Source: Spirosoma aerolatum (GTDB lineage Bacteria; Bacteroidota; Bacteroidia; Cytophagales; Spirosomataceae). From it: a stretch of 64,000 nt of DNA. Of this stretch, positions 1-64,000 are shown piece after piece. Position 1 is the first letter of the stretch. Each line of letters opens with the position of its first letter. The notes under the pieces are model-generated. The model worked only from the letters and a program-made list of their open reading frames with translations, searched no databases and had not been told where the DNA came from. The position numbers and the translations under genes are program-made. Location of the stretch: NCBI RefSeq assembly GCF_002056795.1, contig NZ_CP020104.1, positions 7,325,501 through 7,389,500 of the forward strand, read 5' to 3'.

Positions 1-902
1 CCCAGATTGTTTGTACGATCGCCTGCGATGATACCCGCAACGTGCGTACCGTGGTCAGGACGGGGACCAGCAATATCATTGTTTCCGTAATCGCGCTGAT
101 TCAGGTCATTCGGGTTATCGCCAACAATTGAGCGTGCATCGAAATCTGGATTATAGTTGTATTCGGCCCGCGACTTTAACTGCTCATTGTATTTTTCAAG
201 CTCTTCCAGTACAACATCGGCATCAGGAGCCCCCTGCTGACGCAACAACCGAAGTACACCCAACACAGGGCGTTTCATGGCCGCATCGCTTAGCGTATCG
301 GCAGCCTTCCGAAGGGTCATTGTGTCGAGCTTCGTTACATGCAGCATTTTTTTGAGGTTATCGACCGCCGACGAGTACTGGCTATAGAATTGGCTGATAC
401 CCTGATACTCCGCTTTATACTTCGTTTGGTTCTTTTCAACTTCCTCCTTCGCCTTCACGTACTGATCATACTCTTTCTGCTCATCAGGTTTCAGGCTTTT
501 CCGGTCTTTGCCTTCATATTTGGGCTTTAACTGGACATATAATCGGGTCACTTCAGCCGTCTCATAGCTGACATTGCGCCCGTCTTTACCACCAATGAAG
601 TTCCAGCCGTGTAGGTCATCTACATAGCCATTTTTGTCATCGTCCTTTCCATTACCGGCAATCTCTTTTGGATTCACCCATAGTATCCGGCGAAGGTCTT
701 CATGCGTTGTATCGATCCCACCATCGATAACAGCCACAACGACAGGCGTAGGTTTACGATCCTTCAGAAGTTCGCGATAGGTACGCTCCACGCTAATTCC
801 GGCCGTATTATCGGTTTTATCTTGCAGATACCACTGCGTTTGCTGCGCCAGGGCTGCCACTGTAAACAGACAAGCCGACGCGCTAATAAGGAGTTTCTTC
901 AT
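1..902 (-). CDS. S8 (subtilisin-like) serine peptidase, 3' end outside window
   Basis: Secreted subtilase; about 300 N-terminal codons are visible and the frame runs off the left edge. It opens with a signal peptide (MKKLLISASACLFTVAALAQ). The catalytic Asp lies in AVIDGGID (about residue 60) and the catalytic His in DHGTHVAG (about residue 287). The Ser motif must lie outside the window. The gap between Asp and His is over 220 residues, far more than in simple subtilisins, and holds a charged, Lys/Glu-rich helical insertion, a layout I associate with Bacteroidota S8 peptidases. It is separated from the gene upstream by a strong hairpin. Family call is secure; substrate unknown. Confidence 0.88.
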   Translation of the reverse strand, partial: MKKLLISASACLFTVAALAQQTQWYLQDKTDNTAGISVERTYRELLKDRKPTPVVVAVIDGGIDTTHEDLRRILWVNPKEIAGNGKDDDKNGYVDDLHGWNFIGGKDGRNVSYETAEVTRLYVQLKPKYEGKDRKSLKPDEQKEYDQYVKAKEEVEKNQTKYKAEYQGISQFYSQYSSAVDNLKKMLHVTKLDTMTLRKAADTLSDAAMKRPVLGVLRLLRQQGAPDADVVLEELEKYNEQLKSRAEYNYNPDFDARSIVGDNPNDLNQRDYGNNDIAGPRPDHGTHVAGIIAGDRTNNL

Positions 903-987
903 GAATTGATAACAAATAATCTTCACAAATTACGAAGAAGTACCCTATAAAAAGGCTTAAAAGTTGTTAAATGATTATTAGGTCGAC

Positions 988-1043
988 AGTATAAATAATG
1001 GCCTTCGGAAAAACAATGTATTCCAAAGGCCATTATTTATACT
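988..1043. terminator. Strong intergenic hairpin
   Basis: An 18-bp perfect stem (988-1005 with 1026-1043) continues inward through one mismatch with four more pairs (1007-1010 with 1021-1024). It sits 15 bases after the stop of the DUF3500 gene and before the S8 peptidase, both on the minus strand, so it most likely ends the DUF3500 transcript. Both flanks are AT-rich. Confidence 0.75.
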
Positions 1044-1057
1044 ATTTATTCAACAGA

Positions 1058-2176
1058 CTACTTATGACTGGTATTCTGATAATGCTCACCCAGTAGGTCT
1101 TCGCCCCAATCGTTGGTCAGGTCCCGAACCACCGTATGGATGTGATTAGCGTTCGTTTGTGTATTGTCGTATTCGATCAGAATGGTTGGGCCATGAATGC
1201 GATAGTACCAACCTTTACCAGCCCCCAGCTCGGGTGTCAGATCACCGGCCCAGGCAAACCGTAGATTATCCAATCCAGCTTTCTCCAGCTTATCCATCTG
1301 CTGCTTGGCCAGCGTAATCCGATAAGCCGCCAGATAGGCCTGCAATAAATCTTTAAACAGTTTTTTCTGCTGGGCATTCATGTCGGCATACGTCAGCCCC
1401 TCCATTTTTTCCAATGATGCTTTCCGCTTGTTGCTAGTCACAATTTCCGGGTAAGCCACTGGGTCGAGGACTGCCTGTTTCCGCTGGTCATCGGAAAGTG
1501 TTTTCAGCAAAGCAAATGCCCGTTCAGTTTCCTGCTTCAGAATCTCTCTGCCTTTCTGAGGCAGCTCCTTCACCCGTGGGTCCGACATGCGTTTATCGGC
1601 CATTTGGGGATCGTATCGCAAAACACCAGGGTTACTACCAAAAAAGGTTGGCGTGTAGGCTAAAGCCTTCCCATCAGCACTCGAAAAATTCAACGACAGG
1701 TGATGCCCTTCGATACGCCAACCCCAGGGGTCTTTGCTGGAAGGATCGCCGAACACAGTAAACGAGTAATTTTCCGGATCGCGATAGGTATCATTGGGCG
1801 GTCGATTATCGATAACGCGGAGAACATTTTCCATGTCTATAATGGACGTCACTTTCTCATAGCCCTGCACACTCAACCCTGTTTTGAGCAAATCCATAGC
1901 CGCCTTTCGCTGTTCGGCCGTCATTTCTTTCAGCGGCAATCCCTTTCGGGTTCTGGGCACAAAATGCCAGTTAAATCGCTCTTCATCACCAAAAGTAAAG
2001 GTAGCTTTTTGCTTCTGCTCGGGCGTGAGCGTTGCCAGAAACGTTCTGGCAGCATTTGTCATCTCGTCTTTTGTTCGTTGTTGCACAGGCAGTGTGCTGG
2101 GCGAGGGAGCAACCTGGCCCGATACGCGCAGATGCCCGACCAATAGGCAGCCAACGAGAAAAAATACATGTTTCAT
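1058..2176 (-). CDS. DUF3500 family secreted protein
   Basis: 372 residues with an N-terminal signal peptide ending near SGQVAPS. The body matches the DUF3500 family as I know it: a helical N-terminal part with LTPEQKQKATF and F-x-D-E-E-R-F-N-W-H-F, a Gly/Trp-containing centre (WGWRIEGHHLSLNF) and a C-terminal WAGDLTPELGAGKGWYYRIHGP-type segment followed by an HTVVRDLTNDWGEDLL ending. The biochemical role of the family is not known to me. It is a single-gene unit on the minus strand, ending in a strong hairpin. Start is the ATG at 2176, directly before a Lys-His and hydrophobic run as expected of a signal peptide. Confidence 0.8.
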   Translation of the reverse strand: MKHVFFLVGCLLVGHLRVSGQVAPSPSTLPVQQRTKDEMTNAARTFLATLTPEQKQKATFTFGDEERFNWHFVPRTRKGLPLKEMTAEQRKAAMDLLKTGLSVQGYEKVTSIIDMENVLRVIDNRPPNDTYRDPENYSFTVFGDPSSKDPWGWRIEGHHLSLNFSSADGKALAYTPTFFGSNPGVLRYDPQMADKRMSDPRVKELPQKGREILKQETERAFALLKTLSDDQRKQAVLDPVAYPEIVTSNKRKASLEKMEGLTYADMNAQQKKLFKDLLQAYLAAYRITLAKQQMDKLEKAGLDNLRFAWAGDLTPELGAGKGWYYRIHGPTILIEYDNTQTNANHIHTVVRDLTNDWGEDLLGEHYQNTSHK

Positions 2177-2352
2177 AGGAGAAGGGCATTTATCGAATAG
2201 ATTGTAAAGGGGGTTTAAGATCGCATTTACCTATTGGCTGTTGCCGGAAGTTTAACTGTTCTGTTAAAGTCGTTTAATTATATCCCATTGTTTTCCAACA
2301 ACCTGGGTATTTTGCTTGTTAAACGCATAACTCACTGTTACAAAATACGATC

Positions 2353-3450
2353 ATGTCCACCCGGCCTCCGAACAACAGTACGGGTCCATTCGACCACCTG
2401 TCTTTACGCTATTTGCGGCAGGCACTTGATATACCGCATCCAAGCGACGAGCCTTTTGTGTTCAATCCGCTCGAATATCGGATTATTCGACGTGCAAAAC
2501 TCACAACCTTAACCATGGCAGCGCTGCTAGGGTTGTTTGGTGGCTTATTGTTGCATTTGCCCCAATACACTTGGCCTGATCTATTCAGCAATACACCGAT
2601 TGGGCTGTTTGGGAATGCCTATGAATTACCGCTGATTACGACACTATACACGCTGCTACTGGTATATCTGGAAATTAATCTATTGCTGGCAATAAATGGC
2701 TGGGGAACCAAGACCATCATGGAAGTCTGTCAGTTTCCCCGTGCGCATGATGCGCAATACGAACGTCATTTGCAGGCACTGGCCACAGCCGCTGTCAACA
2801 AATCGCAACCGGGTTTTCTACGCTTCGGTATTGACCCTTATCTGACCATGCCCCGTTGGGGATTAACCCTTTTCTTCTTACTAAATATAATCAAAGCGTC
2901 TCTAACAGCTCTGATCGTACGGTTTATTGCCCAGCCTTTTATTGGACAACCGGCTTCGGATCTGATTGGGGTGCCAGTTTACGCCCTATGGAATGTCTGG
3001 TCATCCCGACAGGTATTACACGAAGCTCAGGTACGTGTGATGGCCCCTATTACCATCCGCGAATTCGTACACGAGCTGTATGAAGAGTGGGGTAAAAATG
3101 ATCAGTTTCGTCCACTGATTATGGATGCGCTTCAATACCTTTCCATTCTAGACCGCCCTTACAACTATGCCCATTTTCTGCTCACTGAAACATTGAAAGA
3201 CCGATTTGAGCTTCAGGCTGGGACAGCCATTGCCGGTACATTTACTGAACAGGCTCCTAAAACGCCCATCGCAGTACGCCGTAGTCTGGAGCGGCTCATG
3301 GTGTTTGGAGCGTTAATTGATGGAAGGCTATCACGACTTGAAAAAGGGCGTCTTCATCAGCTTCGACAACTTGGCTTTATGACCTATTCTGTCAAAGAAG
3401 TCCGGCAAATGAGTGTGGATTATAATCAGGGCCGTGGTTTGTGGGTTTAG
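2353..3450 (+). CDS. Conserved hypothetical membrane protein
   Basis: 365 residues, not recognised with confidence. Visible: a polar N-terminus of about 55 residues, then four hydrophobic segments at roughly 57-75, 92-112, 170-190 and 195-215, and a soluble C-terminal half of about 140 residues with helical, charged sequence (KDRFELQAGTAIAG, RRSLERLMVFGALIDGRLSRLEKGRLHQLRQLGF). The last part could be a TerB-like or armadillo-like helical region, but this is a guess. It converges on gldE, in the place where gldD is often found in related genomes, but it does not resemble GldD. Start at ATG 2353 is the first Met in frame. Confidence 0.7.
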   Translation: MSTRPPNNSTGPFDHLSLRYLRQALDIPHPSDEPFVFNPLEYRIIRRAKLTTLTMAALLGLFGGLLLHLPQYTWPDLFSNTPIGLFGNAYELPLITTLYTLLLVYLEINLLLAINGWGTKTIMEVCQFPRAHDAQYERHLQALATAAVNKSQPGFLRFGIDPYLTMPRWGLTLFFLLNIIKASLTALIVRFIAQPFIGQPASDLIGVPVYALWNVWSSRQVLHEAQVRVMAPITIREFVHELYEEWGKNDQFRPLIMDALQYLSILDRPYNYAHFLLTETLKDRFELQAGTAIAGTFTEQAPKTPIAVRRSLERLMVFGALIDGRLSRLEKGRLHQLRQLGFMTYSVKEVRQMSVDYNQGRGLWV

Positions 3451-3501
3451 TTACTTTACGATTGACAAAGGCCATTCCTCCTATTCATAAACCTATGGCC
3501 A

Positions 3502-4842
3502 TTATTCCTGAGCAACCACATTATTTTTTCGTACACGAACCTCATTAATCCGTTTATCATCAGCCGAAAGCACCTGGAATACAAATCCATCGTATCTGGT
3601 CTCATCACCTGCTTTTGGTAATCGATGAAACAGTTCGAGTAATAACCCTCCCAGCGATTCACTATCCCCTTGTACGTCTTCAAACGTAGTGGCATCCACA
3701 TTCAGGATTCGGCATACATCGGTCAAAGGCATTTTTCCTTCGAATACAACTGTCTGCGGATCTTCGCGCCGGTAGCCTACGGGCGTTTCCTCATCGAACT
3801 CGTCATTAATGTCGCCAAAGATTTCTTCGATAATATCTTCGAGGGTAACTAAGCCACGAGTGCCGCCGTACTCATCGACGACAATGGCAATATGAACCCG
3901 ACGCTTCTGGAAGTCCTGGAGTAAATCATCTACTTTTTTATTTTCGGGAATGAAATAGGCCGGACGTAATAAGGATTGCCATCGGAAGTCGTCCGATTCA
4001 TGAATGTGCGGTAGCAAATCCTTGATATAGAGAATTCCTTCTATTTCATCCAGCGACTCACCATAAACGGGCACTCTGGAGTAACCAGATGCGTTGATTT
4101 GCGCCATCAGTTCACTGAATAGCAATTGGTCCTTTACAGCCGAAATATCGAGCCGGGTTCGCATCACCTGCCGGGCTGTCAGATTGCTGAAGTTGACAAT
4201 CCCTTTAAGGATTTCTTTTTCTTCGACGGTTGCATTGACCCCGGTCAGTTCAACCGCCTGGCTCAGTTCTTCGACAGATAGTTTGTACCCGCGTCGCTGA
4301 ATCCGTTTGTCGACCTGATTGCTCAGATTGACCAGCATCATAGCCAATGGCCGAAAAACCATCAGGCCAATCTGCGCTAAAGCAGCCGTCTGGCGAGCCA
4401 CACTTAAGTTGTTTTGACTGGCATACACTTTTGGAACGATCTCCCCAAATAAGACAATAGCAACAGTTGTAGTCAGGGCTACTCCAATCAATATCCAATC
4501 GGCATTAGCTACCCCCTGTAAAAACTCCCATGTCAGGTAGGTAACAATAACGACAATGGCAATATTGAGTAGGTTATTAAAAATGACCAGCGAAGCCAGC
4601 AAACGCTTAGGACGTTCCAAAAGCTGGGCAATTCGTTGATCTGGCCCTTTAGCGCTCTCCCGGCACTGAGCACGGTCATCGGGCGATAGCGAGAAGAAGG
4701 CGGCTTCGGACGCTGATACCAGACCGGCCAGCGTGAGCAGCAGTAAAATTAAAGCCGTGTAAGGGGCGTATAAATCAAAATAGGTGCTCCAGCCATCTAC
4801 GGCTGGGAGCACCTGTCGAGGAAGTGGGTCACCAGGATCCAT
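3502..4842 (-). CDS. gldE: Gliding motility-associated protein GldE (CNNM/CBS/CorC_HlyC)
   Basis: 446-residue inner-membrane protein of the CNNM transporter/hemolysin-like family. An N-terminal membrane region (about 25-190) carries the CNNM signature (SASEAAFFSL, LFGEIVPKVYA). Two CBS domains follow (about 225-345; MRTRLDISAVKD, VDEYGGTRGLVTLEDIIEEIFGD), then a CorC_HlyC domain with SLGGLLLELFHRLP. Length and neighbours (ssb, mutY upstream on the same strand) fit GldE, a protein linked to gliding and type IX secretion in Flavobacterium together with the lipoprotein GldD. No gldD follows here. A general cation-transport role cannot be excluded from sequence alone. Confidence 0.85.
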   Translation of the reverse strand: MDPGDPLPRQVLPAVDGWSTYFDLYAPYTALILLLLTLAGLVSASEAAFFSLSPDDRAQCRESAKGPDQRIAQLLERPKRLLASLVIFNNLLNIAIVVIVTYLTWEFLQGVANADWILIGVALTTTVAIVLFGEIVPKVYASQNNLSVARQTAALAQIGLMVFRPLAMMLVNLSNQVDKRIQRRGYKLSVEELSQAVELTGVNATVEEKEILKGIVNFSNLTARQVMRTRLDISAVKDQLLFSELMAQINASGYSRVPVYGESLDEIEGILYIKDLLPHIHESDDFRWQSLLRPAYFIPENKKVDDLLQDFQKRRVHIAIVVDEYGGTRGLVTLEDIIEEIFGDINDEFDEETPVGYRREDPQTVVFEGKMPLTDVCRILNVDATTFEDVQGDSESLGGLLLELFHRLPKAGDETRYDGFVFQVLSADDKRINEVRVRKNNVVAQE

Positions 4843-4884
4843 GTATATCAGTTCTCGTTCAACAATAGAGCGGCTATATGGTGG

Positions 4885-5409
4885 TTAGAAAGGAAGGTCA
4901 TCATCACCACTGTTGCTCTCAAAAGGCACAGGCTCCGGCTCTCGTCGGCGTTCAGGTGTTCCGGCGGGTTGCTGACGGGGCGCTGGCGCAGCCTGCGGAC
5001 GAGGGGCACTCGCGGGCTGAGCAGGTGCAACCTGTTGGCGGGGCGCTTCATAAGGCACCTCGTCCGAACGATCACTGTTGGGGCTACCCAGCAACTGCAT
5101 GGTATTGGCCCGAACACGCAGCGATGTCCGCTCTTTTCCTTCTTTATCCGTCCAGGTTTCTGTCCGCAGCCGCCCTTCTACATAAACCGAATTTCCTTTC
5201 TTTAAGTATTTTTCAGCCACTTTGGCCTGTTCATTCCATAATTCAATCCGAAACCACTCTGTCTGCTCTACTTTTTCTCCATTTCGGTTGGTAAATTTCT
5301 CGGTAGTGGCGACATTGAAGGTAGCTACCACGGCTCCGCCATCCAGGTATCGCACTTCAGGATCGGCACCCAGGTTACCGATTATTATCATCTTATTAAG
5401 ACTTGCCAT
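4885..5409 (-). CDS. ssb: Single-stranded DNA-binding protein
   Basis: 174 residues. OB-fold domain at 1-110 (NKMIIIGNLGADPEVRY, EQTEWFRIELWNEQAKVAEKYLKKG, YVEGRLRTETW). A Pro/Gln/Ala-rich disordered linker follows, then the acidic tip DDDLPF that recruits partner proteins such as RecQ, primase and PriA. Coats single-stranded DNA during replication and repair. Lies between mutY and gldE on the minus strand, 42 bases before gldE, so the three are probably co-transcribed. Start ATG at 5409 fits the usual M-A-S-L-N-K opening. Confidence 0.96.
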   Translation of the reverse strand: MASLNKMIIIGNLGADPEVRYLDGGAVVATFNVATTEKFTNRNGEKVEQTEWFRIELWNEQAKVAEKYLKKGNSVYVEGRLRTETWTDKEGKERTSLRVRANTMQLLGSPNSDRSDEVPYEAPRQQVAPAQPASAPRPQAAPAPRQQPAGTPERRREPEPVPFESNSGDDDLPF

Positions 5410-5484
5410 GCTGTTTGTATTGTTGGTGTTACGAATTAACTTATGTGGCGTTTAAGAAGAATAAAGATACCAAATTATACCGAC

Positions 5485-6603
5485 TTATCCAAACAGATCT
5501 TTCAAATAGTTTGTAACCAATACCGGCTTTGGTAGTTGACTTATAGCTTCTTCACTAAACCAATGTAAATCATTGGGCAAAAGGGAAATAGCGTCATCTG
5601 GTAACTCAATCAGGTAAAATTGGGCACGTATTCGCTGATGAGATAACAATTGCATAGCCTCGACCGGCGGAGTAACCAAAATCTCTTTCATTACTGCGTC
5701 AAGGATTGGTTCAGGTAACGATAATTGCGGCCAGAAAGATTCCTGATTATCCCCTAAAATACGTTGAGAAACCAATTCGCTGGTTTCCAATAGGTAGAAA
5801 TCGTAGAGATTCTGCCAAATATCACGGGTTGTCCGCTCCCGCATGGCAAACTTTCCTTGGTGACGGAAAACCAGATACGAAAAGAAGCGTTCCCGCACAG
5901 GCGCTTTCTTTGCTTTTACGGGCAGTAGATGCTGACGACCTGTCTGGTAGGCCACACAGACTTGCTGGAGTGGACAAAGTAGGCAATCGGGGGCTACGGG
6001 TGTGCAGTGAATAGCCCCAAACTCCATAATGGCCTGATTATAAGTAGCTGGATCAGTAGCCGACTGGATCAGCCGACTAGCTAGAGCGGCAAATGTTTTT
6101 TTTGCTGTCGTTGTTGTAATCTCATCTGTTATGCCAAATACACGAGCCAGTACCCGGTACACATTCCCATCTACAACCGGCACCCGCTCGCCAAAGGCAA
6201 ATGAAGCCACAGCAGCCGCTGTATAGGCTCCTATACCCTTCATTTTCAGTAGTTCATGGTAAGTAGAAGGAAACTTTCCCTCCAATTGAAGAGTTACATA
6301 ACGAGCAGTCTGATGCAAGTTGCGGGCACGGGAATAATACCCCAGTCCCTGCCATAACCGAAGCAGTTCACGCTCGTCGGCCCGAGCCATATCAGCTATC
6401 GTCGGATAGGCTTTCACAAAGCGTTCGTAGTAGGGTTTTCCCTGCGCTACACGGGTTTGCTGAAGGATTATTTCCGATAGCCAGATACGATACGGATCTC
6501 GCGTGTGCCGCCATGGCAGGTCGCGTTTATGAACCTCATACCACCTCTCCAATACAGGCGCGAAGGTGACTTCGGTTTTGTTAATGTCTGATTGCCAATC
6601 CAA
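5485..6603 (-). CDS. mutY: A/G-specific adenine glycosylase
   Basis: 372 residues. Removes adenine mispaired with 8-oxoguanine. Endonuclease III-like domain first, with catalytic Glu44 in LSEIILQQTRV. The helix-hairpin-helix is LLKMKGIGAYTAAAVASFAFG, followed by the catalytic Asp in VPVVDGNVYRVLARVFG. The [4Fe-4S] cluster ligands are in C-x6-C-x2-C-x5-C spacing (CTPVAPDCLLCPLQQVC). A NUDIX-like C-terminal domain for 8-oxoG recognition covers about 230-360. It is divergent from the HU gene and heads the mutY-ssb-gldE run. Confidence 0.96.
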   Translation of the reverse strand: MDWQSDINKTEVTFAPVLERWYEVHKRDLPWRHTRDPYRIWLSEIILQQTRVAQGKPYYERFVKAYPTIADMARADERELLRLWQGLGYYSRARNLHQTARYVTLQLEGKFPSTYHELLKMKGIGAYTAAAVASFAFGERVPVVDGNVYRVLARVFGITDEITTTTAKKTFAALASRLIQSATDPATYNQAIMEFGAIHCTPVAPDCLLCPLQQVCVAYQTGRQHLLPVKAKKAPVRERFFSYLVFRHQGKFAMRERTTRDIWQNLYDFYLLETSELVSQRILGDNQESFWPQLSLPEPILDAVMKEILVTPPVEAMQLLSHQRIRAQFYLIELPDDAISLLPNDLHWFSEEAISQLPKPVLVTNYLKDLFG

Positions 6604-6652
6604 AATAAAACAGAAAAATAGAACGTTAGGAGGAAAAATGGAAGGCCAGACT

Positions 6653-6682
6653 TTTTAAATTTATAGGAAAGCCCTACCTTTG
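6653..6682 (+). promoter_or_regulatory. Promoter of the HU gene
   Basis: A perfect Bacteroidota -7 box TACCTTTG (6675-6682) lies 18 bases after a T-rich -33 element (TTTT, 6653-6656). The start codon at 6744 lies about 55 bases beyond the expected transcription start. Confidence 0.6.
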
Positions 6683-6743
6683 TGCTCCCATTTTTGAGAC
6701 CCGAATTTTCAACAACACAGAAAACGTTAAAGTTTAAGAAGTC

Positions 6744-7046
6744 GTGACGAAAGCAGATGTAATTGCCGAGATCGCCGATAAGACTGGCATTGATAAGGCA
6801 GAAGTAACAAACACATTGGAAACCTTCTTTTCAGTAGTTAAGGACTCATTGGCCGAGGGAGAGAACATTTATGTGAGAGGGTTCGGCAGCTTTATCAATA
6901 AGAAGCGCGCTAAGAAGGTAGCCCGGAATATCTCGAAAAATACCGCTATGGTAATTGATGAGCACTTCATTCCGAGCTTCAAACCCGCCAAGGTTTTTGT
7001 TGAACAAGTAAAAACCAGCGAAAAAGCAAAAGTAACCGCTGAGTGA
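6744..7046 (+). CDS. HU/IHF family DNA-binding protein
   Basis: 100 residues starting at GTG 6744 (VTKADVIAEIADKTG). Classic HU fold: helical dimer core at 1-45, then the FVRGFGSF-like turn (YVRGFGSFINKKRAKKVARN) and the beta-arm region ending in PSFKPAKVFVEQV. Bends and packages the nucleoid. It is the first of the plus-strand group HU, TPR protein, bS22-like, rng, and has its own promoter. No ATG gives a complete HU N-terminus, so the GTG start is well supported. Confidence 0.93.
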   Translation: MTKADVIAEIADKTGIDKAEVTNTLETFFSVVKDSLAEGENIYVRGFGSFINKKRAKKVARNISKNTAMVIDEHFIPSFKPAKVFVEQVKTSEKAKVTAE

Positions 7047-7113
7047 TCAACGTAGCTTCGACGGCAGAAGGGCTGGAAAATCCAGTCCAGGCATTTGCCC
7101 GTGACGACCATCC

Positions 7114-7968
7114 ATGATGAATAAATCCGTGCTGCTTGTTATCGTATTGGCTTCGGCCCTCACGGTAGGATTATACTCCTTACCGAAAGTAGTCGTACGA
7201 AATGATAACAAGCAGCTTGGTGGTCGTGCCATGCAAGCACCTGCTACCAATCCATCGAAGACTGAATCACCCACAGCATCCGGCAATGGTGCATCTGTAC
7301 ATGAAAAACCATTATCGACCGAGCAGCAAAAACAGCTGACTGCACTGGAAACAGAGTTTACTAAAGCAAACTCTGGGCAGAAAGAAGCCATTGGCGAAAA
7401 ATTGATTACTCTTTTGCACGAAATTACCCGCTACGATAGTGCGGCCTATTATGCTGAAGAACTAGTTAAATCGGTTCCCAGTGAGCGCAATCTGCTACGA
7501 GCTGGTGATGCTTTTTTTGAAGCCTACAGCTTTGCTGTTGACGAAAAGAAAACGGCACTTCTGGGGCAGAAAACCCGTGATTACTACGGGCAGGCACTCG
7601 CCAAGAACCCAAATTTACTGTCGGCAAAAGCCAATATGGCTATGACTTATGTCAATACCGACACGCCCATGCAGGGAATTATGCTGCTGCGGGAAGTTAT
7701 CAAACAGGATCCAACGAATGAACTGGCTCTGTTTAATTTAGGTTTACTGGCCATGCGGTCAAATCAGTATGAGCGGGCCATTGAACGGTTCCGGCAAATT
7801 CTGGTTACAAACCCTGCCAGCCGGAAAGCGCAGTTTTATTTGGGCGTAAGTTTAGCCGAAGCGGGTCAGAAGGCCGAAGCCAGACAAGTACTGGCTCAAG
7901 TGAAGAAGCAGGAGAAAGACCCGCAGATTCTGGCAGCTGTTCAGGAATATGAGGAACGGCTAAAATAA
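7114..7968 (+). CDS. Membrane-anchored TPR protein
   Basis: 284 residues. One N-terminal hydrophobic segment (about 4-22) acts as a signal anchor, then a Ser/Thr/Pro-rich stretch to about residue 70. The rest is helical with tetratricopeptide repeats, clearest at about 155-260 (AKANMAMTYVNTDTPMQGIMLLREV, ALFNLGLLAMRSNQYERAIERFRQIL, AQFYLGVSLAEAGQKAEARQ). A scaffold role is implied by the fold; the partner is unknown. Lies 67 bases after HU and may be co-transcribed. Two adjacent ATG codons at 7114 and 7117 are both possible starts. Confidence 0.85.
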   Translation: MMNKSVLLVIVLASALTVGLYSLPKVVVRNDNKQLGGRAMQAPATNPSKTESPTASGNGASVHEKPLSTEQQKQLTALETEFTKANSGQKEAIGEKLITLLHEITRYDSAAYYAEELVKSVPSERNLLRAGDAFFEAYSFAVDEKKTALLGQKTRDYYGQALAKNPNLLSAKANMAMTYVNTDTPMQGIMLLREVIKQDPTNELALFNLGLLAMRSNQYERAIERFRQILVTNPASRKAQFYLGVSLAEAGQKAEARQVLAQVKKQEKDPQILAAVQEYEERLK

Positions 7969-7970
7969 AG

Positions 7971-8053
7971 AATGTACAATGAATACTGTACAATGGATCG
8001 AGGATAACCCCGATCAGCTCATTCTATATTATTCATTTTTCATTATACATTGA
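7971..8053. repeat. Inverted pair of degenerate tandem-word arms (AATGTACAATGAATA type)
   Basis: Left arm about 7971-7996 and right arm about 8020-8053 are imperfect reverse complements built from words such as AATGTACAATGAATA and AATGAAAAATGAATAATA. A small GATCG-A-GG/CC-C-CGATC hairpin lies in the middle. Starts right after the TPR stop codon. Same build as the elements at 8210, 28015, 33564, 44227, 46536, 49523, 51773 and 56519; the words resemble those of the 56519 element. Confidence 0.6.
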
Positions 8054-8119
8054 TTTTAAGGGCTAAACCGAGTGGTCTGGCCGACACGAATTTTCAACCA
8101 TTAAAAACTTTTATCGATT

Positions 8120-8209
8120 ATGCCTTGCGGTAAGAAACGGAAACGGCACAAGATTGCTACTCACAAACGGAAGAAACGGCTTAGAAAGAATCGGCATAAG
8201 AAAAAATAG
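8120..8209 (+). CDS. 29-residue COX24/AURKAIP1-domain small ribosomal protein (bS22-like)
   Basis: A complete 29-codon gene, ATG at 8120 and TAG at 8207. The product is almost all Lys, Arg and His (opens MPCGKKRKRHK, ends RKNRHKKK). This is the signature of the tiny Bacteroidota proteins annotated as AURKAIP1/COX24 domain proteins, related to mycobacterial bS22 and mitochondrial mS38, which sit in the small ribosomal subunit. Expected to bind 16S rRNA near the decoding region. Flanked by repeats on both sides and followed by a terminator. Below the usual size limit of gene callers, so easy to miss. Confidence 0.82.
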   Translation: MPCGKKRKRHKIATHKRKKRLRKNRHKKK

Positions 8210-8296
8210 GTTACGGTTTACGGTTTACGGTTTACGGTTGGTTGACGCTATAACTTATAGCCACATAGCCAACCATAAACCGTAAACCGTAAACGT
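8210..8296. repeat. Inverted pair of GGTTTAC heptamer arrays
   Basis: Left arm (8210-8243) holds about four head-to-tail copies of the 7-mer GGTTTAC, ending GGTTGGTT. Right arm (8269-8296) holds the reverse complement, AACCATAAACC then GTAAACC copies. The two can fold into a long stem with a loop of about 25 bases. Starts one base after the bS22-like stop codon. The most regular of the inverted tandem-word elements in this window. Confidence 0.75.
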
Positions 8297-8308
8297 AATG
8301 CTCATTTT

Positions 8309-8358
8309 ATAGAAGCCTCGGCCGGTCTGTAAAGCCCGAACGTGGCTTCTATTTTTTT
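8309..8358 (+). terminator. Rho-independent terminator after bS22-like gene
   Basis: ATAGAAGCC (8309-8317) pairs with GGCTTCTAT (8344-8352) and is followed by a run of Ts to 8358. Lies 33 bases before rng, so it should separate the bS22-like transcript from rng or attenuate readthrough. Confidence 0.65.
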
Positions 8359-8390
8359 ACTCAGCCATTTTCTAACCGTTTATTCATCTT

Positions 8391-9953
8391 GTGAGTAATG
8401 AATTAGTTATCAGTTCTACTCAGAAAGGTGATCGGATTGCGCTCTTGCAAAACAAGAGACTGCTGGAGTATCACGAAGAAGAGTTAGACAGCAGCTTCAC
8501 CGTTGGCGATCTTTACTTAGGAACAGTCAAGAAATTATCCTCCGGCCTCAACGCGGCCTTTGTCGATGTTGGCCATGAAAAAGATGGTTTCCTGCACTAT
8601 CAGGATCTGGGGCCGAATGTCAATTCGCTCAACAAACTGGTCAAAGATGTAATCGCCAAGCGCGTCACAACCGGGCGGCTCAGTGGTATGAAGCTTGAGC
8701 CACCTATCGAGAAAATTGGGAAAATCGATAAGGTACTGACGAAAAACGCTCCCATCCTGGTTCAGGTAGTTAAAGAACCTATCTCAACCAAAGGTCCACG
8801 CCTTTCCTGCGATATCTCAATTGCCGGCCGCTATTTAGTGCTGGTGCCATTCTCAGATGGCGTAAACCTTTCCAAAAAAATTACCGACCGTGCCGAACGG
8901 TCGCGGCTGATGCGGCTCATGTCGTCATTAAAACCGCAAAATTTCGGCGTTATTGTTCGAACAGTAGCTCAGGACAAAGACGTAGAGGAACTCGACCGCG
9001 ATCTACAAAACTCATTAGCCAAGTGGGACCAGGCCATCAGGTCATTGAGTGACGCCAAACCACGCGATCGGGTACTAGGCGAAATGAACCGGGCTTCGTC
9101 GATTCTGCGGGATATGCTCAACGAATCGTTCGAAAGTATTACCGTCGATACGCGTGAATCGTACGACGAGATCAGGGATTATATTCACACCATAGCCCCC
9201 GAGAAAGAAAAAATCGTTAAGCTTTATACAGGCAAAACGAAAATTTTTGAGGCATTAGGACTAGAAAAACAGCTTAAATCGCTGTTTGGCCGATCGGTAA
9301 GCTTGCCAGGTGGTGGATACCTAATTATTGAGCACACCGAAGCGCTCCACGTAATTGACGTTAACAGCGGCAATAAATCGAACTCCGAAGAAGACCAGGA
9401 GGCCACCGCTATTAGTGTGAATCGGGAGGCAGCTAAGGAAATTGCCCGCCAGCTTCGGCTGCGCGATATGGGTGGCATTATTGTCATCGACTTCATCGAC
9501 ATGAAGAAAGCAGAAAACAAAAAGCTTCTGCAGGATATCATGCGCGACGAAATGAAACCCGAGCGCTCGAAGTTCACGATTCTGCCACTTACCAAATTCG
9601 GGCTGATGCAGATTACCCGTCAGCGTGTTCGGCCCGAAATGAATATTGTGACGCGGGAAGTTTGCCCAACCTGTGGCGGTACAGGAACCATTCAGGCCAG
9701 CGTATTAGTGACGGATGTAATTGAAAACAACCTCGATTATATCCTGACCAAGCAAAATGAACGGGGCATTTCGATTTCTTTGAATCCGCTTTTATATGCC
9801 TATTACACTAAGGGTATTTACTCCAAACAAGTGCAATGGTATATGAAATATAAAACATGGGTTAAAGTAATTAAGGACAGTTCGTTAGGAATTGTTAACT
9901 TTAAGTTCTTTAACAAGCAGGGAGAAGAAATCGAACTCAGTAATAATGCCTAA
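8391..9953 (+). CDS. rng: Ribonuclease E/G family endoribonuclease
   Basis: 520 residues, GTG start at 8391. Cuts single-stranded RNA in rRNA maturation and mRNA turnover. N-terminal S1 RNA-binding region at about 35-130 (VGDLYLGTVKKLSSGLNAAFVDVG). RNase E/G catalytic domain follows with GGYLIIEHTEALHVIDVNSGN (the acidic metal-binding residues) and GGIIVIDFIDMK. The Zn-link C-P-T-C-G-G-T-G is at about residue 424. Length is that of RNase G, without the long C-terminal scaffold of RNase E. Ends at a 20-bp stem terminator. Confidence 0.95.
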   Translation: MSNELVISSTQKGDRIALLQNKRLLEYHEEELDSSFTVGDLYLGTVKKLSSGLNAAFVDVGHEKDGFLHYQDLGPNVNSLNKLVKDVIAKRVTTGRLSGMKLEPPIEKIGKIDKVLTKNAPILVQVVKEPISTKGPRLSCDISIAGRYLVLVPFSDGVNLSKKITDRAERSRLMRLMSSLKPQNFGVIVRTVAQDKDVEELDRDLQNSLAKWDQAIRSLSDAKPRDRVLGEMNRASSILRDMLNESFESITVDTRESYDEIRDYIHTIAPEKEKIVKLYTGKTKIFEALGLEKQLKSLFGRSVSLPGGGYLIIEHTEALHVIDVNSGNKSNSEEDQEATAISVNREAAKEIARQLRLRDMGGIIVIDFIDMKKAENKKLLQDIMRDEMKPERSKFTILPLTKFGLMQITRQRVRPEMNIVTREVCPTCGGTGTIQASVLVTDVIENNLDYILTKQNERGISISLNPLLYAYYTKGIYSKQVQWYMKYKTWVKVIKDSSLGIVNFKFFNKQGEEIELSNNA

Positions 9954-9955
9954 AA

Positions 9956-9977
9956 ATGTAGTAAAATTTTACTACAT
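9956..9977. terminator. 22-base perfect palindrome after rng
   Basis: ATGTAGTAAAA followed directly by TTTTACTACAT, a perfect 11+11 palindrome three bases after the rng stop codon. As RNA it gives an A/U-rich hairpin that could assist the larger terminator just downstream; as DNA it could also be a protein-binding site. Confidence 0.45.
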
Positions 9978-9988
9978 TTTACCAGAAT

Positions 9989-10031
9989 AACGCCGAGGGA
10001 TTACCAGACTATCTGGTAATCCCTCGGCGTT
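9989..10031. terminator. Bidirectional terminator between rng and the acyltransferase gene
   Basis: A 20-bp perfect stem (9989-10008 with 10012-10031) and a 3-base loop between two convergent genes. The core is GC-rich (CGCCGAGGGATTACC), so it should stop transcription from both sides. Confidence 0.8.
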
Positions 10032-10053
10032 TATAGTTGATAGTAGACGTGGC

Positions 10054-11166
10054 CTAGTGCAGCACTTCCATCTCCATTAATTCACTGAACATTTCCTGAC
10101 CTAAGAGGTCCTCAACCGACTCTACCTCTGAAAGATTTAGGAGCAAGTCCCGTAAATCTTCCGTAATCTCATAGGTCTGATATAATCGGCGGTCGTACAG
10201 AATAGGTGCCTCTTCCAGATCGCATAGCGTATAGCGGTTTTCATTGAAAGCAACCTGCTTCCGGTAACCCATATACGTCTTCTTTGTTTTTTCCGGCTCT
10301 AAAAACAGGTGCACATAGTTCCAGCCTTCCCACTGGCCTGGATACTGCTTCAGAAACGGCCAGAACGCATCGTACAATTGTTGCATAGCTTCCTGGCAGT
10401 ATAACTCCCGATCACTCTGTGGAATCGGCTTGATCGACTTCAGGCAGTGTAGCACATTGGCCATATCGGACCGACGATAGCTAACGACAGGTACGATTGG
10501 TACGCCCGCAGCGTGCGACAGGTAACCAACTCCTTTCCGGGTGAGCATCCGACGATGTCCAAAGCGTACAGAAAGAAATTGGGATTCTTCGCCGGGTTTA
10601 GGACCCGTTTCGGGGCTCCCATCGACGTACACAATCAGCGACCGACCTGCTTTTAATTCCCGTAGCACCGTAAGCCCAGCCGTAGGACTTCCGGCTTCAA
10701 CCACCCGAAACACATTAGTAAGGCCATGTTTTTGTCGTAACCCCTCAATATGCTCGGCCATTCCGTCCCCCTGACTGCGATTCATGTTACTACCAACCAG
10801 CAGCACACAATCGACTCCCTTACGAAACAGCACACTGGTCAGCATCCGGTACGAACCGAGATGATAGGTGCAGTAAATCCGGGGACTATACTCTTTTTCG
10901 AGCAGATGATCTGCTCCACGCAACTTTACCAGATCACCAGCCGTAAGGCACTGCTGATCGAAGGATGTGAACATCTGCTGCAACAATAGCTCGCGGAACA
11001 ACGTATCATGTTCCTGACGGGGAATGGCAGGCAGCAGGTTCTCGACATTGGCCGAAAAAGTAGTGTATTTCATCAAATACCCCCGTTCTTTCTCCAGGTC
11101 GATCTGCTCGAAGTGGGCGCGACAACGCTCCAACTCCTGCTTGTAAAGTTGACGTGTGGTACGCAT
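10054..11166 (-). CDS. LpxL-like acyltransferase with a PqqD/RRE-like C-terminal tail
   Basis: 370 residues. The middle (about 90-290) resembles the LpxL/HtrB lysophospholipid acyltransferase family: a His-containing start motif (CTYHLGSYR, the usual H-x4-D with Arg in place of Asp by my reading), IVYVDGSPETG, then RFGHRRMLTRKGVGYLSHAAGVPIVPVVSYR, which matches the G-x-A-x-L-A-x-x-G-x-P-V-V-P pattern. The last 75 residues are not part of that fold and read like a PqqD-type RiPP recognition element: VAFNENRYTLCDLEEAPILY followed by YEITEDLRDLLLNLSEV and ESVEDLL. The gene starts 12 bases after a 58-codon peptide gene on the same strand. I infer acylation of that peptide or of a related substrate. 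The acyltransferase call is fair; the RRE call is by eye only. Confidence 0.65.
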   Translation of the reverse strand: MRTTRQLYKQELERCRAHFEQIDLEKERGYLMKYTTFSANVENLLPAIPRQEHDTLFRELLLQQMFTSFDQQCLTAGDLVKLRGADHLLEKEYSPRIYCTYHLGSYRMLTSVLFRKGVDCVLLVGSNMNRSQGDGMAEHIEGLRQKHGLTNVFRVVEAGSPTAGLTVLRELKAGRSLIVYVDGSPETGPKPGEESQFLSVRFGHRRMLTRKGVGYLSHAAGVPIVPVVSYRRSDMANVLHCLKSIKPIPQSDRELYCQEAMQQLYDAFWPFLKQYPGQWEGWNYVHLFLEPEKTKKTYMGYRKQVAFNENRYTLCDLEEAPILYDRRLYQTYEITEDLRDLLLNLSEVESVEDLLGQEMFSELMEMEVLH

Positions 11167-11178
11167 TTTGGTAAGAAA

Positions 11179-11355
11179 TTAAAGCGAGAAAACGGGTTTG
11201 GAGCTAACTAATCCATTAAACGTAACCTCCCATCCCGAGCAGCAGGGAGAACCTTCAGCTAAAAACTTTAAAAGATTGCCTGACTCAGACTTAGAGATTG
11301 GCTTAACTACATTTTTAACTGCTTGAGCTGGCTTGATAACGAATTGTTTTTTCAT
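11179..11355 (-). CDS. 58-residue peptide, possible RiPP precursor
   Basis: ATG at 11355, TAA at 11179. The first half is Lys-rich and leader-like (MKKQFVIKPAQAVKNVV, then KSESGNLLKFLAEG). The second half differs in character: SPCCSGWEVTFNGLVSS and a hydrophobic end KPVFSL. It has two adjacent Cys, Trp and no charged residues after Glu43 except one Lys. No signal peptide. It has a good promoter of its own and lies 12 bases before the acyltransferase with the PqqD-like tail, the layout of a precursor followed by its modifying enzyme. Core would begin near Gly35/Ser36 if the leader is removed after AEG. Not matched to a named precursor family. Confidence 0.6.
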   Translation of the reverse strand: MKKQFVIKPAQAVKNVVKPISKSESGNLLKFLAEGSPCCSGWEVTFNGLVSSKPVFSL

Positions 11356-11406
11356 GACTATTTGTAGCTTGTATTATTGATTAAGCTGTTGCTTGATTTG
11401 ATGATA

Positions 11407-11438
11407 CAAAGCTACTGGACCCTTAAAGGCCCTTCAAT
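11407..11438 (-). promoter_or_regulatory. Promoter of the peptide/acyltransferase unit
   Basis: On the minus strand a perfect -7 box TAGCTTTG (11407-11414) stands 20 bases after ATTG (11435-11438) as -33 element. Expected start near 11400 gives a leader of about 45 bases. A short inverted repeat ATGAC-N6-GTCAT (11437-11452) overlaps the -33 region and could be an operator. Confidence 0.6.
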
Positions 11439-11518
11439 GACAAAAAAGTCATGATTATTGATTGCAATTAGTTAAAATTTACCAGTATATTAGTCCGACT
11501 TTTGTGTAAGAGGCCCGC

Positions 11519-12523
11519 ATGAAGGAGATTCAAATTACCCGAGCTTTTTTAAAGAAGCCGTTTAACAGCGTCATAATACTACTAAGCATTGTAGCATTAA
11601 TTGAAGCTGTGGGTTGGTCTATTGCCTCTAATTCAAAACATAAGTTAGTTGATAAAGCAGGGGGAGCATTTCATTATATCGGCGTCCTTGTTAGTTCTCT
11701 ATTCATACCTGAGCTTTGCACATTATTGATTGTAATAGCTCTTACAAATATTTACCACAGAATTAGACACATAACTTCCATAGAAAACTCCTGGCCATCT
11801 ATCAGCCGCTATGAATTACGCTGTTTACCTATATTGCTAGTAGCATTTTGGGTTTTTAATCCGTTTACCCAAACTATTCGTTACTTTTTTGAACAATATC
11901 CCAACTATACACTAGCAAAATATTGGAATGATTATATTCTTTATACTTACACTTGGTCAACTTATTTTAAATACTTAGCTCCAGTTATTATTATAGGCTA
12001 CATAGCTATTAATATTTCTCTACTTAGGGATTATCTTAACCAGCGAAAGGAGGCTCAAGAGAAGGCAGAAGCCGATGCGGCAGAAGCTGCTCAGAAGTAC
12101 CTGGAGCTATCCGAAACGTTCTTACCAAAACCCACAGTACCTTCGAAATACCTAAGCTATCTCAAAGGCAAGGGTAATCAGGGAGAATTCGATTTCCCTG
12201 TCAACGAAGCGTACTACTTCACGGTGGAAGAACGTGCTTATTATGCCGAAACGATCAAAGAACGGTATATGGTCAATAAGACCATCAATGAATTGGAAGC
12301 GGAATTGGACCCTTCCCAGTTTTTCCGCATCAAACGCGATTATATTGTGAACCGACAAGCCGTTTTGCACTACTCCTATTGGGAAAACGGCAAATACATT
12401 GTTACGTTGAATAACCCAGGCCACCACGAAATCATCGTACCGCGTGTACGCATGCAGGAGTTCCGCGAGTGGCTGCAAGGCCGCGACCCAGCCGGTAAAC
12501 CCGAACACGCAAACGCCCTGTAA
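11519..12523 (+). CDS. Membrane-bound LytTR transcriptional regulator
   Basis: 334 residues. Four to five hydrophobic segments in the first 190 residues (about 18-34, 52-78, 98-116, 140-170) form an uncharacterised membrane sensor. A charged Ala/Glu-rich linker follows (QRKEAQEKAEADAAEAAQKY), then a LytTR DNA-binding domain at about 230-325 with NELEAELDPSQFFRIKRDYIVNRQAV and HEIIVPRVRMQEFREWLQ. There is no receiver domain, so membrane input probably replaces phosphorylation. It is divergent from the peptide/acyltransferase unit with 163 bases between them. A close but frameshifted paralogue lies at 18107. Confidence 0.88.
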   Translation: MKEIQITRAFLKKPFNSVIILLSIVALIEAVGWSIASNSKHKLVDKAGGAFHYIGVLVSSLFIPELCTLLIVIALTNIYHRIRHITSIENSWPSISRYELRCLPILLVAFWVFNPFTQTIRYFFEQYPNYTLAKYWNDYILYTYTWSTYFKYLAPVIIIGYIAINISLLRDYLNQRKEAQEKAEADAAEAAQKYLELSETFLPKPTVPSKYLSYLKGKGNQGEFDFPVNEAYYFTVEERAYYAETIKERYMVNKTINELEAELDPSQFFRIKRDYIVNRQAVLHYSYWENGKYIVTLNNPGHHEIIVPRVRMQEFREWLQGRDPAGKPEHANAL

Positions 12524-12583
12524 GGCAGTATTCTCTTCACAATTACCTCTACAACTCAGCCTTTAATTTTGGGATATCGCTTT

Positions 12584-12665
12584 TGTCATGCCGACGAAGG
12601 AAGCATATTAATGCGTCTTAACTGATAAGACGAAACAAAGTAATCTTCGCTCCTCAAGCCTGACA
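12584..12665. repeat. Imperfect palindromic REP-like element
   Basis: Outer arms TGTCATGCCGACGAAGGAAG and the reverse complement of CTTCGCTCCTCAAGCCTGACA pair imperfectly. In the centre CGTCTTA-ACTGA-TAAGACG forms a perfect 7-bp hairpin (12614-12632). The wording TGTCATGC-x-GACGAAGGAAGCAT resembles a short dispersed element I associate with Cytophagales genomes. Placed 60 bases after the LytTR stop codon, inside a 532-base gap (12524-13055) that otherwise holds only the regulatory repeats listed next and an AT-rich stretch with no gene. Confidence 0.5.
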
Positions 12666-12755
12666 CTAGCCACATCCACCTATTACTGTATATACTACTT
12701 CGGCTCCCCTGAACAAAGATTAGTAGTCCGTTTAATAAACAAAATACCTATCGCC

Positions 12756-12785
12756 TGAAATCACTCATTTCATGCGCGAAATCAA
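12756..12785 (-). promoter_or_regulatory. Reverse-oriented copies of the GTGATTTCA element
   Basis: TGAAATCAC (12756-12764) and CGAAATCAA (12777-12785) are 21 bases apart and are the reverse complements of GTGATTTCA-type repeats. A forward degenerate copy CTCATTTCA (12764-12772), identical to one copy in the 19922 array, lies between them. Part of the same repeat field as 12939-12988. Confidence 0.45.
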
Positions 12786-12938
12786 CTATATAATAAGTGT
12801 AGGCAAGCCTACCAGTGACCGCCCTTAGTTTAAGCATCAAAACCTGAATAGTTATCCAGGCTATAAAGACCCTTAACTCCTTAATCGCTGGCTTGTGTCT
12901 GATTCAACGCTAGTCTATACCTTAACGTCGTTTTTTTA

Positions 12939-12988
12939 GTGATTTCATCCGGTGAAATGGTGATTTCATACAATTCAGGTTGATTTCA
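12939..12988 (+). promoter_or_regulatory. Phased array of three GTGATTTCA direct repeats
   Basis: GTGATTTCA at 12939-12947 and 12960-12968, TTGATTTCA at 12980-12988; periods 21 and 20 bases. A 9-bp direct repeat with about 12 bases between copies is the known geometry of LytTR operators. The array ends 67 bases before the LuxR-type regulator gene at 13056. Two LytTR genes with near-identical DNA-binding domains occur in this region, so they are the natural candidates for the binding protein (inference). Confidence 0.6.
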
Positions 12989-13055
12989 TCGCCCATCTCC
13001 GCCTACTTTCAGCCATTCAATTGCGCCATCTATCGTATTCATCACGTATTGAGCT

Positions 13056-13391
13056 ATGACTAACCAATCGAATACCCTTACAACCAAATTAGCTTTATCG
13101 CCATTGGCTTCGCTGGTAGTGACCGCCCTCGAAGTGTCTGACATAAAAGAGATAGCCAATGTACCTACCCCCGTATTGCTGGCGTTGAGTACGCTTACTC
13201 AGCGTGAACTTGAGGTACTGCACCTAATCGCCAATGGATTAACTACGCGCCAGATAGCTGAACACCTCTTTACCAGCCCACATACGGTCAATAACCAGCG
13301 TGCTCAGATTTCGCAAAAACTAGGCTTGCAGGGCGCATTCAGCCTGTTGCAATTTTCCCAACGGTATCATAATATACTCACACAGCTATAA
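13056..13391 (+). CDS. Small LuxR-family HTH regulator without receiver domain
   Basis: 111 residues. The first 45 have no receiver fold. The C-terminal LuxR-type HTH covers about 46-105: LTQRELEVLHLIANGLTTRQIAEHLFTSPHTVNNQRAQISQKLG, with the usual E-x-E-V-L and T-V-N-x-x positions. It is a stand-alone DNA-binding module, as in some Bacteroidota orphan regulators. Preceded by the GTGATTTCA array, so it is likely a target of it, and followed by the large secreted protein. What it controls is not visible. Confidence 0.82.
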   Translation: MTNQSNTLTTKLALSPLASLVVTALEVSDIKEIANVPTPVLLALSTLTQRELEVLHLIANGLTTRQIAEHLFTSPHTVNNQRAQISQKLGLQGAFSLLQFSQRYHNILTQL

Positions 13392-13556
13392 AAAAGGTAG
13401 AACCTTACTATCCAAAATAGCAGACGCTTATCATGTGCTACAGCCTCCCACTTTTCACCTTTGTCTTGTTGACGCGCAACAAAGGCAGAAGCCGAAAAGC
13501 CTGAAAAAGAGTAGGCAAAGTGGTATTCTTTGGAGCAAAGCTCCATCAATAACCGC

Positions 13557-16430
13557 ATGAAAAAGCGTTACCAACCTTTAGTATATAACGGATTCGCAAT
13601 GCTGATCTTTCTGATCTCAATGCAAACGAGCTGGGCACAGTGCTCAGTGGGCAATCCACAAGGCGCCCTCGATTATGCCAATTGCAATGGCGTCGGAGGC
13701 TGGGCATTCGATAGGGCCAACCTCAACCAGACCATCACCGTTGACATCTACATCGACGGCGTGAAAACCTATTCCGGCATTCAGGCCAACGGCGACCGAC
13801 AGGACTTGGTAGCCGCCTTCGGCTCCACGGCCGCTCGCTACCACGGATTTTCCTTCAGCTTTCCTGCAAACGCCCCCTGGAAAAACGGACAGAACCACTC
13901 CGTTTCGGTGCGAATCTGCGGGGTAGCCAGCGAGTTGGGCGCTTCGCCCAAAACGGTCAATGGATGTTCGGGTGGCAGCCAGCCTTCTACACCTTCTAGC
14001 GGTTGCGCCTACACCGAAGGGCAGTTTCTATTCACCACCAGTTGGGGCGAATCGGTGTATGCCCACTATTACAATGGGGCATTATATGCTGGATATAAAG
14101 ATGGAAGTAATTTTAAACCCCAGCATTGGTTGACAGCTACGGGTATGATGACCTCCAGCACCGCCAGTTGTTTTGCTGAAAACGACCCCCATACTTCTAC
14201 CACAACCCCACCGACGACTAATCCACCTCAAAATAGCAACTGCACTTATACGGAAGGACAGTACCTGTTCACCTTCAATACGGAACGTATGTATGCTCAT
14301 TACTACAATGGGGTATTATATGCTGCCTATCAGGATGGTAGTAATTTCAGACCGCAACATTGGTTAACAGCCACGGGTCTAATGTCAAACAGCACTGCTA
14401 GTTGTTTTGCCGAGAATAACCCTCATAACTCTACCACAACTCCACCGACTACGACTAACCCAACTACTCCCTCAACACTGCCTCCAGCGCCTAGTAACCT
14501 GGCTGGAAATATGGATTGGGCTGATTGTAACAGTATTAGTGGTTGGGTTTTGAATAAGAATACACCGAATCAATCCACCAAAGTGGATGTGTATATCAAT
14601 GGGCATCTAGCCGCTTCCAATGTGCTGGCTGTCGTCAGTCGGCAGGATGTGGCCAACGCCTTTGGCATATCAGGGTTCAATGCCTTTGTCTTTAATTATA
14701 TATTTCCAGGCAAGTACAAAACAGGTGTGCCCTTAACCATCGGTGTTCGCTATGCAGGCACTCGTACCCACATTCCAGGTAGCCCTAAAACAACTCAAAC
14801 CTGCCCCAATAGCGGATTAGGGGGATTCCCTTCCTGTGGCAATCAGGTAGCGGGCCGCACTGGCTATGTCGATACTGAGTCAACGCCGAAGGGACGTTCA
14901 GGCATTAGCTCCCTTCAACTGAGGGCTAGCCGTTCAGGTCAGCCAGGTTCCATAACCAGCAAGTTGGTTCCTGTGCGTCAGGGTAACGAACTATCGGTAA
15001 CTGCCTTTGCCTACGCGCCAACTGTAACGAAACGGAACTTGACTCCCCAGCTAGCTACAGCGGTGGCCGGTGGCATCGTGGCCGGAATTACCTTAGCTAA
15101 TCAGCCTGCTGGGGCTACAGACCATCCTCTTTCTAAATCCAGACAGACCGTCCCAATGCTTGGATTAAGTACTGTTCTGGCGATCCCTTTGGTCAAGTTT
15201 TTAGTCGCTGATCGATTGCCCAAAGCAGGTATGGAATTGGCTTTCTATGACAAGCGGGGTAACTTTGTTCGTCGCCAGTCCGTGCATATTTCCAAAGCTG
15301 TCGGGCAGGATTGGGAGCTATTGATTCTGAAAGGAGATGCGCTTCAGGATGGGTTCGTAGCCTTACGGCTAGAAAATGCCAGTAAAAACCCTGTCTGGTT
15401 TGATCAGGTAAGCTTGGAACGTACTTCTCACAGACTTTCTGAGTCAGTGGCAGTAGGCCATTTTTCTCCTCAGCCCTCTCTCTCTTCAAATGGGTTTGCT
15501 CGTTCGATAGTACCTAGCGACCTAACTATTGCGGGTACCGAGAATTGTGCAGGAGTAGGCGGAGGTGGGGGTAGTCCAACTCCCTCAGATGATAATACTT
15601 TACCAGAAGTAACTGTAACAGCCAGTCATTGGGAAGATATTGACGTACAACATTGGGGTGGTGATGATTGGAGTTTGGATACGCCAACGTTCCCGGAAAT
15701 TTCGGATATCGGCACCCCAGTGAGCGATGCAGATAATAATAATAGTGGAGCAGGAGAGCAAACTAATGAGCCAAGTAAAGCTGATAGTATTAATAGCTCA
15801 CAATTAAAACCTTGTATGAAGATAGTTTTATATTCTCTTCTTTCTGGCTCTCAAATTTCAGATATAATTAAGAAATTTTCTGGAACAGAAAAGGATTATA
15901 ATTGGATATTAAAGGACGGTAGATTAGGCGCAAATTCAAATGCAGAAACTAAATCATACGATAGAGTAAACCGTTCTGTCACCACGACTTTCGATACAAA
16001 TAAATTTGCTGATGCTACTGATTTATCTATTGCAAGAACAATTCTTCACGAATCAGTACATGCTTATTTAGTTACTTATTTTGCATCAGACCCACTAATG
16101 GCTAACGCAGATTATCCAGATATGGTCGTTGCGTGGATGGGAGTGAAAAGGCCAGATTTAAATCAAATTCACCATGATGAAATGGTACAATCGTTTATTA
16201 GCGATATTGCATCCGAATTGAAATTTTATGGAGAAAGCAAAGGGTATGTGATAAGTGACGATTACTATTTCAAGCTTGCTTGGGGAGGTTTAGAAAATAC
16301 TAACGCCTTTAAAAGTCAATCAAGTATTACACAAGCTGCAACTAAAGATGTGATTCGAATCGAGCTTACTGGCAATAAAACCGACGGTTCGCCTTTCACT
16401 CAAGTTGGGACTAAAACAGGTTGCCCTTAA
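13557..16430 (+). CDS. Large secreted modular protein with C-terminal HExxH metallopeptidase-like domain
   Basis: 957 residues from ATG 13557; nine upstream in-frame codons look spurious because a clean signal peptide begins at MKKRYQPLVY and ends near SWAQC. Order: a Cys-bounded beta domain (GALDYANCNGVGGWAFDR), two copies of a 60-residue YTEG-Q-LF...HYYNG-LYA-Y-DGSNF-PQHWLTATG module joined by Thr/Pro linkers, a second copy of the first domain (MDWADCNSISGWVLNK), then a carbohydrate-binding-like beta region (about 460-640) of the kind seen in Bacteroidota Rhs-type proteins. After a low-complexity linker the last 200 residues change to AT-rich coding and hold LHESVHAYLVTYF, a HExxH zinc motif. 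I read it as a polymorphic toxin-like or surface protease with an exchanged tip. Two small secreted or anchored proteins follow. Confidence 0.7.
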   Translation: MKKRYQPLVYNGFAMLIFLISMQTSWAQCSVGNPQGALDYANCNGVGGWAFDRANLNQTITVDIYIDGVKTYSGIQANGDRQDLVAAFGSTAARYHGFSFSFPANAPWKNGQNHSVSVRICGVASELGASPKTVNGCSGGSQPSTPSSGCAYTEGQFLFTTSWGESVYAHYYNGALYAGYKDGSNFKPQHWLTATGMMTSSTASCFAENDPHTSTTTPPTTNPPQNSNCTYTEGQYLFTFNTERMYAHYYNGVLYAAYQDGSNFRPQHWLTATGLMSNSTASCFAENNPHNSTTTPPTTTNPTTPSTLPPAPSNLAGNMDWADCNSISGWVLNKNTPNQSTKVDVYINGHLAASNVLAVVSRQDVANAFGISGFNAFVFNYIFPGKYKTGVPLTIGVRYAGTRTHIPGSPKTTQTCPNSGLGGFPSCGNQVAGRTGYVDTESTPKGRSGISSLQLRASRSGQPGSITSKLVPVRQGNELSVTAFAYAPTVTKRNLTPQLATAVAGGIVAGITLANQPAGATDHPLSKSRQTVPMLGLSTVLAIPLVKFLVADRLPKAGMELAFYDKRGNFVRRQSVHISKAVGQDWELLILKGDALQDGFVALRLENASKNPVWFDQVSLERTSHRLSESVAVGHFSPQPSLSSNGFARSIVPSDLTIAGTENCAGVGGGGGSPTPSDDNTLPEVTVTASHWEDIDVQHWGGDDWSLDTPTFPEISDIGTPVSDADNNNSGAGEQTNEPSKADSINSSQLKPCMKIVLYSLLSGSQISDIIKKFSGTEKDYNWILKDGRLGANSNAETKSYDRVNRSVTTTFDTNKFADATDLSIARTILHESVHAYLVTYFASDPLMANADYPDMVVAWMGVKRPDLNQIHHDEMVQSFISDIASELKFYGESKGYVISDDYYFKLAWGGLENTNAFKSQSSITQAATKDVIRIELTGNKTDGSPFTQVGTKTGCP

Positions 16431-16431
16431 C

Positions 16432-16487
16432 ATAACAACTATTGTTGATGGTATATACAATTATATACCATCAACAATAGTTGTTAT
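16432..16487 (+). terminator. 26-bp perfect hairpin after the secreted protein gene
   Basis: 16432-16457 pairs perfectly with 16462-16487 around a CAAT loop, one base after the stop codon, followed by an A/T-rich stretch (ATTTTTAC). Strong terminator candidate; it separates the secreted protein from the small gene at 16503. Confidence 0.75.
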
Positions 16488-16502
16488 AAGATTTTTACAA
16501 TT

Positions 16503-17000
16503 ATGACATTAACCCATTTTTTTTCTGCAAAAGTACTATTAGTAGCAATCATGAGTTGCTTATATATCTATAGAATTAACCAATACTTTTTTTATAGATA
16601 TAAGAAAAGTGATAGCAATTTCTATTCTAGACTGCTTAATAGCAAACTTGAAAACAGAGAATTAACGTTTACTCTTTTAAAGAATGTTCAAGATAAAACT
16701 ATTGGGAGATATACTCTGGTAAAGAGAAAAAATAATACCTCGTTCTGTTTTATAAAAGGTCAAATTTTTGACAAAGAAACGGGCGAATCCCTGAAGATAG
16801 CTGCTGTCGAAGTTAAACATAAAATAATAAATGCAGATACTAACGGGCTTTTTTCCTTTAAAGTCTTACCTGGCAACTATAAAGTGACAGGATTGTGCTA
16901 TCCATATCATAGATTAACAACTAAAACAATAAAAGTTAAAGCAGGCGAAACTATTAATATAAACTTTTGGCTATTAATTGATAAAATTCCATTAGAATAA
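16503..17000 (+). CDS. Membrane-anchored protein with carboxypeptidase-regulatory-like domain
   Basis: 165 residues, AT-rich. A hydrophobic N-terminus (about 8-25) is followed by a Lys/Asn-rich stretch. The C-terminal half (about 80-160) has the pattern of a carboxypeptidase regulatory-like (CarboxypepD_reg) beta sandwich: IKGQIFDKETGESLKIAAVEVK, ADTNGLFSFKVLPGNYKVTGLCY, TIKVKAGETININF. Enzyme role not apparent. Being the first gene after a toxin-like protein, it could be an immunity or accessory protein, which is inference only. Codon use matches the AT-rich tail of the gene upstream. Confidence 0.65.
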   Translation: MTLTHFFSAKVLLVAIMSCLYIYRINQYFFYRYKKSDSNFYSRLLNSKLENRELTFTLLKNVQDKTIGRYTLVKRKNNTSFCFIKGQIFDKETGESLKIAAVEVKHKIINADTNGLFSFKVLPGNYKVTGLCYPYHRLTTKTIKVKAGETININFWLLIDKIPLE

Positions 17001-17034
17001 GTTAATAAATTTAGGGCTTACGCAAAAGTGGTAA

Positions 17035-17220
17035 ATTGAGATCAAAAATAGCCTGAAAGTCACTGCACAACTTTACGGGCAGTTTCTGCTAAGTAGCCAG
17101 ATCAATTATACGGCTACCTACTTGACTGATCACTTGGAGAGGATTTAGGGGTAAAGAAGGGTCAAATAAGTACCGTGTCTTTCTGACAGAAGAAAAGTTT
17201 AAACAGCTTCTAAGTATAGA
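17035..17220 (+). pseudogene. Remnant of an IS transposase
   Basis: A short frame from 17035 to a stop at 17146 reads LKVTAQLYGQFLLSSQINYT and then ATYLTDHLER, close to the N-terminus of IS701/IS4-type transposases I associate with Spirosoma. A second frame just after it (KYRVFLTEEKFKQLLS, stop near 17227) could be a C-terminal fragment. The preceding GGGCTTACGCAAAAGTGG (17013-17030) may be one IS end; no matching right end was found. Looks like an internally deleted, dead copy. It fills most of the 295-base gap between 17000 and 17296. Confidence 0.4.
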
Positions 17221-17295
17221 ATACTAACATTCATAAAACTAAATCTCCATAATCTTATAAATATATATAAACAATACTTTAAAATACGAAAGATA

Positions 17296-17883
17296 ATGAA
17301 GCTCCAACAAATCCTTAAAATTACCTTTTTGATGTCTTTTTTTTCTTTTTGGGTATATGCTCAAGAAGGCTATCCACCCCCTTGTAATGAAATTAAGGAG
17401 GTGAAGCTTGCTACTGATCCAGTCAAAAAGAAAATTCTATTTCAATATATACAAGACTGCCTTCATAATCAATCCTTTAACACAACATATGATAAAGGAA
17501 TTATTAATCTATATGAATATAAAAATAGTCAGAATCAACTGTGTTGGCTTTTGTTTGCCCAGATCGACGACAGTTATAAGGATAACCCACCTACTCGTTT
17601 TTCTGATTTTCAGGGGGAAATAATTTTGATTTACGATGCTGACTCAACAGGACGAGTATTAAAAACATCAGGAGATAAAGCATCTCTAAATCGATGTTTA
17701 GAGCAAATTATTGGGGATCGAGTATTCATTCGTCCAACCATAAAAACAAGATGGACAAGTTCTGTGCTGCCGGATAATGAAAAGCGAAAAGAAGGGAATC
17801 ATAGATGGGTGACTGGGGGCGGAGGAGCAGTTATTATCCGTTTTAATAAAGATGGCAGTTATAAAATCTCTCCTTTGGGGTAG
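17296..17883 (+). CDS. Secreted hypothetical protein
   Basis: 195 residues, unrecognised. Signal peptide at 1-22 (ITFLMSFFSFWVYAQ). The mature part has three Cys, a beta-rich centre (QLCWLLFAQIDDSYKD, FQGEIILIYDADSTG) and a Gly-rich end (TGGGGAVIIRFNKDGSYKI). AT-rich like the two genes before it. A periplasmic or surface role follows from the signal peptide; partnership with the toxin-like protein at 13557 is a guess from position. Ends at a strong hairpin. Confidence 0.6.
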   Translation: MKLQQILKITFLMSFFSFWVYAQEGYPPPCNEIKEVKLATDPVKKKILFQYIQDCLHNQSFNTTYDKGIINLYEYKNSQNQLCWLLFAQIDDSYKDNPPTRFSDFQGEIILIYDADSTGRVLKTSGDKASLNRCLEQIIGDRVFIRPTIKTRWTSSVLPDNEKRKEGNHRWVTGGGGAVIIRFNKDGSYKISPLG

Positions 17884-17922
17884 TTCAATTCTTTATCCGA
17901 AAAATAAATTCTACAAGTTACC

Positions 17923-17972
17923 CCATTAGCCAAACGATCATTTCTGTTTAGAAATGATCGTTTGGCTAATGG
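17923..17972 (+). terminator. 23-bp perfect hairpin
   Basis: 17923-17945 pairs perfectly with 17950-17972 around a GTTT loop, 40 bases after the stop of the gene at 17296. No clear U-tract follows, so it may act as an mRNA 3' end stabiliser as much as a terminator. Confidence 0.65.
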
Positions 17973-18106
17973 TCCTTAGCTATGCGCTTTCCCGGAAAGG
18001 ATAGTTATCTACTAGTTCTGATCACAATGAAATAATTTCAGTAGTACGTATTAGCAAATCACTAAATCACCCTATATTGGCTACTTAACTAAACCCAGTT
18101 AGCGCC

Positions 18107-19097
18107 ATGAAAGAAATTCGAATTACACGGGCTTTCCTGAAAAAGCCGTTGAACAGTATAATTTTACTAACAGTAATTTATCTTTTCTTTGAAATTATTT
18201 CTTGGTATTTTGGCTATAAACACAAGATTATCCAGGTTGAACGTCTTGGAGGGTGGGTAACCTATACATATTTAGTCCTAAAAGTCATGCTACTCCCAGA
18301 GGTTTGTACTGTTTTGATTTTCTTCTATTTGATAAATCGATCCCATCATTTGTTTAATCTACATGCTGTCAATAATACTTTAAAATCTATAATACGATAT
18401 GAATTATGTTTCTTACCTGTCATCTGTCTATCATTCTTCGTCTTTAATCCAATTACCCAAACCGTACGTTATTTTTCTAGAAGCAGGGCCTATTTATTCT
18501 TGGCAAGCGTATTGGGAGGGATACATTATATATACTTATAGTTGGAAAATATACTTTCAATATTTAGTACCTCTCTTATTAATTGGCTATATAGCTATTA
18601 ACATTTCGCTTCTGAAAGATTATCTTTATCAACAGAAGCAAATAGCGAAACTTAAAGCAACAGAGGCTTTCCAAAGAGGACAAGCTTCGTGGCCCCTTGC
18701 AACTTTCAAATCTTATTCCACTGCATCATCTCCTTATTTAACCTCCCTAAAAGGCCGAAATGCACAAGGTGAATTGGACTTTCCAGTCAAAGATGTTTAT
18801 TTCTTCACCATCGAGGAGCGATTGTATTACGCCGAACTAGCTAAAGGTCGCTACCTTATCAGTAAAACCCTGAATGAACTCGAAGCCGAACTAGACCCTG
18901 GCCAGTTTTTCCGGATCAAGCGGGACTACATTGTCAATCGACAGGCAATACAAAGCTATGCTCATTGGGAAAATGGCAAATACATTGTCGGACTCAATAC
19001 CCCAACAAGTCAGGATATAGTGATTCCACGCATGAGGATGCAGGAGCTTCGTGAGTGGTTGCAGAAAGAAAATAAAGAATTACTTGAAGTAAGATAA
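18107..19097 (+). pseudogene. Second membrane LytTR regulator, broken by a frameshift
   Basis: Paralogue of the gene at 11519; both open MKEI-x-ITRAFLKKP. Frame one runs 18107-18541 and covers the membrane part up to TQTVRYF. The rest, from LEAGPIYSWQAYW through the LytTR domain (NELEAELDPGQFFRIKRDYIVNRQA), is in the next frame and ends at 19097. The break falls at a run of five Ts (18472-18476); removing one T joins the frames without loss compared with the intact paralogue. Either a recent one-base insertion, a sequencing error, or phase variation. All catalytically neutral regions and the DNA-binding residues look intact, so it was functional until recently. Confidence 0.8.
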
Positions 19098-19107
19098 CCT
19101 ATCTAAC

Positions 19108-19803
19108 TCACAGATAGTTTTTTACAGATATACCATAGCGGGGTAACTCCCGACAGCTTTTCAGGTTTAGCTTCCGGGCGATATGCGCCTTGTGGTTTAC
19201 TGCTGTCCGATAGCTAATATTTAATCGTTCAGCAATATCAACGCAGGTATCCCCGTTTGCAATCATACGCAATACTTCGCGTTCGCGGTCGGTCAACCGA
19301 TTTAGCTCCTCGCGCGTATCGTCGGAAATGACATTAACGCCGAAATTCCGCAACAAATCCATAAAACCGTTGCTATAGTAGCAACCGCCATTACTAACCG
19401 TCTGGAAGCAGCGATAGAGTTCATCCAGGCCGTCGGAGGCATAAAGGAAGCCAAAAAAGCCCTTTTGCATAGCATAGGCGATGGTACGCAGATCGGGCTT
19501 ACGGGTGTATAAAATAAATCGGGTTTGCTGATTGGCGCTTCGGGTTTGCTCTACGATATCCAGACTACCCTGTCCTGAAATTTCTGATTCGACAATAACG
19601 CACTTGGGGCGTTTGACGCGAATCTGCTGTAGGGTATCTTCCATCTCGACCGCCCGGCCGACGACATTATACCCTTGTTCCCGTAAAAGCTGACTTAAGA
19701 CCTCGCAGTTGAATAACTCCGATTGGGCGACGAGAATAGAGAAGTCTCGCCTGCGAATAGCAAAGTTTTTAGTGCCCTCCTGGACACCAGTTGATTGGTT
19801 CAT
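19108..19803 (-). CDS. NarL/FixJ-type regulator with an atypical receiver
   Basis: 231 residues. Receiver-like domain at about 20-140, LuxR-type HTH at about 165-225 (LTDREREVLRMIANGDTCVDIAERLNISYRTAVNHKAHIARKLN). The acidic pair expected at the first strand is replaced (ILVAQSELF), and the phospho-acceptor position in PKCVIVESEISG is Glu72 instead of Asp. Glu there mimics phosphorylation in some systems, so this is probably a phosphorylation-independent pseudo-receiver. No histidine kinase is nearby. Upstream lie a GGTAACACCA direct repeat and the six-copy GTGATTTCA array, shared with the divergent gene at 20120. Converges on the broken LytTR gene with a 10-base gap. Confidence 0.85.
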   Translation of the reverse strand: MNQSTGVQEGTKNFAIRRRDFSILVAQSELFNCEVLSQLLREQGYNVVGRAVEMEDTLQQIRVKRPKCVIVESEISGQGSLDIVEQTRSANQQTRFILYTRKPDLRTIAYAMQKGFFGFLYASDGLDELYRCFQTVSNGGCYYSNGFMDLLRNFGVNVISDDTREELNRLTDREREVLRMIANGDTCVDIAERLNISYRTAVNHKAHIARKLNLKSCRELPRYGISVKNYL

Positions 19804-19830
19804 GATCGATTACATATATGGGTGCATGAA

Positions 19831-19863
19831 GGTAACACCAATTCTTCAATAATGGTAACACCA
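19831..19863 (-). promoter_or_regulatory. GGTAACACCA direct repeat upstream of the regulator gene
   Basis: Two identical 10-mers, 19831-19840 and 19854-19863, 23 bases apart, 28-60 bases before the start codon at 19803. Spacing near two helix turns suggests a dimeric operator, possibly for autoregulation. Confidence 0.45.
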
Positions 19864-19921
19864 TATAAACTAAATAGTCCATTTTCAGACGAAAGTGTCC
19901 ACTAAAGCTTAATTGTTAACA

Positions 19922-20035
19922 GTGATTTCACGCATAACCTACCGTGATTTCAGCCGCCTTTAGCCTCATTTCACGCGAAATTCAGGGTGATTTCGCACTT
20001 TATGGGTGATTTCATACTCAAAATGGGTGATTTCA
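19922..20035 (+). promoter_or_regulatory. Phased array of six GTGATTTCA-type direct repeats
   Basis: Copies begin at 19922, 19944, 19965 (CTCATTTCA), 19987 (GTGATTTCG), 20006 and 20027; periods 22, 21, 22, 19, 21. Four are exact GTGATTTCA. Repeats of 9 bp with 10-13 bases between them, on one face of the helix, match LytTR operator geometry. The array ends 10 bases before the -33 box of the promoter at 20046, a position suited to activation of the gene at 20120. The same element occurs upstream of the LuxR gene at 13056. Confidence 0.7.
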
Positions 20036-20045
20036 CGCATGACCA

Positions 20046-20078
20046 TTTGCTTACAGCAAGGGAACAGACATACTTTTG
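20046..20078 (+). promoter_or_regulatory. Promoter of the gene at 20120
   Basis: -33 TTTG (20046-20049), 21-base spacer, -7 TACTTTTG (20071-20078). Expected start near 20084. This rules out the longer in-frame start at 20006, which lies inside the repeat array. Confidence 0.6.
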
Positions 20079-20119
20079 ATTCAGTCAATCGCACAAACAG
20101 AAATTTTCAAGCAAGGGTG

Positions 20120-20515
20120 ATGAATCAGGAGGAAGCAACAAAATTTTTCGGCTACGAAGCGTCGGCTGAGGAAATTCAAAAACTGGTTATGGAATGGGCA
20201 AGCGCAACAGATGCTTTTCATCGTCGGTATGCTAAGCTGAACCAGGTTATTCATTCATTACAGGCTTCGTCCTCGCGCCAATCGACGGTGAGCCGAACTC
20301 GTTTGCGAAAGTTGATCGAATTGCGTGAACAAATGAGCGATGTACTCATGACCTTGTTGTTCGATATGGCTCCCATGTCAAAGTCAGGCCGCTCGGCGCT
20401 TCCTTCCAAGCCCGGCCAACTGCATACTCATGCAAATCTTTTGCGTGAATTAAATCGTAAAATCGACGCCGAGTTAATCGGTGTAATTGGCGCCATGACG
20501 GTCGCCCAGGCATAG
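20120..20515 (+). CDS. Small helical hypothetical protein
   Basis: 131 residues from ATG 20120 (MNQEEATKFFGYEAS), chosen because the promoter lies between the earlier in-frame Met and this one. Predicted mostly helical, no signal peptide or membrane segment. The middle is basic with Ser/Arg-rich sequence (QASSSRQSTVSRTRLRK) and the end is hydrophobic helix (AELIGVIGAMTVAQA). Function unknown. It is the apparent target of the six-repeat array, so it belongs to whatever regulon the LytTR proteins control. Confidence 0.65.
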   Translation: MNQEEATKFFGYEASAEEIQKLVMEWASATDAFHRRYAKLNQVIHSLQASSSRQSTVSRTRLRKLIELREQMSDVLMTLLFDMAPMSKSGRSALPSKPGQLHTHANLLRELNRKIDAELIGVIGAMTVAQA

Positions 20516-20542
20516 CGTTCACCCTCTCCTAATGATAAAGGT

Positions 20543-20574
20543 AAGCCCTGGTTATAACTTTATAGCCAGGGCTT
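20543..20574. terminator. Terminator between convergent genes
   Basis: AAGCCCTGG (20543-20551) pairs with CCAGGGCTT (20566-20574), with extra TATAA/TTATA pairs inside. Serves the gene at 20120 and dnaG from opposite sides. Confidence 0.7.
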
Positions 20575-20591
20575 TTACGCGATAGTACCGC

Positions 20592-22673
20592 TTAACCGGA
20601 AATTACTGTGCCCAGTAGCCCTGAAATCTGCATATCAATGCGCTTGTAGTGCATAAACTCCAGTAGAATCTGATCTGCTTCCTCGGGTGTTTTATTACGA
20701 GACTCCCGCATTAACTGTTGTAACTCGCCCATTCGTTTCTCAGCCATCATTTTCTTGATTCGAAGAATATTTCGATAGGCAGCGTCAGCCAAAATGCCTA
20801 TTTCCTCCTCCGAGGGCACAAAAATCTCATGTTTTAACCACCCCTCACTAATTTCATACCGTGGGGTCGTTAGATGGATAGCGCGGTTCTGTAAATCAGT
20901 CTCATCCGTTATCTTGCGATTAAGGAAGTCATTGGCGGTTAAGATCTCCCCTCGACTATAGGCTTCCCGAAACAGTGCCAGCATTAGATTATAAGGAGCT
21001 GTCTGAAACTCTATTTCATGAAGTTCATCAAGCATATACTGGCAAAGTGAAATGCCAGGCTCCAACTCCCGAGCCCCATAATTCATCAACAACCGAATAC
21101 ATTCTTCCTCCTGATACGATATGGGTGTTCTAACGGCTTTTGAAAAATTAGCCGATGGAGCCGATTCAGGCGGAGCTGTCTCAACAAAACCAGCCATTTC
21201 GGGAGCTTCTTCGCTAAATCCATCCAATAACGCATTGATGTCATCCACCGAAGGCTCACTTGCAGTTAAAGTATTACTTGAATTAGCAGATGGTTTATTC
21301 GATGAGCTACGCTGCTGTTGTCGTTCGTGATCTTTCTTATGCTGTTCCTGCTGCTTTCTCAGTAATCGGTTTATTTCGGAGATAACCGACTGTTCGCTTA
21401 CATGGAAAACCTGCGCCACACGTTGCGAAAGTGTTTGCCGTTTGAGCGGATCTGGAATTTTAGTGATACTTGCGCATACATCTGAAATCCCTTCGGCTCG
21501 CTTCAGTGGATTATCGCCCGCTTCCGTTAACCAGCGACTCGCTTTAAAATCGATAAAATCCTGCGAGTGAGTTTGAATGTATGCCTTGAACGCTTCTGCA
21601 CCGACTTTGTGCACATAGCTATCCGGGTCTTCGCCATCGGGTAATAGCAGCAGTCTGAGGTTGAGGCCTTCTTCCAGCACCATATCAAGCCCGCGCAGAG
21701 CCGCTTTAATACCGGCGGCATCGCCATCATACAGAATCGTTACGTTCGGCGTAAAACGGGCAATTAGTCGGATTTGCTCCGTAGTGAGCGACGTACCAGA
21801 GGAGGCAACAACATTTTTAATTCCGGCCTGATACAGCGAGATTACGTCTGTATAACCCTCTGTCAGATAACAGACATCTTCCTGTCGAATAGTTTGTTTG
21901 GCCTGATAGATACCATACAATACCTGACTTTTATGATAAACAGCTGTTTCGGGCGAGTTGAGGTACTTTGGTTGATTCTTATCCGTTTTCAGGATTCGGG
22001 CACCAAACGCAATGACACGCCCCGATACGTTATGAATCGGAAACATGACTCTTCCCCGAAAGCGATCAAATATCTTACGATCTTTACCAACAGTCCCTTC
22101 TTTACTCAAAATGAGCCCAGCCTTTTCGAGTAAATCTAGGCTATACCCTCGTCGCTGCCCCTCCTGCAACAGTACATCCCACTGGTCGAGCGTATAGCCT
22201 AACTCAAAGGCTTCGATGGTAGGGTTAGAAAAGCCCCGCTCACGAAAGTAACTGAGCCCTATGCTCTTCCCTTCGTCGGAATTAAGAAGTGTTTCCTGAA
22301 AAAATGTCTTGGCAAAGTTGAGGACGATCAGGAGACTTTCACGCTCATTCTGGCGCAGTAAGTCTTCGGGCGTTTGCTCCTGCTCTTCGATTTCAATGCC
22401 ATACTTTTTAGCCAGATAACGAAGGGCCTCACCATAGCCAATATTTTCAATGTCCATTACAAACCGAACCGCATCGCCAGCCTTTCCGCAACCAAAGCAT
22501 TTGTAGATCTGTCGGCTAGGGTTTACGTTAAACGACGGCGTTTTCTCATTATGAAAAGGGCAGCAGGCGATATAATTGCTCCCGCGCTTCTTCAGGGAAA
22601 CAAAGTCGTTGATTACTTCCAGAATATCGACAGACTGGCGAATTCGTTCTACTGTTTCTTCGGGAATGCGCAT
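20592..22673 (-). CDS. dnaG: DNA primase
   Basis: 693 residues. Makes RNA primers for replication. N-terminal CHC2 zinc finger with Cys38, His41, Cys59 and Cys62 (ACCPFHNEKTPSF, YKCFGCGKAGD). Catalytic core about 120-260, TOPRIM at about 260-345 (YLTEGYTDVISLYQAG, TILYDGDAAGIKAALRGLD). A Gln/Ser-rich linker at 440-480 precedes a helicase-binding C-terminal domain (about 530-690). Length is at the long end for bacterial primases because of the linker. Single-gene unit with its own -7 box. Confidence 0.96.
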   Translation of the reverse strand: MRIPEETVERIRQSVDILEVINDFVSLKKRGSNYIACCPFHNEKTPSFNVNPSRQIYKCFGCGKAGDAVRFVMDIENIGYGEALRYLAKKYGIEIEEQEQTPEDLLRQNERESLLIVLNFAKTFFQETLLNSDEGKSIGLSYFRERGFSNPTIEAFELGYTLDQWDVLLQEGQRRGYSLDLLEKAGLILSKEGTVGKDRKIFDRFRGRVMFPIHNVSGRVIAFGARILKTDKNQPKYLNSPETAVYHKSQVLYGIYQAKQTIRQEDVCYLTEGYTDVISLYQAGIKNVVASSGTSLTTEQIRLIARFTPNVTILYDGDAAGIKAALRGLDMVLEEGLNLRLLLLPDGEDPDSYVHKVGAEAFKAYIQTHSQDFIDFKASRWLTEAGDNPLKRAEGISDVCASITKIPDPLKRQTLSQRVAQVFHVSEQSVISEINRLLRKQQEQHKKDHERQQQRSSSNKPSANSSNTLTASEPSVDDINALLDGFSEEAPEMAGFVETAPPESAPSANFSKAVRTPISYQEEECIRLLMNYGARELEPGISLCQYMLDELHEIEFQTAPYNLMLALFREAYSRGEILTANDFLNRKITDETDLQNRAIHLTTPRYEISEGWLKHEIFVPSEEEIGILADAAYRNILRIKKMMAEKRMGELQQLMRESRNKTPEEADQILLEFMHYKRIDMQISGLLGTVISG

Positions 22674-22701
22674 TGAGTAGGCTTGGTTTTTATCAGTATA
22701 T

Positions 22702-22709
22702 CAAATGTA
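22702..22709 (-). promoter_or_regulatory. Probable -7 box of dnaG
   Basis: TACATTTG on the minus strand, 29 bases before the dnaG start codon. The -33 element is not clear. Confidence 0.4.
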
Positions 22710-22852
22710 CAACGAAACTGGAGTTCGTTCACTTTCGATTTCCAAATACTACTCCCTTGATCGGCAGGCAAGTTTGGCAATGTTTTTGTAAGTATCCTGA
22801 TTGATAATTAAATGACTAGTTGATGTAAGGACACCTTTACTCCGTCAATCCC

Positions 22853-24274
22853 ATGAACACAGGTCTCCGTTCGAAATGTTACAAATCTTCGACCCGATCG
22901 ATCAGACGTAGCTATCAGAATATTCTAACAATAGTACTGTTAATCGCTTTATTGCAGGCCTGCCGGAAACAACCTACCGACGACGTACAACCAACGATAG
23001 GAGCGGGAAAACCTGCAACCGAATATAAGAATGATGTAGCCACAGCCTGGGCTGCTTTGCAGTTGAAATTAACCAAAACGACGGCTGGCTTTACGCCCCC
23101 GGTTGCTTCACGTGCATACGGTTATGCTGGCGTTACCATGTATGAAGCGGTTGTACCGGGTATTGCTACCCGAAAATCGTTAGTAGGCCAACTCCAGGGG
23201 CTTACAGCACTACCACAGGTTGAGTCAGGAAAAACCTATAACTGGGCCTTAAGTGCCAATGCCGCCGAAGCGGCCATCCTACGTAGCTTATACCCTACTA
23301 CCAGTGCCGCCAATAAAGCCCTGATTGATTCCCTGGAAACCGTCAACCTGAATGCGAACAAGGATACGGATGAGGCTGTTAATCAACGATCGATCGAGTT
23401 TGGAAAGAAAATTGCCGATGCCATTTTTGACTGGTCGAAAACGGATGGTGGCCACGAAGGATACACCCGCAATTTTCCGGCAAGCTATGTGGTGCCAACC
23501 GGGCCAGGTCTGTGGCAACCTACCGAGAACGGACAGAAGATTCCAATGCAACCCTATTGGGGTCAGGTTCGGACGTTTGTGAAGGCCAACAACGCCTTAC
23601 CTATGCCCAAACCACTCGCTTACTCGACAGACGTTAAGTCAGCTATATTCGGACAGTATATGGATGTCTATAAGAAATCGCAGACTTTAACTCAGACAGA
23701 AAAAGAAATAGCTGTCTGGTGGGCCGATAATCCGGCCGAAACCTTCACCCCTCCCGGACACTCGTACAGCATTGCCCGCATTGCCGTAACTACAGCAAAA
23801 GCAGACCTGGGGAAAGCAGCCGAAACTTTTGCCCGAACAGGAATTTCAGTAGCCGATGCATTTATCTTGTGCTGGCGCTGCAAATACATCTACAATAATT
23901 TACGTCCCTATACCTACGTACGCCTTACAATTGACCCTAAATGGATTCCTTTCTGGCCTGCACCACCTTTTCCGGGTTATCCTTCAGGCCATGCAACTCA
24001 ATCATCGGCTTCGGCTACTGTACTAACTGCCCTTTATGGAGATAACTTTGCCTTTACGGATGATTCGCACGTAGGAAGAGTGAAAGATGCTCAGCGAAAT
24101 GTTGATTTTAAAGCGCGATCCTTTACTTCATTTGTACAGGCCGCTCAGGAATCGGCCGATTCGCGCTTCTATGGCAACATTCACACGCATCAGGATAACG
24201 AAACCGGGCTGACCGAAGGCAAAAAGATCGGTGCCAATGTGAATGCACTGGCTTGGGCTAAGTCCAAAAGCTAA
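22853..24274 (+). CDS. Vanadium-dependent haloperoxidase-like lipoprotein (PAP2 superfamily)
   Basis: 473 residues. Lipoprotein signal with a lipobox around LLQAC at about residue 37. The C-terminal half has all three parts of the PAP2/haloperoxidase active site: K-x6-RP (KYIYNNLRP), PSGH (GYPSGHATQSS) and SR-x5-H-x3-D (SRFYGNIHTHQD). Could oxidise halides using vanadate, or act as a phosphatase; the two cannot be told apart from these motifs. The long N-terminal helical domain favours the haloperoxidase branch. Exported and outer-membrane anchored. Convergent with the purF-like gene. Confidence 0.85.
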   Translation: MNTGLRSKCYKSSTRSIRRSYQNILTIVLLIALLQACRKQPTDDVQPTIGAGKPATEYKNDVATAWAALQLKLTKTTAGFTPPVASRAYGYAGVTMYEAVVPGIATRKSLVGQLQGLTALPQVESGKTYNWALSANAAEAAILRSLYPTTSAANKALIDSLETVNLNANKDTDEAVNQRSIEFGKKIADAIFDWSKTDGGHEGYTRNFPASYVVPTGPGLWQPTENGQKIPMQPYWGQVRTFVKANNALPMPKPLAYSTDVKSAIFGQYMDVYKKSQTLTQTEKEIAVWWADNPAETFTPPGHSYSIARIAVTTAKADLGKAAETFARTGISVADAFILCWRCKYIYNNLRPYTYVRLTIDPKWIPFWPAPPFPGYPSGHATQSSASATVLTALYGDNFAFTDDSHVGRVKDAQRNVDFKARSFTSFVQAAQESADSRFYGNIHTHQDNETGLTEGKKIGANVNALAWAKSKS

Positions 24275-24276
24275 TA

Positions 24277-24334
24277 AAAAAAGGTGGTAACGGAAAGGTC
24301 TAGCATTGTATCCCTTTCCGTTACCACCTTTTTT
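24277..24334. terminator. Bidirectional terminator
   Basis: AAAAAAGGTGGTAACGG-type arm (24277-24298) pairs perfectly over 22 bases with 24313-24334. A-tract before and T-tract after make it work in both directions between two convergent genes. Confidence 0.88.
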
Positions 24335-24350
24335 ACTCAATTTTCTCGTT

Positions 24351-26243
24351 CTAATAAGCTCTTACCAACTTGCCTTCCATAAAGTTAACGAAGGCTTTGT
24401 TGACGACATTATTTCCACCGGGAGTTGGGTAATTACCCGTAAAATACCAGTCGCCCGAATGATTGGGACAAGCTTTGTGCAGGTTCTCAACGGTTTGATA
24501 AACGACTGCTACTTCAGCCTTTAAATCGTCGGGAGTAACGATCTGCGCCACTTTCTTCGAGATCTCTTCATGGGTAAACGGATCAAAAATGGCCTTCACA
24601 TAGTTTTGCTGTGTAGCATTACCCGATTCAATAGCGGCAACACATTGAGCGTATACTTCATCGAGTAAATAATCCTGCCCACGATCCCGGAGGAGTTCAA
24701 GCGCGGCCCGGAACGCTATAAATTCCCTGAACTTCGACATATCGATGCCGTAGCAGTCGGGGAAACGAATCTGGGGGGCCGACGAAACAATAATGATTTT
24801 TTTAGGCCCGAGCCGATCCAGCATTCGGAGGATACTTTTTTCGAGCGTAGTGCCACGAACGATCGAGTCATCGACTACAACAACGTTATCTTTCCCCTTT
24901 TTGATAACTTCAAAGGTCGTATCGTACACATGCGCCACCATATCGTCGCGCTGCGAGTCGTCGGTAATGAACGTCCGAAGCTTAACATCTTTGGCAACCA
25001 GCTTTTCAATCCGTGGACGGAACGATAGGACCCGGTCTAATTCCTCTTCAAACAGAATACCTTCCATAATCGCTTTTTTACGCTGCTTATAGAGGTATTC
25101 TTCCAACCCTTCTACCATGCCAAAGAACGCTGTTTCGGCCGTATTTGGAATGTAAGAGAAGACGGTATTTTCTAGATCGTAATCGACTTCCTTCAGAATC
25201 TGCGGAATCATGAGTTTACCCAGTGCCTTCCGCTCATTATAAATATCGGGATCAGTAGCTCGCGAGAAATAAATCCGCTCGAAACTGCATGATTTCTTTT
25301 CAATAGGCTCTACAAACTGCTGCTCTGCATACTCACCATACTTGTCAATGATAAGTGCATGCCCAGGCTGGACCTCCTTAATCGCATTGTATTCGGCATT
25401 GAAAGCCGCTTTAATCGCTGGCTTTTCCGACGCTACAACGACAATTTCATCGTCGGCGTAATAATAGGCCGGGCGAATACCCGCCGGGTCACGCGCCACA
25501 AAAGCAGCCCCGTAGCCCGTCATGCCTACCATGGCATAGCCCCCGTCAAAATCACGACATGACCGGTGCAACACACGCTGAAGATCCATATTGTCTTCAA
25601 TAATGTCGGAAAGGTCAGGGTTTTCGTAAATTCCCTTAAACCGATCAAACACGCGCTGGTTTTCTTCATCCAGAAAGTGTCCGATTTTTTCCATTACCGT
25701 AACGGTATCGACCTTATCTTTCGGATGCTGGCCCAAAGAAACGAGTTTATCGAACAGCTCGTCTACATTGGTCATGTTGAAATTCCCCGCTACGACCAGA
25801 TTTCGGCTGCGCCAGTTGTTTTGACGAAGCATAGGATGGCAGTTCTCGATTTCATTGGCACCGTGGGTTCCGTAACGCAGGTGCCCCATCCAGACCTCAC
25901 CCGTGAAGGCAATGTTTTCCTGAAGCCATTTGGCATCTTTGGCCTTGTGCTTATTGCCTTTCAGTGCCTTTCTGAACTTTTTGTTCACCTTCTCGAAGAT
26001 GTCCGTTACGGGGCGCTGATCGACAGAGCGGTATCGGCTGATGTAACGGTGACCGGCTGGGACATCAAGTTTGATGTTGGCAATACCGGCTCCATCCTGG
26101 CCTCGGTTTACCTGCTTTTCCATCAGCAGATAAAGTTTGTTGGCTGCGTACAGAGGGGTTCCGTACTTGTCGATGTAATATTGATAGGGTTTGCGGAGCC
26201 GAATCAGGGCTATTCCGCACTCATGTTTGATGGCGTCGCTCAT
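24351..26243 (-). CDS. Long amidophosphoribosyltransferase-like protein (PurF paralogue)
   Basis: 630 residues, against about 470-510 for ordinary PurF. Class II glutamine amidotransferase domain first: the nucleophile is Cys9 (IKHECGIALIRL), so an eight-residue propeptide would be removed; RGQDGAG and HLRYGTHG follow. Phosphoribosyltransferase domain has VVVDDSIVRGTTLEKSI, the PRPP loop. The extra length is in the N-terminal domain (for example the Lys-rich segment near 85-105) and the C-terminus. Makes phosphoribosylamine in purine synthesis if active. Bacteroidota often carry this long form beside a standard PurF; which is the housekeeping enzyme here cannot be seen. purD and purB are elsewhere in the window. 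Confidence 0.85.
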   Translation of the reverse strand: MSDAIKHECGIALIRLRKPYQYYIDKYGTPLYAANKLYLLMEKQVNRGQDGAGIANIKLDVPAGHRYISRYRSVDQRPVTDIFEKVNKKFRKALKGNKHKAKDAKWLQENIAFTGEVWMGHLRYGTHGANEIENCHPMLRQNNWRSRNLVVAGNFNMTNVDELFDKLVSLGQHPKDKVDTVTVMEKIGHFLDEENQRVFDRFKGIYENPDLSDIIEDNMDLQRVLHRSCRDFDGGYAMVGMTGYGAAFVARDPAGIRPAYYYADDEIVVVASEKPAIKAAFNAEYNAIKEVQPGHALIIDKYGEYAEQQFVEPIEKKSCSFERIYFSRATDPDIYNERKALGKLMIPQILKEVDYDLENTVFSYIPNTAETAFFGMVEGLEEYLYKQRKKAIMEGILFEEELDRVLSFRPRIEKLVAKDVKLRTFITDDSQRDDMVAHVYDTTFEVIKKGKDNVVVVDDSIVRGTTLEKSILRMLDRLGPKKIIIVSSAPQIRFPDCYGIDMSKFREFIAFRAALELLRDRGQDYLLDEVYAQCVAAIESGNATQQNYVKAIFDPFTHEEISKKVAQIVTPDDLKAEVAVVYQTVENLHKACPNHSGDWYFTGNYPTPGGNNVVNKAFVNFMEGKLVRAY

Positions 26244-26337
26244 GAGAGAGAGTGTCGAAGCACGTTGGTTCTCGTCAGTAATGAAGTACTACAGCAGTAA
26301 CGGCTCCGCACCTGCAATGGTTCGGCAGAGCACCAAA

Positions 26338-26345
26338 CAAAGGTA
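26338..26345 (-). promoter_or_regulatory. Probable -7 box of the purF-like gene
   Basis: TACCTTTG on the minus strand, about 95 bases before the start codon at 26243. It lies beyond the stop of the PAP2 gene (26359), so the purF-like gene has its own promoter. -33 not clear. Confidence 0.45.
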
Positions 26346-26358
26346 TATAAAAGCGTCG

Positions 26359-26997
26359 CTAGTTGTTGTTAAATTTTGGTTCTTTCATTACCCATTGGCG
26401 CATAAGTAAATAAATAATTACCGATGAAACCGTACCGATTACCGATCCGGCATAGACATCTTCAACAAAATGCTGGAATAGATAAATGCGCGAAAAACCG
26501 GTCAGAGCAGCTAAAAACAGGAAAAACCAGCCCAACTCTTTGCGGGTATACAGAAAAGAAAACAGGCTAAACATCGCAAAAGCCGAGATAGTGTGACCCG
26601 ACGGAAAACTGTTATAACTATGAATATCGAGCCCTTCAATAAGGTGATACTGAAAGGTTGAATGCTCAAAATATTTTAGCGGCCGGGGCGATCCATTAAA
26701 TACAACTTTCTTTAAAAACTCTGATGTTAGTGATGATAAAAGGAAACTGCCGAAGGCCATTGCGCCAATACGCCAGTTAAAAATGGCCAGTAGCACACAA
26801 ACGATAACAAAGGTAGCACCATCGCCTAAGTAGGTAATGTATGGGAATACACGATCAGCCAGCAAGCTATTGCGGATATTAACCCATTGCATAAGCTGCT
26901 CCTGCGAATACATCAATTGCAGCAAACCCACCACAACCAGTAAAATCGCATAGGGCAGAAAGAAAAGCCAGTTTTTACGGATAAAATGAAGTAGCAT
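26359..26997 (-). CDS. PAP2 family membrane phosphatase
   Basis: 212 residues with about five membrane helices. All PAP2 motifs are present: K-x6-RP in KKVVFNGSPRP, PSGH in SFPSGHTISAF, and SR-x5-H-x3-D in SRIYLFQHFVED. Likely dephosphorylates a lipid phosphate such as phosphatidic acid, phosphatidylglycerophosphate or undecaprenyl pyrophosphate at the periplasmic face; substrate not determinable. Follows gldH on the same strand with a 69-base gap. Confidence 0.88.
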   Translation of the reverse strand: MLLHFIRKNWLFFLPYAILLVVVGLLQLMYSQEQLMQWVNIRNSLLADRVFPYITYLGDGATFVIVCVLLAIFNWRIGAMAFGSFLLSSLTSEFLKKVVFNGSPRPLKYFEHSTFQYHLIEGLDIHSYNSFPSGHTISAFAMFSLFSFLYTRKELGWFFLFLAALTGFSRIYLFQHFVEDVYAGSVIGTVSSVIIYLLMRQWVMKEPKFNNN

Positions 26998-27066
26998 TCG
27001 TTAACGTTTTGCCAGCTCAGGTAAGAAGCATGGACTGTCCCATCGACGCTTCCTCCAACGTAGCGC

Positions 27067-27549
27067 TTAGTGAGATGACGGGGGAGTTGCTTTTTCGACG
27101 GTAATACCTACGCTCAAGATGTTAAGCAGAGGGTCCTGACGCATATATTGACGAATCTGCATGGTATATTTTCCGGGCTTTGGAAACCGGTAGTTGCGTT
27201 TCATCAGAAATTTATGGTCGAATAAGTCGCCTAGCCCATCGCCGTTAGGCTTGCCCGTTTTGGGATCCATCAGAATTAATTCATCGAGCCTGGATTCAAT
27301 TTCCTTGCCACTGGCATCGCGCAGGTAACGAGTCAGATATAAATTATAATAGCCGTACGACAAGCTGTTGCGCAGGTTATAATAGATATTGTACGGTATT
27401 GTAGCATCGGTAATTTCAAATGTGAATGATGGTGCGTTCTTGATATACCATTTCCCTTCATCGATGTCGGTATATTCTTTATAAACGGCATTCGTATTGC
27501 AGCCAATGGTCAGCAAGACCATAAGCAGCCCCAAACTTAATTGCTTCAT
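27067..27549 (-). CDS. gldH: Gliding motility lipoprotein GldH
   Basis: 160 residues from ATG 27549. The first seven codons of the longer frame are dropped because MKQLSLGLLMVLLTIGC forms a proper lipoprotein signal with Cys17. The mature part is a beta-rich domain: FTFEITDATIPYNIYYNLRNS, YGYYNLYLTRYL, DGLGDLFDHKFLMKR and FPKPGKYTMQIRQYMRQDPL, which match GldH. Needed for gliding and type IX secretion in Flavobacterium. In many relatives it is next to ricT; here the BlaI/M56 genes on the opposite strand lie between them. Confidence 0.88.
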   Translation of the reverse strand: MKQLSLGLLMVLLTIGCNTNAVYKEYTDIDEGKWYIKNAPSFTFEITDATIPYNIYYNLRNSLSYGYYNLYLTRYLRDASGKEIESRLDELILMDPKTGKPNGDGLGDLFDHKFLMKRNYRFPKPGKYTMQIRQYMRQDPLLNILSVGITVEKATPPSSH

Positions 27550-27606
27550 ACGTCCAGAAATATTACACAAAACTACGACGGGCTGGCTGGCTTTTCAAAT
27601 GACAAA

Positions 27607-27644
27607 AAACTATTGAAATAGTTTGCAAACGATAAAAATAGTTT
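27607..27644 (+). promoter_or_regulatory. Twin BlaI-type operators
   Basis: AAACTATT-GA-AATAGTTT (27607-27624) is an 18-bp palindrome. AAACGATA-AA-AATAGTTT (27627-27644) is a second, less perfect copy 20 bases on. The first covers the -33 box and the second fills the spacer of the blaI promoter exactly, as expected for repression by BlaI. Confidence 0.72.
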
Positions 27645-27652
27645 TAGCTTTG
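27622..27652 (+). promoter_or_regulatory. Promoter of the blaI-M56 unit
   Basis: -33 TTTG (27622-27625), 19-base spacer, -7 TAGCTTTG (27645-27652). The blaI ATG begins at 27657, only five bases after the -7 box, so the transcript should be leaderless or nearly so. Confidence 0.75.
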
Positions 27653-27656
27653 CTCT

Positions 27657-28016
27657 ATGGAAAAGCTAACAGCCAAAGAAGAAGAAGTGATGCAGGTGCT
27701 CTGGAAAATGGAGCAAGCGTATGTAAAAGACATGGTTCCGCAGTTTACGGACCCTCCTCTCCACTACAATACGGTATCAACTATTGTCCGTAATCTGGAA
27801 GAAAAAGGCTATGTAGGCCATCGGGCTTACGGAAATACGCATGAATATTACCCGATTATTAGTAAGGAAGCCTATCAGAATCGGTTTGTTCTGAAAAAAG
27901 TAGTTGACGAATATTTTGATAATTCGTACAAAAATCTGGTCAGCTACTTTGCTAAAAATGAGAAGATTTCGGCTGATGAGCTGCGGGAAATTCTGGCAAT
28001 GATCGAAAAAAAATAG
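27657..28016 (+). CDS. BlaI/MecI/CopY family repressor
   Basis: 119 residues. Winged-helix penicillinase repressor domain at 1-70 (LTAKEEEVMQVLWKMEQAYVKD, YNTVSTIVRNLEEKGYVGH) and a helical dimerisation tail (about 85-119). It should bind the two AAACTATT palindromes in its own promoter and be released by proteolysis triggered by the M56 protein encoded next. Target genes beyond its own operon are unknown; in Bacteroidota such pairs often have nothing to do with beta-lactams. Confidence 0.93.
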   Translation: MEKLTAKEEEVMQVLWKMEQAYVKDMVPQFTDPPLHYNTVSTIVRNLEEKGYVGHRAYGNTHEYYPIISKEAYQNRFVLKKVVDEYFDNSYKNLVSYFAKNEKISADELREILAMIEKK

Positions 28017-28103
28017 TCATAAATGGTCATTTGGTGGTCATTCGTTGCGCAATGAAGCTAGTAGTCAATGACAATTTAATGACCATCAATGCCAACAAAT
28101 GAC
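28015..28103. repeat. Inverted tandem-word arms (TGGTCATT type)
   Basis: Left arm 28015-28048 repeats ATGGTCATT-like words; right arm 28050-28103 carries AATGACCAT-like reverse complements. Fills the whole gap between blaI and the M56 gene and overlaps the first possible ATG of the latter. Same class as the other inverted tandem-word elements. Confidence 0.5.
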
Positions 28104-28112
28104 GCCTTAACT

Positions 28113-29957
28113 ATGGAAACCCTTCGCTACATCGTGCTAGCCAATGGTCTTTTGGCCGTTGTGAGCGTTGCTTATTACGTTTTGCTCCGGCGCGAAACGT
28201 TTTTCGTGGCCAATCGACTGGCGTTATGGGTTGGACTGGCAGGTGCGCTGATTCTTCCCCTGCTCGAATTGCCAGACTGGCGCCCGCAGCGCGTACGGAC
28301 GGTGATGCATAAAACAGCCCAGATTATTGTCCCGAAAGTACTCCCGAACGCATCAACTGCAGATCCGAGTGTGACGATTACCTTTCCAAATCAAAAAACG
28401 TATCAGGCTTTTCAGAATCTTCCGAGGCCGTTTACATGGTCCTGGCAGTTCTCCCTGATGCTGCTTTACATACTGGGCGTACTGATTTTGACCTTCCGAT
28501 TTGGCCTACAAGTCGTATCGCTCCGAAAGCTTATTCATCAATCCGTTCATGAGCCATATGACCAGTTTACTTTGGTTACGAATGAGCAAGTAACCTCACC
28601 TTTTTCCTTTTTCAATTGGGTAGTTCTCAATCCTGCTCAACATACAGACAACGAGCTGGATCAAATTTTACGACATGAGCGGGTGCATGTTCGGGAGCGG
28701 CATAGCTTAGACATGATCGGAGCCGAACTAGCCTGCATCGTTTTCTGGTTCAATCCGGCAGCTTACCTTTTTCGCCACCTCGTTCATCAAACGCTTGAAT
28801 TTAGTGCCGATCGCAGCGTACTGGCAGAAGGAGTCGATGCAAAAGCGTATCAGTATAATCTATTGAAAGTTAGTCTCGCTTCAGGGCAATCAGGGGTCAT
28901 TAACCACTTCAGTCGATCGGAACTCAAATCCCGCATACTGATGCTCAACCGGCAACAATCCTCCAAAGCCAGCTGGTTGAAATACCCTATTTTCTTTATT
29001 GCTGCTCTGACCGTCGCTGCGGTATTTGCTCATCCGCAACCCATGTCTACTTTAAATAACTACATTCCTAAACCTATTCCTGAAGCCATTGAAACAGTTG
29101 CCAGCTTACCTGAAAGGTCGGTCGGGACAATCACTAACGAAACTTCTGCTATTGAACCCAGTACACAGAAGCCCGAAGAAAGAACGATAGAACATCAATC
29201 TACGACAGTAACAGCCTTAGAATCAGACGCAATCGATAACATTGGTACTCCAGTCGCATCACGCTACATTGAAATACATGACAATACCTTATTCTGGATA
29301 ATAACCCCCTTAACAACTTTCGACAACATTGTACAGCTAAAATCGGAAATGGCAAAATATGGCTATCAGCTCGATATTGATGAGATGAAGTATGATATGC
29401 TGCATAAGTACTTAGTCCGTTTAGATGCAACTTTAACTTCTGGTAATGCCCACAGCCATCGAACAACCGATGATGTCCAGGATAATAAACCGATGAACTC
29501 ATTTGGCGGCCAGATTTCAATCAATAAGACTGGTATTCAAGGCATAAATGAGCTGATGCCTACTGCGCACTATCCTACAAAATCATTATTAGCAATAGCC
29601 ACAGCTGACGAGCAGGCAGCCCAAAATCTGTTAGCACAAAATCGCATAGAGTATCTTATAGCCGAAGGCTTGTCCTTAACAAAAGACCATTGGATAACGA
29701 AACGCTATGATGCTAATAGTCTGACAGAAAATAACGCTTTATTAAAAGACGAGACAGGTCTGTTTTTTAGTGAATCAGGGTATTTACGCGTTATAAAAAA
29801 TGAGTTAACCCAATTCTGGCTTAACAATCGCCCTGTTACCTATAGCGATTTGCAGGCAATTAAAATAGATAAATTCTATAGCATTATTCGAAGTGACAAA
29901 TACCTGCCTGACCAAAAAGAACCTCACCGTATTATACTGATCTACACCAAGCTTTAA
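28113..29957 (+). CDS. M56 family (BlaR1/MecR1-like) membrane metallopeptidase
   Basis: 614 residues from ATG 28113 (METLRYIVLANG); the ATG at 28089 lies inside the repeat arm. Four membrane segments (about 5-23, 33-50, 115-135 and 295-312). The zinc motif H-E-x-x-H is in LRHERVHVRERH (His at about 188), followed by EFSADRSVL with the third ligand region. After the last membrane helix there is a periplasmic sensor part of about 300 residues with no recognised domain. Expected to cleave BlaI on sensing a signal. Paired with blaI, 96 bases apart. Confidence 0.85.
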   Translation: METLRYIVLANGLLAVVSVAYYVLLRRETFFVANRLALWVGLAGALILPLLELPDWRPQRVRTVMHKTAQIIVPKVLPNASTADPSVTITFPNQKTYQAFQNLPRPFTWSWQFSLMLLYILGVLILTFRFGLQVVSLRKLIHQSVHEPYDQFTLVTNEQVTSPFSFFNWVVLNPAQHTDNELDQILRHERVHVRERHSLDMIGAELACIVFWFNPAAYLFRHLVHQTLEFSADRSVLAEGVDAKAYQYNLLKVSLASGQSGVINHFSRSELKSRILMLNRQQSSKASWLKYPIFFIAALTVAAVFAHPQPMSTLNNYIPKPIPEAIETVASLPERSVGTITNETSAIEPSTQKPEERTIEHQSTTVTALESDAIDNIGTPVASRYIEIHDNTLFWIITPLTTFDNIVQLKSEMAKYGYQLDIDEMKYDMLHKYLVRLDATLTSGNAHSHRTTDDVQDNKPMNSFGGQISINKTGIQGINELMPTAHYPTKSLLAIATADEQAAQNLLAQNRIEYLIAEGLSLTKDHWITKRYDANSLTENNALLKDETGLFFSESGYLRVIKNELTQFWLNNRPVTYSDLQAIKIDKFYSIIRSDKYLPDQKEPHRIILIYTKL

Positions 29958-30929
29958 ATGCCTGTTGTTATGCCTGTTCATCCATATTCCTTTACGAATC
30001 GATTTAGTGGGCCATCACTTCGTGAACGCGTGCTTATGATGAATAGCCACCGTTCGGGCTTTGCTGTCTGGTGGCGGTATGGCATTTGGGTAGTATTGAT
30101 GGGAGCTATGGCATTTGCCTGTCGGCACAAACAAAGCCAATCTGAGCAATTACTTGTTCCAACAACGCTACCTGCCATTAACCCAACTCGCGGGCGGGTA
30201 GTCGATCTGGAAGACAAACAGACGTGGTACCGCCATATGGCCTTGTTTAATGACAAATTTGGTACTGAAGTCGTAGTAGGTAAGCCCGTCGTTCTTCAGC
30301 TCAAAGGCAATCGGTTTGTCTTGCCCGAAGATTACAAATACTCGTCGGCAATTTACATCGATGGTAAAGAGGTTCCAATCGAAGCACTTCAAAATCTATC
30401 GCCCGATTTTGTGAGTGAGGTATTTGTGATTCACCAATGGGAGCACTTTGCCGATGCTGATCAGGAAGCAAAACCGTATCAGATTATGATTCAAACCAGC
30501 CCACAACGCGTTCCACTCAACAACCGACGTGAGCAGTTTTTTAGTTTGTTGCGGGCGGCAGTAATTTCCCAAAATCCATTGGGCGAGACGCATTCTTTCA
30601 ACATGAATCAATTACTGGAAGCCACTTTCTTCCATAATAAAAACGCGCTGGTCGAGCGTACTAAAAATGAACACTTAAGTATCTACGACGAATATGCCAA
30701 GTCGGTCGATGTGTTCATTAACAACCTACCCGCTACGCCAGCCGATGTAAAAACCATCCATGTGCGCGAAGTGGCTCGCCTGTATGCGAAAGAACGACCG
30801 TACCTGGAGTGGCTGCGCCCTGACAATCCTCTTTCCCGGTTTGTGCTCAATATTCATACATCGCCTAAACGGGCCAAACGCGATAGTACCTATTATGTTT
30901 TTAGCCCGTTTTACACCGGAGATTTCTAG
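29958..30929 (+). CDS. Headless M56-like remnant with periplasmic domain
   Basis: 323 residues, starting directly after the stop of the M56 gene. The opening (TNRFSGPSLRERVLMMNSHR then a hydrophobic segment at about 40-58) corresponds to the membrane-proximal part of M56 proteins just after the protease domain; compare NHFSRSELKSRILMLNRQQ in the gene before. The HExxH part is absent. The remaining 260 residues form a periplasmic domain (GKPVVLQLKGNRFVLPEDYKYSS, IYIDGKEVPIEALQNLSPDFVSEVFVI), which resembles the sensor or TonB-dependent-plug-like tails of Bacteroidota M56 proteins. Probably a duplicated copy that lost its peptidase, perhaps still a signal sensor. Confidence 0.6.
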   Translation: MPVVMPVHPYSFTNRFSGPSLRERVLMMNSHRSGFAVWWRYGIWVVLMGAMAFACRHKQSQSEQLLVPTTLPAINPTRGRVVDLEDKQTWYRHMALFNDKFGTEVVVGKPVVLQLKGNRFVLPEDYKYSSAIYIDGKEVPIEALQNLSPDFVSEVFVIHQWEHFADADQEAKPYQIMIQTSPQRVPLNNRREQFFSLLRAAVISQNPLGETHSFNMNQLLEATFFHNKNALVERTKNEHLSIYDEYAKSVDVFINNLPATPADVKTIHVREVARLYAKERPYLEWLRPDNPLSRFVLNIHTSPKRAKRDSTYYVFSPFYTGDF

Positions 30930-30942
30930 AGGCTGTTTTGTT

Positions 30943-30987
30943 CTAAAATCAAGAAACCAGCTCAATAGGCTGGTTTCTTGATTTTAG
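30943..30987. terminator. Bidirectional terminator
   Basis: 19-bp perfect stem (30943-30961 with 30969-30987) between the convergent M56 remnant and ricT. It overlaps the ricT stop codon. Confidence 0.8.
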
Positions 30988-32174
30988 GATGCTTTGCCGT
31001 TTGGCGCTGGCTTTTGATTATCAGTTCCTTTCGTCTTTTTCTTTTTCTTTTTGCCAGATCGAGCCGTGTATTTGGCATCCAGTTTTTGCAGATCGCTATT
31101 CAGAGCGGCTGCTGTAACGGGCTCTTTCTCCGTGATAGGCGTCAGCACCTCAAATGACTCGGGGATAATTCCGTTTTTATTCAGTTCAACAATATCGAGC
31201 ACACGGGCAATGGGAAGGGCATGCCAGGTACTTTCGGCACTATAACCAAACCACATCAGCTTACGGAAAATATCGGTTTTTTGCAAGAAAGCCCTCCCTT
31301 TTTGCGTTTCCAGCGGCTTTTCTATCGTTGGAATATCACGCAGAGCATCCATGTAGGTATCCAGCTCATAGTTCAGGCAGCACTTCAAACGTCCACACTG
31401 ACCAGATAACTTAGCGGGATTCAACGACAAGTTTTGATACCGGGCCGCCGACGTAGCAATATTTTTGAAATCCGTTAGCCAGGTTGAACAGCACAGTTCA
31501 CGTCCGCAGGAACCGATACCACCAAGCCGACCAGCTTCCTGACGCAGGCTGATTTGCCGCATTTCGATGCGTACTTTGAACTCACTGGCGAGCATTTTAA
31601 TCAACTCCCGGAAATCAACTCGCTCCTCCGACGAGTAATAGAACGTTGCCTTCGTATTATCGGACTGAAACTCAACGTCCGATAACTTCATATTCAGTTT
31701 TAGCTCCCGAATAATTTCACGGGAACGATACAGAGCGGGCAGATCTCGCAGAATAGCCTGCTCATGACGTTCCATATCCTTCGGCGTGGCAATCCGATGA
31801 ATAACTTTGGTATCGTCGGTAATTTTTATGGCCCGTTTTTTCACCTGCAATCGTACTAGTTCGCCTTGTAGCGACACCGCACCGATATGGAATCCCGATT
31901 GCATTTCGGCCACGACATAATCGCCCGTGGTCAGGTCAAGCTGATGAACATTCCGATAATATTCTTTCCGCCCACCTTTAAACTTTACTTCTACAACGTC
32001 GTATCGACTTTTTCCAGGCATGGCTACATCGCTCAGCCAGTCGAACGAATTCAGTTTATTGCAGCCCGCAGTGCCACACCCTCCGCTGCCGCATCCTTTG
32101 GTGGCTGTTTTCTCACCGTCGGATGCACCACGCTGGGTTCCACACCCGCCGGTTGCACAGGACTTACAAGACAT
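30984..32174 (-). CDS. ricT: PSP1/RicT-like regulator of RNA processing
   Basis: 396 residues. PSP1 domain at about 140-300 with the paired Cys motifs of RicT/YaaT: SCGRELCCSTWL and QCGRLKCCLNYE, which in Bacillus ligate Fe-S clusters in the RicAFT complex that aids RNase Y. Unusual N-terminus: within the first 40 residues there are eight Cys in Gly-rich settings (CKSCATGGCG, GCGSGGCGTAGC). The C-terminus is a Lys-rich tail (GKKKKKKTKG). Usually next to gldH in Bacteroidota; here separated from it by the BlaI/M56 cassette. Role in this phylum not established. Confidence 0.85.
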   Translation of the reverse strand: MSCKSCATGGCGTQRGASDGEKTATKGCGSGGCGTAGCNKLNSFDWLSDVAMPGKSRYDVVEVKFKGGRKEYYRNVHQLDLTTGDYVVAEMQSGFHIGAVSLQGELVRLQVKKRAIKITDDTKVIHRIATPKDMERHEQAILRDLPALYRSREIIRELKLNMKLSDVEFQSDNTKATFYYSSEERVDFRELIKMLASEFKVRIEMRQISLRQEAGRLGGIGSCGRELCCSTWLTDFKNIATSAARYQNLSLNPAKLSGQCGRLKCCLNYELDTYMDALRDIPTIEKPLETQKGRAFLQKTDIFRKLMWFGYSAESTWHALPIARVLDIVELNKNGIIPESFEVLTPITEKEPVTAAALNSDLQKLDAKYTARSGKKKKKKTKGTDNQKPAPNGKAS

Positions 32175-32268
32175 ACATTTTCAGTTTACGGTTTTCAGCT
32201 TCCAGTCCTTTACAGTCAGGCTATCCATTTTTATCTGGCAGTAGACGCATTCACTGCAAGCAGAAAAC

Positions 32269-33555
32269 TCAGTCAGCGTACCGGAGTAGGTCTAATCCTA
32301 TATCTTTCCGGTACTGTTTTCCATCAAATTGCACCATCCGGGCCGCTTCCTGCGATTTCCTGACAGCATTTTCGAGCGAATTCGCCTGGGCCGTAATAGC
32401 CAGTACGCGCCCACCGTTTGTTACTACCTGTCCGTTTTTCGCCAGTGTTCCGGCATGAAAGGCCGTTACATCCTCCAAACGCTCCAACTCAGTAATAGTT
32501 TTACCCGTCTGGTAATCGCCAGGATAACCACCTGACACTAGCACCGTAGTAACAGCCGTTTGTGGTGATACCTGCACCGATAGCTTATCTAGTTCACCAT
32601 CAGCCGTTGCCGTCATCAACTGAACAAAATCATTTTGAATCCGTGGTAAAACCACCTCGGTTTCAGGATCACCCATGCGTGCATTGTACTCAATTACAAA
32701 AGGCTCTCCGTTCACTTTCATCAGCCCAACAAAAATAAACCCCTGATAGCGAATATTTTCCTGTTGCAGGCCTAATAGTGTAGGCTTAACCACCTTATCT
32801 TCAACCTTTTTCAGGAAGGTCTGGTTCGCAAACACAACGGGCGAAACGGCTCCCATGCCACCCGTGTTAGGGCCTGTATCGGCTTCACCGATACGCTTGT
32901 AATCTTTGGCCTCAGGCAGAATTTTGTAGTTCTCGCCATCGGTCAGCACAAACACCGATAGTTCGATACCTCGCAGAAACTGCTCAACCACGACCTTACT
33001 ACCCGCAACGCCAAACTTCTGGCCATCGAGCATATCGGACAGGGTCGTCTGCGCTTCAACTACTGATTCTGCAATAATCACGCCTTTTCCTGCAGCCAAC
33101 CCATCCGCCTTTAAAACAATCGGCAGGCTGTGACTTTCCAGATAGGCTAGCCCTTCCTGTAATGTTTCGGCAGTAAACGATTTTGATGCGGCCGTTGGGA
33201 TTCCATGTCGTAGCATAAACTGCTTGGAGAAATCCTTACTACCTTCCAGTTGCGCCCCTTCGGCATCAGGCCCCACAATCCGTAAATCAGCCAAATCAGG
33301 TTGCTGGCGCAAAAAATCAACAATTCCTTTTACCAGTGGTTCTTCCGGCCCAACAATCAACAGGTCGATTTTCTTATCCCGAACCGTATTGGCAACGGCC
33401 AGAAAATCATTATAGCTAATGGGAATATTCGTAGCGATCTGCGTGGTTCCGGCATTCCCGGGCGCTACAAACAAATTATCACATAAGGGACTTTGCGCTA
33501 ACTTCCAGGCAAAAGCATGTTCGCGTCCTCCCGACCCTAGTATAAGTATATTCAT
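32269..33555 (-). CDS. purD: Phosphoribosylamine-glycine ligase
   Basis: 428 residues. Second step of purine synthesis (GAR synthetase). N-terminal domain MNILILGSGGREHAFAWKLAQS, ATP-grasp with PIVLKADGLAAGKGVIIAE, GPNTGGMGAVSP and YNARMGDPETEVVLPR, the family signature. C-terminal barrel-like domain to the end. Minus strand, downstream of recQ but separated from it by an inverted tandem-word hairpin. Confidence 0.96.
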   Translation of the reverse strand: MNILILGSGGREHAFAWKLAQSPLCDNLFVAPGNAGTTQIATNIPISYNDFLAVANTVRDKKIDLLIVGPEEPLVKGIVDFLRQQPDLADLRIVGPDAEGAQLEGSKDFSKQFMLRHGIPTAASKSFTAETLQEGLAYLESHSLPIVLKADGLAAGKGVIIAESVVEAQTTLSDMLDGQKFGVAGSKVVVEQFLRGIELSVFVLTDGENYKILPEAKDYKRIGEADTGPNTGGMGAVSPVVFANQTFLKKVEDKVVKPTLLGLQQENIRYQGFIFVGLMKVNGEPFVIEYNARMGDPETEVVLPRIQNDFVQLMTATADGELDKLSVQVSPQTAVTTVLVSGGYPGDYQTGKTITELERLEDVTAFHAGTLAKNGQVVTNGGRVLAITAQANSLENAVRKSQEAARMVQFDGKQYRKDIGLDLLRYAD

Positions 33556-33563
33556 TCTTAGTT

Positions 33564-33657
33564 GAGCAGTCAGCAGCGAGAAGTGAGAAGTGAGAATGCT
33601 GGCGCAAGCTAAACGCTACCGGAGGTATTCTCACTTCTCGCTCCTACTCCTGACTCC
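33564..33657. repeat. Inverted tandem-word arms (GAGAAGTGAGAA type)
   Basis: Left arm 33564-33597 has CAGCAGCGAGAAGTGAGAAG-type words; right arm 33627-33657 is the imperfect reverse complement (ATTCTCACTTCTCGCTCC). Fills the gap between the recQ stop and the purD start and could terminate recQ. Confidence 0.65.
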
Positions 33658-33660
33658 TTT

Positions 33661-35871
33661 TTAATTGGCTACTTCCGACAGGAATTTGATACGCATCAGG
33701 CGTAGGTCTTGTTCGGTGAAATCATCGCCACCAAATTCACGCATAGCAACCGCAATATTGTCGCTTTCGGCGTTCATAAAGTAGTCGTAGATTTCGTCCT
33801 GCCGGTCTTCGTCCATGACTTGATTGATATAGTAATCGAGATTGAGCCGTGTACCTGAATAACAGATATGCTCAATTTCTTCCATCAGATCTTCCATACT
33901 TATTGATTTGGATTCGGCAATCTCATCCAGGTCAACTTTACGGTCAATCTGCTGAATAATAAAGATTTTGACTTTTGATTTATTAACCGTTGACTTAACG
34001 ACTACATCCTTGGCGGTCTCTATTTCATTTTCTTCAACGTATTTGGCAATCAGATCGATAAAAGGTCGGCCAAATTTCTGCACTTTGCCCATTCCAACCC
34101 CGTTGATCTGCGCCATTTCTTCGCGCGTGGTGGGGTAAGTCGTTGCCATTTCCTCCATCGATGTTTCCTGGAAGATGACATAGGGAGGCAAATTCTTTTC
34201 TTTGGCAATTTTTTTCCGAAGCGCTTTCAGCAGACCTAATAATTCTTCATCATAGGCAGCCCCACCACCAGCAGGTGTCGAATCCCGGTCGTCATCGTCT
34301 TTGGTTTCAGTATTCAACTGCTCGTAATCGTGATCTTTAGCCAGCGTTACCGGGTATGGATCTTCGATGTAATTCAGTCCTTTCTGTGTCAGCTTCAGCA
34401 CGCCGTAGTTATCGACATCCTTTTCTAGATAACCGTAAATGGTAATCTGTTTGATGAGCGAGCACCAGAAATTGCAGTCTTCATTAAAATCACGCCCTTT
34501 TCCATATACCGCCAATTTGTCGTGTTCATAACTGGTCACGTACTGGTTGCTGGTTGCTGTCAGTACATCGGCCAGGTGCGTCACATCGAACCGCTGATCG
34601 GTCTGGAGTACCGTTTGCAGCGCTAACACCACTTCGTGCTGCGCTTTAAACTTCTCGGTAGACTTCATGCAGTTATCGCAAAAGCCACAGTCCTTGTCCA
34701 GAAACTCACCAAAATAGCCCAGCAATTGCCGACGTCGGCACACCCCTAGATTGGCATACGATACCATCTCGGTGAGCAAATGCTTAGCATTATCCCGTTC
34801 CGTAACCGGCTTATCTTTGTTAAACTTTTCCAGTTTAACGATATCGTCGTAGCTATAGAACATAAGGCAGTTGCCTTCCAGACCATCGCGACCCGCCCGG
34901 CCTGTCTCCTGATAATACCCTTCGAGCGATTTAGGTGCATCGTAGTGAATGACAAATCGTACATCGGGCTTGTCGATTCCCATACCGAAAGCAATTGTAG
35001 CGCAGACGACATCCACGTCTTCGTTCAGGAAGGCATCCTGGTTGTTCATCCGGGTTTGCGGATCGAGCCCGGCATGATAGGGCAGCGCCTTTATATCATT
35101 GACATTCAGCAGCTCAGCAATTTCTTCAACCGTTTTACGGCTCAGGCAATACACAATACCCGACTTGCCTTTATTCTGCTTGATGTATTTGATCAGTTGC
35201 TTTTTAGCATCAACTTTTGGGCGGATTTCGTAGTAGAGATTCTTCCGATTGAACGACGTTTTATAGAGGTTGGCATCCTCCATCTGGAGGTTTTTCTGGA
35301 TATCCTGCTGTACTTTAGGCGTAGCGGTAGCGGTCAGCGCAATAACGGGCAAATTACCGATGTTATCGACTATACCCCGAATTTTACGGTACTCTGGCCG
35401 AAAATCGTGCCCCCATTCCGAAATGCAGTGGGCTTCGTCGATAGCCACGAAGGAAATATTGGCCTTCTTCAAAAAGTCCAAATTCTCTTCTTTCGTAAGC
35501 GACTCAGGGGCGATGTACAGTAACTTCAGCGAGCCATTCAGTGTATCCTTTTTAACCTTGTTCATCTCCGCTTTTGACAGCGTCGAATTCAGAAATTGCG
35601 CGTTGATACCAAAGGCATTTAGCTGGTCGACCTGGTTTTTCATCAGGGCAATAAGTGGAGAAATGACCACCGCAGTACCATTGCTGACAATTGCAGGAAG
35701 CTGATAACACAGTGATTTACCGGCACCTGTAGGCATAATAACGAAGGTATTACGTCCCGACAGGATGCTATAAATAATGGCCTCTTGTTCTCCCCGAAAT
35801 TGACTATACCCGAATATTTCTTTTAGTCGTTCTTTTAGCGTCGTATGAATCGACTCATCAACCTGCATCAT
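33661..35871 (-). CDS. recQ: ATP-dependent DNA helicase RecQ
   Basis: 736 residues. Helicase core at about 10-345: motif I VIMPTGAGKSLCYQLP, motif II AIDEAHCISEWGHDFRP, motif VI QETGRAGRDG. Zinc-binding and winged-helix RQC region at about 345-520 (CRRRQLLGYFGE, CGFCDNC). HRDC domain at about 545-625 (LLGLLKALRKKIAKEKNLPPY), then a C-terminal helical extension of about 110 residues. Unwinds DNA in recombination repair and interacts with the SSB tip. Divergent from kdsD. Confidence 0.96.
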   Translation of the reverse strand: MMQVDESIHTTLKERLKEIFGYSQFRGEQEAIIYSILSGRNTFVIMPTGAGKSLCYQLPAIVSNGTAVVISPLIALMKNQVDQLNAFGINAQFLNSTLSKAEMNKVKKDTLNGSLKLLYIAPESLTKEENLDFLKKANISFVAIDEAHCISEWGHDFRPEYRKIRGIVDNIGNLPVIALTATATPKVQQDIQKNLQMEDANLYKTSFNRKNLYYEIRPKVDAKKQLIKYIKQNKGKSGIVYCLSRKTVEEIAELLNVNDIKALPYHAGLDPQTRMNNQDAFLNEDVDVVCATIAFGMGIDKPDVRFVIHYDAPKSLEGYYQETGRAGRDGLEGNCLMFYSYDDIVKLEKFNKDKPVTERDNAKHLLTEMVSYANLGVCRRRQLLGYFGEFLDKDCGFCDNCMKSTEKFKAQHEVVLALQTVLQTDQRFDVTHLADVLTATSNQYVTSYEHDKLAVYGKGRDFNEDCNFWCSLIKQITIYGYLEKDVDNYGVLKLTQKGLNYIEDPYPVTLAKDHDYEQLNTETKDDDDRDSTPAGGGAAYDEELLGLLKALRKKIAKEKNLPPYVIFQETSMEEMATTYPTTREEMAQINGVGMGKVQKFGRPFIDLIAKYVEENEIETAKDVVVKSTVNKSKVKIFIIQQIDRKVDLDEIAESKSISMEDLMEEIEHICYSGTRLNLDYYINQVMDEDRQDEIYDYFMNAESDNIAVAMREFGGDDFTEQDLRLMRIKFLSEVAN

Positions 35872-35914
35872 TCTACAAATCGTACAAAAGTTACTTTACT
35901 CTCTTTGCTTGCTG

Positions 35915-35922
35915 TATCTTTG
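35915..35922 (+). promoter_or_regulatory. -7 box of the kdsD promoter
   Basis: TATCTTTG in the recQ/kdsD divergent gap, with TTTA (35895-35898) as a weak -33 element 16 bases upstream. Confidence 0.5.
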
Positions 35923-35978
35923 TTTTATAAAGTTAGCGAATATACGCAGCAAACATTTCCTGATTGCTAAATCTGACA

Positions 35979-36947
35979 TTGAAAGTAATAAAAAATCCTA
36001 ACACAATTGCTCGTTCGGTATTGCTAGCCGAAGCCGAAGCCATTCGTAATATCGTCGATTTACTTGACGATCAATTCGATGCTACTGTCGATCTGTTACT
36101 CAACACGACTGGGCGTCTGGTTGTAACGGGCGTGGGAAAAAGCGCTTTGATCGGCCAGAAAATAGTAGCAACGTTGAATTCAACGGGTACACCTGCCCTA
36201 TTTATGCATGCGGCCGATGCCATTCATGGCGACTTGGGAATGATCCAGGATAATGATGCCGTCCTAATTATCTCTAAGAGTGGCAATACAGCCGAAATTA
36301 AGGTTTTGCTGCCTTTATTAAAACGGACTAATGTTCGGCTGATTGCGATGGTCAGTGACCGGGAATCGTATCTGGCTCGTCATGCCCATTATGTTCTTCA
36401 TGCTTATGCCGAATGCGAAGCAGACCCACTCAATCTGGCTCCAACAACGAGTACAACCGTTGCGTTGGCTTTAGGCGATGCCCTGGCTGTGAGCCTGTTA
36501 GAACTACGCGGCTTTACCAGGCATGACTTTGCTCGTTACCATCCTGGTGGTTCATTAGGCAAAAAATTATATTTAAAAGTAGCGGATATTTTTCCACACA
36601 ATCAGTGCCCCAAAGTTTTAGCCGGCACACCAGTTCGGGAAGTAATCTTTACGATTTCCGCCAATCGTCTGGGGGCCACTGCTGTTGTGGATGAGGCCGG
36701 TTCCTTAATCGGTATTGTCACGGATGGCGATATTCGCCGGATGGCTTATGATCATAGTTCGTTCTGGAACCTTTGCGCACAGGATGTGATGACTAAACAA
36801 CCTGTTTGCGTAGCTCCTGACGACTATGCAGTGGCCGCTTTACAACTGATGCAGGAGCGGGATATTACACAACTTATTGTTGCCGAATCTGGACAGTTAT
36901 ATGGGTTCATTCATTTACATGATCTGTTAAAAGAGGGTTTGGTATAA
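35979..36947 (+). CDS. kdsD: Arabinose-5-phosphate isomerase, KpsF/GutQ family
   Basis: About 322 residues from TTG 35979 (LKVIKNPNTIARSV); another TTG at 35964 is possible and no ATG fits. SIS domain at about 35-170 (GRLVVTGVGKSALIGQKIVATLNSTG, ISKSGNTAEIKVLLP, APTTSTTVALALGDALA) and two CBS domains at about 205-320. Converts ribulose-5-phosphate to arabinose-5-phosphate, the first step of Kdo synthesis for lipopolysaccharide. Stand-alone gene. Confidence 0.9.
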   Translation: MKVIKNPNTIARSVLLAEAEAIRNIVDLLDDQFDATVDLLLNTTGRLVVTGVGKSALIGQKIVATLNSTGTPALFMHAADAIHGDLGMIQDNDAVLIISKSGNTAEIKVLLPLLKRTNVRLIAMVSDRESYLARHAHYVLHAYAECEADPLNLAPTTSTTVALALGDALAVSLLELRGFTRHDFARYHPGGSLGKKLYLKVADIFPHNQCPKVLAGTPVREVIFTISANRLGATAVVDEAGSLIGIVTDGDIRRMAYDHSSFWNLCAQDVMTKQPVCVAPDDYAVAALQLMQERDITQLIVAESGQLYGFIHLHDLLKEGLV

Positions 36948-37082
36948 CAGCTCGCCTTATTTAGCAACCTTGTTCAATCATTTTCCACGAAGTTTAAACA
37001 AAATCCACACTTCCATTCCACATAATGGGGGAATTATTCCACACTTTCTACCACAAATTATCGCTGGCGCTGTTTACAAAAA

Positions 37083-37090
37083 TAATTTTG
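37083..37090 (+). promoter_or_regulatory. Possible -7 box of the sigma-factor gene
   Basis: TAATTTTG matches TAnnTTTG, 131 bases before the start codon; no good -33 element. The 274-base gap (36948-37221) shows nothing else. Confidence 0.3.
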
Positions 37091-37221
37091 CCAAAAATTA
37101 AACATTTGTAAGTCAGTAAGTTACCATAGAAGTTAGCCGCTTTTCCACTACTTCCAACGAGACTGGTTGTTTTTTTGTCTTAAACAGGTCAGATGTGATT
37201 CAACAGAAAAACTAAACAGCC

Positions 37222-37737
37222 ATGACAGCTCTCGAATTTACTAACCATATTGGCAAAGTGTCTAAATCTTTACGCCCATTTGCGCTGCGTTTAACAAAAG
37301 ATGTTGAAGATGCAAACGATCTGTTGCAAGACACCCTGCTGAAAGCGTTTACCAATCGTGATAAATACACGGATGGTACCAATCTGAAAGCCTGGTTGTA
37401 TACGATCATGAAAAACACATTCATTACAAACTATCAGCGCATGGTGCGTAAGAACACGTTTATTGATACAACTGACAATCTGCATTATATCAATTCCATG
37501 GAGAGCAGCACCGATAACCTGGCATACTCGTCGTTTGCACAGGATGATATCAACCGGGCAGTAAATGGACTTGACGATACATATAAAACCCCATTTATGA
37601 TGCATTTCCGTGGATTTAAATACCACGAGATTGCAGCAAAACTCAATATTCCTATTGGTACGGTAAAAAACCGGATTCACATTGCCCGGAAAGAATTGAA
37701 AGATCAGCTAAAAGTTTACGCATATTTTAATTCGTAA
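37222..37737 (+). CDS. RNA polymerase sigma factor, sigma-70/ECF family
   Basis: 171 residues. Region 2 at about 15-80 (ALRLTKDVEDANDLLQDTLLKAF, NLKAWLYTIMKNTFITNYQR) and region 4 at about 115-165 (LDDTYKTPFMMHFRGFKYHEIAAKLNIPIGTVKNRIHIARKEL). Two-domain ECF layout without an adjacent anti-sigma factor. Very conserved version in Cytophagales, where it sits as a single gene. Regulon not visible from sequence; the neighbouring carotenoid genes are a possible but unproven target. Confidence 0.93.
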   Translation: MTALEFTNHIGKVSKSLRPFALRLTKDVEDANDLLQDTLLKAFTNRDKYTDGTNLKAWLYTIMKNTFITNYQRMVRKNTFIDTTDNLHYINSMESSTDNLAYSSFAQDDINRAVNGLDDTYKTPFMMHFRGFKYHEIAAKLNIPIGTVKNRIHIARKELKDQLKVYAYFNS

Positions 37738-37813
37738 TGTGATACTTTTTTGCTGACCCTCCGTCTAAGAGATATTGATTGAGTAGTTTTTGGTTAAAAA
37801 AGAGGAAGGTTCG

Positions 37814-37846
37814 AAAAAGTTGGGTGGCATCCGCCCAACTTTTTTT
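37814..37846 (+). terminator. Terminator of the sigma-factor gene
   Basis: AAAAAGTTGGGTGG pairs with CCGCCCAACTTTTT (one G-U pair) and is followed by further Ts. A 94-codon frame across it is not a gene. Confidence 0.8.
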
Positions 37847-38066
37847 GTTTTTACCCCCTGGCAATCAGACACTTGCAATAGTTAGTACAGCTCCTCTATG
37901 CTTTCCAAAAGGTTTACGGAAACATACTTCCCTCCTTCCTGTTTCTGTAGTAGCCGATATTTATTCATCACTCTGGCTGCTTTTTCATCATTTTTCGAGT
38001 AGGTTCACACACCAAAAAAGCTTCCTCAATTGCAAAGTGTTGTCTCAATCAACAATTTTCTGACTA
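37847..38066. other. Gap before crtI, no feature seen
   Basis: Between the sigma-factor terminator and the crtI start I see no TAnnTTTG box, repeat or plausible gene. A crtI promoter should be here but is not of the consensus type, which would fit use of an alternative sigma factor. Confidence 0.5.
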
Positions 38067-39539
38067 ATGCCCCAACGCGTACTTGTTATTGGAGCCGGAT
38101 TCGCAGGTCTGGCTGCCGCAACCAGCCTTGCTGATAAAGGCTATGATGTTACAGTTCTTGAAAAAAATGAGATGCCAGGTGGCCGGGCACGGGTTTTCCA
38201 GGCAAAAGGCTTTACATTCGACATGGGTCCAAGCTGGTACTGGATGCCTGATGTTTTTGACACCTATTTTTCGCGTTTTGGCAAGAAAACTTCTGATTAT
38301 TATAAGCTTGTTCGGTTAGACCCTTCCTACTCAGTTATTTTTAGCCCTGCTGAGGTCATTAATTTACCCGCCGGTATTCCAAATCTGGAAAAGCTTTTTG
38401 ATCAGATCGAGCCAGGCAGTGGGGCGAAACTTCACCAGTTTTTAAAGCAGGCTTCCTACAAGTATGAAGTAGGCATGAATAAATTTGTCTGGAAGCCCAG
38501 CCGATCTATCACCGAGTTTCTGAGCCTGAAACTTCTGTATGATGTAACGCGGCTGGATGTTTTTCAATCCTTTGCTACCCACGCCCGCAAATTCTTCAGG
38601 CATCCACGGTTGCTCGAGATTATTGAGTTTCCGATCCTTTTTCTTGGCGCTACCCCGGAGAATACACCTGCCATGTATAGCCTCATGAACTATGCCGAAA
38701 TGGCTTTGGGTACCTGGTACCCTATGGGCGGCATGTATGAAATAGTAAAAGCGATGGTTAGCCTGGCCGAAGAAAAAGGGGTCAAATTACTGCTGAATCA
38801 GCCCGTAAAGTCAATTGAGATAGCTGCTAAAAATGCAAAGCGAGTAATTACTGAAAATGGGATTTTTGAAACAGATGTAGTTATAGCCGGAGCCGACTAT
38901 CATCATGTCGATACGCAACTTCTTGAACAACAATATCGGAATTATGACGACACTTATTGGCAGAAACGTATAATGGCCCCGTCTTCGCTGTTGTTCTATG
39001 TTGGCGTGAACAAACGAATTCCCCGTTTACAACACCATAACCTCTTCTTTGACGAGGATTTCAAACTACATGCACAGGAAATCTATGAAACGCCACGCTG
39101 GCCGAGCAAACCACTGTTTTATGCCTCAGCGCCATCAAAAACCGATCCTAGTGTAGCGCCTGAAGGCTCTGAAAACCTGTTTCTGCTGATACCTGTAGCT
39201 CCTGATCTTACCGATAATACAGAAACGCGTGAGCATTATTTCAACATGATCATGGATCGTCTGGAAGCTTATGTAGGCGAAGCCATTCGTAGTCATATCG
39301 TGTTTAAACGGAGCTATGCCCATAGCGATTTCAAAAATGATTACCATGCCTTTAGAGGTAATGCCTATGGCCTGGCCAATACACTTCGGCAAACGGCCAT
39401 TTTAAAGCCTTCGTTAAAGAATAAACATATCAATAATCTGTTTTACACGGGTCAACTTACCGTACCAGGGCCGGGAGTTCCGCCATCATTAATTTCAGGG
39501 TTAGTCGTTGCTGATGAAGTTGCCAAAGAATTTGTTTAA
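38067..39539 (+). CDS. crtI: Phytoene desaturase
   Basis: 490 residues. FAD-binding dinucleotide fold at the start (VLVIGAGFAGLAAATSLADKG, VLEKNEMPGGRAR) and the bacterial phytoene desaturase signature near the end (NLFYTGQLTVPGPGVPPSLISG). Introduces double bases into phytoene to give lycopene or neurosporene, membrane-associated. Followed by phytoene synthase 126 bases later on the same strand. No cyclase, hydroxylase or ketolase gene lies in the window, so the final carotenoid cannot be told. Confidence 0.95.
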   Translation: MPQRVLVIGAGFAGLAAATSLADKGYDVTVLEKNEMPGGRARVFQAKGFTFDMGPSWYWMPDVFDTYFSRFGKKTSDYYKLVRLDPSYSVIFSPAEVINLPAGIPNLEKLFDQIEPGSGAKLHQFLKQASYKYEVGMNKFVWKPSRSITEFLSLKLLYDVTRLDVFQSFATHARKFFRHPRLLEIIEFPILFLGATPENTPAMYSLMNYAEMALGTWYPMGGMYEIVKAMVSLAEEKGVKLLLNQPVKSIEIAAKNAKRVITENGIFETDVVIAGADYHHVDTQLLEQQYRNYDDTYWQKRIMAPSSLLFYVGVNKRIPRLQHHNLFFDEDFKLHAQEIYETPRWPSKPLFYASAPSKTDPSVAPEGSENLFLLIPVAPDLTDNTETREHYFNMIMDRLEAYVGEAIRSHIVFKRSYAHSDFKNDYHAFRGNAYGLANTLRQTAILKPSLKNKHINNLFYTGQLTVPGPGVPPSLISGLVVADEVAKEFV

Positions 39540-39665
39540 CTTTATAGGCCGAATAACTAAACAAAATGACATAAAATCGAATTTACTAAGAATATATACC
39601 CTTTACACTTAGGATTCGTATCTTTTTGGGCATTTACTCAATAAACCCTTCCTACTATAAACTCT

Positions 39666-40502
39666 ATGATGGCGTTGTTCAATAAAACCGCACTGGAATG
39701 TAGTAAGCTGATTACGGAACGTTACAGTACGTCATTTACGCTTGGCATCAAAACCCTTGATCGTAAATTTCATTTTCCGATCTACGCTATCTATGGATTC
39801 GTTCGATATGCCGACGAAATTGTGGATACGTTCCATGACTACGATAAAAAGACGCTGCTTGATCGTTTCAAATTCGATACGTACCAAGCCATCGAAGAAG
39901 GCATCAGTCTGAACCCTGTGTTACAATCGTTTCAGTTGGTGGTCAGGCAATACAAAATCGAGCATGAACTGATCGAGTCCTTCCTGAAAAGTATGGAAAT
40001 GGACCTCTATCATCAGAATTATACGTCGGAAGGGTATCAGCAGTACATTTATGGTTCGGCAGAAGTCGTTGGCTTAATGTGTCTTCGTGTTTTTTGCGAA
40101 GGAGACCCGGCTGAATTCAACCGACTGCGCGAACCAGCCTGTAAACTGGGCGCTGCCTTTCAGAAAGTAAATTTTCTGCGGGATATGAAAAGTGACTATG
40201 TGGAGCGGGGACGTACATACTTTCCGGGTATTGACTTCAGCAATTTCGATCTGGATGTTAAACAATGCATTGAATGTGATATTCAACGCGACTTCGACGA
40301 GGCCTACATCGGGATTATGAACCTGCCCCGAGGTGCACGAATGGGTGTTTATCTGGCGTATATGTATTACCAGACCTTATTCAATAAAATTAAACAGCTC
40401 CCAGCTTCCCGGATTCAGAACGAGCGAATCCGGGTGCCTAATCCGCAAAAAATTGCCTTATTAGCCCAAACGTATCTGAAGTATCGACTCAACGTAATCT
40501 GA
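39666..40502 (+). CDS. crtB: Phytoene synthase
   Basis: 278 residues. Squalene/phytoene synthase fold with both Asp-rich motifs: the first in YGFVRYADEIVDTF, the second in NFLRDMKSDYVERGRTYFP. Joins two geranylgeranyl diphosphates into phytoene, the substrate of the CrtI encoded upstream. YSTSF near residue 20 is a typical opening. Two Met codons (39666, 39669) are possible starts. Converges on the cupin gene with a 29-base gap and no clear terminator. Confidence 0.95.
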   Translation: MMALFNKTALECSKLITERYSTSFTLGIKTLDRKFHFPIYAIYGFVRYADEIVDTFHDYDKKTLLDRFKFDTYQAIEEGISLNPVLQSFQLVVRQYKIEHELIESFLKSMEMDLYHQNYTSEGYQQYIYGSAEVVGLMCLRVFCEGDPAEFNRLREPACKLGAAFQKVNFLRDMKSDYVERGRTYFPGIDFSNFDLDVKQCIECDIQRDFDEAYIGIMNLPRGARMGVYLAYMYYQTLFNKIKQLPASRIQNERIRVPNPQKIALLAQTYLKYRLNVI

Positions 40503-40531
40503 TATCGTTATTTTGGATTGTCAGCGCTTCC

Positions 40532-41419
40532 TTATGCCATTTTTTCCATCGTACCCAAGACTGAGCCGACTACAGACAGGTAGGTCTGAATAGCTCCAGC
40601 CAGCTTAGGCCGACGTTGCTGCATATTCATATCGACCTCATTCATAAAATTTTTCCAGTTGGAACCATTCAGGCAGTCGAGCGCTACCGAGATCGTAGGC
40701 GTTAACGAACGGGCCGTGTGCCACCAGCCACAGGGAATAAACAGTGTTTCGCCAGGGCCAACGACAAATTTTATAGGTGTAGTTTTTGCAAACAGAGGAT
40801 ACTTTTCCAGATCTGGATTCCACACATCATCTACCTGCGATACCCAGAGATTATCGGGCCGGGGATACACATAGGGCGTCTGATCGGGAGGAATCACCGT
40901 AAACTCTTTTTCTCCATATAGTTGCGTGATGTAGGCATGCAGACACATATAATCGTAATGCACGTAGGGAAACTGAGCGCCCGGACTGCCAAAAAATATT
41001 TCCAGTGTATTCGCCCCCGACAGAAATCGTTTGGGTAGCAGCTTACTGTTGATTCGATCGGGCAGTGCGTATTTAAAGCGAGGTAAAACGTCGGGCAACA
41101 GCTCAGGATAATCCCGCTCAATCTGAAGCGTACACGGGTAAGGGGCCGGATTTTCTTCATTGCCGGTCAGCATCCAGTCGATATATTCGCCCAGGGTATA
41201 GCTCTTCCCGCTAATCTCTACCTTTCGATCGCTATAATGTTTCTTAAAAAAATCAGGGGTAAACTTATTCTTGGCCGACCATGCAGCGCAGGCATCGCCA
41301 ATAACAACCGGATAGTTGCTGAAAAGATGCTTTTCTGCAAACTCTTCGTAACTTAAATTATATTTCTTCTCAACAACCAGGGCTCCTTCACGAACCAGTT
41401 CAACTGTTTGGGTATCCAT
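40532..41419 (-). CDS. Cupin/JmjC-like Fe(II) 2-oxoglutarate oxygenase family protein
   Basis: 295 residues, cupin_8 (JmjC-like). N-terminal NYPVVIGDACAAW is typical of the family. Metal ligands: His and Asp in YVHYDYMCLH (H-x-D) and the distal His in IPCGWWHTARSL. Related proteins hydroxylate protein or small-molecule substrates. The C-terminal 60 residues are helical. Substrate unknown. Single gene on the minus strand. Confidence 0.85.
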   Translation of the reverse strand: MDTQTVELVREGALVVEKKYNLSYEEFAEKHLFSNYPVVIGDACAAWSAKNKFTPDFFKKHYSDRKVEISGKSYTLGEYIDWMLTGNEENPAPYPCTLQIERDYPELLPDVLPRFKYALPDRINSKLLPKRFLSGANTLEIFFGSPGAQFPYVHYDYMCLHAYITQLYGEKEFTVIPPDQTPYVYPRPDNLWVSQVDDVWNPDLEKYPLFAKTTPIKFVVGPGETLFIPCGWWHTARSLTPTISVALDCLNGSNWKNFMNEVDMNMQQRRPKLAGAIQTYLSVVGSVLGTMEKMA

Positions 41420-41573
41420 CTTATGGGTTGGTCAGTAGACAAAAAGTCATTTTACACTTTAGACTTTAAGTTTACCAACATGGACAACTCCCCTCCTGCG
41501 TATTTATTGTTCGGCGGTTTCGTTTAGTAGTTGATACTCTGGCAATCATTACCCCCTCTGTTTGATTTCTAGC

Positions 41574-41581
41574 TATCTTTG
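41574..41581 (+). promoter_or_regulatory. -7 box of the gatB promoter
   Basis: TATCTTTG, 22 bases before the ATG at 41604. It lies downstream of the earlier in-frame Met (41562), which argues against that start. Confidence 0.55.
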
Positions 41582-41603
41582 CGTAAAATCATACTATCTA
41601 CCT

Positions 41604-43094
41604 ATGGTAGCCGAAGCAGCCCTCTCGCCAGAAATTCTTTCCCGATACGAAGCGGTTGTCGGACTGGAAGTACACTGCCAGTTGCTTACAGAAAGCAAAA
41701 TTTTTGCAGCCGATGCCAACTCATTTGGCGCAGAACCCAATACGAATATTAGTGTCATTACGCTGGCGCATCCAGGCACGTTACCCAAACTGAACCGGAA
41801 AGCCATTGAGTACGCTGTTCGGATCGGTATAGCCTGCGGAAGTGACATCACACGCCGAAACATCTTTGCCCGTAAAAATTATTTTTATCCCGACCTTCCT
41901 AAAGGCTACCAATTATCGCAGGATAAAGGCCCCATCTGTGTAGGCGGTGGTATTTTGGTAAAAGTAAAAGATCCTGTAACGGGAGAACCCTACCAAACAA
42001 CCATTCAGCTTCATCATATTCACCTCGAAGAAGATGCGGGAAAAAGCATCCACGATGGCGACGAATGGGCCACTCAGCTCGATTATAACCGAGCAGGTAC
42101 GCCACTGATTGAGATGGTGACCGAACCCTGTATCCGCACGGCCGATGAAGCTGGACAATACCTGACCGAAGTTCGGCGGCTGGTTCGGTATCTGGACATC
42201 TGCGATGGCAATATGGAAGAAGGATCGCTCCGCTGTGATGTAAATGTTTCGATTCGCCCGAAGGGTTCAACAAAACTCGGCACGAAGGTTGAAGTGAAAA
42301 ACCTGAACTCCATACGGAACGTTATGCGGGCTGTTGATGGTGAGTTCCGGCGGCAGGTCGAACTGGTAGAAACGGGCGGAAAAATTACGCAGGAAACCCG
42401 CACGTTCGATGCAGCTACGGGCCTCAGCTACGCTATGCGGGAGAAAGAAACGATGAATGACTATCGCTACTTCCCCGATCCCGACCTCACACCCGTGGTC
42501 ATTTCGGACGAGTGGCTGGCCGACATTCAGGCCCGGATGCCTATGCTGCCAGCAGCTTTGTTCCAGAAATTAACTGCTACGTATGGGTTGCCTGAGTACG
42601 ATGCTGCTATACTGACTGATGCTAAAGAACTGGCCGACTATTTTGAAGCCGTTTGTCAGCATACTACCCAGTATAAAGCCGCATCGAACTGGATTATGGG
42701 GCCCGTAAAAGGCCAACTTACAGACAAAACGTTACGCGAACGTCAGTTTCCCGTTTCGGCTAGTCAATTAGCGGCTTTAATTGAGCTGGTAGCCAACGCA
42801 ACGATTAGTCAGACAGCGGCCCAACAAGTGTTTGGTCTGTTACTAGCCCAGCCCGATGCATCGCCAGAAGAATTGGCCCGGGCCAACGGACTGATTCAGA
42901 ATCGCAATACCGATGCATTACAAACGTTGGTAGAAGAAGTACTGGCTGCCTGGCCCGATAAAGTAGAACAGTTTCACAAAGGCAAAAAGAATTTAATGGG
43001 CTTATTTGTCGGTGAGGTTATGAAAAAATCGAAAGGATCGGCCGACCCCAAATTAGTGAATGAGTTGTTAGCGAAGACCCTACAAAAAAAATGA
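41604..43094 (+). CDS. gatB: Asp-tRNA(Asn)/Glu-tRNA(Gln) amidotransferase subunit B
   Basis: 496 residues from ATG 41604 (MVAEAALSPEILSRYEAVVG). GatB kinase domain with YEAVVGLEVHCQLLTESKIF, FYPDLPKGYQLSQ and the DVNVSIRP signature, then a helical linker and the YqeY-like tail domain (about 350-495). Activates misacylated Glu-tRNA(Gln) or Asp-tRNA(Asn) for amidation with GatA and GatC, which are not in the window. Overlaps the next gene by four bases (ATGA). Confidence 0.96.
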   Translation: MVAEAALSPEILSRYEAVVGLEVHCQLLTESKIFAADANSFGAEPNTNISVITLAHPGTLPKLNRKAIEYAVRIGIACGSDITRRNIFARKNYFYPDLPKGYQLSQDKGPICVGGGILVKVKDPVTGEPYQTTIQLHHIHLEEDAGKSIHDGDEWATQLDYNRAGTPLIEMVTEPCIRTADEAGQYLTEVRRLVRYLDICDGNMEEGSLRCDVNVSIRPKGSTKLGTKVEVKNLNSIRNVMRAVDGEFRRQVELVETGGKITQETRTFDAATGLSYAMREKETMNDYRYFPDPDLTPVVISDEWLADIQARMPMLPAALFQKLTATYGLPEYDAAILTDAKELADYFEAVCQHTTQYKAASNWIMGPVKGQLTDKTLRERQFPVSASQLAALIELVANATISQTAAQQVFGLLLAQPDASPEELARANGLIQNRNTDALQTLVEEVLAAWPDKVEQFHKGKKNLMGLFVGEVMKKSKGSADPKLVNELLAKTLQKK

Positions 43095-44224
43095 AACATT
43101 TAGTATACTGCCTGGCGAGCCTTATGGCCCTAAGCCTGACAACCAACGCACAAACCACAAAGTCGTTTACCGTAACCGGAAAAATCGCCAAAGCAACACC
43201 GGGCAGTTACGTCTACCTGGAAGCGAATTCCCAACCTACGCGTAAAATCGACTCCACAAAAGTTGGAACCGATAATACCTTCACCATTAATGGCAAAGTA
43301 GCCGATGGTGGAGAAGTATTTATTCTTAATGTAGGGGGTGGACAAAAAATGGCCCTGTTGGTTGAAGGGGGCGAAACCCTGAGAGTAACAGCCGATGGCT
43401 TCCGAATGGACCAGAAAACCGGCCAGATGGGAAAGGCTACCGTTACAGGTTCCAAAAACATGGAGTATTACGAGAAGCTGAATACGCTCCGTACTGATAT
43501 GGAAGCCAAAGTACAGACGTGGAACAAACAGGTTGCGGCTGCTACGGAAAAGAAAGATAATAAACGGATTGCTCAGATTGAGCAGGAATACCAGACCGCC
43601 GAGCAGGATGTAGTGAACAAAGTAAAAGCCATGTTGCCCGAAATGGGTACCTCGCTGGTATCGCTATTTGCGCTGAATTTCATCAATATCGATACCGATT
43701 TCGCTGTTTACGACCAACTGGCCCAGAAATTCGAGAAAGAGAACCCGAATAGCCCGCATGCTAAATCACTGATTGGCCGAGTTGCCCGGATTAAAGGCGT
43801 GTCGATTGGTGCCTCTGCCCCTGAAATTGCGCTGAGCGATACTACCGGAAATCCAGTTCCCCTCTCGTCTCTGCGCGGCAAATACGTACTGATCGACTTT
43901 TGGGCGTCGTGGTGTGGCCCCTGCCGCGCCGAAAATCCCAACGTGGTCCGAATGTACAATAAGTTTAAGGATCGCGGTTTTGCCATTTACAGCGTCTCGC
44001 TTGATCAGACAAAAGACAAGTGGGTGAAAGCCATTCGCAACGACAACCTGACCTGGACACACGTTTCGGATCTGAAATTCTGGCAATCGGCAGCTGCCCA
44101 GCAGTATGGCGTGCAGGCCATACCGGCTACTTTCCTACTCGACAAAGACGGTAAGATCATTGCCAAAAACCTGCGGGGAGAAGCGCTCGAACAAAAATTA
44201 GAAGAAGTGTTACAAGTAAAATAA
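43091..44224 (+). CDS. TlpA-like thiol-disulfide reductase with DUF4369 N-terminus
   Basis: 377 residues. Signal peptide (MKHLVYCLASLMALSLTTNAQ). N-terminal DUF4369 beta domain (about 25-120; FTVTGKIAKATPGSYVYLEANS), a helical linker, then a thioredoxin-fold domain at about 240-375 with the active site WASWCGPCRAENP. Periplasmic, probably reduces or isomerises disulfides. Its start overlaps gatB by four bases, so the two are translationally coupled. Confidence 0.92.
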   Translation: MKHLVYCLASLMALSLTTNAQTTKSFTVTGKIAKATPGSYVYLEANSQPTRKIDSTKVGTDNTFTINGKVADGGEVFILNVGGGQKMALLVEGGETLRVTADGFRMDQKTGQMGKATVTGSKNMEYYEKLNTLRTDMEAKVQTWNKQVAAATEKKDNKRIAQIEQEYQTAEQDVVNKVKAMLPEMGTSLVSLFALNFINIDTDFAVYDQLAQKFEKENPNSPHAKSLIGRVARIKGVSIGASAPEIALSDTTGNPVPLSSLRGKYVLIDFWASWCGPCRAENPNVVRMYNKFKDRGFAIYSVSLDQTKDKWVKAIRNDNLTWTHVSDLKFWQSAAAQQYGVQAIPATFLLDKDGKIIAKNLRGEALEQKLEEVLQVK

Positions 44225-44226
44225 AC

Positions 44227-44311
44227 GAAAGGAGAAAGGAAGAAAGGGACGAAGGGGAGAAAGCTAATCTCACTCTCTTCGTCCCTTTCTTCCTTTAGTC
44301 ATTTCCCCTCC
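44227..44311. repeat. Inverted purine-rich tandem-word arms (AAAGGAAGAAAGGG type)
   Basis: A 20-bp perfect core (44235-44254 with 44277-44296) extends imperfectly on both sides. Left strand is almost pure purine, right almost pure pyrimidine. Occupies all of the gap between the TlpA-like gene and proC, ending just before the proC ATG. Confidence 0.75.
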
Positions 44312-44314
44312 ATT

Positions 44315-45118
44315 ATGAAAATCGCTATTGTTGGTTGCGGCAACATGGGTATGGCATTTGCCAAATCGTTTTTACAGTACGATCTGGTAAAGAAAGAAAA
44401 CCTGCTCTTAATTGAAAAAAGTGCGGATCGTTCAGAAGCTCTGAAGGCCGAAAAGGCAGGGGTTGTGGTAGAAACCATCGGACCACATGTTGGCGAAACG
44501 GATTTGATTATTCTATCCGTGAAACCTCAGGATTTCAACAGTGTGCATGAATCTCTCCGGACCATTATTCAGCCAAATCAGATGATTCTATCGATTATGG
44601 CGGGGATTCCAATCGCGCAAATTCAGGAAAAACTCGGGCATCCGCTGGTGGTACGGGCGATGCCTAATACACCCGCTATGCTGGGTATGGGTATTACAGG
44701 ATTCACAGCCGCTAAAGAAGTCGATCTGGCGAACCTTCGTCGCGTCGAAAATCTGATCAATGCTACCGGCCGATCCATTTTTCTGGAAGACGAAGCCATG
44801 CTCGATGCCGTTACGGCCCTGAGTGGTAGCGGCCCGGCCTATTTCTACTATGTGGTAAAGGCAATGGTCGATGCCGGCAAGCAGATGGGTTTCGATGATG
44901 CCGTTTCCGCCTTACTGGTTAAACAGACTATGCTTGGCGCTTATCACCTGATCAACAACGCCGACAAATCGCTCGATGACCTCATTAAAGCCGTAGCCTC
45001 TAAAGGTGGCACTACCGAAGCCGCTCTACGAACCTTTGAGAATGGTGCGTTGGCCGATACGTTAGTTGCTGGTATTAAGGCAGCCCAGGTCCGGGCCACC
45101 GAACTTTCGAAAGGCTAG
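44315..45118 (+). CDS. proC: Pyrroline-5-carboxylate reductase
   Basis: 267 residues. NAD(P)-binding fold at the N-terminus (IAIVGCGNMGMAFAKSFL) and the ProC signature region ALSGSGPAYFYYVVKAMVDAG and KGGTTEAALRTFE. Final step of proline synthesis. Follows the TlpA-like gene after an inverted-repeat element and converges on purB. Confidence 0.96.
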   Translation: MKIAIVGCGNMGMAFAKSFLQYDLVKKENLLLIEKSADRSEALKAEKAGVVVETIGPHVGETDLIILSVKPQDFNSVHESLRTIIQPNQMILSIMAGIPIAQIQEKLGHPLVVRAMPNTPAMLGMGITGFTAAKEVDLANLRRVENLINATGRSIFLEDEAMLDAVTALSGSGPAYFYYVVKAMVDAGKQMGFDDAVSALLVKQTMLGAYHLINNADKSLDDLIKAVASKGGTTEAALRTFENGALADTLVAGIKAAQVRATELSKG

Positions 45119-45126
45119 CAACAAGT

Positions 45127-45186
45127 ACAGAAGTTCGCTTTCTCTGAATATATTACACATGTAAAATCAGAAAAGCGGACTTCTGT
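45127..45186. terminator. Hairpin between proC and purB
   Basis: ACAGAAGT-x-CGCTTT...TCTGA on the left pairs imperfectly with TCAG-AAAAGCG-x-ACTTCTGT on the right (about 45167-45186), with an AT-rich loop. Acts from both sides between convergent genes. Confidence 0.6.
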
Positions 45187-45191
45187 CCACA

Positions 45192-46532
45192 CTACAAACC
45201 TGTATAACTAAATGGGGTAATGGCTCGAAGTTCATCTTTTACAGCATCGGATACATTCAGCTCATTAATAAATTGCAGAATCGCCTGCTCGGTAATTTTC
45301 TCGTTCGTACGTGTTAGGGCTTTCAAGGCCTCATAAGGCTGTGGGTATCCTTCACGGCGGAGTACGGTTTGTATACCTTCAGCAACAACAGCCCAATTAT
45401 CTTCCAGATCGGCATGAATGGCGGCCTGATTCAACTCCAGTTTATTTAACCCTTTCAGCAACGATTTCAACGCAATAACCGAATGCGCGAACGGGACACC
45501 GATACTCCGCAAAACGGTCGAATCGGTCAGGTCGCGCTGTAGCCGGGAAATAGGCAATTTGGCCGACAGGTGCTCAAACAATGCATTAGCAATACCCAGA
45601 TTTCCTTCTGAGTTTTCAAAATCAATCGGATTGACCTTATGCGGCATAGCGGATGAGCCAACTTCACCTGCCTTCAATTTCTGTTTGAAGTAATTCATGG
45701 ACACATACGTCCAGATGTCGCGATCCAGATCGACCAGAATTGTATTCAGACGTTTGTAGGCATCAAGCGTAGCCGCCAGCATATCGTAATGCTCAATCTG
45801 CGTTGTAAACTGGCTACGTACCATACCTAGGCTCTCGACAAAGGTATCACCAAATTTCTTCCAGTCTTCGTGTGGATAGGCGACAAAATGGGCGTTGAAA
45901 TTACCCGTTGCTCCACCGAATTTAGCTGCCACAGGGATATTCGACAGTAAGTGCAACTGCTTCTCTATGCGCTCAATGAAAACCTGGATTTCCTTACCCA
46001 GCCGGGTTGGCGACGCAGGTTGTCCGTGCGTACGCGCCAGCATAGGTACGTCTTTCCATTGCTCTGCCAATTCCTGGAGCCGGACAAAAACCTGCTGGTA
46101 TAAGGGTTTTATTTCGGTTTCGCAGGCATCACTTAACAACAGCGGGATAGCTGTATTGTTGATATCCTGTGACGTAAGCCCAAAGTGGACAAATTCGAGA
46201 TAAGGTTCTACCGGCGAGCCTTTCAGTTTTTCTTTAATAAAGTACTCAACAGCCTTTACGTCATGATTGGTTGTCTTTTCAATTTCCTTGATCCGTAGGG
46301 CATCGGCCTCCGAGAAATTCTCATACAACGCGCGCAACGCAGGAAACTGTGCCGACTCAACACCCGACAATTGAGGAATTGGCCATTCACAAAGTGCTAT
46401 AAAATATTCGATCTCGATGCGTACCCGGTAATGAATCAGGCCAAGCTCGGAAAAATAAGGAGCCAGAGTCTCAACCTGAGACCGATACCGTCCATCGACT
46501 GGTGAAATAGCTGTTAATGCAGATAAACTCAT
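45192..46532 (-). CDS. purB: Adenylosuccinate lyase
   Basis: 446 residues. Fumarase/aspartase superfamily signature GSSAMPHKVNPIDFENSEGN with the catalytic Ser loop, and TSQDINNTA. MLARTHGQPASPT holds the catalytic His. Acts twice in purine synthesis, on SAICAR and adenylosuccinate. Same strand as the outer-membrane protein gene downstream but separated by an inverted tandem-word element. Confidence 0.96.
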   Translation of the reverse strand: MSLSALTAISPVDGRYRSQVETLAPYFSELGLIHYRVRIEIEYFIALCEWPIPQLSGVESAQFPALRALYENFSEADALRIKEIEKTTNHDVKAVEYFIKEKLKGSPVEPYLEFVHFGLTSQDINNTAIPLLLSDACETEIKPLYQQVFVRLQELAEQWKDVPMLARTHGQPASPTRLGKEIQVFIERIEKQLHLLSNIPVAAKFGGATGNFNAHFVAYPHEDWKKFGDTFVESLGMVRSQFTTQIEHYDMLAATLDAYKRLNTILVDLDRDIWTYVSMNYFKQKLKAGEVGSSAMPHKVNPIDFENSEGNLGIANALFEHLSAKLPISRLQRDLTDSTVLRSIGVPFAHSVIALKSLLKGLNKLELNQAAIHADLEDNWAVVAEGIQTVLRREGYPQPYEALKALTRTNEKITEQAILQFINELNVSDAVKDELRAITPFSYTGL

Positions 46533-46535
46533 AAA

Positions 46536-46625
46536 ATGATGTATGATGTATACAATATGATGTATGAGCTAGAATGTAAATGGCTTTACCTTACATCCTA
46601 TAGCATACATCCTATATCCTATATC
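46536..46625. repeat. Inverted tandem-word arms (GATGTAT type)
   Basis: Left arm 46536-46580 contains ATGATGTATGATGTATACAA and similar; right arm 46590-46625 holds ATACATCCTATA-type reverse complements. It fills the gap from the purB start codon to the stop codon of the gene at 46624, overlapping the latter. Shares its word with the element at 49523. Confidence 0.6.
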
Positions 46626-48108
46626 AAAACGGGTTCAGGTATAGTCCAAGGCCAATCCAGGCTGTTTGTTGATCTTCGTACTGGCTATACGGCCTAAACC
46701 CTGAATATCCCTCCAGAAGAAACGTTAAATTATTTTGAGTCCGGCCCAGCTCGAAACCGATACCACCGTGAATACCTGGTCGAAAGTTAGTTTGCTGCCA
46801 GAATTTAACATCGACACCACCTACCAATCGCGCTGCTCTAGTGGATGGTTTTTTATAAAACGCACCCAATTGGGCGCTTAGAGGCTTCCGTTCTTCGGTC
46901 TTACGAAGTACAACACCCGCCCCACCATACAACCGCCAGTTGTTTACCGTCCGGCTATAGGTAAAATCCAATAATTCGTAGTTTACAGCATTGGGCGAAG
47001 GGGCCGTTATTTGGTTCCGAAAAATATAATCATCGCCCAGATGCGACGATAGATGGTAAACCCGGATTCGGTAATTGTTCTCGCCCCGTCGGATATTATA
47101 GATGATACTGATTTTGTAATCCGTGTTCATTATCCGCCGACGAGCTTTGTTAGCTACCGCGTCATGGTAGGCTTCAAACTGGGTAAATGAAGCTAAATCC
47201 AGTACCCATTCTTCGGCCCGATCGGGAGCACTTGTATGTCGGTAAAAGGGCTTGGCAAAACCAAACGCAAAAGGCACTATACTCCCTTTATATTTTTCAC
47301 CTTCAGTCCAGTAAGCAGGGAAAACACTACCATATGTTTGCGCTTCCAGGGGGTCCAGCAAAATAGGTTCGAACAAATGACCTTTCGGCAAAAATTCTTT
47401 ATTGGTCCGGACAACCGATGGCGCTACCGAACTAGCAGGTGCAGCGGCTACAGAGTCAGGTTTAACCGGAGCGGCTTTACGTTCCCGTCTTGGACGCTGC
47501 GCCTTTTCGATTTGTGGCGCAGCTACGGGTTCAGTCGCAACCGGAGCGACTGGTGCTGGTGGCGCAAACGAACGAGGGGACGCCGAACTCGATTCAGCAG
47601 CTTTTTTGGCATCACGTTCAGCCTTTTCCTGCGCAGCTTTTGCCGCTTTCGCTTCCCGGTCGGCTTTGTCCTGTGCGGCTTTTGCAGCCTTAGCCTCCTG
47701 CTCCTCCTGCTTGCGCTTTTCCCTCAGCTCTTTTCGCGATGGCTCAGTCACTACCGGTGGTGTTTCGGCAGGTTGACTAACAACAGGGGGAGCTACTGAT
47801 GGCACAGTGGGTGGAGTTACCGCAGCCGGGACTGGCTTGACCGTTTCCTGGGGTGGGTTTTCTTTCGCGGCTTTTTTGGCCTGTTTCTGCCGTTCTTTCT
47901 CAGCCTGTTTAGCTTCGTATTCACGCTGTTTCTGCAACCACTCAGCCCGAATTTGCCGTTCCCGCTGAATTTCTCGCTCTATTTTTTCTTTCTGCCGTTG
48001 CTCGGCGGGGGTTAGGACACGAGTCGGCTGCGACGTGGGAGCCTGCTGAGCCAAAGCCCAGTTGGCGGCAATGAAACTTATTGAAAGAGCCAACAGCGTT
48101 TTTTTCAT
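46624..48108 (-). CDS. Outer-membrane protein with Lys/Ala-rich coiled-coil region (DUF1207-like C-terminus)
   Basis: 494 residues from ATG 48108, where a signal peptide begins (MKKTLLALSISFIAANWALAQ); fourteen upstream codons are dropped. Residues about 45-240 are a highly charged helical stretch (KEKIEREIQRERQIRAEW, EKERQKQAKKAAKE) broken by Pro/Val linkers. The C-terminal 250 residues look like a beta-barrel: alternating hydrophobic strands, a HLSSHLGDDYI motif reminiscent of DUF1207, and a final Phe (GLGLYLNPF). The coiled-coil may span the periplasm or bind peptidoglycan. Role unknown. Confidence 0.65.
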   Translation of the reverse strand: MKKTLLALSISFIAANWALAQQAPTSQPTRVLTPAEQRQKEKIEREIQRERQIRAEWLQKQREYEAKQAEKERQKQAKKAAKENPPQETVKPVPAAVTPPTVPSVAPPVVSQPAETPPVVTEPSRKELREKRKQEEQEAKAAKAAQDKADREAKAAKAAQEKAERDAKKAAESSSASPRSFAPPAPVAPVATEPVAAPQIEKAQRPRRERKAAPVKPDSVAAAPASSVAPSVVRTNKEFLPKGHLFEPILLDPLEAQTYGSVFPAYWTEGEKYKGSIVPFAFGFAKPFYRHTSAPDRAEEWVLDLASFTQFEAYHDAVANKARRRIMNTDYKISIIYNIRRGENNYRIRVYHLSSHLGDDYIFRNQITAPSPNAVNYELLDFTYSRTVNNWRLYGGAGVVLRKTEERKPLSAQLGAFYKKPSTRAARLVGGVDVKFWQQTNFRPGIHGGIGFELGRTQNNLTFLLEGYSGFRPYSQYEDQQTAWIGLGLYLNPF

Positions 48109-48156
48109 GTAAGACAAGACAGGATTAGGCTTGGAGTGTTTGCGATGCACAACTGA

Positions 48157-49518
48157 TTACTGCTTCAGGGCTGCGTAATGCTTATAAAAATAAGGAATGG
48201 TTTCGATGCCTTTGTAGAAATTAAACAGGCCATAACTCTCATTGGGGGAGTGCAGTGCATCGGCATCCAGACCAAAACCCATCAGAATCGATTTGATACC
48301 AAGCTCTTTCTCAAATAACGCCGTAATAGGTATGCTACCACCCCCTCTGGTTGGAATCGGTTTTTTACCCCAGGCATCCTCAAACGCTTTACTGGCTGCT
48401 TCAAATTCAACGGAATCAACAGGCGTAACATAAGGCATTCCTCCATGATGGGGGGTTACTGTGACCGTAACCCCCGGAGGAGCAATGGACAGAAAATGCC
48501 GGGTAAACAAGTCTGTAATTTCATCAGGCGTCTGATTAGGTACTAAACGCATACTGATTTTAGCCGATGCTTTGGACGGCAGAACTGTTTTGGCTCCTTC
48601 GCCAATATAGCCCCCCCAGATACCATTCACATCCAGCGTAGGCCGAATTGATGTACGTTCGTTGGTCGAATAGCCTGTTTCGCCCATTACATCTTTGATC
48701 CCCAAATCACGCTTATACTCTTCCAGATCAAACGGTGCTTTCGCCAGTTCAGTCCGCTCTTCATCGCTCAGGTCTTCAACCTTATCGTAGAAACCGGGAA
48801 TCGTGATCCGTCCGTTTTCATCATGAAGCGACGCAATCATTCGGGCCAGTACATTGATCGGATTTGCTACGGCACCTCCATATACACCCGAATGCAGGTC
48901 GCGGTTGGCCCCCGTAACCTGAACTTCTACATAGGACAGACCACGTAGGCCCATCTCCAGCGAAGGCGTTTCGTTTGATATAATGCTGGTATCCGAAATC
49001 AGAATCACATCGGCTTTTAGCAGCTCACGGTTTTGGGTTACAAACATACCCAGGTGATCGGAGCCGACTTCTTCTTCGCCTTCGATCATCACTTTCACAT
49101 TACAGGGTAAGCCGTCGGTTGCTACCATTGCTTCGACCGCTTTGATATGCATGTAAAACTGCCCTTTATCGTCGCAGGCTCCCCGTGCATACACGCGTTC
49201 GTTACGGATGGTTGGTTCAAACGGAGGAGACTCCCAAAGTTCGTAGGGATCGGCAGGCTGCACATCGTAATGACCATAGACCAAAACCGTTGGCTTATTA
49301 GGGTCCACTATTTTTTCGGCATAGACGATTGGATGGCCTGGAGTCTCATACAAGGTCGCCTTATCAAGGCCGGCAGCCGTTAGCTTATCTCTCACAAATT
49401 CAGCCGCCCGACGTACATCTGCTTTAAATGCAGAGTCGGCCGAAACCGATGGAATGCGCAGTAAATCAAACAATTCGTCCAGGAACCGCTGTTTGTTGGC
49501 TTCAAGGTAGGTAGTCAT
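48157..49518 (-). CDS. M20 family metallodipeptidase
   Basis: 453 residues from ATG 49518 (MTTYLEANKQRFLDEL). The longer frame adds codons that come from the adjacent repeat and is rejected. Zinc motifs: VLVYGHYDVQPAD, ARGACDDKGQ, EGEEEVGSDH, and a final His in DALHSPNE. Lid domain at about 190-310. Cytosolic dipeptidase of the CNDP-like M20 branch. Upstream lies an inverted tandem-word element, then plsY. Confidence 0.92.
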   Translation of the reverse strand: MTTYLEANKQRFLDELFDLLRIPSVSADSAFKADVRRAAEFVRDKLTAAGLDKATLYETPGHPIVYAEKIVDPNKPTVLVYGHYDVQPADPYELWESPPFEPTIRNERVYARGACDDKGQFYMHIKAVEAMVATDGLPCNVKVMIEGEEEVGSDHLGMFVTQNRELLKADVILISDTSIISNETPSLEMGLRGLSYVEVQVTGANRDLHSGVYGGAVANPINVLARMIASLHDENGRITIPGFYDKVEDLSDEERTELAKAPFDLEEYKRDLGIKDVMGETGYSTNERTSIRPTLDVNGIWGGYIGEGAKTVLPSKASAKISMRLVPNQTPDEITDLFTRHFLSIAPPGVTVTVTPHHGGMPYVTPVDSVEFEAASKAFEDAWGKKPIPTRGGGSIPITALFEKELGIKSILMGFGLDADALHSPNESYGLFNFYKGIETIPYFYKHYAALKQ

Positions 49519-49522
49519 ATCT

Positions 49523-49598
49523 GGATGTATGATGTATGATGTATGATATAGCTCAGCCATTAATACATCAAACTTCCTATATCATATATCATACATCC
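49523..49598. repeat. Inverted tandem-word arms (GGATGTATGAT type)
   Basis: Left arm 49523-49551 repeats GATGTAT three times; right arm 49576-49598 is the reverse complement (CTATATCATATATCATACAT). Starts five bases before the M20 start codon. Shares its word with the element at 46536, about 3 kb away. Confidence 0.7.
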
Positions 49599-49670
49599 AA
49601 AAAATTTTGCCCCGAAGTTACGCACTTTTCGCGCAACCACGGGGCAAAACTGAGTGTATAGAAAAAAGGC

Positions 49671-50324
49671 TTACTGCTTTTTGCGAAAACGGATCAGAAC
49701 GGTTCGGTTTTCTTCGCCCCGAAGCAGGCGACCAATGTTTTTCTGATGGGTAAAAACGACCAGTAGAAAAATCACAAAGCCGAATACAATCAGCAGCGGA
49801 TTTTCTTTCTGACCAAAGATCTGTAGGAGCAGCAATACAGGGAACGCTAAGGCAGCCATGATAGAGCCAAGCGACACGTATTGCGAGGCAATCACCACAA
49901 GCAGGAAAATTCCGATGCACACCAGCGCCATTTCGGGGTGCGTTGCCAGCACCATCCCGAGCAAGGTAGCCACGCCTTTACCGCCTTTAAAATTGGCAAA
50001 AACCGGATATAAGTGCCCGATTACGGCAACCAGCCCAAAAACAATCTTGAAGGTAAGGATTTCAGTTTCGGTGATTACATCGGCATACCATAGCAGGGTA
50101 GACAGAATAGCGGCTGTGTATCCTTTTAGCACATCCACCAGCATCACAATAGTACCGGCTCGTTTTCCTAGTACCCGAAACGTATTGGTAGCTCCCGCAT
50201 TACCGCTTCCGAATTTTCGAATATCAATTCCAAAAAATCCCTGACCATACCAGACTGCGGTTGGGATTGAGCCTAACAAATAAGCTACTACGGTGGTAAG
50301 GCAAATTAACAGAACATTCATCAA
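49671..50324 (-). CDS. plsY: Acyl-phosphate glycerol-3-phosphate acyltransferase
   Basis: 217 residues, five to six membrane helices. PlsY motifs: AYLLGSIPTAVWYG, RKFGSGNAGATNTFRVLGKRAG, and the later GHLYPVFANFKGGKGVATLLG. Transfers acyl groups from acyl phosphate to glycerol-3-phosphate, first step of phospholipid synthesis. C-terminus is basic (RLLRGEENRTVLIRFRKKQ). Single gene. Confidence 0.95.
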   Translation of the reverse strand: MMNVLLICLTTVVAYLLGSIPTAVWYGQGFFGIDIRKFGSGNAGATNTFRVLGKRAGTIVMLVDVLKGYTAAILSTLLWYADVITETEILTFKIVFGLVAVIGHLYPVFANFKGGKGVATLLGMVLATHPEMALVCIGIFLLVVIASQYVSLGSIMAALAFPVLLLLQIFGQKENPLLIVFGFVIFLLVVFTHQKNIGRLLRGEENRTVLIRFRKKQ

Positions 50325-50483
50325 TTCAACTAAAGTAGGTACTTATTGGATAAAGAAACTGTCCGCCAAAAACAGCAGGTTCTGTAAAGGAATGTAACCC
50401 CAAAATTAAGGGATTGTTACTAAACGGCCAATTTTTTTCAGCTACAAACCAGGGGCATGCTGCGAATAAGTTACAAATAACCC

Positions 50484-51764
50484 CTATTTACCTCCAACAA
50501 CTATCTCTTTTAGATTATTCATATCTAAATATTTCATAGAAGTTTCCATAATATCCAAAGAGGTAACAGATCGAATTTGTGAAATATACGTTGTCAGGAA
50601 ATCGGCAGGCATACCATCCAGTAAAATCACTTTGTAGCGGTCGGCAATTTCAAATGGTGTGTTGAGCGAACCAACAAATTCACCAGCCATATAATTTTTT
50701 ACAACGTCAAGTTCATCGTCTGAAACCAGCTCTGTCTGCAACGTATGAATTTCTTTTTGAATCTCGTCTAATGTCTGCTGTGTATTTTCTTTATTAACAT
50801 CGGTACCGATCATAAAATACCCATCGTGCCGGAATGACGGCATATTTGATGAAATACCATACGTAAAGCCTTTCTCTTCCCGGATATTCTTCATTAGTCG
50901 CGAGCCAAAGTAGCCTCCCAGCACTTCGTTTGTTACGAGCATTCGGAAAAAATCGGGATGGGAACGTGTAAACAGCCGACGCCCTATCCGTATGGACGAT
51001 TGTATACTATCTGGCTTTTCTGCCAGCACCACCTGCTCGGCAGACTCTGATGGTTTATCGGCAAAAGGAGGTAAACTATCCGTTCGGATAAGCGACTGGC
51101 CTAATACCTGGTTGATAAGTAGTACTTCGGTTTCTGTAGCCTGTCCAGCCAGAATGATCTGGAACGGTCGATTTTGAATGACTCGTTCATAGAATGCTAC
51201 CACCTGTTCACGACTCAACTGTTCGATAGCAGCAGGGCGCTGGCTACGCCCATACGGGTGATCGGCTCCAAACAGTTTTTCACGAAGCAGAATACCAGCC
51301 AGATAGGCGTTCTTTTCAAAATTGACCCGCAGATTTTGCAGCGTGATATTTCGTAAGTCTTCCAGCTCTTTTTGCGGGAAGGTTGGCTCATCGAGCATTT
51401 CCCGTAATAAGGGTAAAACATTCGGAAGGAACTTGGTGAGACAGTAAATGACAATACTCGCTCGATCAGGTCCACTATTCAGTTCCAGAAAGGCCCCATA
51501 TCGATCAATGTATTCACTAATTTGAGCTGATGAGCGCGCTGCTGTCCCTTCAGCAAGCATCTTTACAGAAAAAAATGCACTTCCTGGCACATGCTCATAC
51601 CAGGTTCCAGCCTCAAAAACGCACTCCAGTCGAAGGACGGGTTGCTGAACTACTGAAATTAGATGCAGCGGAATACCATTGTCCAAGCGATGCGATTGAA
51701 CTGAAGGCAAATGTACTTCATGAATAGCCTGAAAGGCAGGAGATTGTGTTCTATCGAGTGTCAT
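50484..51764 (-). CDS. M16 family protein lacking the zinc-binding HxxEH motif
   Basis: 426 residues with the two-lobed M16 (insulinase/processing peptidase) layout. Where HFLEHM-L-x-GT is expected, the sequence reads SAFFSVKMLAEGT: both His and the Glu are replaced. The second lobe has the usual R-IREEKGFTYGISSN pattern. This matches the non-catalytic partner of M16 heterodimers. The active partner is normally the adjacent gene, but the neighbours here are plsY and porV, so it may pair with a distant subunit. Confidence 0.82.
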   Translation of the reverse strand: MTLDRTQSPAFQAIHEVHLPSVQSHRLDNGIPLHLISVVQQPVLRLECVFEAGTWYEHVPGSAFFSVKMLAEGTAARSSAQISEYIDRYGAFLELNSGPDRASIVIYCLTKFLPNVLPLLREMLDEPTFPQKELEDLRNITLQNLRVNFEKNAYLAGILLREKLFGADHPYGRSQRPAAIEQLSREQVVAFYERVIQNRPFQIILAGQATETEVLLINQVLGQSLIRTDSLPPFADKPSESAEQVVLAEKPDSIQSSIRIGRRLFTRSHPDFFRMLVTNEVLGGYFGSRLMKNIREEKGFTYGISSNMPSFRHDGYFMIGTDVNKENTQQTLDEIQKEIHTLQTELVSDDELDVVKNYMAGEFVGSLNTPFEIADRYKVILLDGMPADFLTTYISQIRSVTSLDIMETSMKYLDMNNLKEIVVGGK

Positions 51765-51772
51765 ATAAAAGG

Positions 51773-51860
51773 AAAGAGTGAAAGAGGGAACGAGTGAATG
51801 AGTGAAATAAGCTTTCGTTCGCTTTTCTCACTCATTCACTCGTTCCCTCTTTCACTCTTT
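51773..51860. repeat. 33-bp perfect inverted repeat of GAGTGAAA-type words
   Basis: 51773-51805 pairs without mismatch with 51828-51860. Each arm is a run of related words (AAAGAGTGAAAGAGGGAACG and GAGTGAATGAGTGA). Covers the gap between the M16 start and the porV stop codon, which it overlaps. The longest perfect stem of its class here. Confidence 0.85.
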
Positions 51861-53052
51861 AATTTTCGTCGTTTAAGGCTTCGTCGTCACCACCGATACC
51901 AGTTCCTTTAGCGAAGTTGAAAACCAGCGAAATGCGGAATGTATCGGCCAGCGGGCTACCTTGTTTAACCGGAATCAGGTACGAAAAATCGACGCCAAAG
52001 CGCTGTTGAAGCCGAAGGCCAATACCTGTTGTTACGTATTTCCGCCCTCCTTTCTCATTCGATTCATTGAAATAGCCGACCCGTGCTGCAAACTGATCAT
52101 TGTACCAGTACTCAATCCCTGTCGACAAAGTAATTTCTTTCAATTCTTCGCTAAATCCACCCGGTGCATCAGCAAACGACCCAAAGATGGAATCGAAATA
52201 ATTTTTGTTGGCATTTACATTAACCGATGTACCATTAATGGTTTGATAGTTTGGCGTTGGGACCATCAGCTTATTGGCATCCAGTACAAAGTTAAACTTA
52301 TTGTATTGGTCGGCAAACAGGGTCAGGCAGGTTCCTAAACGAAGGTTTGTCGGAATAAAATAGCTCTGCGTACCACCGTAATTGAGTCGGCCTCCCAGGT
52401 TAGATATCATCCCACCAAATGCCCAGCCTACACCTTTACCGGTTGCGTTATCACGCGCTTCGTCATGATAATAAGCACTGATTTCGGCAGCGGCTGTAGA
52501 GCCTGGCTTCAGGCCAGGATTGCTGCTGCCTGCTGCCAGGTTAGAATTCAAATATTTTACACTAGCCGCCAATGAAAACGTTTCGGATAGTCGTTGAGAA
52601 ACAGAGGCCGTAATAGCATATTCCCGCGAGTTGAACGTTCCGGCTGCTACCCCATTGGCGGTTGTAAAATCGACCGTTCCGAGATCGAAGTAAAGCAATG
52701 ACCCCGATATAGCCGTATTTCTGCCCACTTTTGAGTAACCGCTCAGATAGGTGTAATACATATCACCGATAAGGTTCCGTAACCAGGGCGTATATGAAAG
52801 TGCTAATCCCTTACTCTCCTTGGCAAAAACCAGTTTCGATGGATTCCAGAACACCGAGTTAGCGTCAGGATCACCTAATGCAACCCCGGCATCCCCCAAC
52901 GCTCCCGAACGAGCGTCAGGCGTAAAGTTCAGAAACGGGACAGAAGAGGTTGGAACATTGAGAGGCTGGCCGTTAAGATTATTTTGAGCAGATACGACGA
53001 GAGGGGAAGAAATACAGACGCCGAGTATAACACGGAAAAAAGTGCGCTTCAT
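51859..53052 (-). CDS. porV: Type IX secretion outer-membrane protein PorV
   Basis: 397 residues from ATG 53052 (MKRTFFRVILGVCISSPLVVSAQ, a signal peptide); the 21 upstream codons are rejected. FadL-like beta-barrel: PFLNFTPDARSGALGDAGVALGDPDANSVFWNPSKLVFA is the region typical of PorV/LptO, shown here in short. PorV shuttles type IX cargo from the translocon to the attachment complex with PorU. Follows porU on the same strand, 116 bases apart. Confidence 0.93.
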   Translation of the reverse strand: MKRTFFRVILGVCISSPLVVSAQNNLNGQPLNVPTSSVPFLNFTPDARSGALGDAGVALGDPDANSVFWNPSKLVFAKESKGLALSYTPWLRNLIGDMYYTYLSGYSKVGRNTAISGSLLYFDLGTVDFTTANGVAAGTFNSREYAITASVSQRLSETFSLAASVKYLNSNLAAGSSNPGLKPGSTAAAEISAYYHDEARDNATGKGVGWAFGGMISNLGGRLNYGGTQSYFIPTNLRLGTCLTLFADQYNKFNFVLDANKLMVPTPNYQTINGTSVNVNANKNYFDSIFGSFADAPGGFSEELKEITLSTGIEYWYNDQFAARVGYFNESNEKGGRKYVTTGIGLRLQQRFGVDFSYLIPVKQGSPLADTFRISLVFNFAKGTGIGGDDEALNDEN

Positions 53053-53168
53053 ACAAAGAGTGTTGGTCAACGACAGCCACTGATTGTGGTAAATGCGATA
53101 GGGCTGTGCGGTCAAAATTACAATGAATCCTTGGATTAGAAAAAATGCGTGATTTTAAGTGCGTTAAT

Positions 53169-56100
53169 TCATTTCGTTATTACAATTCGACTGGTACCAA
53201 TGGCCGTTGTTTCATCTACCGCTGAGCGAATGTCAAGCCTGACGATATATAATCCATTTGGCATCAACTGACCGGCATCTGTCCGACCGTTCCATGATCC
53301 CACGTTTAAAGCGGCCTCACAGTTTGTACACTGCCCTGTTTTCTGGCTCAGCAACCGACTGGAAAGGTCGTATATACTCAGCACCCAATCCAATGGTTCA
53401 CCTGACCTATTTAGCTCGGCCGTTAATGTTGCCAGTTCAGTCATCGGGTTTGGACTCACCCGAAACGCTCGCAAAGCTAATCCAGGACGGTCAGAAACTA
53501 TTATGGTCAACGTGCCCTCACTTGAATTATTGTTAATATCCCAGGCTTTAACCCGAACTGTATATTTACCGGCCGACAAACTGCGGAATGTATAGCGTGC
53601 TTCACCCTGTCGACCATCTGCACTGTTTGCCACATAATTGTCGTTCAAAATAACCGCTGGCTGCGATGCCAATTGTGCCGTTAGCTCATGTCCCAAACCC
53701 GACCGGGCAATATTTATTCCCCGATTATCTTTAAGCAGTATACGTAGGGTTACGTCTGGGCCAGCAATACGTACACGTTCACCATCCGGTGTTCCACCAA
53801 CCACAGCAAGCGTCATCGAGGGTGGTTGCGTATCGATACTATCAGCAAATACACTGCCACCGATGCGCAGACTATCATAACTTCCGACCGCATCAAGCAG
53901 GCTATCAGTTCGAATGGCGTAGATATACAGTTTTCCTTTCCCAACCGTATAGTCAATATCTTTGGGTATAGTAAAGCGGGCAGTAAACTGGCCTTGTTGA
54001 ACGGGGATTTGCCCTGTAAAAATTGGATTGCTAAAGGCTTGGTACGTCATTTTGGGAGCGCCAACTTCAGATCCAAGTGTAGTGTGAGTGGCCGCTTTAT
54101 CGTACAACGATAGGCGGACGGAGCCTGTAAACGTAGTCATTCGCTGGCCCGCCTGCTGAATTTGCCCCGTTAGCTCAACCGTTTGTAAGGCATGAAGTGT
54201 ATCAATTCGGTTTGCCGAAATAGCCTTACCATTTACCTGCGTGAGTACAGCCTGAGCCTGCGGATAGGCTAGTCGCATGGAGGGATCGCCCAGCAATGCA
54301 AAATTCCGATTGACCGGCCCCGTCAAACTATTATTCTTCGTTAGCTCCATCACATCGCCAAGCCGGGGCATCTGGCCATTGATGGGCGTAAAAACGGCAT
54401 TGTAGAAGGCTTCGTTCAGCAGCAGATTCGTATTGGCATACACAGGCCGCGTTGTTGTCAGCAACCCAATTCCGCCACCCGTCCGGCTTAATAGAGTTAA
54501 TTCGGCACCCGAGGTAACACTTGGATCATCGTATCGCCCAAACTGACAGGTAGCTGTAACAAATAACGGCAAGCGACTATTTCGCCATGCAAGAATATCC
54601 TGAAGCGTTACGATCTGCTCATCGGCCAAGCCTACAACTCCCCCATGCCCGCTATAGTTGATAATCAATCGTCCATCCGTAACGGCCTGATCGATAACCT
54701 GATTTACCAGTGGAGCTTTCTGTCCACCGGATGTATTTTCCTGCACAAAATCATCTAAAAATATTCGTTCGGGGCGGTAGGCTGGGGACGTTCTCTCTAC
54801 GATTTTAGCCATTTGATCGGCATCCTGCTGATGAATATTATAGTCGCCATCGTCGGCTACGAACATTACTTTTGTTTGCCAATCGCCCGTGATGGACGGG
54901 TCTGAGCCATAACGAATGAGCTTATCAACAACTGTTTGAGCTTCATCTACAGATTTTACAGGAAGACGACCTACGCCAATATCCATCCGATAATCACCCT
55001 GATCGTTCTCGGGCCATTCACCCTCATTGACATCCATAAAGCCGAAATAATCGTCGGATGAATAGCTTAATACCGGATGAAGCGATTCACGACTTTCATA
55101 CACTGGCACCATATTGGCCAACTGCGACGCACTAACCTGGCCAGCTATGTTCCGATAATCGTAGGTAGCATCACCAAAAAGTAGTAAGTAGCGGAGTTTA
55201 GTAGGTTGTTTCTGGTAGAAGTAGCGGGCCATATCCCGAATGGCCGTAGGATCGGGTAAACCAGACCCAAATTCGTTATACACCTGCTGTGTCGTTACAA
55301 CAATCACCGACAACTGATCATGATCACGTCGAAATTGGGCCAATCGATCAGCCTGCGTTTTCCAGGATGCTGGCGTCACAATGAGCAAATCGGGGGTATC
55401 CTGGCTACGTAGATCCTGATTGGCAACCACTGTCAATAAAGCAGGTGAAAGCAGTTGAGTATCCGTAAAAAGAAAATAATCACTTCGTTTGGTGGCTCCC
55501 CAACCCGCTTCCTGACTAGCCGACAACTCATATGCCTGCGATACGGGAAACAGCGTATTAGTAATATCCCAGATACGCAGACTACTACTGGCCTGCCTGA
55601 CTTTGTACTGCCCAGCGGGAGATCGACGCACCCACGTTGGCCGATCAAATTGCCGTAATTCCCGTTGGGTTTGTACGCCCAGATAATTCAAATAGCCCTG
55701 TGCCGAATACAAGCCATTTTTTCGGAAGGTTACTGCCAATCGAATAGGACTGTCTCCTGTGGTAAGTCTGGTCAGAAAGGTATCGGTTCGTGCGATTCCC
55801 TGATAATCATACTCATACCCTGAAATCGAAGCCATTGGCATTGTTCCAACCTGTTGATCGTTTAGTTGCACCCGAAATTGCGTAGCCACGGTAGCTCCAG
55901 CCACTACTGAAGCTGTCAGCCGGATAGATGTGTTGGCCATAAGGCCCGGCACATCAAACGAAACGACCTTTGTTGTATCGGTAGTGAGATATTCACCCAA
56001 CCACTCACGTCCTGAACGAACAGCAGGCACCTTTGCCATATCCTGCTCGTGAAATTGATAATCGTTGAACGTAGTTACAGTAGATGCCCCTCCTACCGCC

Positions 56101-56591
56101 CCTGCCGGTCGCTCAGTAATTCGCAGTCCAGCAGAAGTACCAATTGTCAGAAAATAAAAGGTAGTGTCGGAATAGGGATTGATTTGATGTGTAAATCGCT
56201 GGCTTACTGAATCGTACCGAACTACATGTGGACTTTGCCCGAAAAAAAGTACTGCATCTTCCGCATCGAACCGTCCATCAGCCTCCCCGATTACCTGAAT
56301 TGCATTTTCAGTAAGATCAGTGGGTCTGGTTATAGCATTCGATTGCGGTAGAACAGCCCCTCCATTCCCATATAATCGCAACTTTCGGGGGTCGGCCGTC
56401 GAAAAGGCAGGATTAATCTTCGTTAGTTGCGACTGGCTTAGTCGATAAACGCCCGACTCAGTGACTGCAATCTTTACCCAAATACCCTCCCGTAATACCG
56501 ATTGCGACTGGGCTTTATAATGAATAATGGATAATGTAAAATGAATAATGAGTATGGATAGCCAATACACCCATCGAAGCTGGCGCTGCAT
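53169..56591 (-). CDS. porU: Type IX secretion sortase PorU
   Basis: 1140 residues from ATG 56591. C25 gingipain-like peptidase that removes cargo C-terminal signals and attaches them to lipopolysaccharide. Catalytic His in NYSGHGGVVGL (about 649) and Cys in TATCQFGRYDD (about 682). Large N-terminal beta region before it and an Ig-like plus C-terminal signal region at the end (SPNPMTELATL, LMPNGLYIVRLDI). The signal peptide LSILIIHFTLSIIHY is written by the arm of an inverted repeat (see 56519). An earlier ATG at 56627 lies inside the other arm and is less likely. SprT-like gene upstream, porV downstream. Confidence 0.93.
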   Translation of the reverse strand: MQRQLRWVYWLSILIIHFTLSIIHYKAQSQSVLREGIWVKIAVTESGVYRLSQSQLTKINPAFSTADPRKLRLYGNGGAVLPQSNAITRPTDLTENAIQVIGEADGRFDAEDAVLFFGQSPHVVRYDSVSQRFTHQINPYSDTTFYFLTIGTSAGLRITERPAGAVGGASTVTTFNDYQFHEQDMAKVPAVRSGREWLGEYLTTDTTKVVSFDVPGLMANTSIRLTASVVAGATVATQFRVQLNDQQVGTMPMASISGYEYDYQGIARTDTFLTRLTTGDSPIRLAVTFRKNGLYSAQGYLNYLGVQTQRELRQFDRPTWVRRSPAGQYKVRQASSSLRIWDITNTLFPVSQAYELSASQEAGWGATKRSDYFLFTDTQLLSPALLTVVANQDLRSQDTPDLLIVTPASWKTQADRLAQFRRDHDQLSVIVVTTQQVYNEFGSGLPDPTAIRDMARYFYQKQPTKLRYLLLFGDATYDYRNIAGQVSASQLANMVPVYESRESLHPVLSYSSDDYFGFMDVNEGEWPENDQGDYRMDIGVGRLPVKSVDEAQTVVDKLIRYGSDPSITGDWQTKVMFVADDGDYNIHQQDADQMAKIVERTSPAYRPERIFLDDFVQENTSGGQKAPLVNQVIDQAVTDGRLIINYSGHGGVVGLADEQIVTLQDILAWRNSRLPLFVTATCQFGRYDDPSVTSGAELTLLSRTGGGIGLLTTTRPVYANTNLLLNEAFYNAVFTPINGQMPRLGDVMELTKNNSLTGPVNRNFALLGDPSMRLAYPQAQAVLTQVNGKAISANRIDTLHALQTVELTGQIQQAGQRMTTFTGSVRLSLYDKAATHTTLGSEVGAPKMTYQAFSNPIFTGQIPVQQGQFTARFTIPKDIDYTVGKGKLYIYAIRTDSLLDAVGSYDSLRIGGSVFADSIDTQPPSMTLAVVGGTPDGERVRIAGPDVTLRILLKDNRGINIARSGLGHELTAQLASQPAVILNDNYVANSADGRQGEARYTFRSLSAGKYTVRVKAWDINNNSSEGTLTIIVSDRPGLALRAFRVSPNPMTELATLTAELNRSGEPLDWVLSIYDLSSRLLSQKTGQCTNCEAALNVGSWNGRTDAGQLMPNGLYIVRLDIRSAVDETTAIGTSRIVITK

Positions 56592-56634
56592 AGGTTCATT
56601 ACTCATTATACATTGTTCATTATTCATTTTACAT
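56519..56634. repeat. Inverted AATGAATAATG arms running into the porU signal peptide
   Basis: Left arm 56519-56558 (AATGAATAATGGATAATGTA-like words) lies inside the porU coding sequence and encodes its hydrophobic signal core. Right arm 56595-56634 (CATTGTTCATTATTCATTTT-like) covers the 5' end upstream of porU and touches the SprT stop codon. The porU start codon sits in the loop. Confidence 0.7.
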
Positions 56635-57257
56635 CAATTCACTTCAACCCATGCATGGGCCAGAATGGCGTAGGATTTACCGGATGCGATCTCTTTACAA
56701 ACGACACGAGTACGTCGTAACGTACCTCGGACATAGGTCTTTTGTGCCAATCGAAATGAGTTTCCTTCTGATACATCCCGAAGCAACACCCGGTTAGCGG
56801 GCAAAGCCTCGTTTATCGGTTTATCGAATTGACGCAAGGCCAGCATAAGATGCGGATTCGTATAGGTCGTAGCGCCTGGATTCGACATGTATTGCTTCAG
56901 CGGCTCCAATACAATTGGGGGGAAGATGGTTTCTGTAAGTAAAGGATGCATCAATCGCTGAAAAGCCGTTTGCCAAGCTCGTCCGTGTGGTTTTACCCGT
57001 CTGATTCTTCGCTGCAAACAATATTGATGATGGACATCGGCATGAGCTACTTCATGCACATACGTAATCAGAAACGCATACGGATTTAGATTCGTATTGA
57101 CCGTGATTTGCGTTTGATTGTGGGGTAGAACCCGAAAATCGCCTAGCCGCGTTCGACGAGGTTTTACTATTCGAAAACCGAATTGGTACGATTGCCAGAG
57201 TTGGTGGCAGTACTCGACAGCTCCCGATGGCACATAGGTGGAAAATACGTCCGTCAA
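56634..57257 (-). CDS. SprT-like zinc metalloprotease
   Basis: 207 residues. HExxH in TYVHEVAHADVHHQY with the SprT-like context (LNPYAFLITYVHEVAHA). Preceded by a compact N-terminal domain (PSGAVEYCHQLWQSYQFGFRIV) and followed by a C-terminal beta/zinc-ribbon-like part (ALPANRVLLRDVSEGNSFRL, LRRTRVVCKEIASGKSY) without a clear Cys4 cluster. Cytosolic; related to Spartan-type proteases, activity unproven. Upstream of porU on the same strand. Confidence 0.85.
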   Translation of the reverse strand: MTDVFSTYVPSGAVEYCHQLWQSYQFGFRIVKPRRTRLGDFRVLPHNQTQITVNTNLNPYAFLITYVHEVAHADVHHQYCLQRRIRRVKPHGRAWQTAFQRLMHPLLTETIFPPIVLEPLKQYMSNPGATTYTNPHLMLALRQFDKPINEALPANRVLLRDVSEGNSFRLAQKTYVRGTLRRTRVVCKEIASGKSYAILAHAWVEVN

Positions 57258-57264
57258 GGTATAA

Positions 57265-57298
57265 AAAACAAAAAAGCCTTATAAAAATAAGGCTTTTT
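57265..57298 (-). terminator. Terminator of the small lipoprotein gene
   Basis: AAAAAGCCTTAT (57271-57282) pairs with ATAAGGCTTTTT (57287-57298). On the minus strand the hairpin is followed by a T-rich run, 22 bases after the lipoprotein stop codon. Confidence 0.85.
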
Positions 57299-57319
57299 CG
57301 CATGCTGTGGAGAAGAAAC

Positions 57320-57511
57320 TTATTTCTTCGTAGTGTCAGCAGCAGCTGAGTCCGTAGCCATCGTAGAAGCCGAATCCGTAGCCATCGTGGTGGTGTCGGT
57401 CGACATCGTAGCGGTCGAATCAGTGGTGGTTTCTTCCGTCTTAGGTTTGCTTTGGCAAGCAGCGAAGGTCAGCATGCTGCCAACGAACAATAGAGCGAAT
57501 ACTTTTTTCAT
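57320..57511 (-). CDS. Small Ser/Thr/Asp-rich lipoprotein
   Basis: 63 residues. Lipoprotein signal MKKVFALLFVGSMLTFAAC with Cys19. The mature 45 residues are a low-complexity run of Thr, Ser, Asp, Ala and Met with repeated MATDSA and MSTDTT units, ending in Lys-Lys. No fold expected; likely surface-exposed or a periplasmic spacer. Own promoter and own terminator, so it is a real single-gene unit. The internal repeats make its length likely to vary between strains. Confidence 0.8.
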   Translation of the reverse strand: MKKVFALLFVGSMLTFAACQSKPKTEETTTDSTATMSTDTTTMATDSASTMATDSAAADTTKK

Positions 57512-57544
57512 TTGACTGAAAATGCTATTTTAGGTTTCCGGTGG

Positions 57545-57574
57545 CAAATATAGTTTTTTTACAGTAAATCCAAT
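57545..57574 (-). promoter_or_regulatory. Promoter of the small lipoprotein gene
   Basis: On the minus strand -33 ATTG (57571-57574), 18-base spacer and -7 TATATTTG (57545-57552), about 33 bases before the start codon. Confidence 0.65.
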
Positions 57575-57655
57575 ATGCCTCTCAATAAATTTATGATAAT
57601 CTGGACTTTGTACCCAAAAAGTTATATTCGGAATTGAATTTATCAGAGATACCGC

Positions 57656-58168
57656 TTAAAGCTGTTCTTCTTTTTCCTTCGATGATCGCGACCGAATCTT
57701 GTCGTACATACCCGTACTGCGGAACGTCAGGAGCTTATGCCCAAAATAATTAGCCAGGAAGCTCATACCCATACCTACTACATGCGACCCCGTTTCACGC
57801 CATATTTTTTGGCCCGGGTCTGGCAATAGAGGGGTAGCAATCCAATCCAACACATATTTAGAGACATATACTTGTACGAAAAGCGCCAATAAGGCAATGG
57901 CTAAAAACTTGATTGCTTCCCGTCCTGTGTTACCTGTTTTCCCTGCCGAAAATGCATATTTCTTCGTCGGAATAAAGGTCAATACTGTAGCCGTCAGATA
58001 CCCGCAGAAAACACTTACGTCAAAATCAAAGAATTGCCGATAGAAAATCCGACTGATGAAATTAATTGACGCACCCAGCAAAGCCGTCAGAAAGAACGAG
58101 AAAAAGTCCTTATATTCTTTAGGTTTTGGCTGTTCGATGCTGCTCACGTTCACAAGTTGACCGGACAA
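57656..58168 (-). CDS. GtrA family membrane protein
   Basis: Up to 170 residues with four membrane helices, the GtrA layout: FFSFFLTALLGASINFISR, VFCGYLTATVLTFIPTKKYAF, ALLALFVQVYVSKYVL, VVGMGMSFLANYFGHKLLTF. GtrA-type proteins are thought to help move polyprenyl-linked sugars across the membrane. The start is uncertain: TTG at 58168, or GTG at 58153 or 58147; no ATG fits. Lies upstream of nuoN on the same strand, 192 bases away through a gap with no clear feature. Confidence 0.85.
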   Translation of the reverse strand: MSGQLVNVSSIEQPKPKEYKDFFSFFLTALLGASINFISRIFYRQFFDFDVSVFCGYLTATVLTFIPTKKYAFSAGKTGNTGREAIKFLAIALLALFVQVYVSKYVLDWIATPLLPDPGQKIWRETGSHVVGMGMSFLANYFGHKLLTFRSTGMYDKIRSRSSKEKEEQL

Positions 58169-58360
58169 AGTATACTGAATTAGCTAGAATTAATTCGTTA
58201 TCAAACCCAAAAATACTAACTCAAATGCTAACGTGTATGTTCTGGCGATAGGTTACTTAGGCTACGGTCATTCAATAAATATAAAAATTATGACTAGTTC
58301 TGGGACAGTGACAAATCCCATACCTTCAAAAATGTTGTTATTGCTTCCTCAACTAGGTAC

Positions 58361-59839
58361 TTAAAATAGGCCTTCCAGCAAACCCGGAGCAATACCCAGT
58401 CCTAATGTCAAAATAGTAGCGGCTACCAGTACATATCGATAAAAAGGAGCGACCTGGATAGGATCATTTCCTCCATCCCGGAAATACATCGCAATGATTA
58501 CCCGGAAATAATAGTAAATACCAACCGCCGACATCAATACAGCTACAACCAATAGCCAGATTTGTCCTCGCTCTACAGCTGTTGAAAACATATAGAATTT
58601 CCCCCAGAAGCCAGCAGTCAATGGGATTCCGGCCAGCGAAAGCATTGAAACGGTCATGGCTAGTCCTAACAGCGGGTTTTGGCGTGCTAACCCATTGAAC
58701 GAATCAAAATTTTCAGTAGCCACCCCTTCGCTGGTAATCGTCTGTGTACTTCTTTGCTGGGCAACCAGAAGCAATACGCCAAACGCAGCAATGGTGGCAA
58801 CGGAATAAGCCAGCGAATAAAAGACAATAGCCTGTTTTGTATTCGTCCCTAATGAGGCCAGCCCTATCAGTAGATAACCCGCATGTGAGATGCTGGAGTA
58901 AGCCATCATCCGTTTAAAGCTATTCTGATAAACAGCGGTGATGTTGCCAGCAACCAGCGTAATGGCCGTGATAATGGCTAGAATCGTCCACCAGAAGGTA
59001 TAAACTCCGCCAAATGAAAATGATAATAGCCGAAACAGGGCAGCAAAACCCGCTGTTTTTACTACCGTCGACATGAAAGCGGTGAAAATGGTAGGAGCAC
59101 CATCGTAAACATCGGGAGTCCAGAAATGAAAGGGTGCCGCCGATACTTTGAATAACAGCCCAATCAGGAGCATCAACAGGCCAACATATAGCAATAATGA
59201 AAGGCCTACCTGTGGATGAGCCGCATACGACGCAATGCCTGCGATGGTAAACGAACCAGTAGCACCATACAGCAATGCCATTCCGAACAACATAATACCG
59301 GTTGCAAAGGACCCCATCAGAAAATACTTCATGGCCGCTTCGTTCGAACGCAGGTTCCGTTTATCACTCCCAGTCAGAACGTACATGGATATGGACAGGA
59401 TTTCGACCCCAACGAAAAGCATGATCAGGTTCTCAAATCCTACCATCATAATGGCACCTACCAACGAAAATAAAATAATAGCATAATATTCAGCGGGTTG
59501 TGCCGATTCGTCGTTCAGAAAATTGCTCGACAACGCTACGACCATAAAGGCCGATAGAAGTATGATGGCCGTAAAAACCATCGCCAGGTTATTGGTGCGC
59601 AGCATGTCGTTAAAATACAGATAGGACTTATTCCAGTCTATGAAATTAACGGCCAGTGCAACAACCAGAAACAATAAGGTGGCGGGCAGTAGTATGGCTC
59701 TCGACTTCATAAAGCCTAGAAACAACAACCCAATACCAAAAACCGATAACAAAACGATGGGAAGCATACCTTCAGTAATTAGTCGATAATCAATGGTTGT
59801 TGGCAAGAAGGCTAGCCACTCTATGGCTACTACTACCAA
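58361..59839 (-). CDS. nuoN: NADH-quinone oxidoreductase subunit N
   Basis: 492 residues, about 14 membrane helices. Proton-pumping antiporter-like subunit of complex I. SYMLTGSDKRNLRSNEAAMKYF, the KVSAAPFHFWTPDVYDGAP signature and KRMMAYSSISHAGYLLIG are present. Nine bases separate it from nuoM. Start appears to be TTG at 59839. Last gene of the nuoK-L-M-N run. Confidence 0.95.
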   Translation of the reverse strand: MVVVAIEWLAFLPTTIDYRLITEGMLPIVLLSVFGIGLLFLGFMKSRAILLPATLLFLVVALAVNFIDWNKSYLYFNDMLRTNNLAMVFTAIILLSAFMVVALSSNFLNDESAQPAEYYAIILFSLVGAIMMVGFENLIMLFVGVEILSISMYVLTGSDKRNLRSNEAAMKYFLMGSFATGIMLFGMALLYGATGSFTIAGIASYAAHPQVGLSLLLYVGLLMLLIGLLFKVSAAPFHFWTPDVYDGAPTIFTAFMSTVVKTAGFAALFRLLSFSFGGVYTFWWTILAIITAITLVAGNITAVYQNSFKRMMAYSSISHAGYLLIGLASLGTNTKQAIVFYSLAYSVATIAAFGVLLLVAQQRSTQTITSEGVATENFDSFNGLARQNPLLGLAMTVSMLSLAGIPLTAGFWGKFYMFSTAVERGQIWLLVVAVLMSAVGIYYYFRVIIAMYFRDGGNDPIQVAPFYRYVLVAATILTLGLGIAPGLLEGLF

Positions 59840-59848
59840 CAGACCGCT

Positions 59849-61327
59849 TTATTTCATAGATACCGCTGTCGTACCAATGTATTTCATCAGATTAGCAACG
59901 GCAGGTTCGGTTAATTTCAAAAATGTGTTGGGATAAACCCCAATCCAGAATACCATAACAACCAGCGGAATAAATACCCAACTTTCGGAACTGGTCAGAT
60001 CGGCAAAGGTGTCGGTGCGTGATGTGGTAGGGCCAAACATACTTTTCTGGAATAAGCGCAGCATGTATACCGCACCAAAAATGATGGTAAAGCCAGCCGC
60101 CAGACCCAGATAATGGTTATACGTAAAGACGCCATGCAGCAGCAGGAACTCGCCAACAAAACCGTTGGTCAGCGGAAGCGCTACGCTGCCTAGCAGCATA
60201 ATCATGAAAAAGACAGTCAGCTTAGGGGTCGACTGCGTAATACCACCGAGCTGATCGAGCTGGCGGGTATTGGTACGCGAGAAAATTACATCGGCCACGA
60301 AGAACATACCGACTACATTGATTCCGTGAGAAAGCATTTGTACCAATGCCCCCTGCATACCTGTTTCGGTTTGCGAGAATACACCAGCCGCCATCAGGCC
60401 AACGTGCGAAAAAGACGAGTAAGCAATCAACCGCTTCATATCGCGCTGGCGAATGGCAATGATTGACCCATAAACGATACCAATCACCGAGAGAATGATA
60501 GCCGTTTTGCCCCACGCTTCAACCCCCAATGGAACAATCGGTAGAATAAACCGAATAAGGCCATAAACGCCCATTTTTAGCATAATACCAGCCAGCAGCA
60601 TGGTAGCGGGTGTGGGCGATTCTACGTATGTGTCGGGTTGCCATGTGTGGAATGGGAACACCGGCATCTTAATGGCAAAGGCAATAAAAAACGCCCAGAA
60701 CAGCCAGTTTTGAGCCTCGGGAGTCAGCTTTAGCTTGTAAAAATCAGCGATAGCCGCCGAATGAGGAGCCGTCAAAGTAGCGGGCGTCTGGTAATAGAGA
60801 TAAACCAGTGCGACCAGCATGAACAGGCTTCCGAAAATGGTATAAACAAAAAACTTGAAGGTAACCGGAATCCGATTTTCTCCGCCCCACATAGCTGCGA
60901 GGAAATAGATGGGAATCAGTGCGGCTTCAAAGAACAGGTAGAACAAAAATCCGTCACGGGCCGTAAATACCCCCATCAGCGCTGCCTGCATGTACAGCAT
61001 CAGCGCATAAAAAGTAGCAGGTTGCTTATAGGATCGATTGAAGGTAGAAAGGATAATGAATGGAACAAGTAAGCCGGTCAGCAATACCAGCAAGATACTG
61101 ATACCGTCGATCCCCCCACTGAAACGAATGCCCAACGAGCCAATCCAGGCATAGTCGAAACCAAATTGCGAGGTTGCATCGGGCTTGAAGCTAACTAAAG
61201 CCGTCCCGGCAATGGCTAACTCAATCAATGCAGCGACCAGGGCGACCTGTTTTATCCGCTCTCCCCCGATTATCAGAATCAGCGTAGCCGCTACAACGGG
61301 GTAAAAAATCAGGAATAATGTAAGCAT
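59849..61327 (-). CDS. nuoM: NADH-quinone oxidoreductase subunit M
   Basis: 492 residues, about 14 membrane helices. Antiporter-like subunit of complex I: FFEAALIPIYFLAAMWGGENR, KMPVFPFHTWQPDTYVESPTP and KRLIAYSSFSHVGLMAAG hold the conserved Glu and Lys residues of the proton channel. In order between nuoL (54-base gap) and nuoN. Confidence 0.96.
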   Translation of the reverse strand: MLTLFLIFYPVVAATLILIIGGERIKQVALVAALIELAIAGTALVSFKPDATSQFGFDYAWIGSLGIRFSGGIDGISILLVLLTGLLVPFIILSTFNRSYKQPATFYALMLYMQAALMGVFTARDGFLFYLFFEAALIPIYFLAAMWGGENRIPVTFKFFVYTIFGSLFMLVALVYLYYQTPATLTAPHSAAIADFYKLKLTPEAQNWLFWAFFIAFAIKMPVFPFHTWQPDTYVESPTPATMLLAGIMLKMGVYGLIRFILPIVPLGVEAWGKTAIILSVIGIVYGSIIAIRQRDMKRLIAYSSFSHVGLMAAGVFSQTETGMQGALVQMLSHGINVVGMFFVADVIFSRTNTRQLDQLGGITQSTPKLTVFFMIMLLGSVALPLTNGFVGEFLLLHGVFTYNHYLGLAAGFTIIFGAVYMLRLFQKSMFGPTTSRTDTFADLTSSESWVFIPLVVMVFWIGVYPNTFLKLTEPAVANLMKYIGTTAVSMK

Positions 61328-61380
61328 ATACTGATTTACAAGGTACGATGTTCGATTGGCGAACTATTCCACCGTATTAG

Positions 61381-63291
61381 TTAAAACCGAATGAAAAACC
61401 GAAAGGCGAAGATGAGCACAATGCTGACGACCATAGCCAACACATAGAATCCGATGGAGCCATTCTGCAATAACCGCAATTGAGCAGACCCCTGCCGGAC
61501 CAGCCAGGCCACGCCATTCACGATGCCATCGACCAACCCTTCACCAAAACTATATAAAGCATCGCCAAGCCCACGAATAGGTCGTACGATGATTGTTTCG
61601 TATAGCTCGTCGACATAATATTTATTATACACAACCTGCTCAGGCAGAGAACGATCGGCCGAATCAGGTGCCGGAACCGCTCCTCGGCTAATGTACATGA
61701 CATAAGCGATAATGAGCGACAGGATAGCGACAGCCGACGAAATGCCCATCAGCATATATTCGGTGCCGTGGTCGATGGCTCCTTCGGCAAACGCTTCGGG
61801 ATTGACCTGACGAGACCCTTCGAACAGCGGCTCCATGAAATGACTCAGCCAACCGCCACCAGGTAAGTTGAGCGCTCCACCAACAACTGACAAAACAGCT
61901 AGAATCATCAGCGGTAGGGTCATGGTAAATGGGGATTCGTGCAGGTGATGCTTTTGCTCTTCCGTGCCCCGGAATTCACCAAAGAATGTCAGGAACAGTA
62001 GCCGGAACATGTAAAACGACGTAAGACCAGAGCCCAGAACGCCTAATCCCCACAGTAGTTTACTATGCTCGTACACATGGGCCAGAATTTCATCTTTCGA
62101 GAAGAAACCCGCCAGTGGTGGTATACCCGAAATAGCCCAGGTACCCAGCAAAAAGGTAATAAACGTAATGGGTAATGCTTTCCGCAGCCCCCCCATTTTC
62201 CGAATGTCCTGTTCATCCGACATAGCGTGAATAACGCTACCCGCACCGAGGAACAACAGGGCTTTAAAGAAAGCGTGGGTAATCACATGGAACATCCCCG
62301 CCGTATACGCCGTTGCACTCAGCCCTAGGAACATATAGCCCAATTGCGAGACCGTTGAATAGGCCAACACTTTCTTAATATCGTTCTGCAACAGGCCAAT
62401 CGATGCCGCCAGCAGTGCCGTTGCCACAGCAATACCACCAATAATTTCGAGTGTTAATGGAGACAACGTATACAGCACATTCGACCGAACAACCATATAG
62501 ATACCAGCCGTCACCATCGTCGCTGCGTGAATCAGGGCGGATACGGGCGTAGGGCCCGCCATAGCGTCGGGTAGCCAGGTGTAGAGCGGAATCTGTGCCG
62601 ACTTACCCATAGCTCCAACAAACAGAAGCAGCGTAATTGCCAGAATAGTTTTGTCACCTATCCCGAGGCTGGTTGCCTGTTTGAAAATATCCAGGTATTC
62701 GACCGTACCGAAGGTATTAATGATTAAGAATATGCCGAGCAGAAAACCCAGATCGCCAATGCGGTTCATGACGAAGGCTTTGCGGGCGGCATTGTTGTAA
62801 TTGGTGTTCTTGTTCCAGAAACCGATGAGCAAATAGGAGCACAACCCTACACCTTCCCAACCGATAAACATGATGACGTAGTTGGAGCCCATCACCAGCA
62901 GCAGCATAAAGAAAATGAACAGGTTCAGGAACGCCATGAACTTGCCAAACCCTTCATCGTGGTGCATGTAACCAATGCTGTACAGGTGAATCAACGTACC
63001 CACGCCCGTTACTACCAACAGCATCAACAACGACAACTGATCAATCTGGAACGAGAAATTGATATGCAGATCTCCCACACTAATCCAATCGAAGAGCGTA
63101 GCGATTTGTGGACCAGCTTCGGCCTGAAAGCCAAGAAACAACGAAACGGAAATAAAAAAAGAAGCCAGTACAGCGGCAGTAGCAATGACTCCGACCAGGC
63201 CCGTTGGCACTCGGCGAAAGCCAAGTCCATTAATTAGAAAGCCAATAAGCGGAAAGAGCGGAATTAACGCACAGAGTAATTCTATTTTCAT
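61381..63291 (-). CDS. nuoL: NADH-quinone oxidoreductase subunit L
   Basis: 636 residues, about 16 helices with the long lateral helix at the C-terminal end. Signature GWEGVGLCSYLLIGFW, KSAQIPLYTWLPDAMAGPTPVSALIHAATMV (given in part) and KKVLAYSTVSQLGYMFLG. Largest antiporter-like subunit of complex I. Separated by 109 bases from nuoK; that gap has direct TCGATA- and AGTCAATAG-type words but no clear inverted arm. Confidence 0.96.
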   Translation of the reverse strand: MKIELLCALIPLFPLIGFLINGLGFRRVPTGLVGVIATAAVLASFFISVSLFLGFQAEAGPQIATLFDWISVGDLHINFSFQIDQLSLLMLLVVTGVGTLIHLYSIGYMHHDEGFGKFMAFLNLFIFFMLLLVMGSNYVIMFIGWEGVGLCSYLLIGFWNKNTNYNNAARKAFVMNRIGDLGFLLGIFLIINTFGTVEYLDIFKQATSLGIGDKTILAITLLLFVGAMGKSAQIPLYTWLPDAMAGPTPVSALIHAATMVTAGIYMVVRSNVLYTLSPLTLEIIGGIAVATALLAASIGLLQNDIKKVLAYSTVSQLGYMFLGLSATAYTAGMFHVITHAFFKALLFLGAGSVIHAMSDEQDIRKMGGLRKALPITFITFLLGTWAISGIPPLAGFFSKDEILAHVYEHSKLLWGLGVLGSGLTSFYMFRLLFLTFFGEFRGTEEQKHHLHESPFTMTLPLMILAVLSVVGGALNLPGGGWLSHFMEPLFEGSRQVNPEAFAEGAIDHGTEYMLMGISSAVAILSLIIAYVMYISRGAVPAPDSADRSLPEQVVYNKYYVDELYETIIVRPIRGLGDALYSFGEGLVDGIVNGVAWLVRQGSAQLRLLQNGSIGFYVLAMVVSIVLIFAFRFFIRF

Positions 63292-63400
63292 TAGTCGATA
63301 GGTCGATAATCGTCAGTCAATAGTTACGGTCTGCTAAAGCAATCAGTCAATAGATTAAAATAACATGAACAGCAATGGCCTACCAACTGACAACTCTTTT

Positions 63401-63745
63401 TTACCATTTCAATTTATTAAGCAAGCCCACGTCGATAGAGCGGGTGTTGCGGTAAATCATGACAATAATAGCCAGCCCTACCGATACTTCGGCAGCCGCA
63501 ACAGCCATAATGAAAAAGACAAATACCTGCCCGGCCGAATCGGATCGATAGGACGAAAAGGCAATAAGGAGCAGATTGACCGCATTGAGCATCAACTCAA
63601 TGGACATAAAGATAATGATCGCGTTACGCCGGGTCAGTACACCAATGATGCCGATCACGAAGAGGGCAGTACTGAGAATCAGATAATACGTAAGCGGTAT
63701 TTGCTGAATGACTTCCGGAATGAGGACGTCCTGCGTGGGTTGCAT
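63401..63745 (-). CDS. nuoK: NADH-quinone oxidoreductase subunit K
   Basis: 114 residues, three membrane helices. Conserved Glu residues in the membrane: [19 protein letters not shown] and [19 protein letters not shown]. First gene of the K-L-M-N run. nuoJ, which normally comes just before, is not there: upstream is a 144-base gap and then the end of an exonuclease gene. Confidence 0.95.
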
Positions 63746-63771
63746 GGCTTGCCGGTTAATAGAAAGTACCG

Positions 63772-63779
63772 CAAATGTA
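63772..63779 (-). promoter_or_regulatory. Probable -7 box before nuoK
   Basis: TACATTTG on the minus strand, 27 bases before the nuoK start. -33 weak. Suggests that nuoKLMN is transcribed from its own promoter. Confidence 0.45.
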
Positions 63780-63889
63780 AAGATTATTCGTTTATGTAGT
63801 GCAGTAGCCTAAATAAGTCAACGCAGTGAAGCCAGGTACCAAAGCCCTACGTTTTACCGACTCCACTACTACACGTAGTTCATTAGGTT

Positions 63890-64000
63890 TCACCTTTTGC
63901 CATTTACATGGCTGAACATTCGAAGTCTAATTTCAGTCAATCGACGTTTGGTATCCAGTGGAAACTCCCCCTTCAGCATCCAATCGTAGAACGAGGGTTC
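63890..64000 (-). CDS. C-terminal end of an exonuclease-family protein (DUF3820-like tail), cut by window edge
   Basis: 36 codons and a TGA stop at 63890-63892. The peptide EPSFYDWMLKGEFPLDTKRR, then LTEIRLR, matches the tail I know from Bacteroidota 3'-5' exonuclease (DnaQ-like) proteins with a DUF3820 end. The catalytic part lies outside the window. Recognised from a short stretch only. Confidence 0.55.
   Translation of the reverse strand, partial: EPSFYDWMLKGEFPLDTKRRLTEIRLRMFSHVNGKR

Follow-up and report, generated by a model that had tools for sequence, protein, structure and literature searches.

Could a short peptide encoded just ahead of an LpxL-like acyltransferase gene be the substrate of that enzyme, and, if so, what would the lipidated product be for? 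We addressed this question at a locus of Spirosoma aerolatum that lies within a stretch of 64,000 nucleotides (the window), in a genome consisting of a single 7.96-Mb contig. An earlier note on this DNA had described a 58-codon gene located 12 bases before the acyltransferase (AT) gene; both open reading frames are found there, on the minus strand and with that spacing, and their pairing is above chance. The features of the locus, in window coordinates, are as follows.

10054..11166, minus strand: LpxL-like AT of 370 amino acids (NF005120, PF03279 in its relatives, AlphaFold2)
10057..10257, minus strand: C-terminal RRE-like domain of the AT, residues 304-370 (AlphaFold2, beta-beta-beta-alpha-alpha-alpha)
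10297-10926, minus strand: predicted core of the AT, residues about 81-290
10861-10863, minus strand: codon for H102 of the AT
11179..11355, minus strand: precursor-like peptide of 58 amino acids (conservation and purifying selection)
11182-11265, minus strand: second part of the peptide, containing Cys-Cys and Trp
11266-11355, minus strand: leader-like residues 1-30 of the peptide
11356..11518, no strand: divergent intergenic region
11407-11414, minus strand: TAnnTTTG box upstream of the peptide gene
11519..12523, plus strand: one-component membrane LytTR regulator (PF04397, 5.4e-21), with the DNA-binding domain at residues 227-319
11519-12034, plus strand: membrane domain of the LytTR regulator, residues about 1-172 (hydropathy; covariation with the peptide within residues 1-160)
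18107..19097, plus strand: second LytTR copy, frameshifted, in two overlapping open reading frames (144 and 232 amino acids), adjoining F1
19108..19803, minus strand: F1, a LuxR/NarL-type regulator by reading, with an apparently degenerate receiver

The peptide is conserved beside the enzyme. A peptide of the 58-residue type is encoded upstream of the AT gene at 71 of 71 main-clade locus ids, which amount to 59 distinct loci; 12 loci with AT identity below 32.5% (L074-L085) were dropped ahead of this count. Loss of the frame next to the AT gene in relatives, the outcome that the earlier note had named as speaking against its proposal, was thus found at none of the 59 loci, and two or three peptide copies stand in tandem at 7 of them. 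A Phe near position 5, the Glu of a K/QxE motif and a Cys are each present in all 59 distinct peptide sequences, and Cys-Cys in 50. The leader-like half follows the pattern F..I....K...AKxE..L, and FSL forms the C-terminal end of 27 of the 59 peptides, spread over different allele groups. The dN/dS ratio was below 1 in all 44 usable pairs, with a median of 0.15, the usable pairs, 44 of the 62 computed, being those without a difference in length, with an identity of 55% or more and with a dS of 0.02-1.5. The precursor-like architecture noticed earlier, a leader-like half followed by a Cys-Cys/Trp half, is therefore conserved and under purifying selection. A spurious open reading frame is ruled out by the upstream conservation, the dN/dS values and the profile matches across genomes. 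In a 28-row alignment, the second part has a single invariant column whose residue is a nucleophile, and this residue is Cys. We regard this Cys as a candidate acyl acceptor and as a lead only, because Ser or Thr occurs somewhere in the second part of 59/59 peptides and Lys in 53/59.

The peptide, the AT and the LytTR regulator also travel together. In a set of 200 genomes from the family, 65 have a match to the AT, 61 to the peptide profile and 67 to the LytTR. The peptide genomes are the AT genomes minus four (G005, G052, G077 and G080) that carry distant AT paralogues only; LytTR is present in all 61 peptide genomes and in six more genomes without the peptide. Among the matches listed for these 200 genomes, the peptides adjoin the AT by contig and coordinates. 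As the peptide profile was built from AT-derived loci, its presence beside the AT is partly by construction; its absence elsewhere is not. The earlier note had proposed a search for the same pair in other genomes, and the peptide and the AT clade occur together in 61 of the 200; the precursor-enzyme pair expected of a RiPP is accordingly seen in 61/61 genomes with the AT clade and at 59/59 distinct loci. The order F1, LytTR (divergent), peptide, AT is kept at every one of the 39 main-clade locus ids, representing 37 distinct loci, whose sequence spans 8 kb or more. Flanks downstream of the unit change between genera, and L052-L073, whose flank is unlike that of Spirosoma, retain the unit intact, which rules out that it is a chance neighbour of a housekeeping gene. 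The twelve named AT relatives are Spirosoma or Fibrisoma. No exporter or protease gene lies in the peptide-AT-LytTR unit.

We examined the family to which the enzyme belongs. The window AT itself has no Pfam match, and its match to NF005120 (6.3e-5) falls short of the cut-off set for that model. PF03279 (lipid A acyltransferase) is matched by 21 of 46 AT relatives, with E values no higher than 10 and a best value of 1.9e-9, and through these members the LpxL-like core that had been proposed is borne out. No GNAT family appears among the profile matches of the window proteins or of the 46 AT relatives, and the AT profile gave 0 matches to sequences of solved structures. AlphaFold2 modelled the whole AT from the 46 sequences with a pLDDT of 89.8. 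H102, D182 and W279 are invariant in 46/46 relatives and a QWExW block nearly so, which suggests that the active site has been retained. The AT clade does not carry the HX4(D/E) motif of LpxL and PF03279: the position five residues after the His is Arg (R107) in 42/46 relatives and D or E in none of the others, whereas HX4D/E is seen in L101-L103, which are more canonical LpxL homologues from within the order. Judged by sequence, HX4R deprives the catalytic His of the acidic residue that normally partners it, and this counts against acylation by the enzyme.

The enzyme also has a C-terminal extension, which the earlier note had taken for a PqqD-type domain of about 75 residues. The extra domain stands, with a length of about 67 residues (304-370). 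It is predicted to form three strands and then three helices, both in the model of the whole AT and when modelled alone (pLDDT 93.5), a topology judged on predicted secondary structure only. Three strands followed by three helices is the element order of PqqD-type RREs. The structure prediction that had been suggested as a check therefore returned the RRE order, and not the lack of an RRE fold that would have spoken against the proposal. Sequence profiles tell less. Against 26 PqqD sequences, the tail had an hhalign score of 12.3, a value that 2 of the 16 windows taken across the AT exceeded and that 5 of 100 column shuffles reached; adding six distant tails brought no improvement (L083 was left out of the tail alignment), and PqqD is absent from the 17 families listed for the 46 AT members. 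The tail profile matched solved-structure sequences in two weak and unrelated cases only (E 0.43 and 3.3). Between the tails of AT paralogues and the N-terminal domains of the M50-type proteases encoded at their loci there is a weak match (E=0.0034, prob 9.6), and these M50 domains match PqqD better (E=7e-5, prob 62.6); for window-type tails against the M50 domains, prob was 0.5. The tail is thus RRE-like by its predicted element order, and its PqqD homology from sequence profiles is not significant; the score is no better than that of control segments, and the paralogues supply a weak and indirect link.

Relatives of the AT occur outside the family as well. With an E-value limit of 1e-10, the AT profile hits 43 of 390 genomes in the order; G358 and G487 have weak hits only, which we read as ordinary LpxL (L102 and L103), and this leaves 41. 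In the phylum, with a limit of 1e-20, it hits 5 of 395 genomes. A distant relative lies beside a full LanB (PF04738, PF14028) in L091 and beside a Lant_dehydr_N protein in L076. Radical SAM proteins with a SPASM domain accompany it in L092 and L105, M50-type proteins in L085, L092, L093 and L105, and relatives of GwsG (TIGR04192) and GwsS (TIGR04193) in L093; tandem small open reading frames with one common motif lie near it in L084. The Pfam LanB, Pfam radical SAM, SPASM and thiopep_ocin models matched above their cut-offs. Most NCBIfam matches lie below the curated cut-offs (for example 202 bits for GwsG, where 230 are required, 128 for GwsS, where 175 are, and 82-105 for the daptide protease, where 300 are), and by these scores the neighbours are relatives, not members, of the families. 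The labels ketosynthase, dehydratase, PPTase and ammonia-lyase, the GwsG-like gene of L100 and the rSAM-like gene of L099 come from sequence reading. Neighbourhoods were read for loci other than L097 and L098, and those of L094-L096 and L104 contained no RiPP genes. Because RiPP-type loci surround several distant AT relatives, acylation of the window peptide by its AT is likely.

Some neighbourhoods had further features. At L076-L083 and L091, AT paralogues are clustered with genes that read as ketosynthase-, ketoreductase-, dehydratase- and PPTase-like, several of these clusters also having a lantibiotic-dehydratase-like protein; they are candidate fatty-acid/RiPP hybrid loci. In L084, the region between about 2.8 and 1.4 kb ahead of the AT gene has four tandem small open reading frames and a similar fifth one, with the motif EGLYVVALEERLETVELAAEAAYTSCV; they precede an M50-like protein and the AT and are likely multi-copy RiPP precursors. 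L105 has a 47-residue open reading frame with a LEERLEL motif and a Cys-rich end, 207-63 bases upstream of the AT gene, between it and the radical SAM gene. In L075 and L074, an M50-like protein (F36) is encoded close to the AT paralogue, and a TonB-type receptor-like gene follows downstream; no precursor was found there.

The third member of the unit is transcribed divergently. The earlier note had recognised it as a divergent membrane LytTR regulator, and it is one; the suggestion that it could control the unit understates its part, as membrane domain and peptide diverge together (below). TAnnTTTG, presumably the Bacteroidota -7 element, occurs within 170 bases upstream of the peptide gene in 57 of 59 distinct regions. 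In many Spirosoma loci, a TGACTTTTTxxCGATTGATG-like stretch precedes this box and is a possible regulator site. In relatives, F1 flanks LytTR on the side away from the peptide gene; in the window, it stands 6.6 kb beyond LytTR, behind an insertion. A second LytTR copy beside F1 is intact in L147 and broken in L148, and such copies suggest that the receptor gene has been duplicated and lost. The insertion between the two copies (13056-17883, plus strand; a similar insert is present in L147) contains a small LuxR-type HTH gene, a gene for a secreted-looking protein of 966 residues and small genes. Eleven other loci (L135-L144 and L152) encode stand-alone homologues of the LytTR membrane domain, of about 180-200 amino acids and lacking the DNA-binding domain. 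We found no peptide of the 58-residue family in these stretches; the solo proteins are possibly decoys, immunity proteins or partner proteins.

We then compared alleles at 44 pairs of loci with AT identity of at least 85%. Between the window and L006/L007, the AT is 98% identical and the C-terminal 140 residues of LytTR 96-97%, whereas the membrane domain (first 172 residues) is only 56-58% and the peptide 48-52% identical. Similarly, L008/L009 and L010/L011 share 90-93% in the AT and 86-91% in the LytTR C-terminal part, against 62-65% in the membrane domain and 53-59% in the peptide. The DNA tells the same story: between the window and L035, identity stays at 0.92-0.96 in the DNA-binding part and at 0.88-0.97 along the AT, and it drops to 0.49-0.76 within a stretch of about 1 kb. 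It also dips between L009 and L011 (0.56-0.80), and between L035 and L036 it does so in the membrane domain only (0.77-0.87). Peptide and sensor thus co-diverge while the output domain is conserved, as in ComQXP-like loci. Two comparisons do not fit: L043/L044 have peptides 98% identical and membrane domains only 82% identical, and L066-L068 against L070 have membrane domains of 94-95% and peptides of 83% identity. The window membrane domain is closer to L008/L009 (71%; AT 83-84%) than to L006/L007 in spite of the AT, suggesting allele exchange or an old shared polymorphism.

A partial Mantel analysis of 37 Spirosoma/Fibrisoma loci (21 of 58 were left out, with AT below 60%) gave r=0.44 (p=0.0005) for peptide and membrane domain given the AT and the C-terminal part, r=-0.02 (p=0.53) for peptide and LytTR C-terminal part, and r=0.15 (p=0.016) for peptide and AT, the permutation p values not fully removing phylogeny. 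Along LytTR, the correlation with the peptide is 0.27-0.49 at residues 1-160 and then about zero. Along the AT, it is 0.37 at residues 1-37, 0.21-0.37 overall at residues 1-112, -0.05 at residues 113-149 and 0.23-0.30 in the tail (residues 301-370). Covariation at the start of the AT may be linkage; that of the tail fits binding of the leader, as far as sequence can indicate. Linkage as the sole cause of the peptide-LytTR covariation is less likely, because the adjacent AT residues 1-37 reach r=0.37 while the distant LytTR residues 41-160 reach 0.39-0.49; in the window, the former lie 12 bases from the peptide gene and the latter several hundred. Co-divergence with the membrane domain points to a receptor and to a signalling role of the peptide. 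Both halves of the peptide contribute, the leader-like half (r=0.40; 0.35 given the second half) more than the second half (r=0.28; 0.18 given the leader-like half). The mature signal may include part of the leader-like half, or linkage may contribute to this excess.

Conservation of the genes, their co-occurrence, the LpxL family of the AT and the co-divergence of peptide and membrane domain are demonstrated, and the reading that best accommodates them, which we place just short of an even chance, is a lipidated peptide signal sensed by a one-component membrane LytTR receptor; acylation, export and signalling are what we infer. The RRE-like tail of the AT would bind the leader-like half of the peptide, and the enzyme would move an acyl chain from a donor, acyl-ACP or acyl-CoA, onto an acceptor in the second half, perhaps the invariant Cys. 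The lipidated and probably processed (trimmed) peptide would reach the envelope or be exported from the cell, where the matching LytTR membrane domain would act as receptor; the putative targets of the LytTR protein would be the peptide-AT operon and other genes. Several observations count against this reading, among them the unit's lack of an exporter or protease gene, the non-significant PqqD homology and HX4R. Also, neighbouring peptide and LytTR genes could co-vary by linkage as an exchanged block, the link with the membrane domain is stronger for the leader-like half than for the second half, contrary to what a receptor of the second half would predict, and the FSL end is common to different allele groups. 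A broader reading, which we hold more tentatively, makes the locus a Bacteroidota pheromone system with pherotypes, an RRE-tailed LpxL-type AT and a LytTR receptor, and makes the AT family a general RiPP-lipidating enzyme in LanB, graspetide-like and radical-SAM pathways, mostly in Cytophagales.

A lipidated RiPP might instead serve another end, as an antimicrobial, a surfactant or an envelope component, with LytTR regulating the operon and no cell-to-cell signalling; the LytTR membrane domain would then sense the product or give feedback or immunity. The natural-product-type loci of AT relatives (LanB with fatty-acid-type genes, graspetide-like, rSAM), the solo membrane-domain proteins of several genomes, which resemble an immunity or decoy module, and the tandem precursor copies agree with such a role. 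We nevertheless consider it unlikely, given a minimal unit, kept in 61 of 200 genomes, that lacks a transporter, a protease and a further maturase, and given co-divergence with the membrane domain of a transcriptional regulator, which is most typical of signal-receptor pairs. It is improbable that the AT acylates a lipid or small acceptor, with the peptide a regulator or membrane peptide of a lipid pathway rather than a substrate. Known acceptors of the LpxL family are lipids, the AT core falls in that family, and L094-L096 are devoid of RiPP genes as read; gene order, the leader-like peptide with its invariant F, E and Cys, the RRE-like tail and the RiPP-type loci around several AT branches argue the other way. 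It is very improbable that catalysis has been altered in this LpxL homologue so that it binds or carries the peptide and acylates nothing; R107, where L101-L103 have D or E, speaks for such a change, whereas H102 and D182 are invariant and QWExW is nearly so, which suggests a retained active site.

How does a lipidated peptide signal with a LytTR receptor compare with known systems? In ComQXPA of Bacillus, an isoprenyl transferase modifies ComX, and the locus is polymorphic, with strains falling into pherotypes (PMC4008528, PMC4408185). The window unit is similar in having a small precursor beside a lipid-group-adding enzyme, a membrane receptor and a polymorphic locus. ComQXPA has as its own the isoprenyl transferase ComQ and the histidine kinase ComP with a separate response regulator, whereas the window unit has an LpxL-like enzyme little changed between alleles and a one-component LytTR candidate receptor, and belongs to Bacteroidota; with an LpxL-like AT and a LytTR regulator in place of an isoprenyl transferase, a ComP kinase and ComA, it falls outside the ComQXP family. 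GNAT enzymes acylate lanthipeptides such as microvionin, selidamides and nostolysamides, and goadvionins and lipoavitides are N-lipidated RiPPs (PMC13060382). Common to these and the window unit are a ribosomal peptide and a dedicated acyltransferase in a gene cluster. Where PMC13060382 names the enzyme, the fold is GNAT; the window AT has an LpxL-type core with an RRE-like tail and matches the LpxL-type family, which sets it apart from GNAT-lipidated RiPPs, and unlike GNAT-lipidated lanthipeptides it has no adjoining lanthipeptide synthetase. DAG-RiPPs are likewise lipidated ribosomal peptides of Bacteroidota; their precursor has a signal peptide and is acted on first by an MNIO enzyme and afterwards by Lgt, LspA and Lnt, according to a paper that also mentions a Spirosoma endophyticum cluster (PMC12636315). 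The window peptide differs from that precursor in that no signal peptide or lipobox is apparent by inspection: the longest apolar run in its residues 1-30 is 3, and for this lack of an apolar signal segment we rejected the lipoprotein route. From LpxL-family lipid A acyltransferases (PF03279), with which it shares its core family, the AT differs by HX4R for HX4D/E, its extra C-terminal domain and the adjoining peptide gene. The titles and abstract openings that we searched, a scope outside which most subscription papers lie, named no LpxL-like RiPP acyltransferase and no peptide-AT-LytTR unit, and a term search found no "acyltransferase" in the main text of the graspetide paper PMC8939145.

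If the proposal is true, a second enzyme fold would be added to RiPP lipidation, and the wider AT family would flag candidate lipidated-RiPP clusters for genome mining. Bacteroidota would gain a lipidated peptide signal that comes in allele groups. As near relatives whose ATs are 98% identical and whose peptide and sensor alleles differ, L035 (Spirosoma panaciterrae) and the window strain would then constitute a ready natural experiment.
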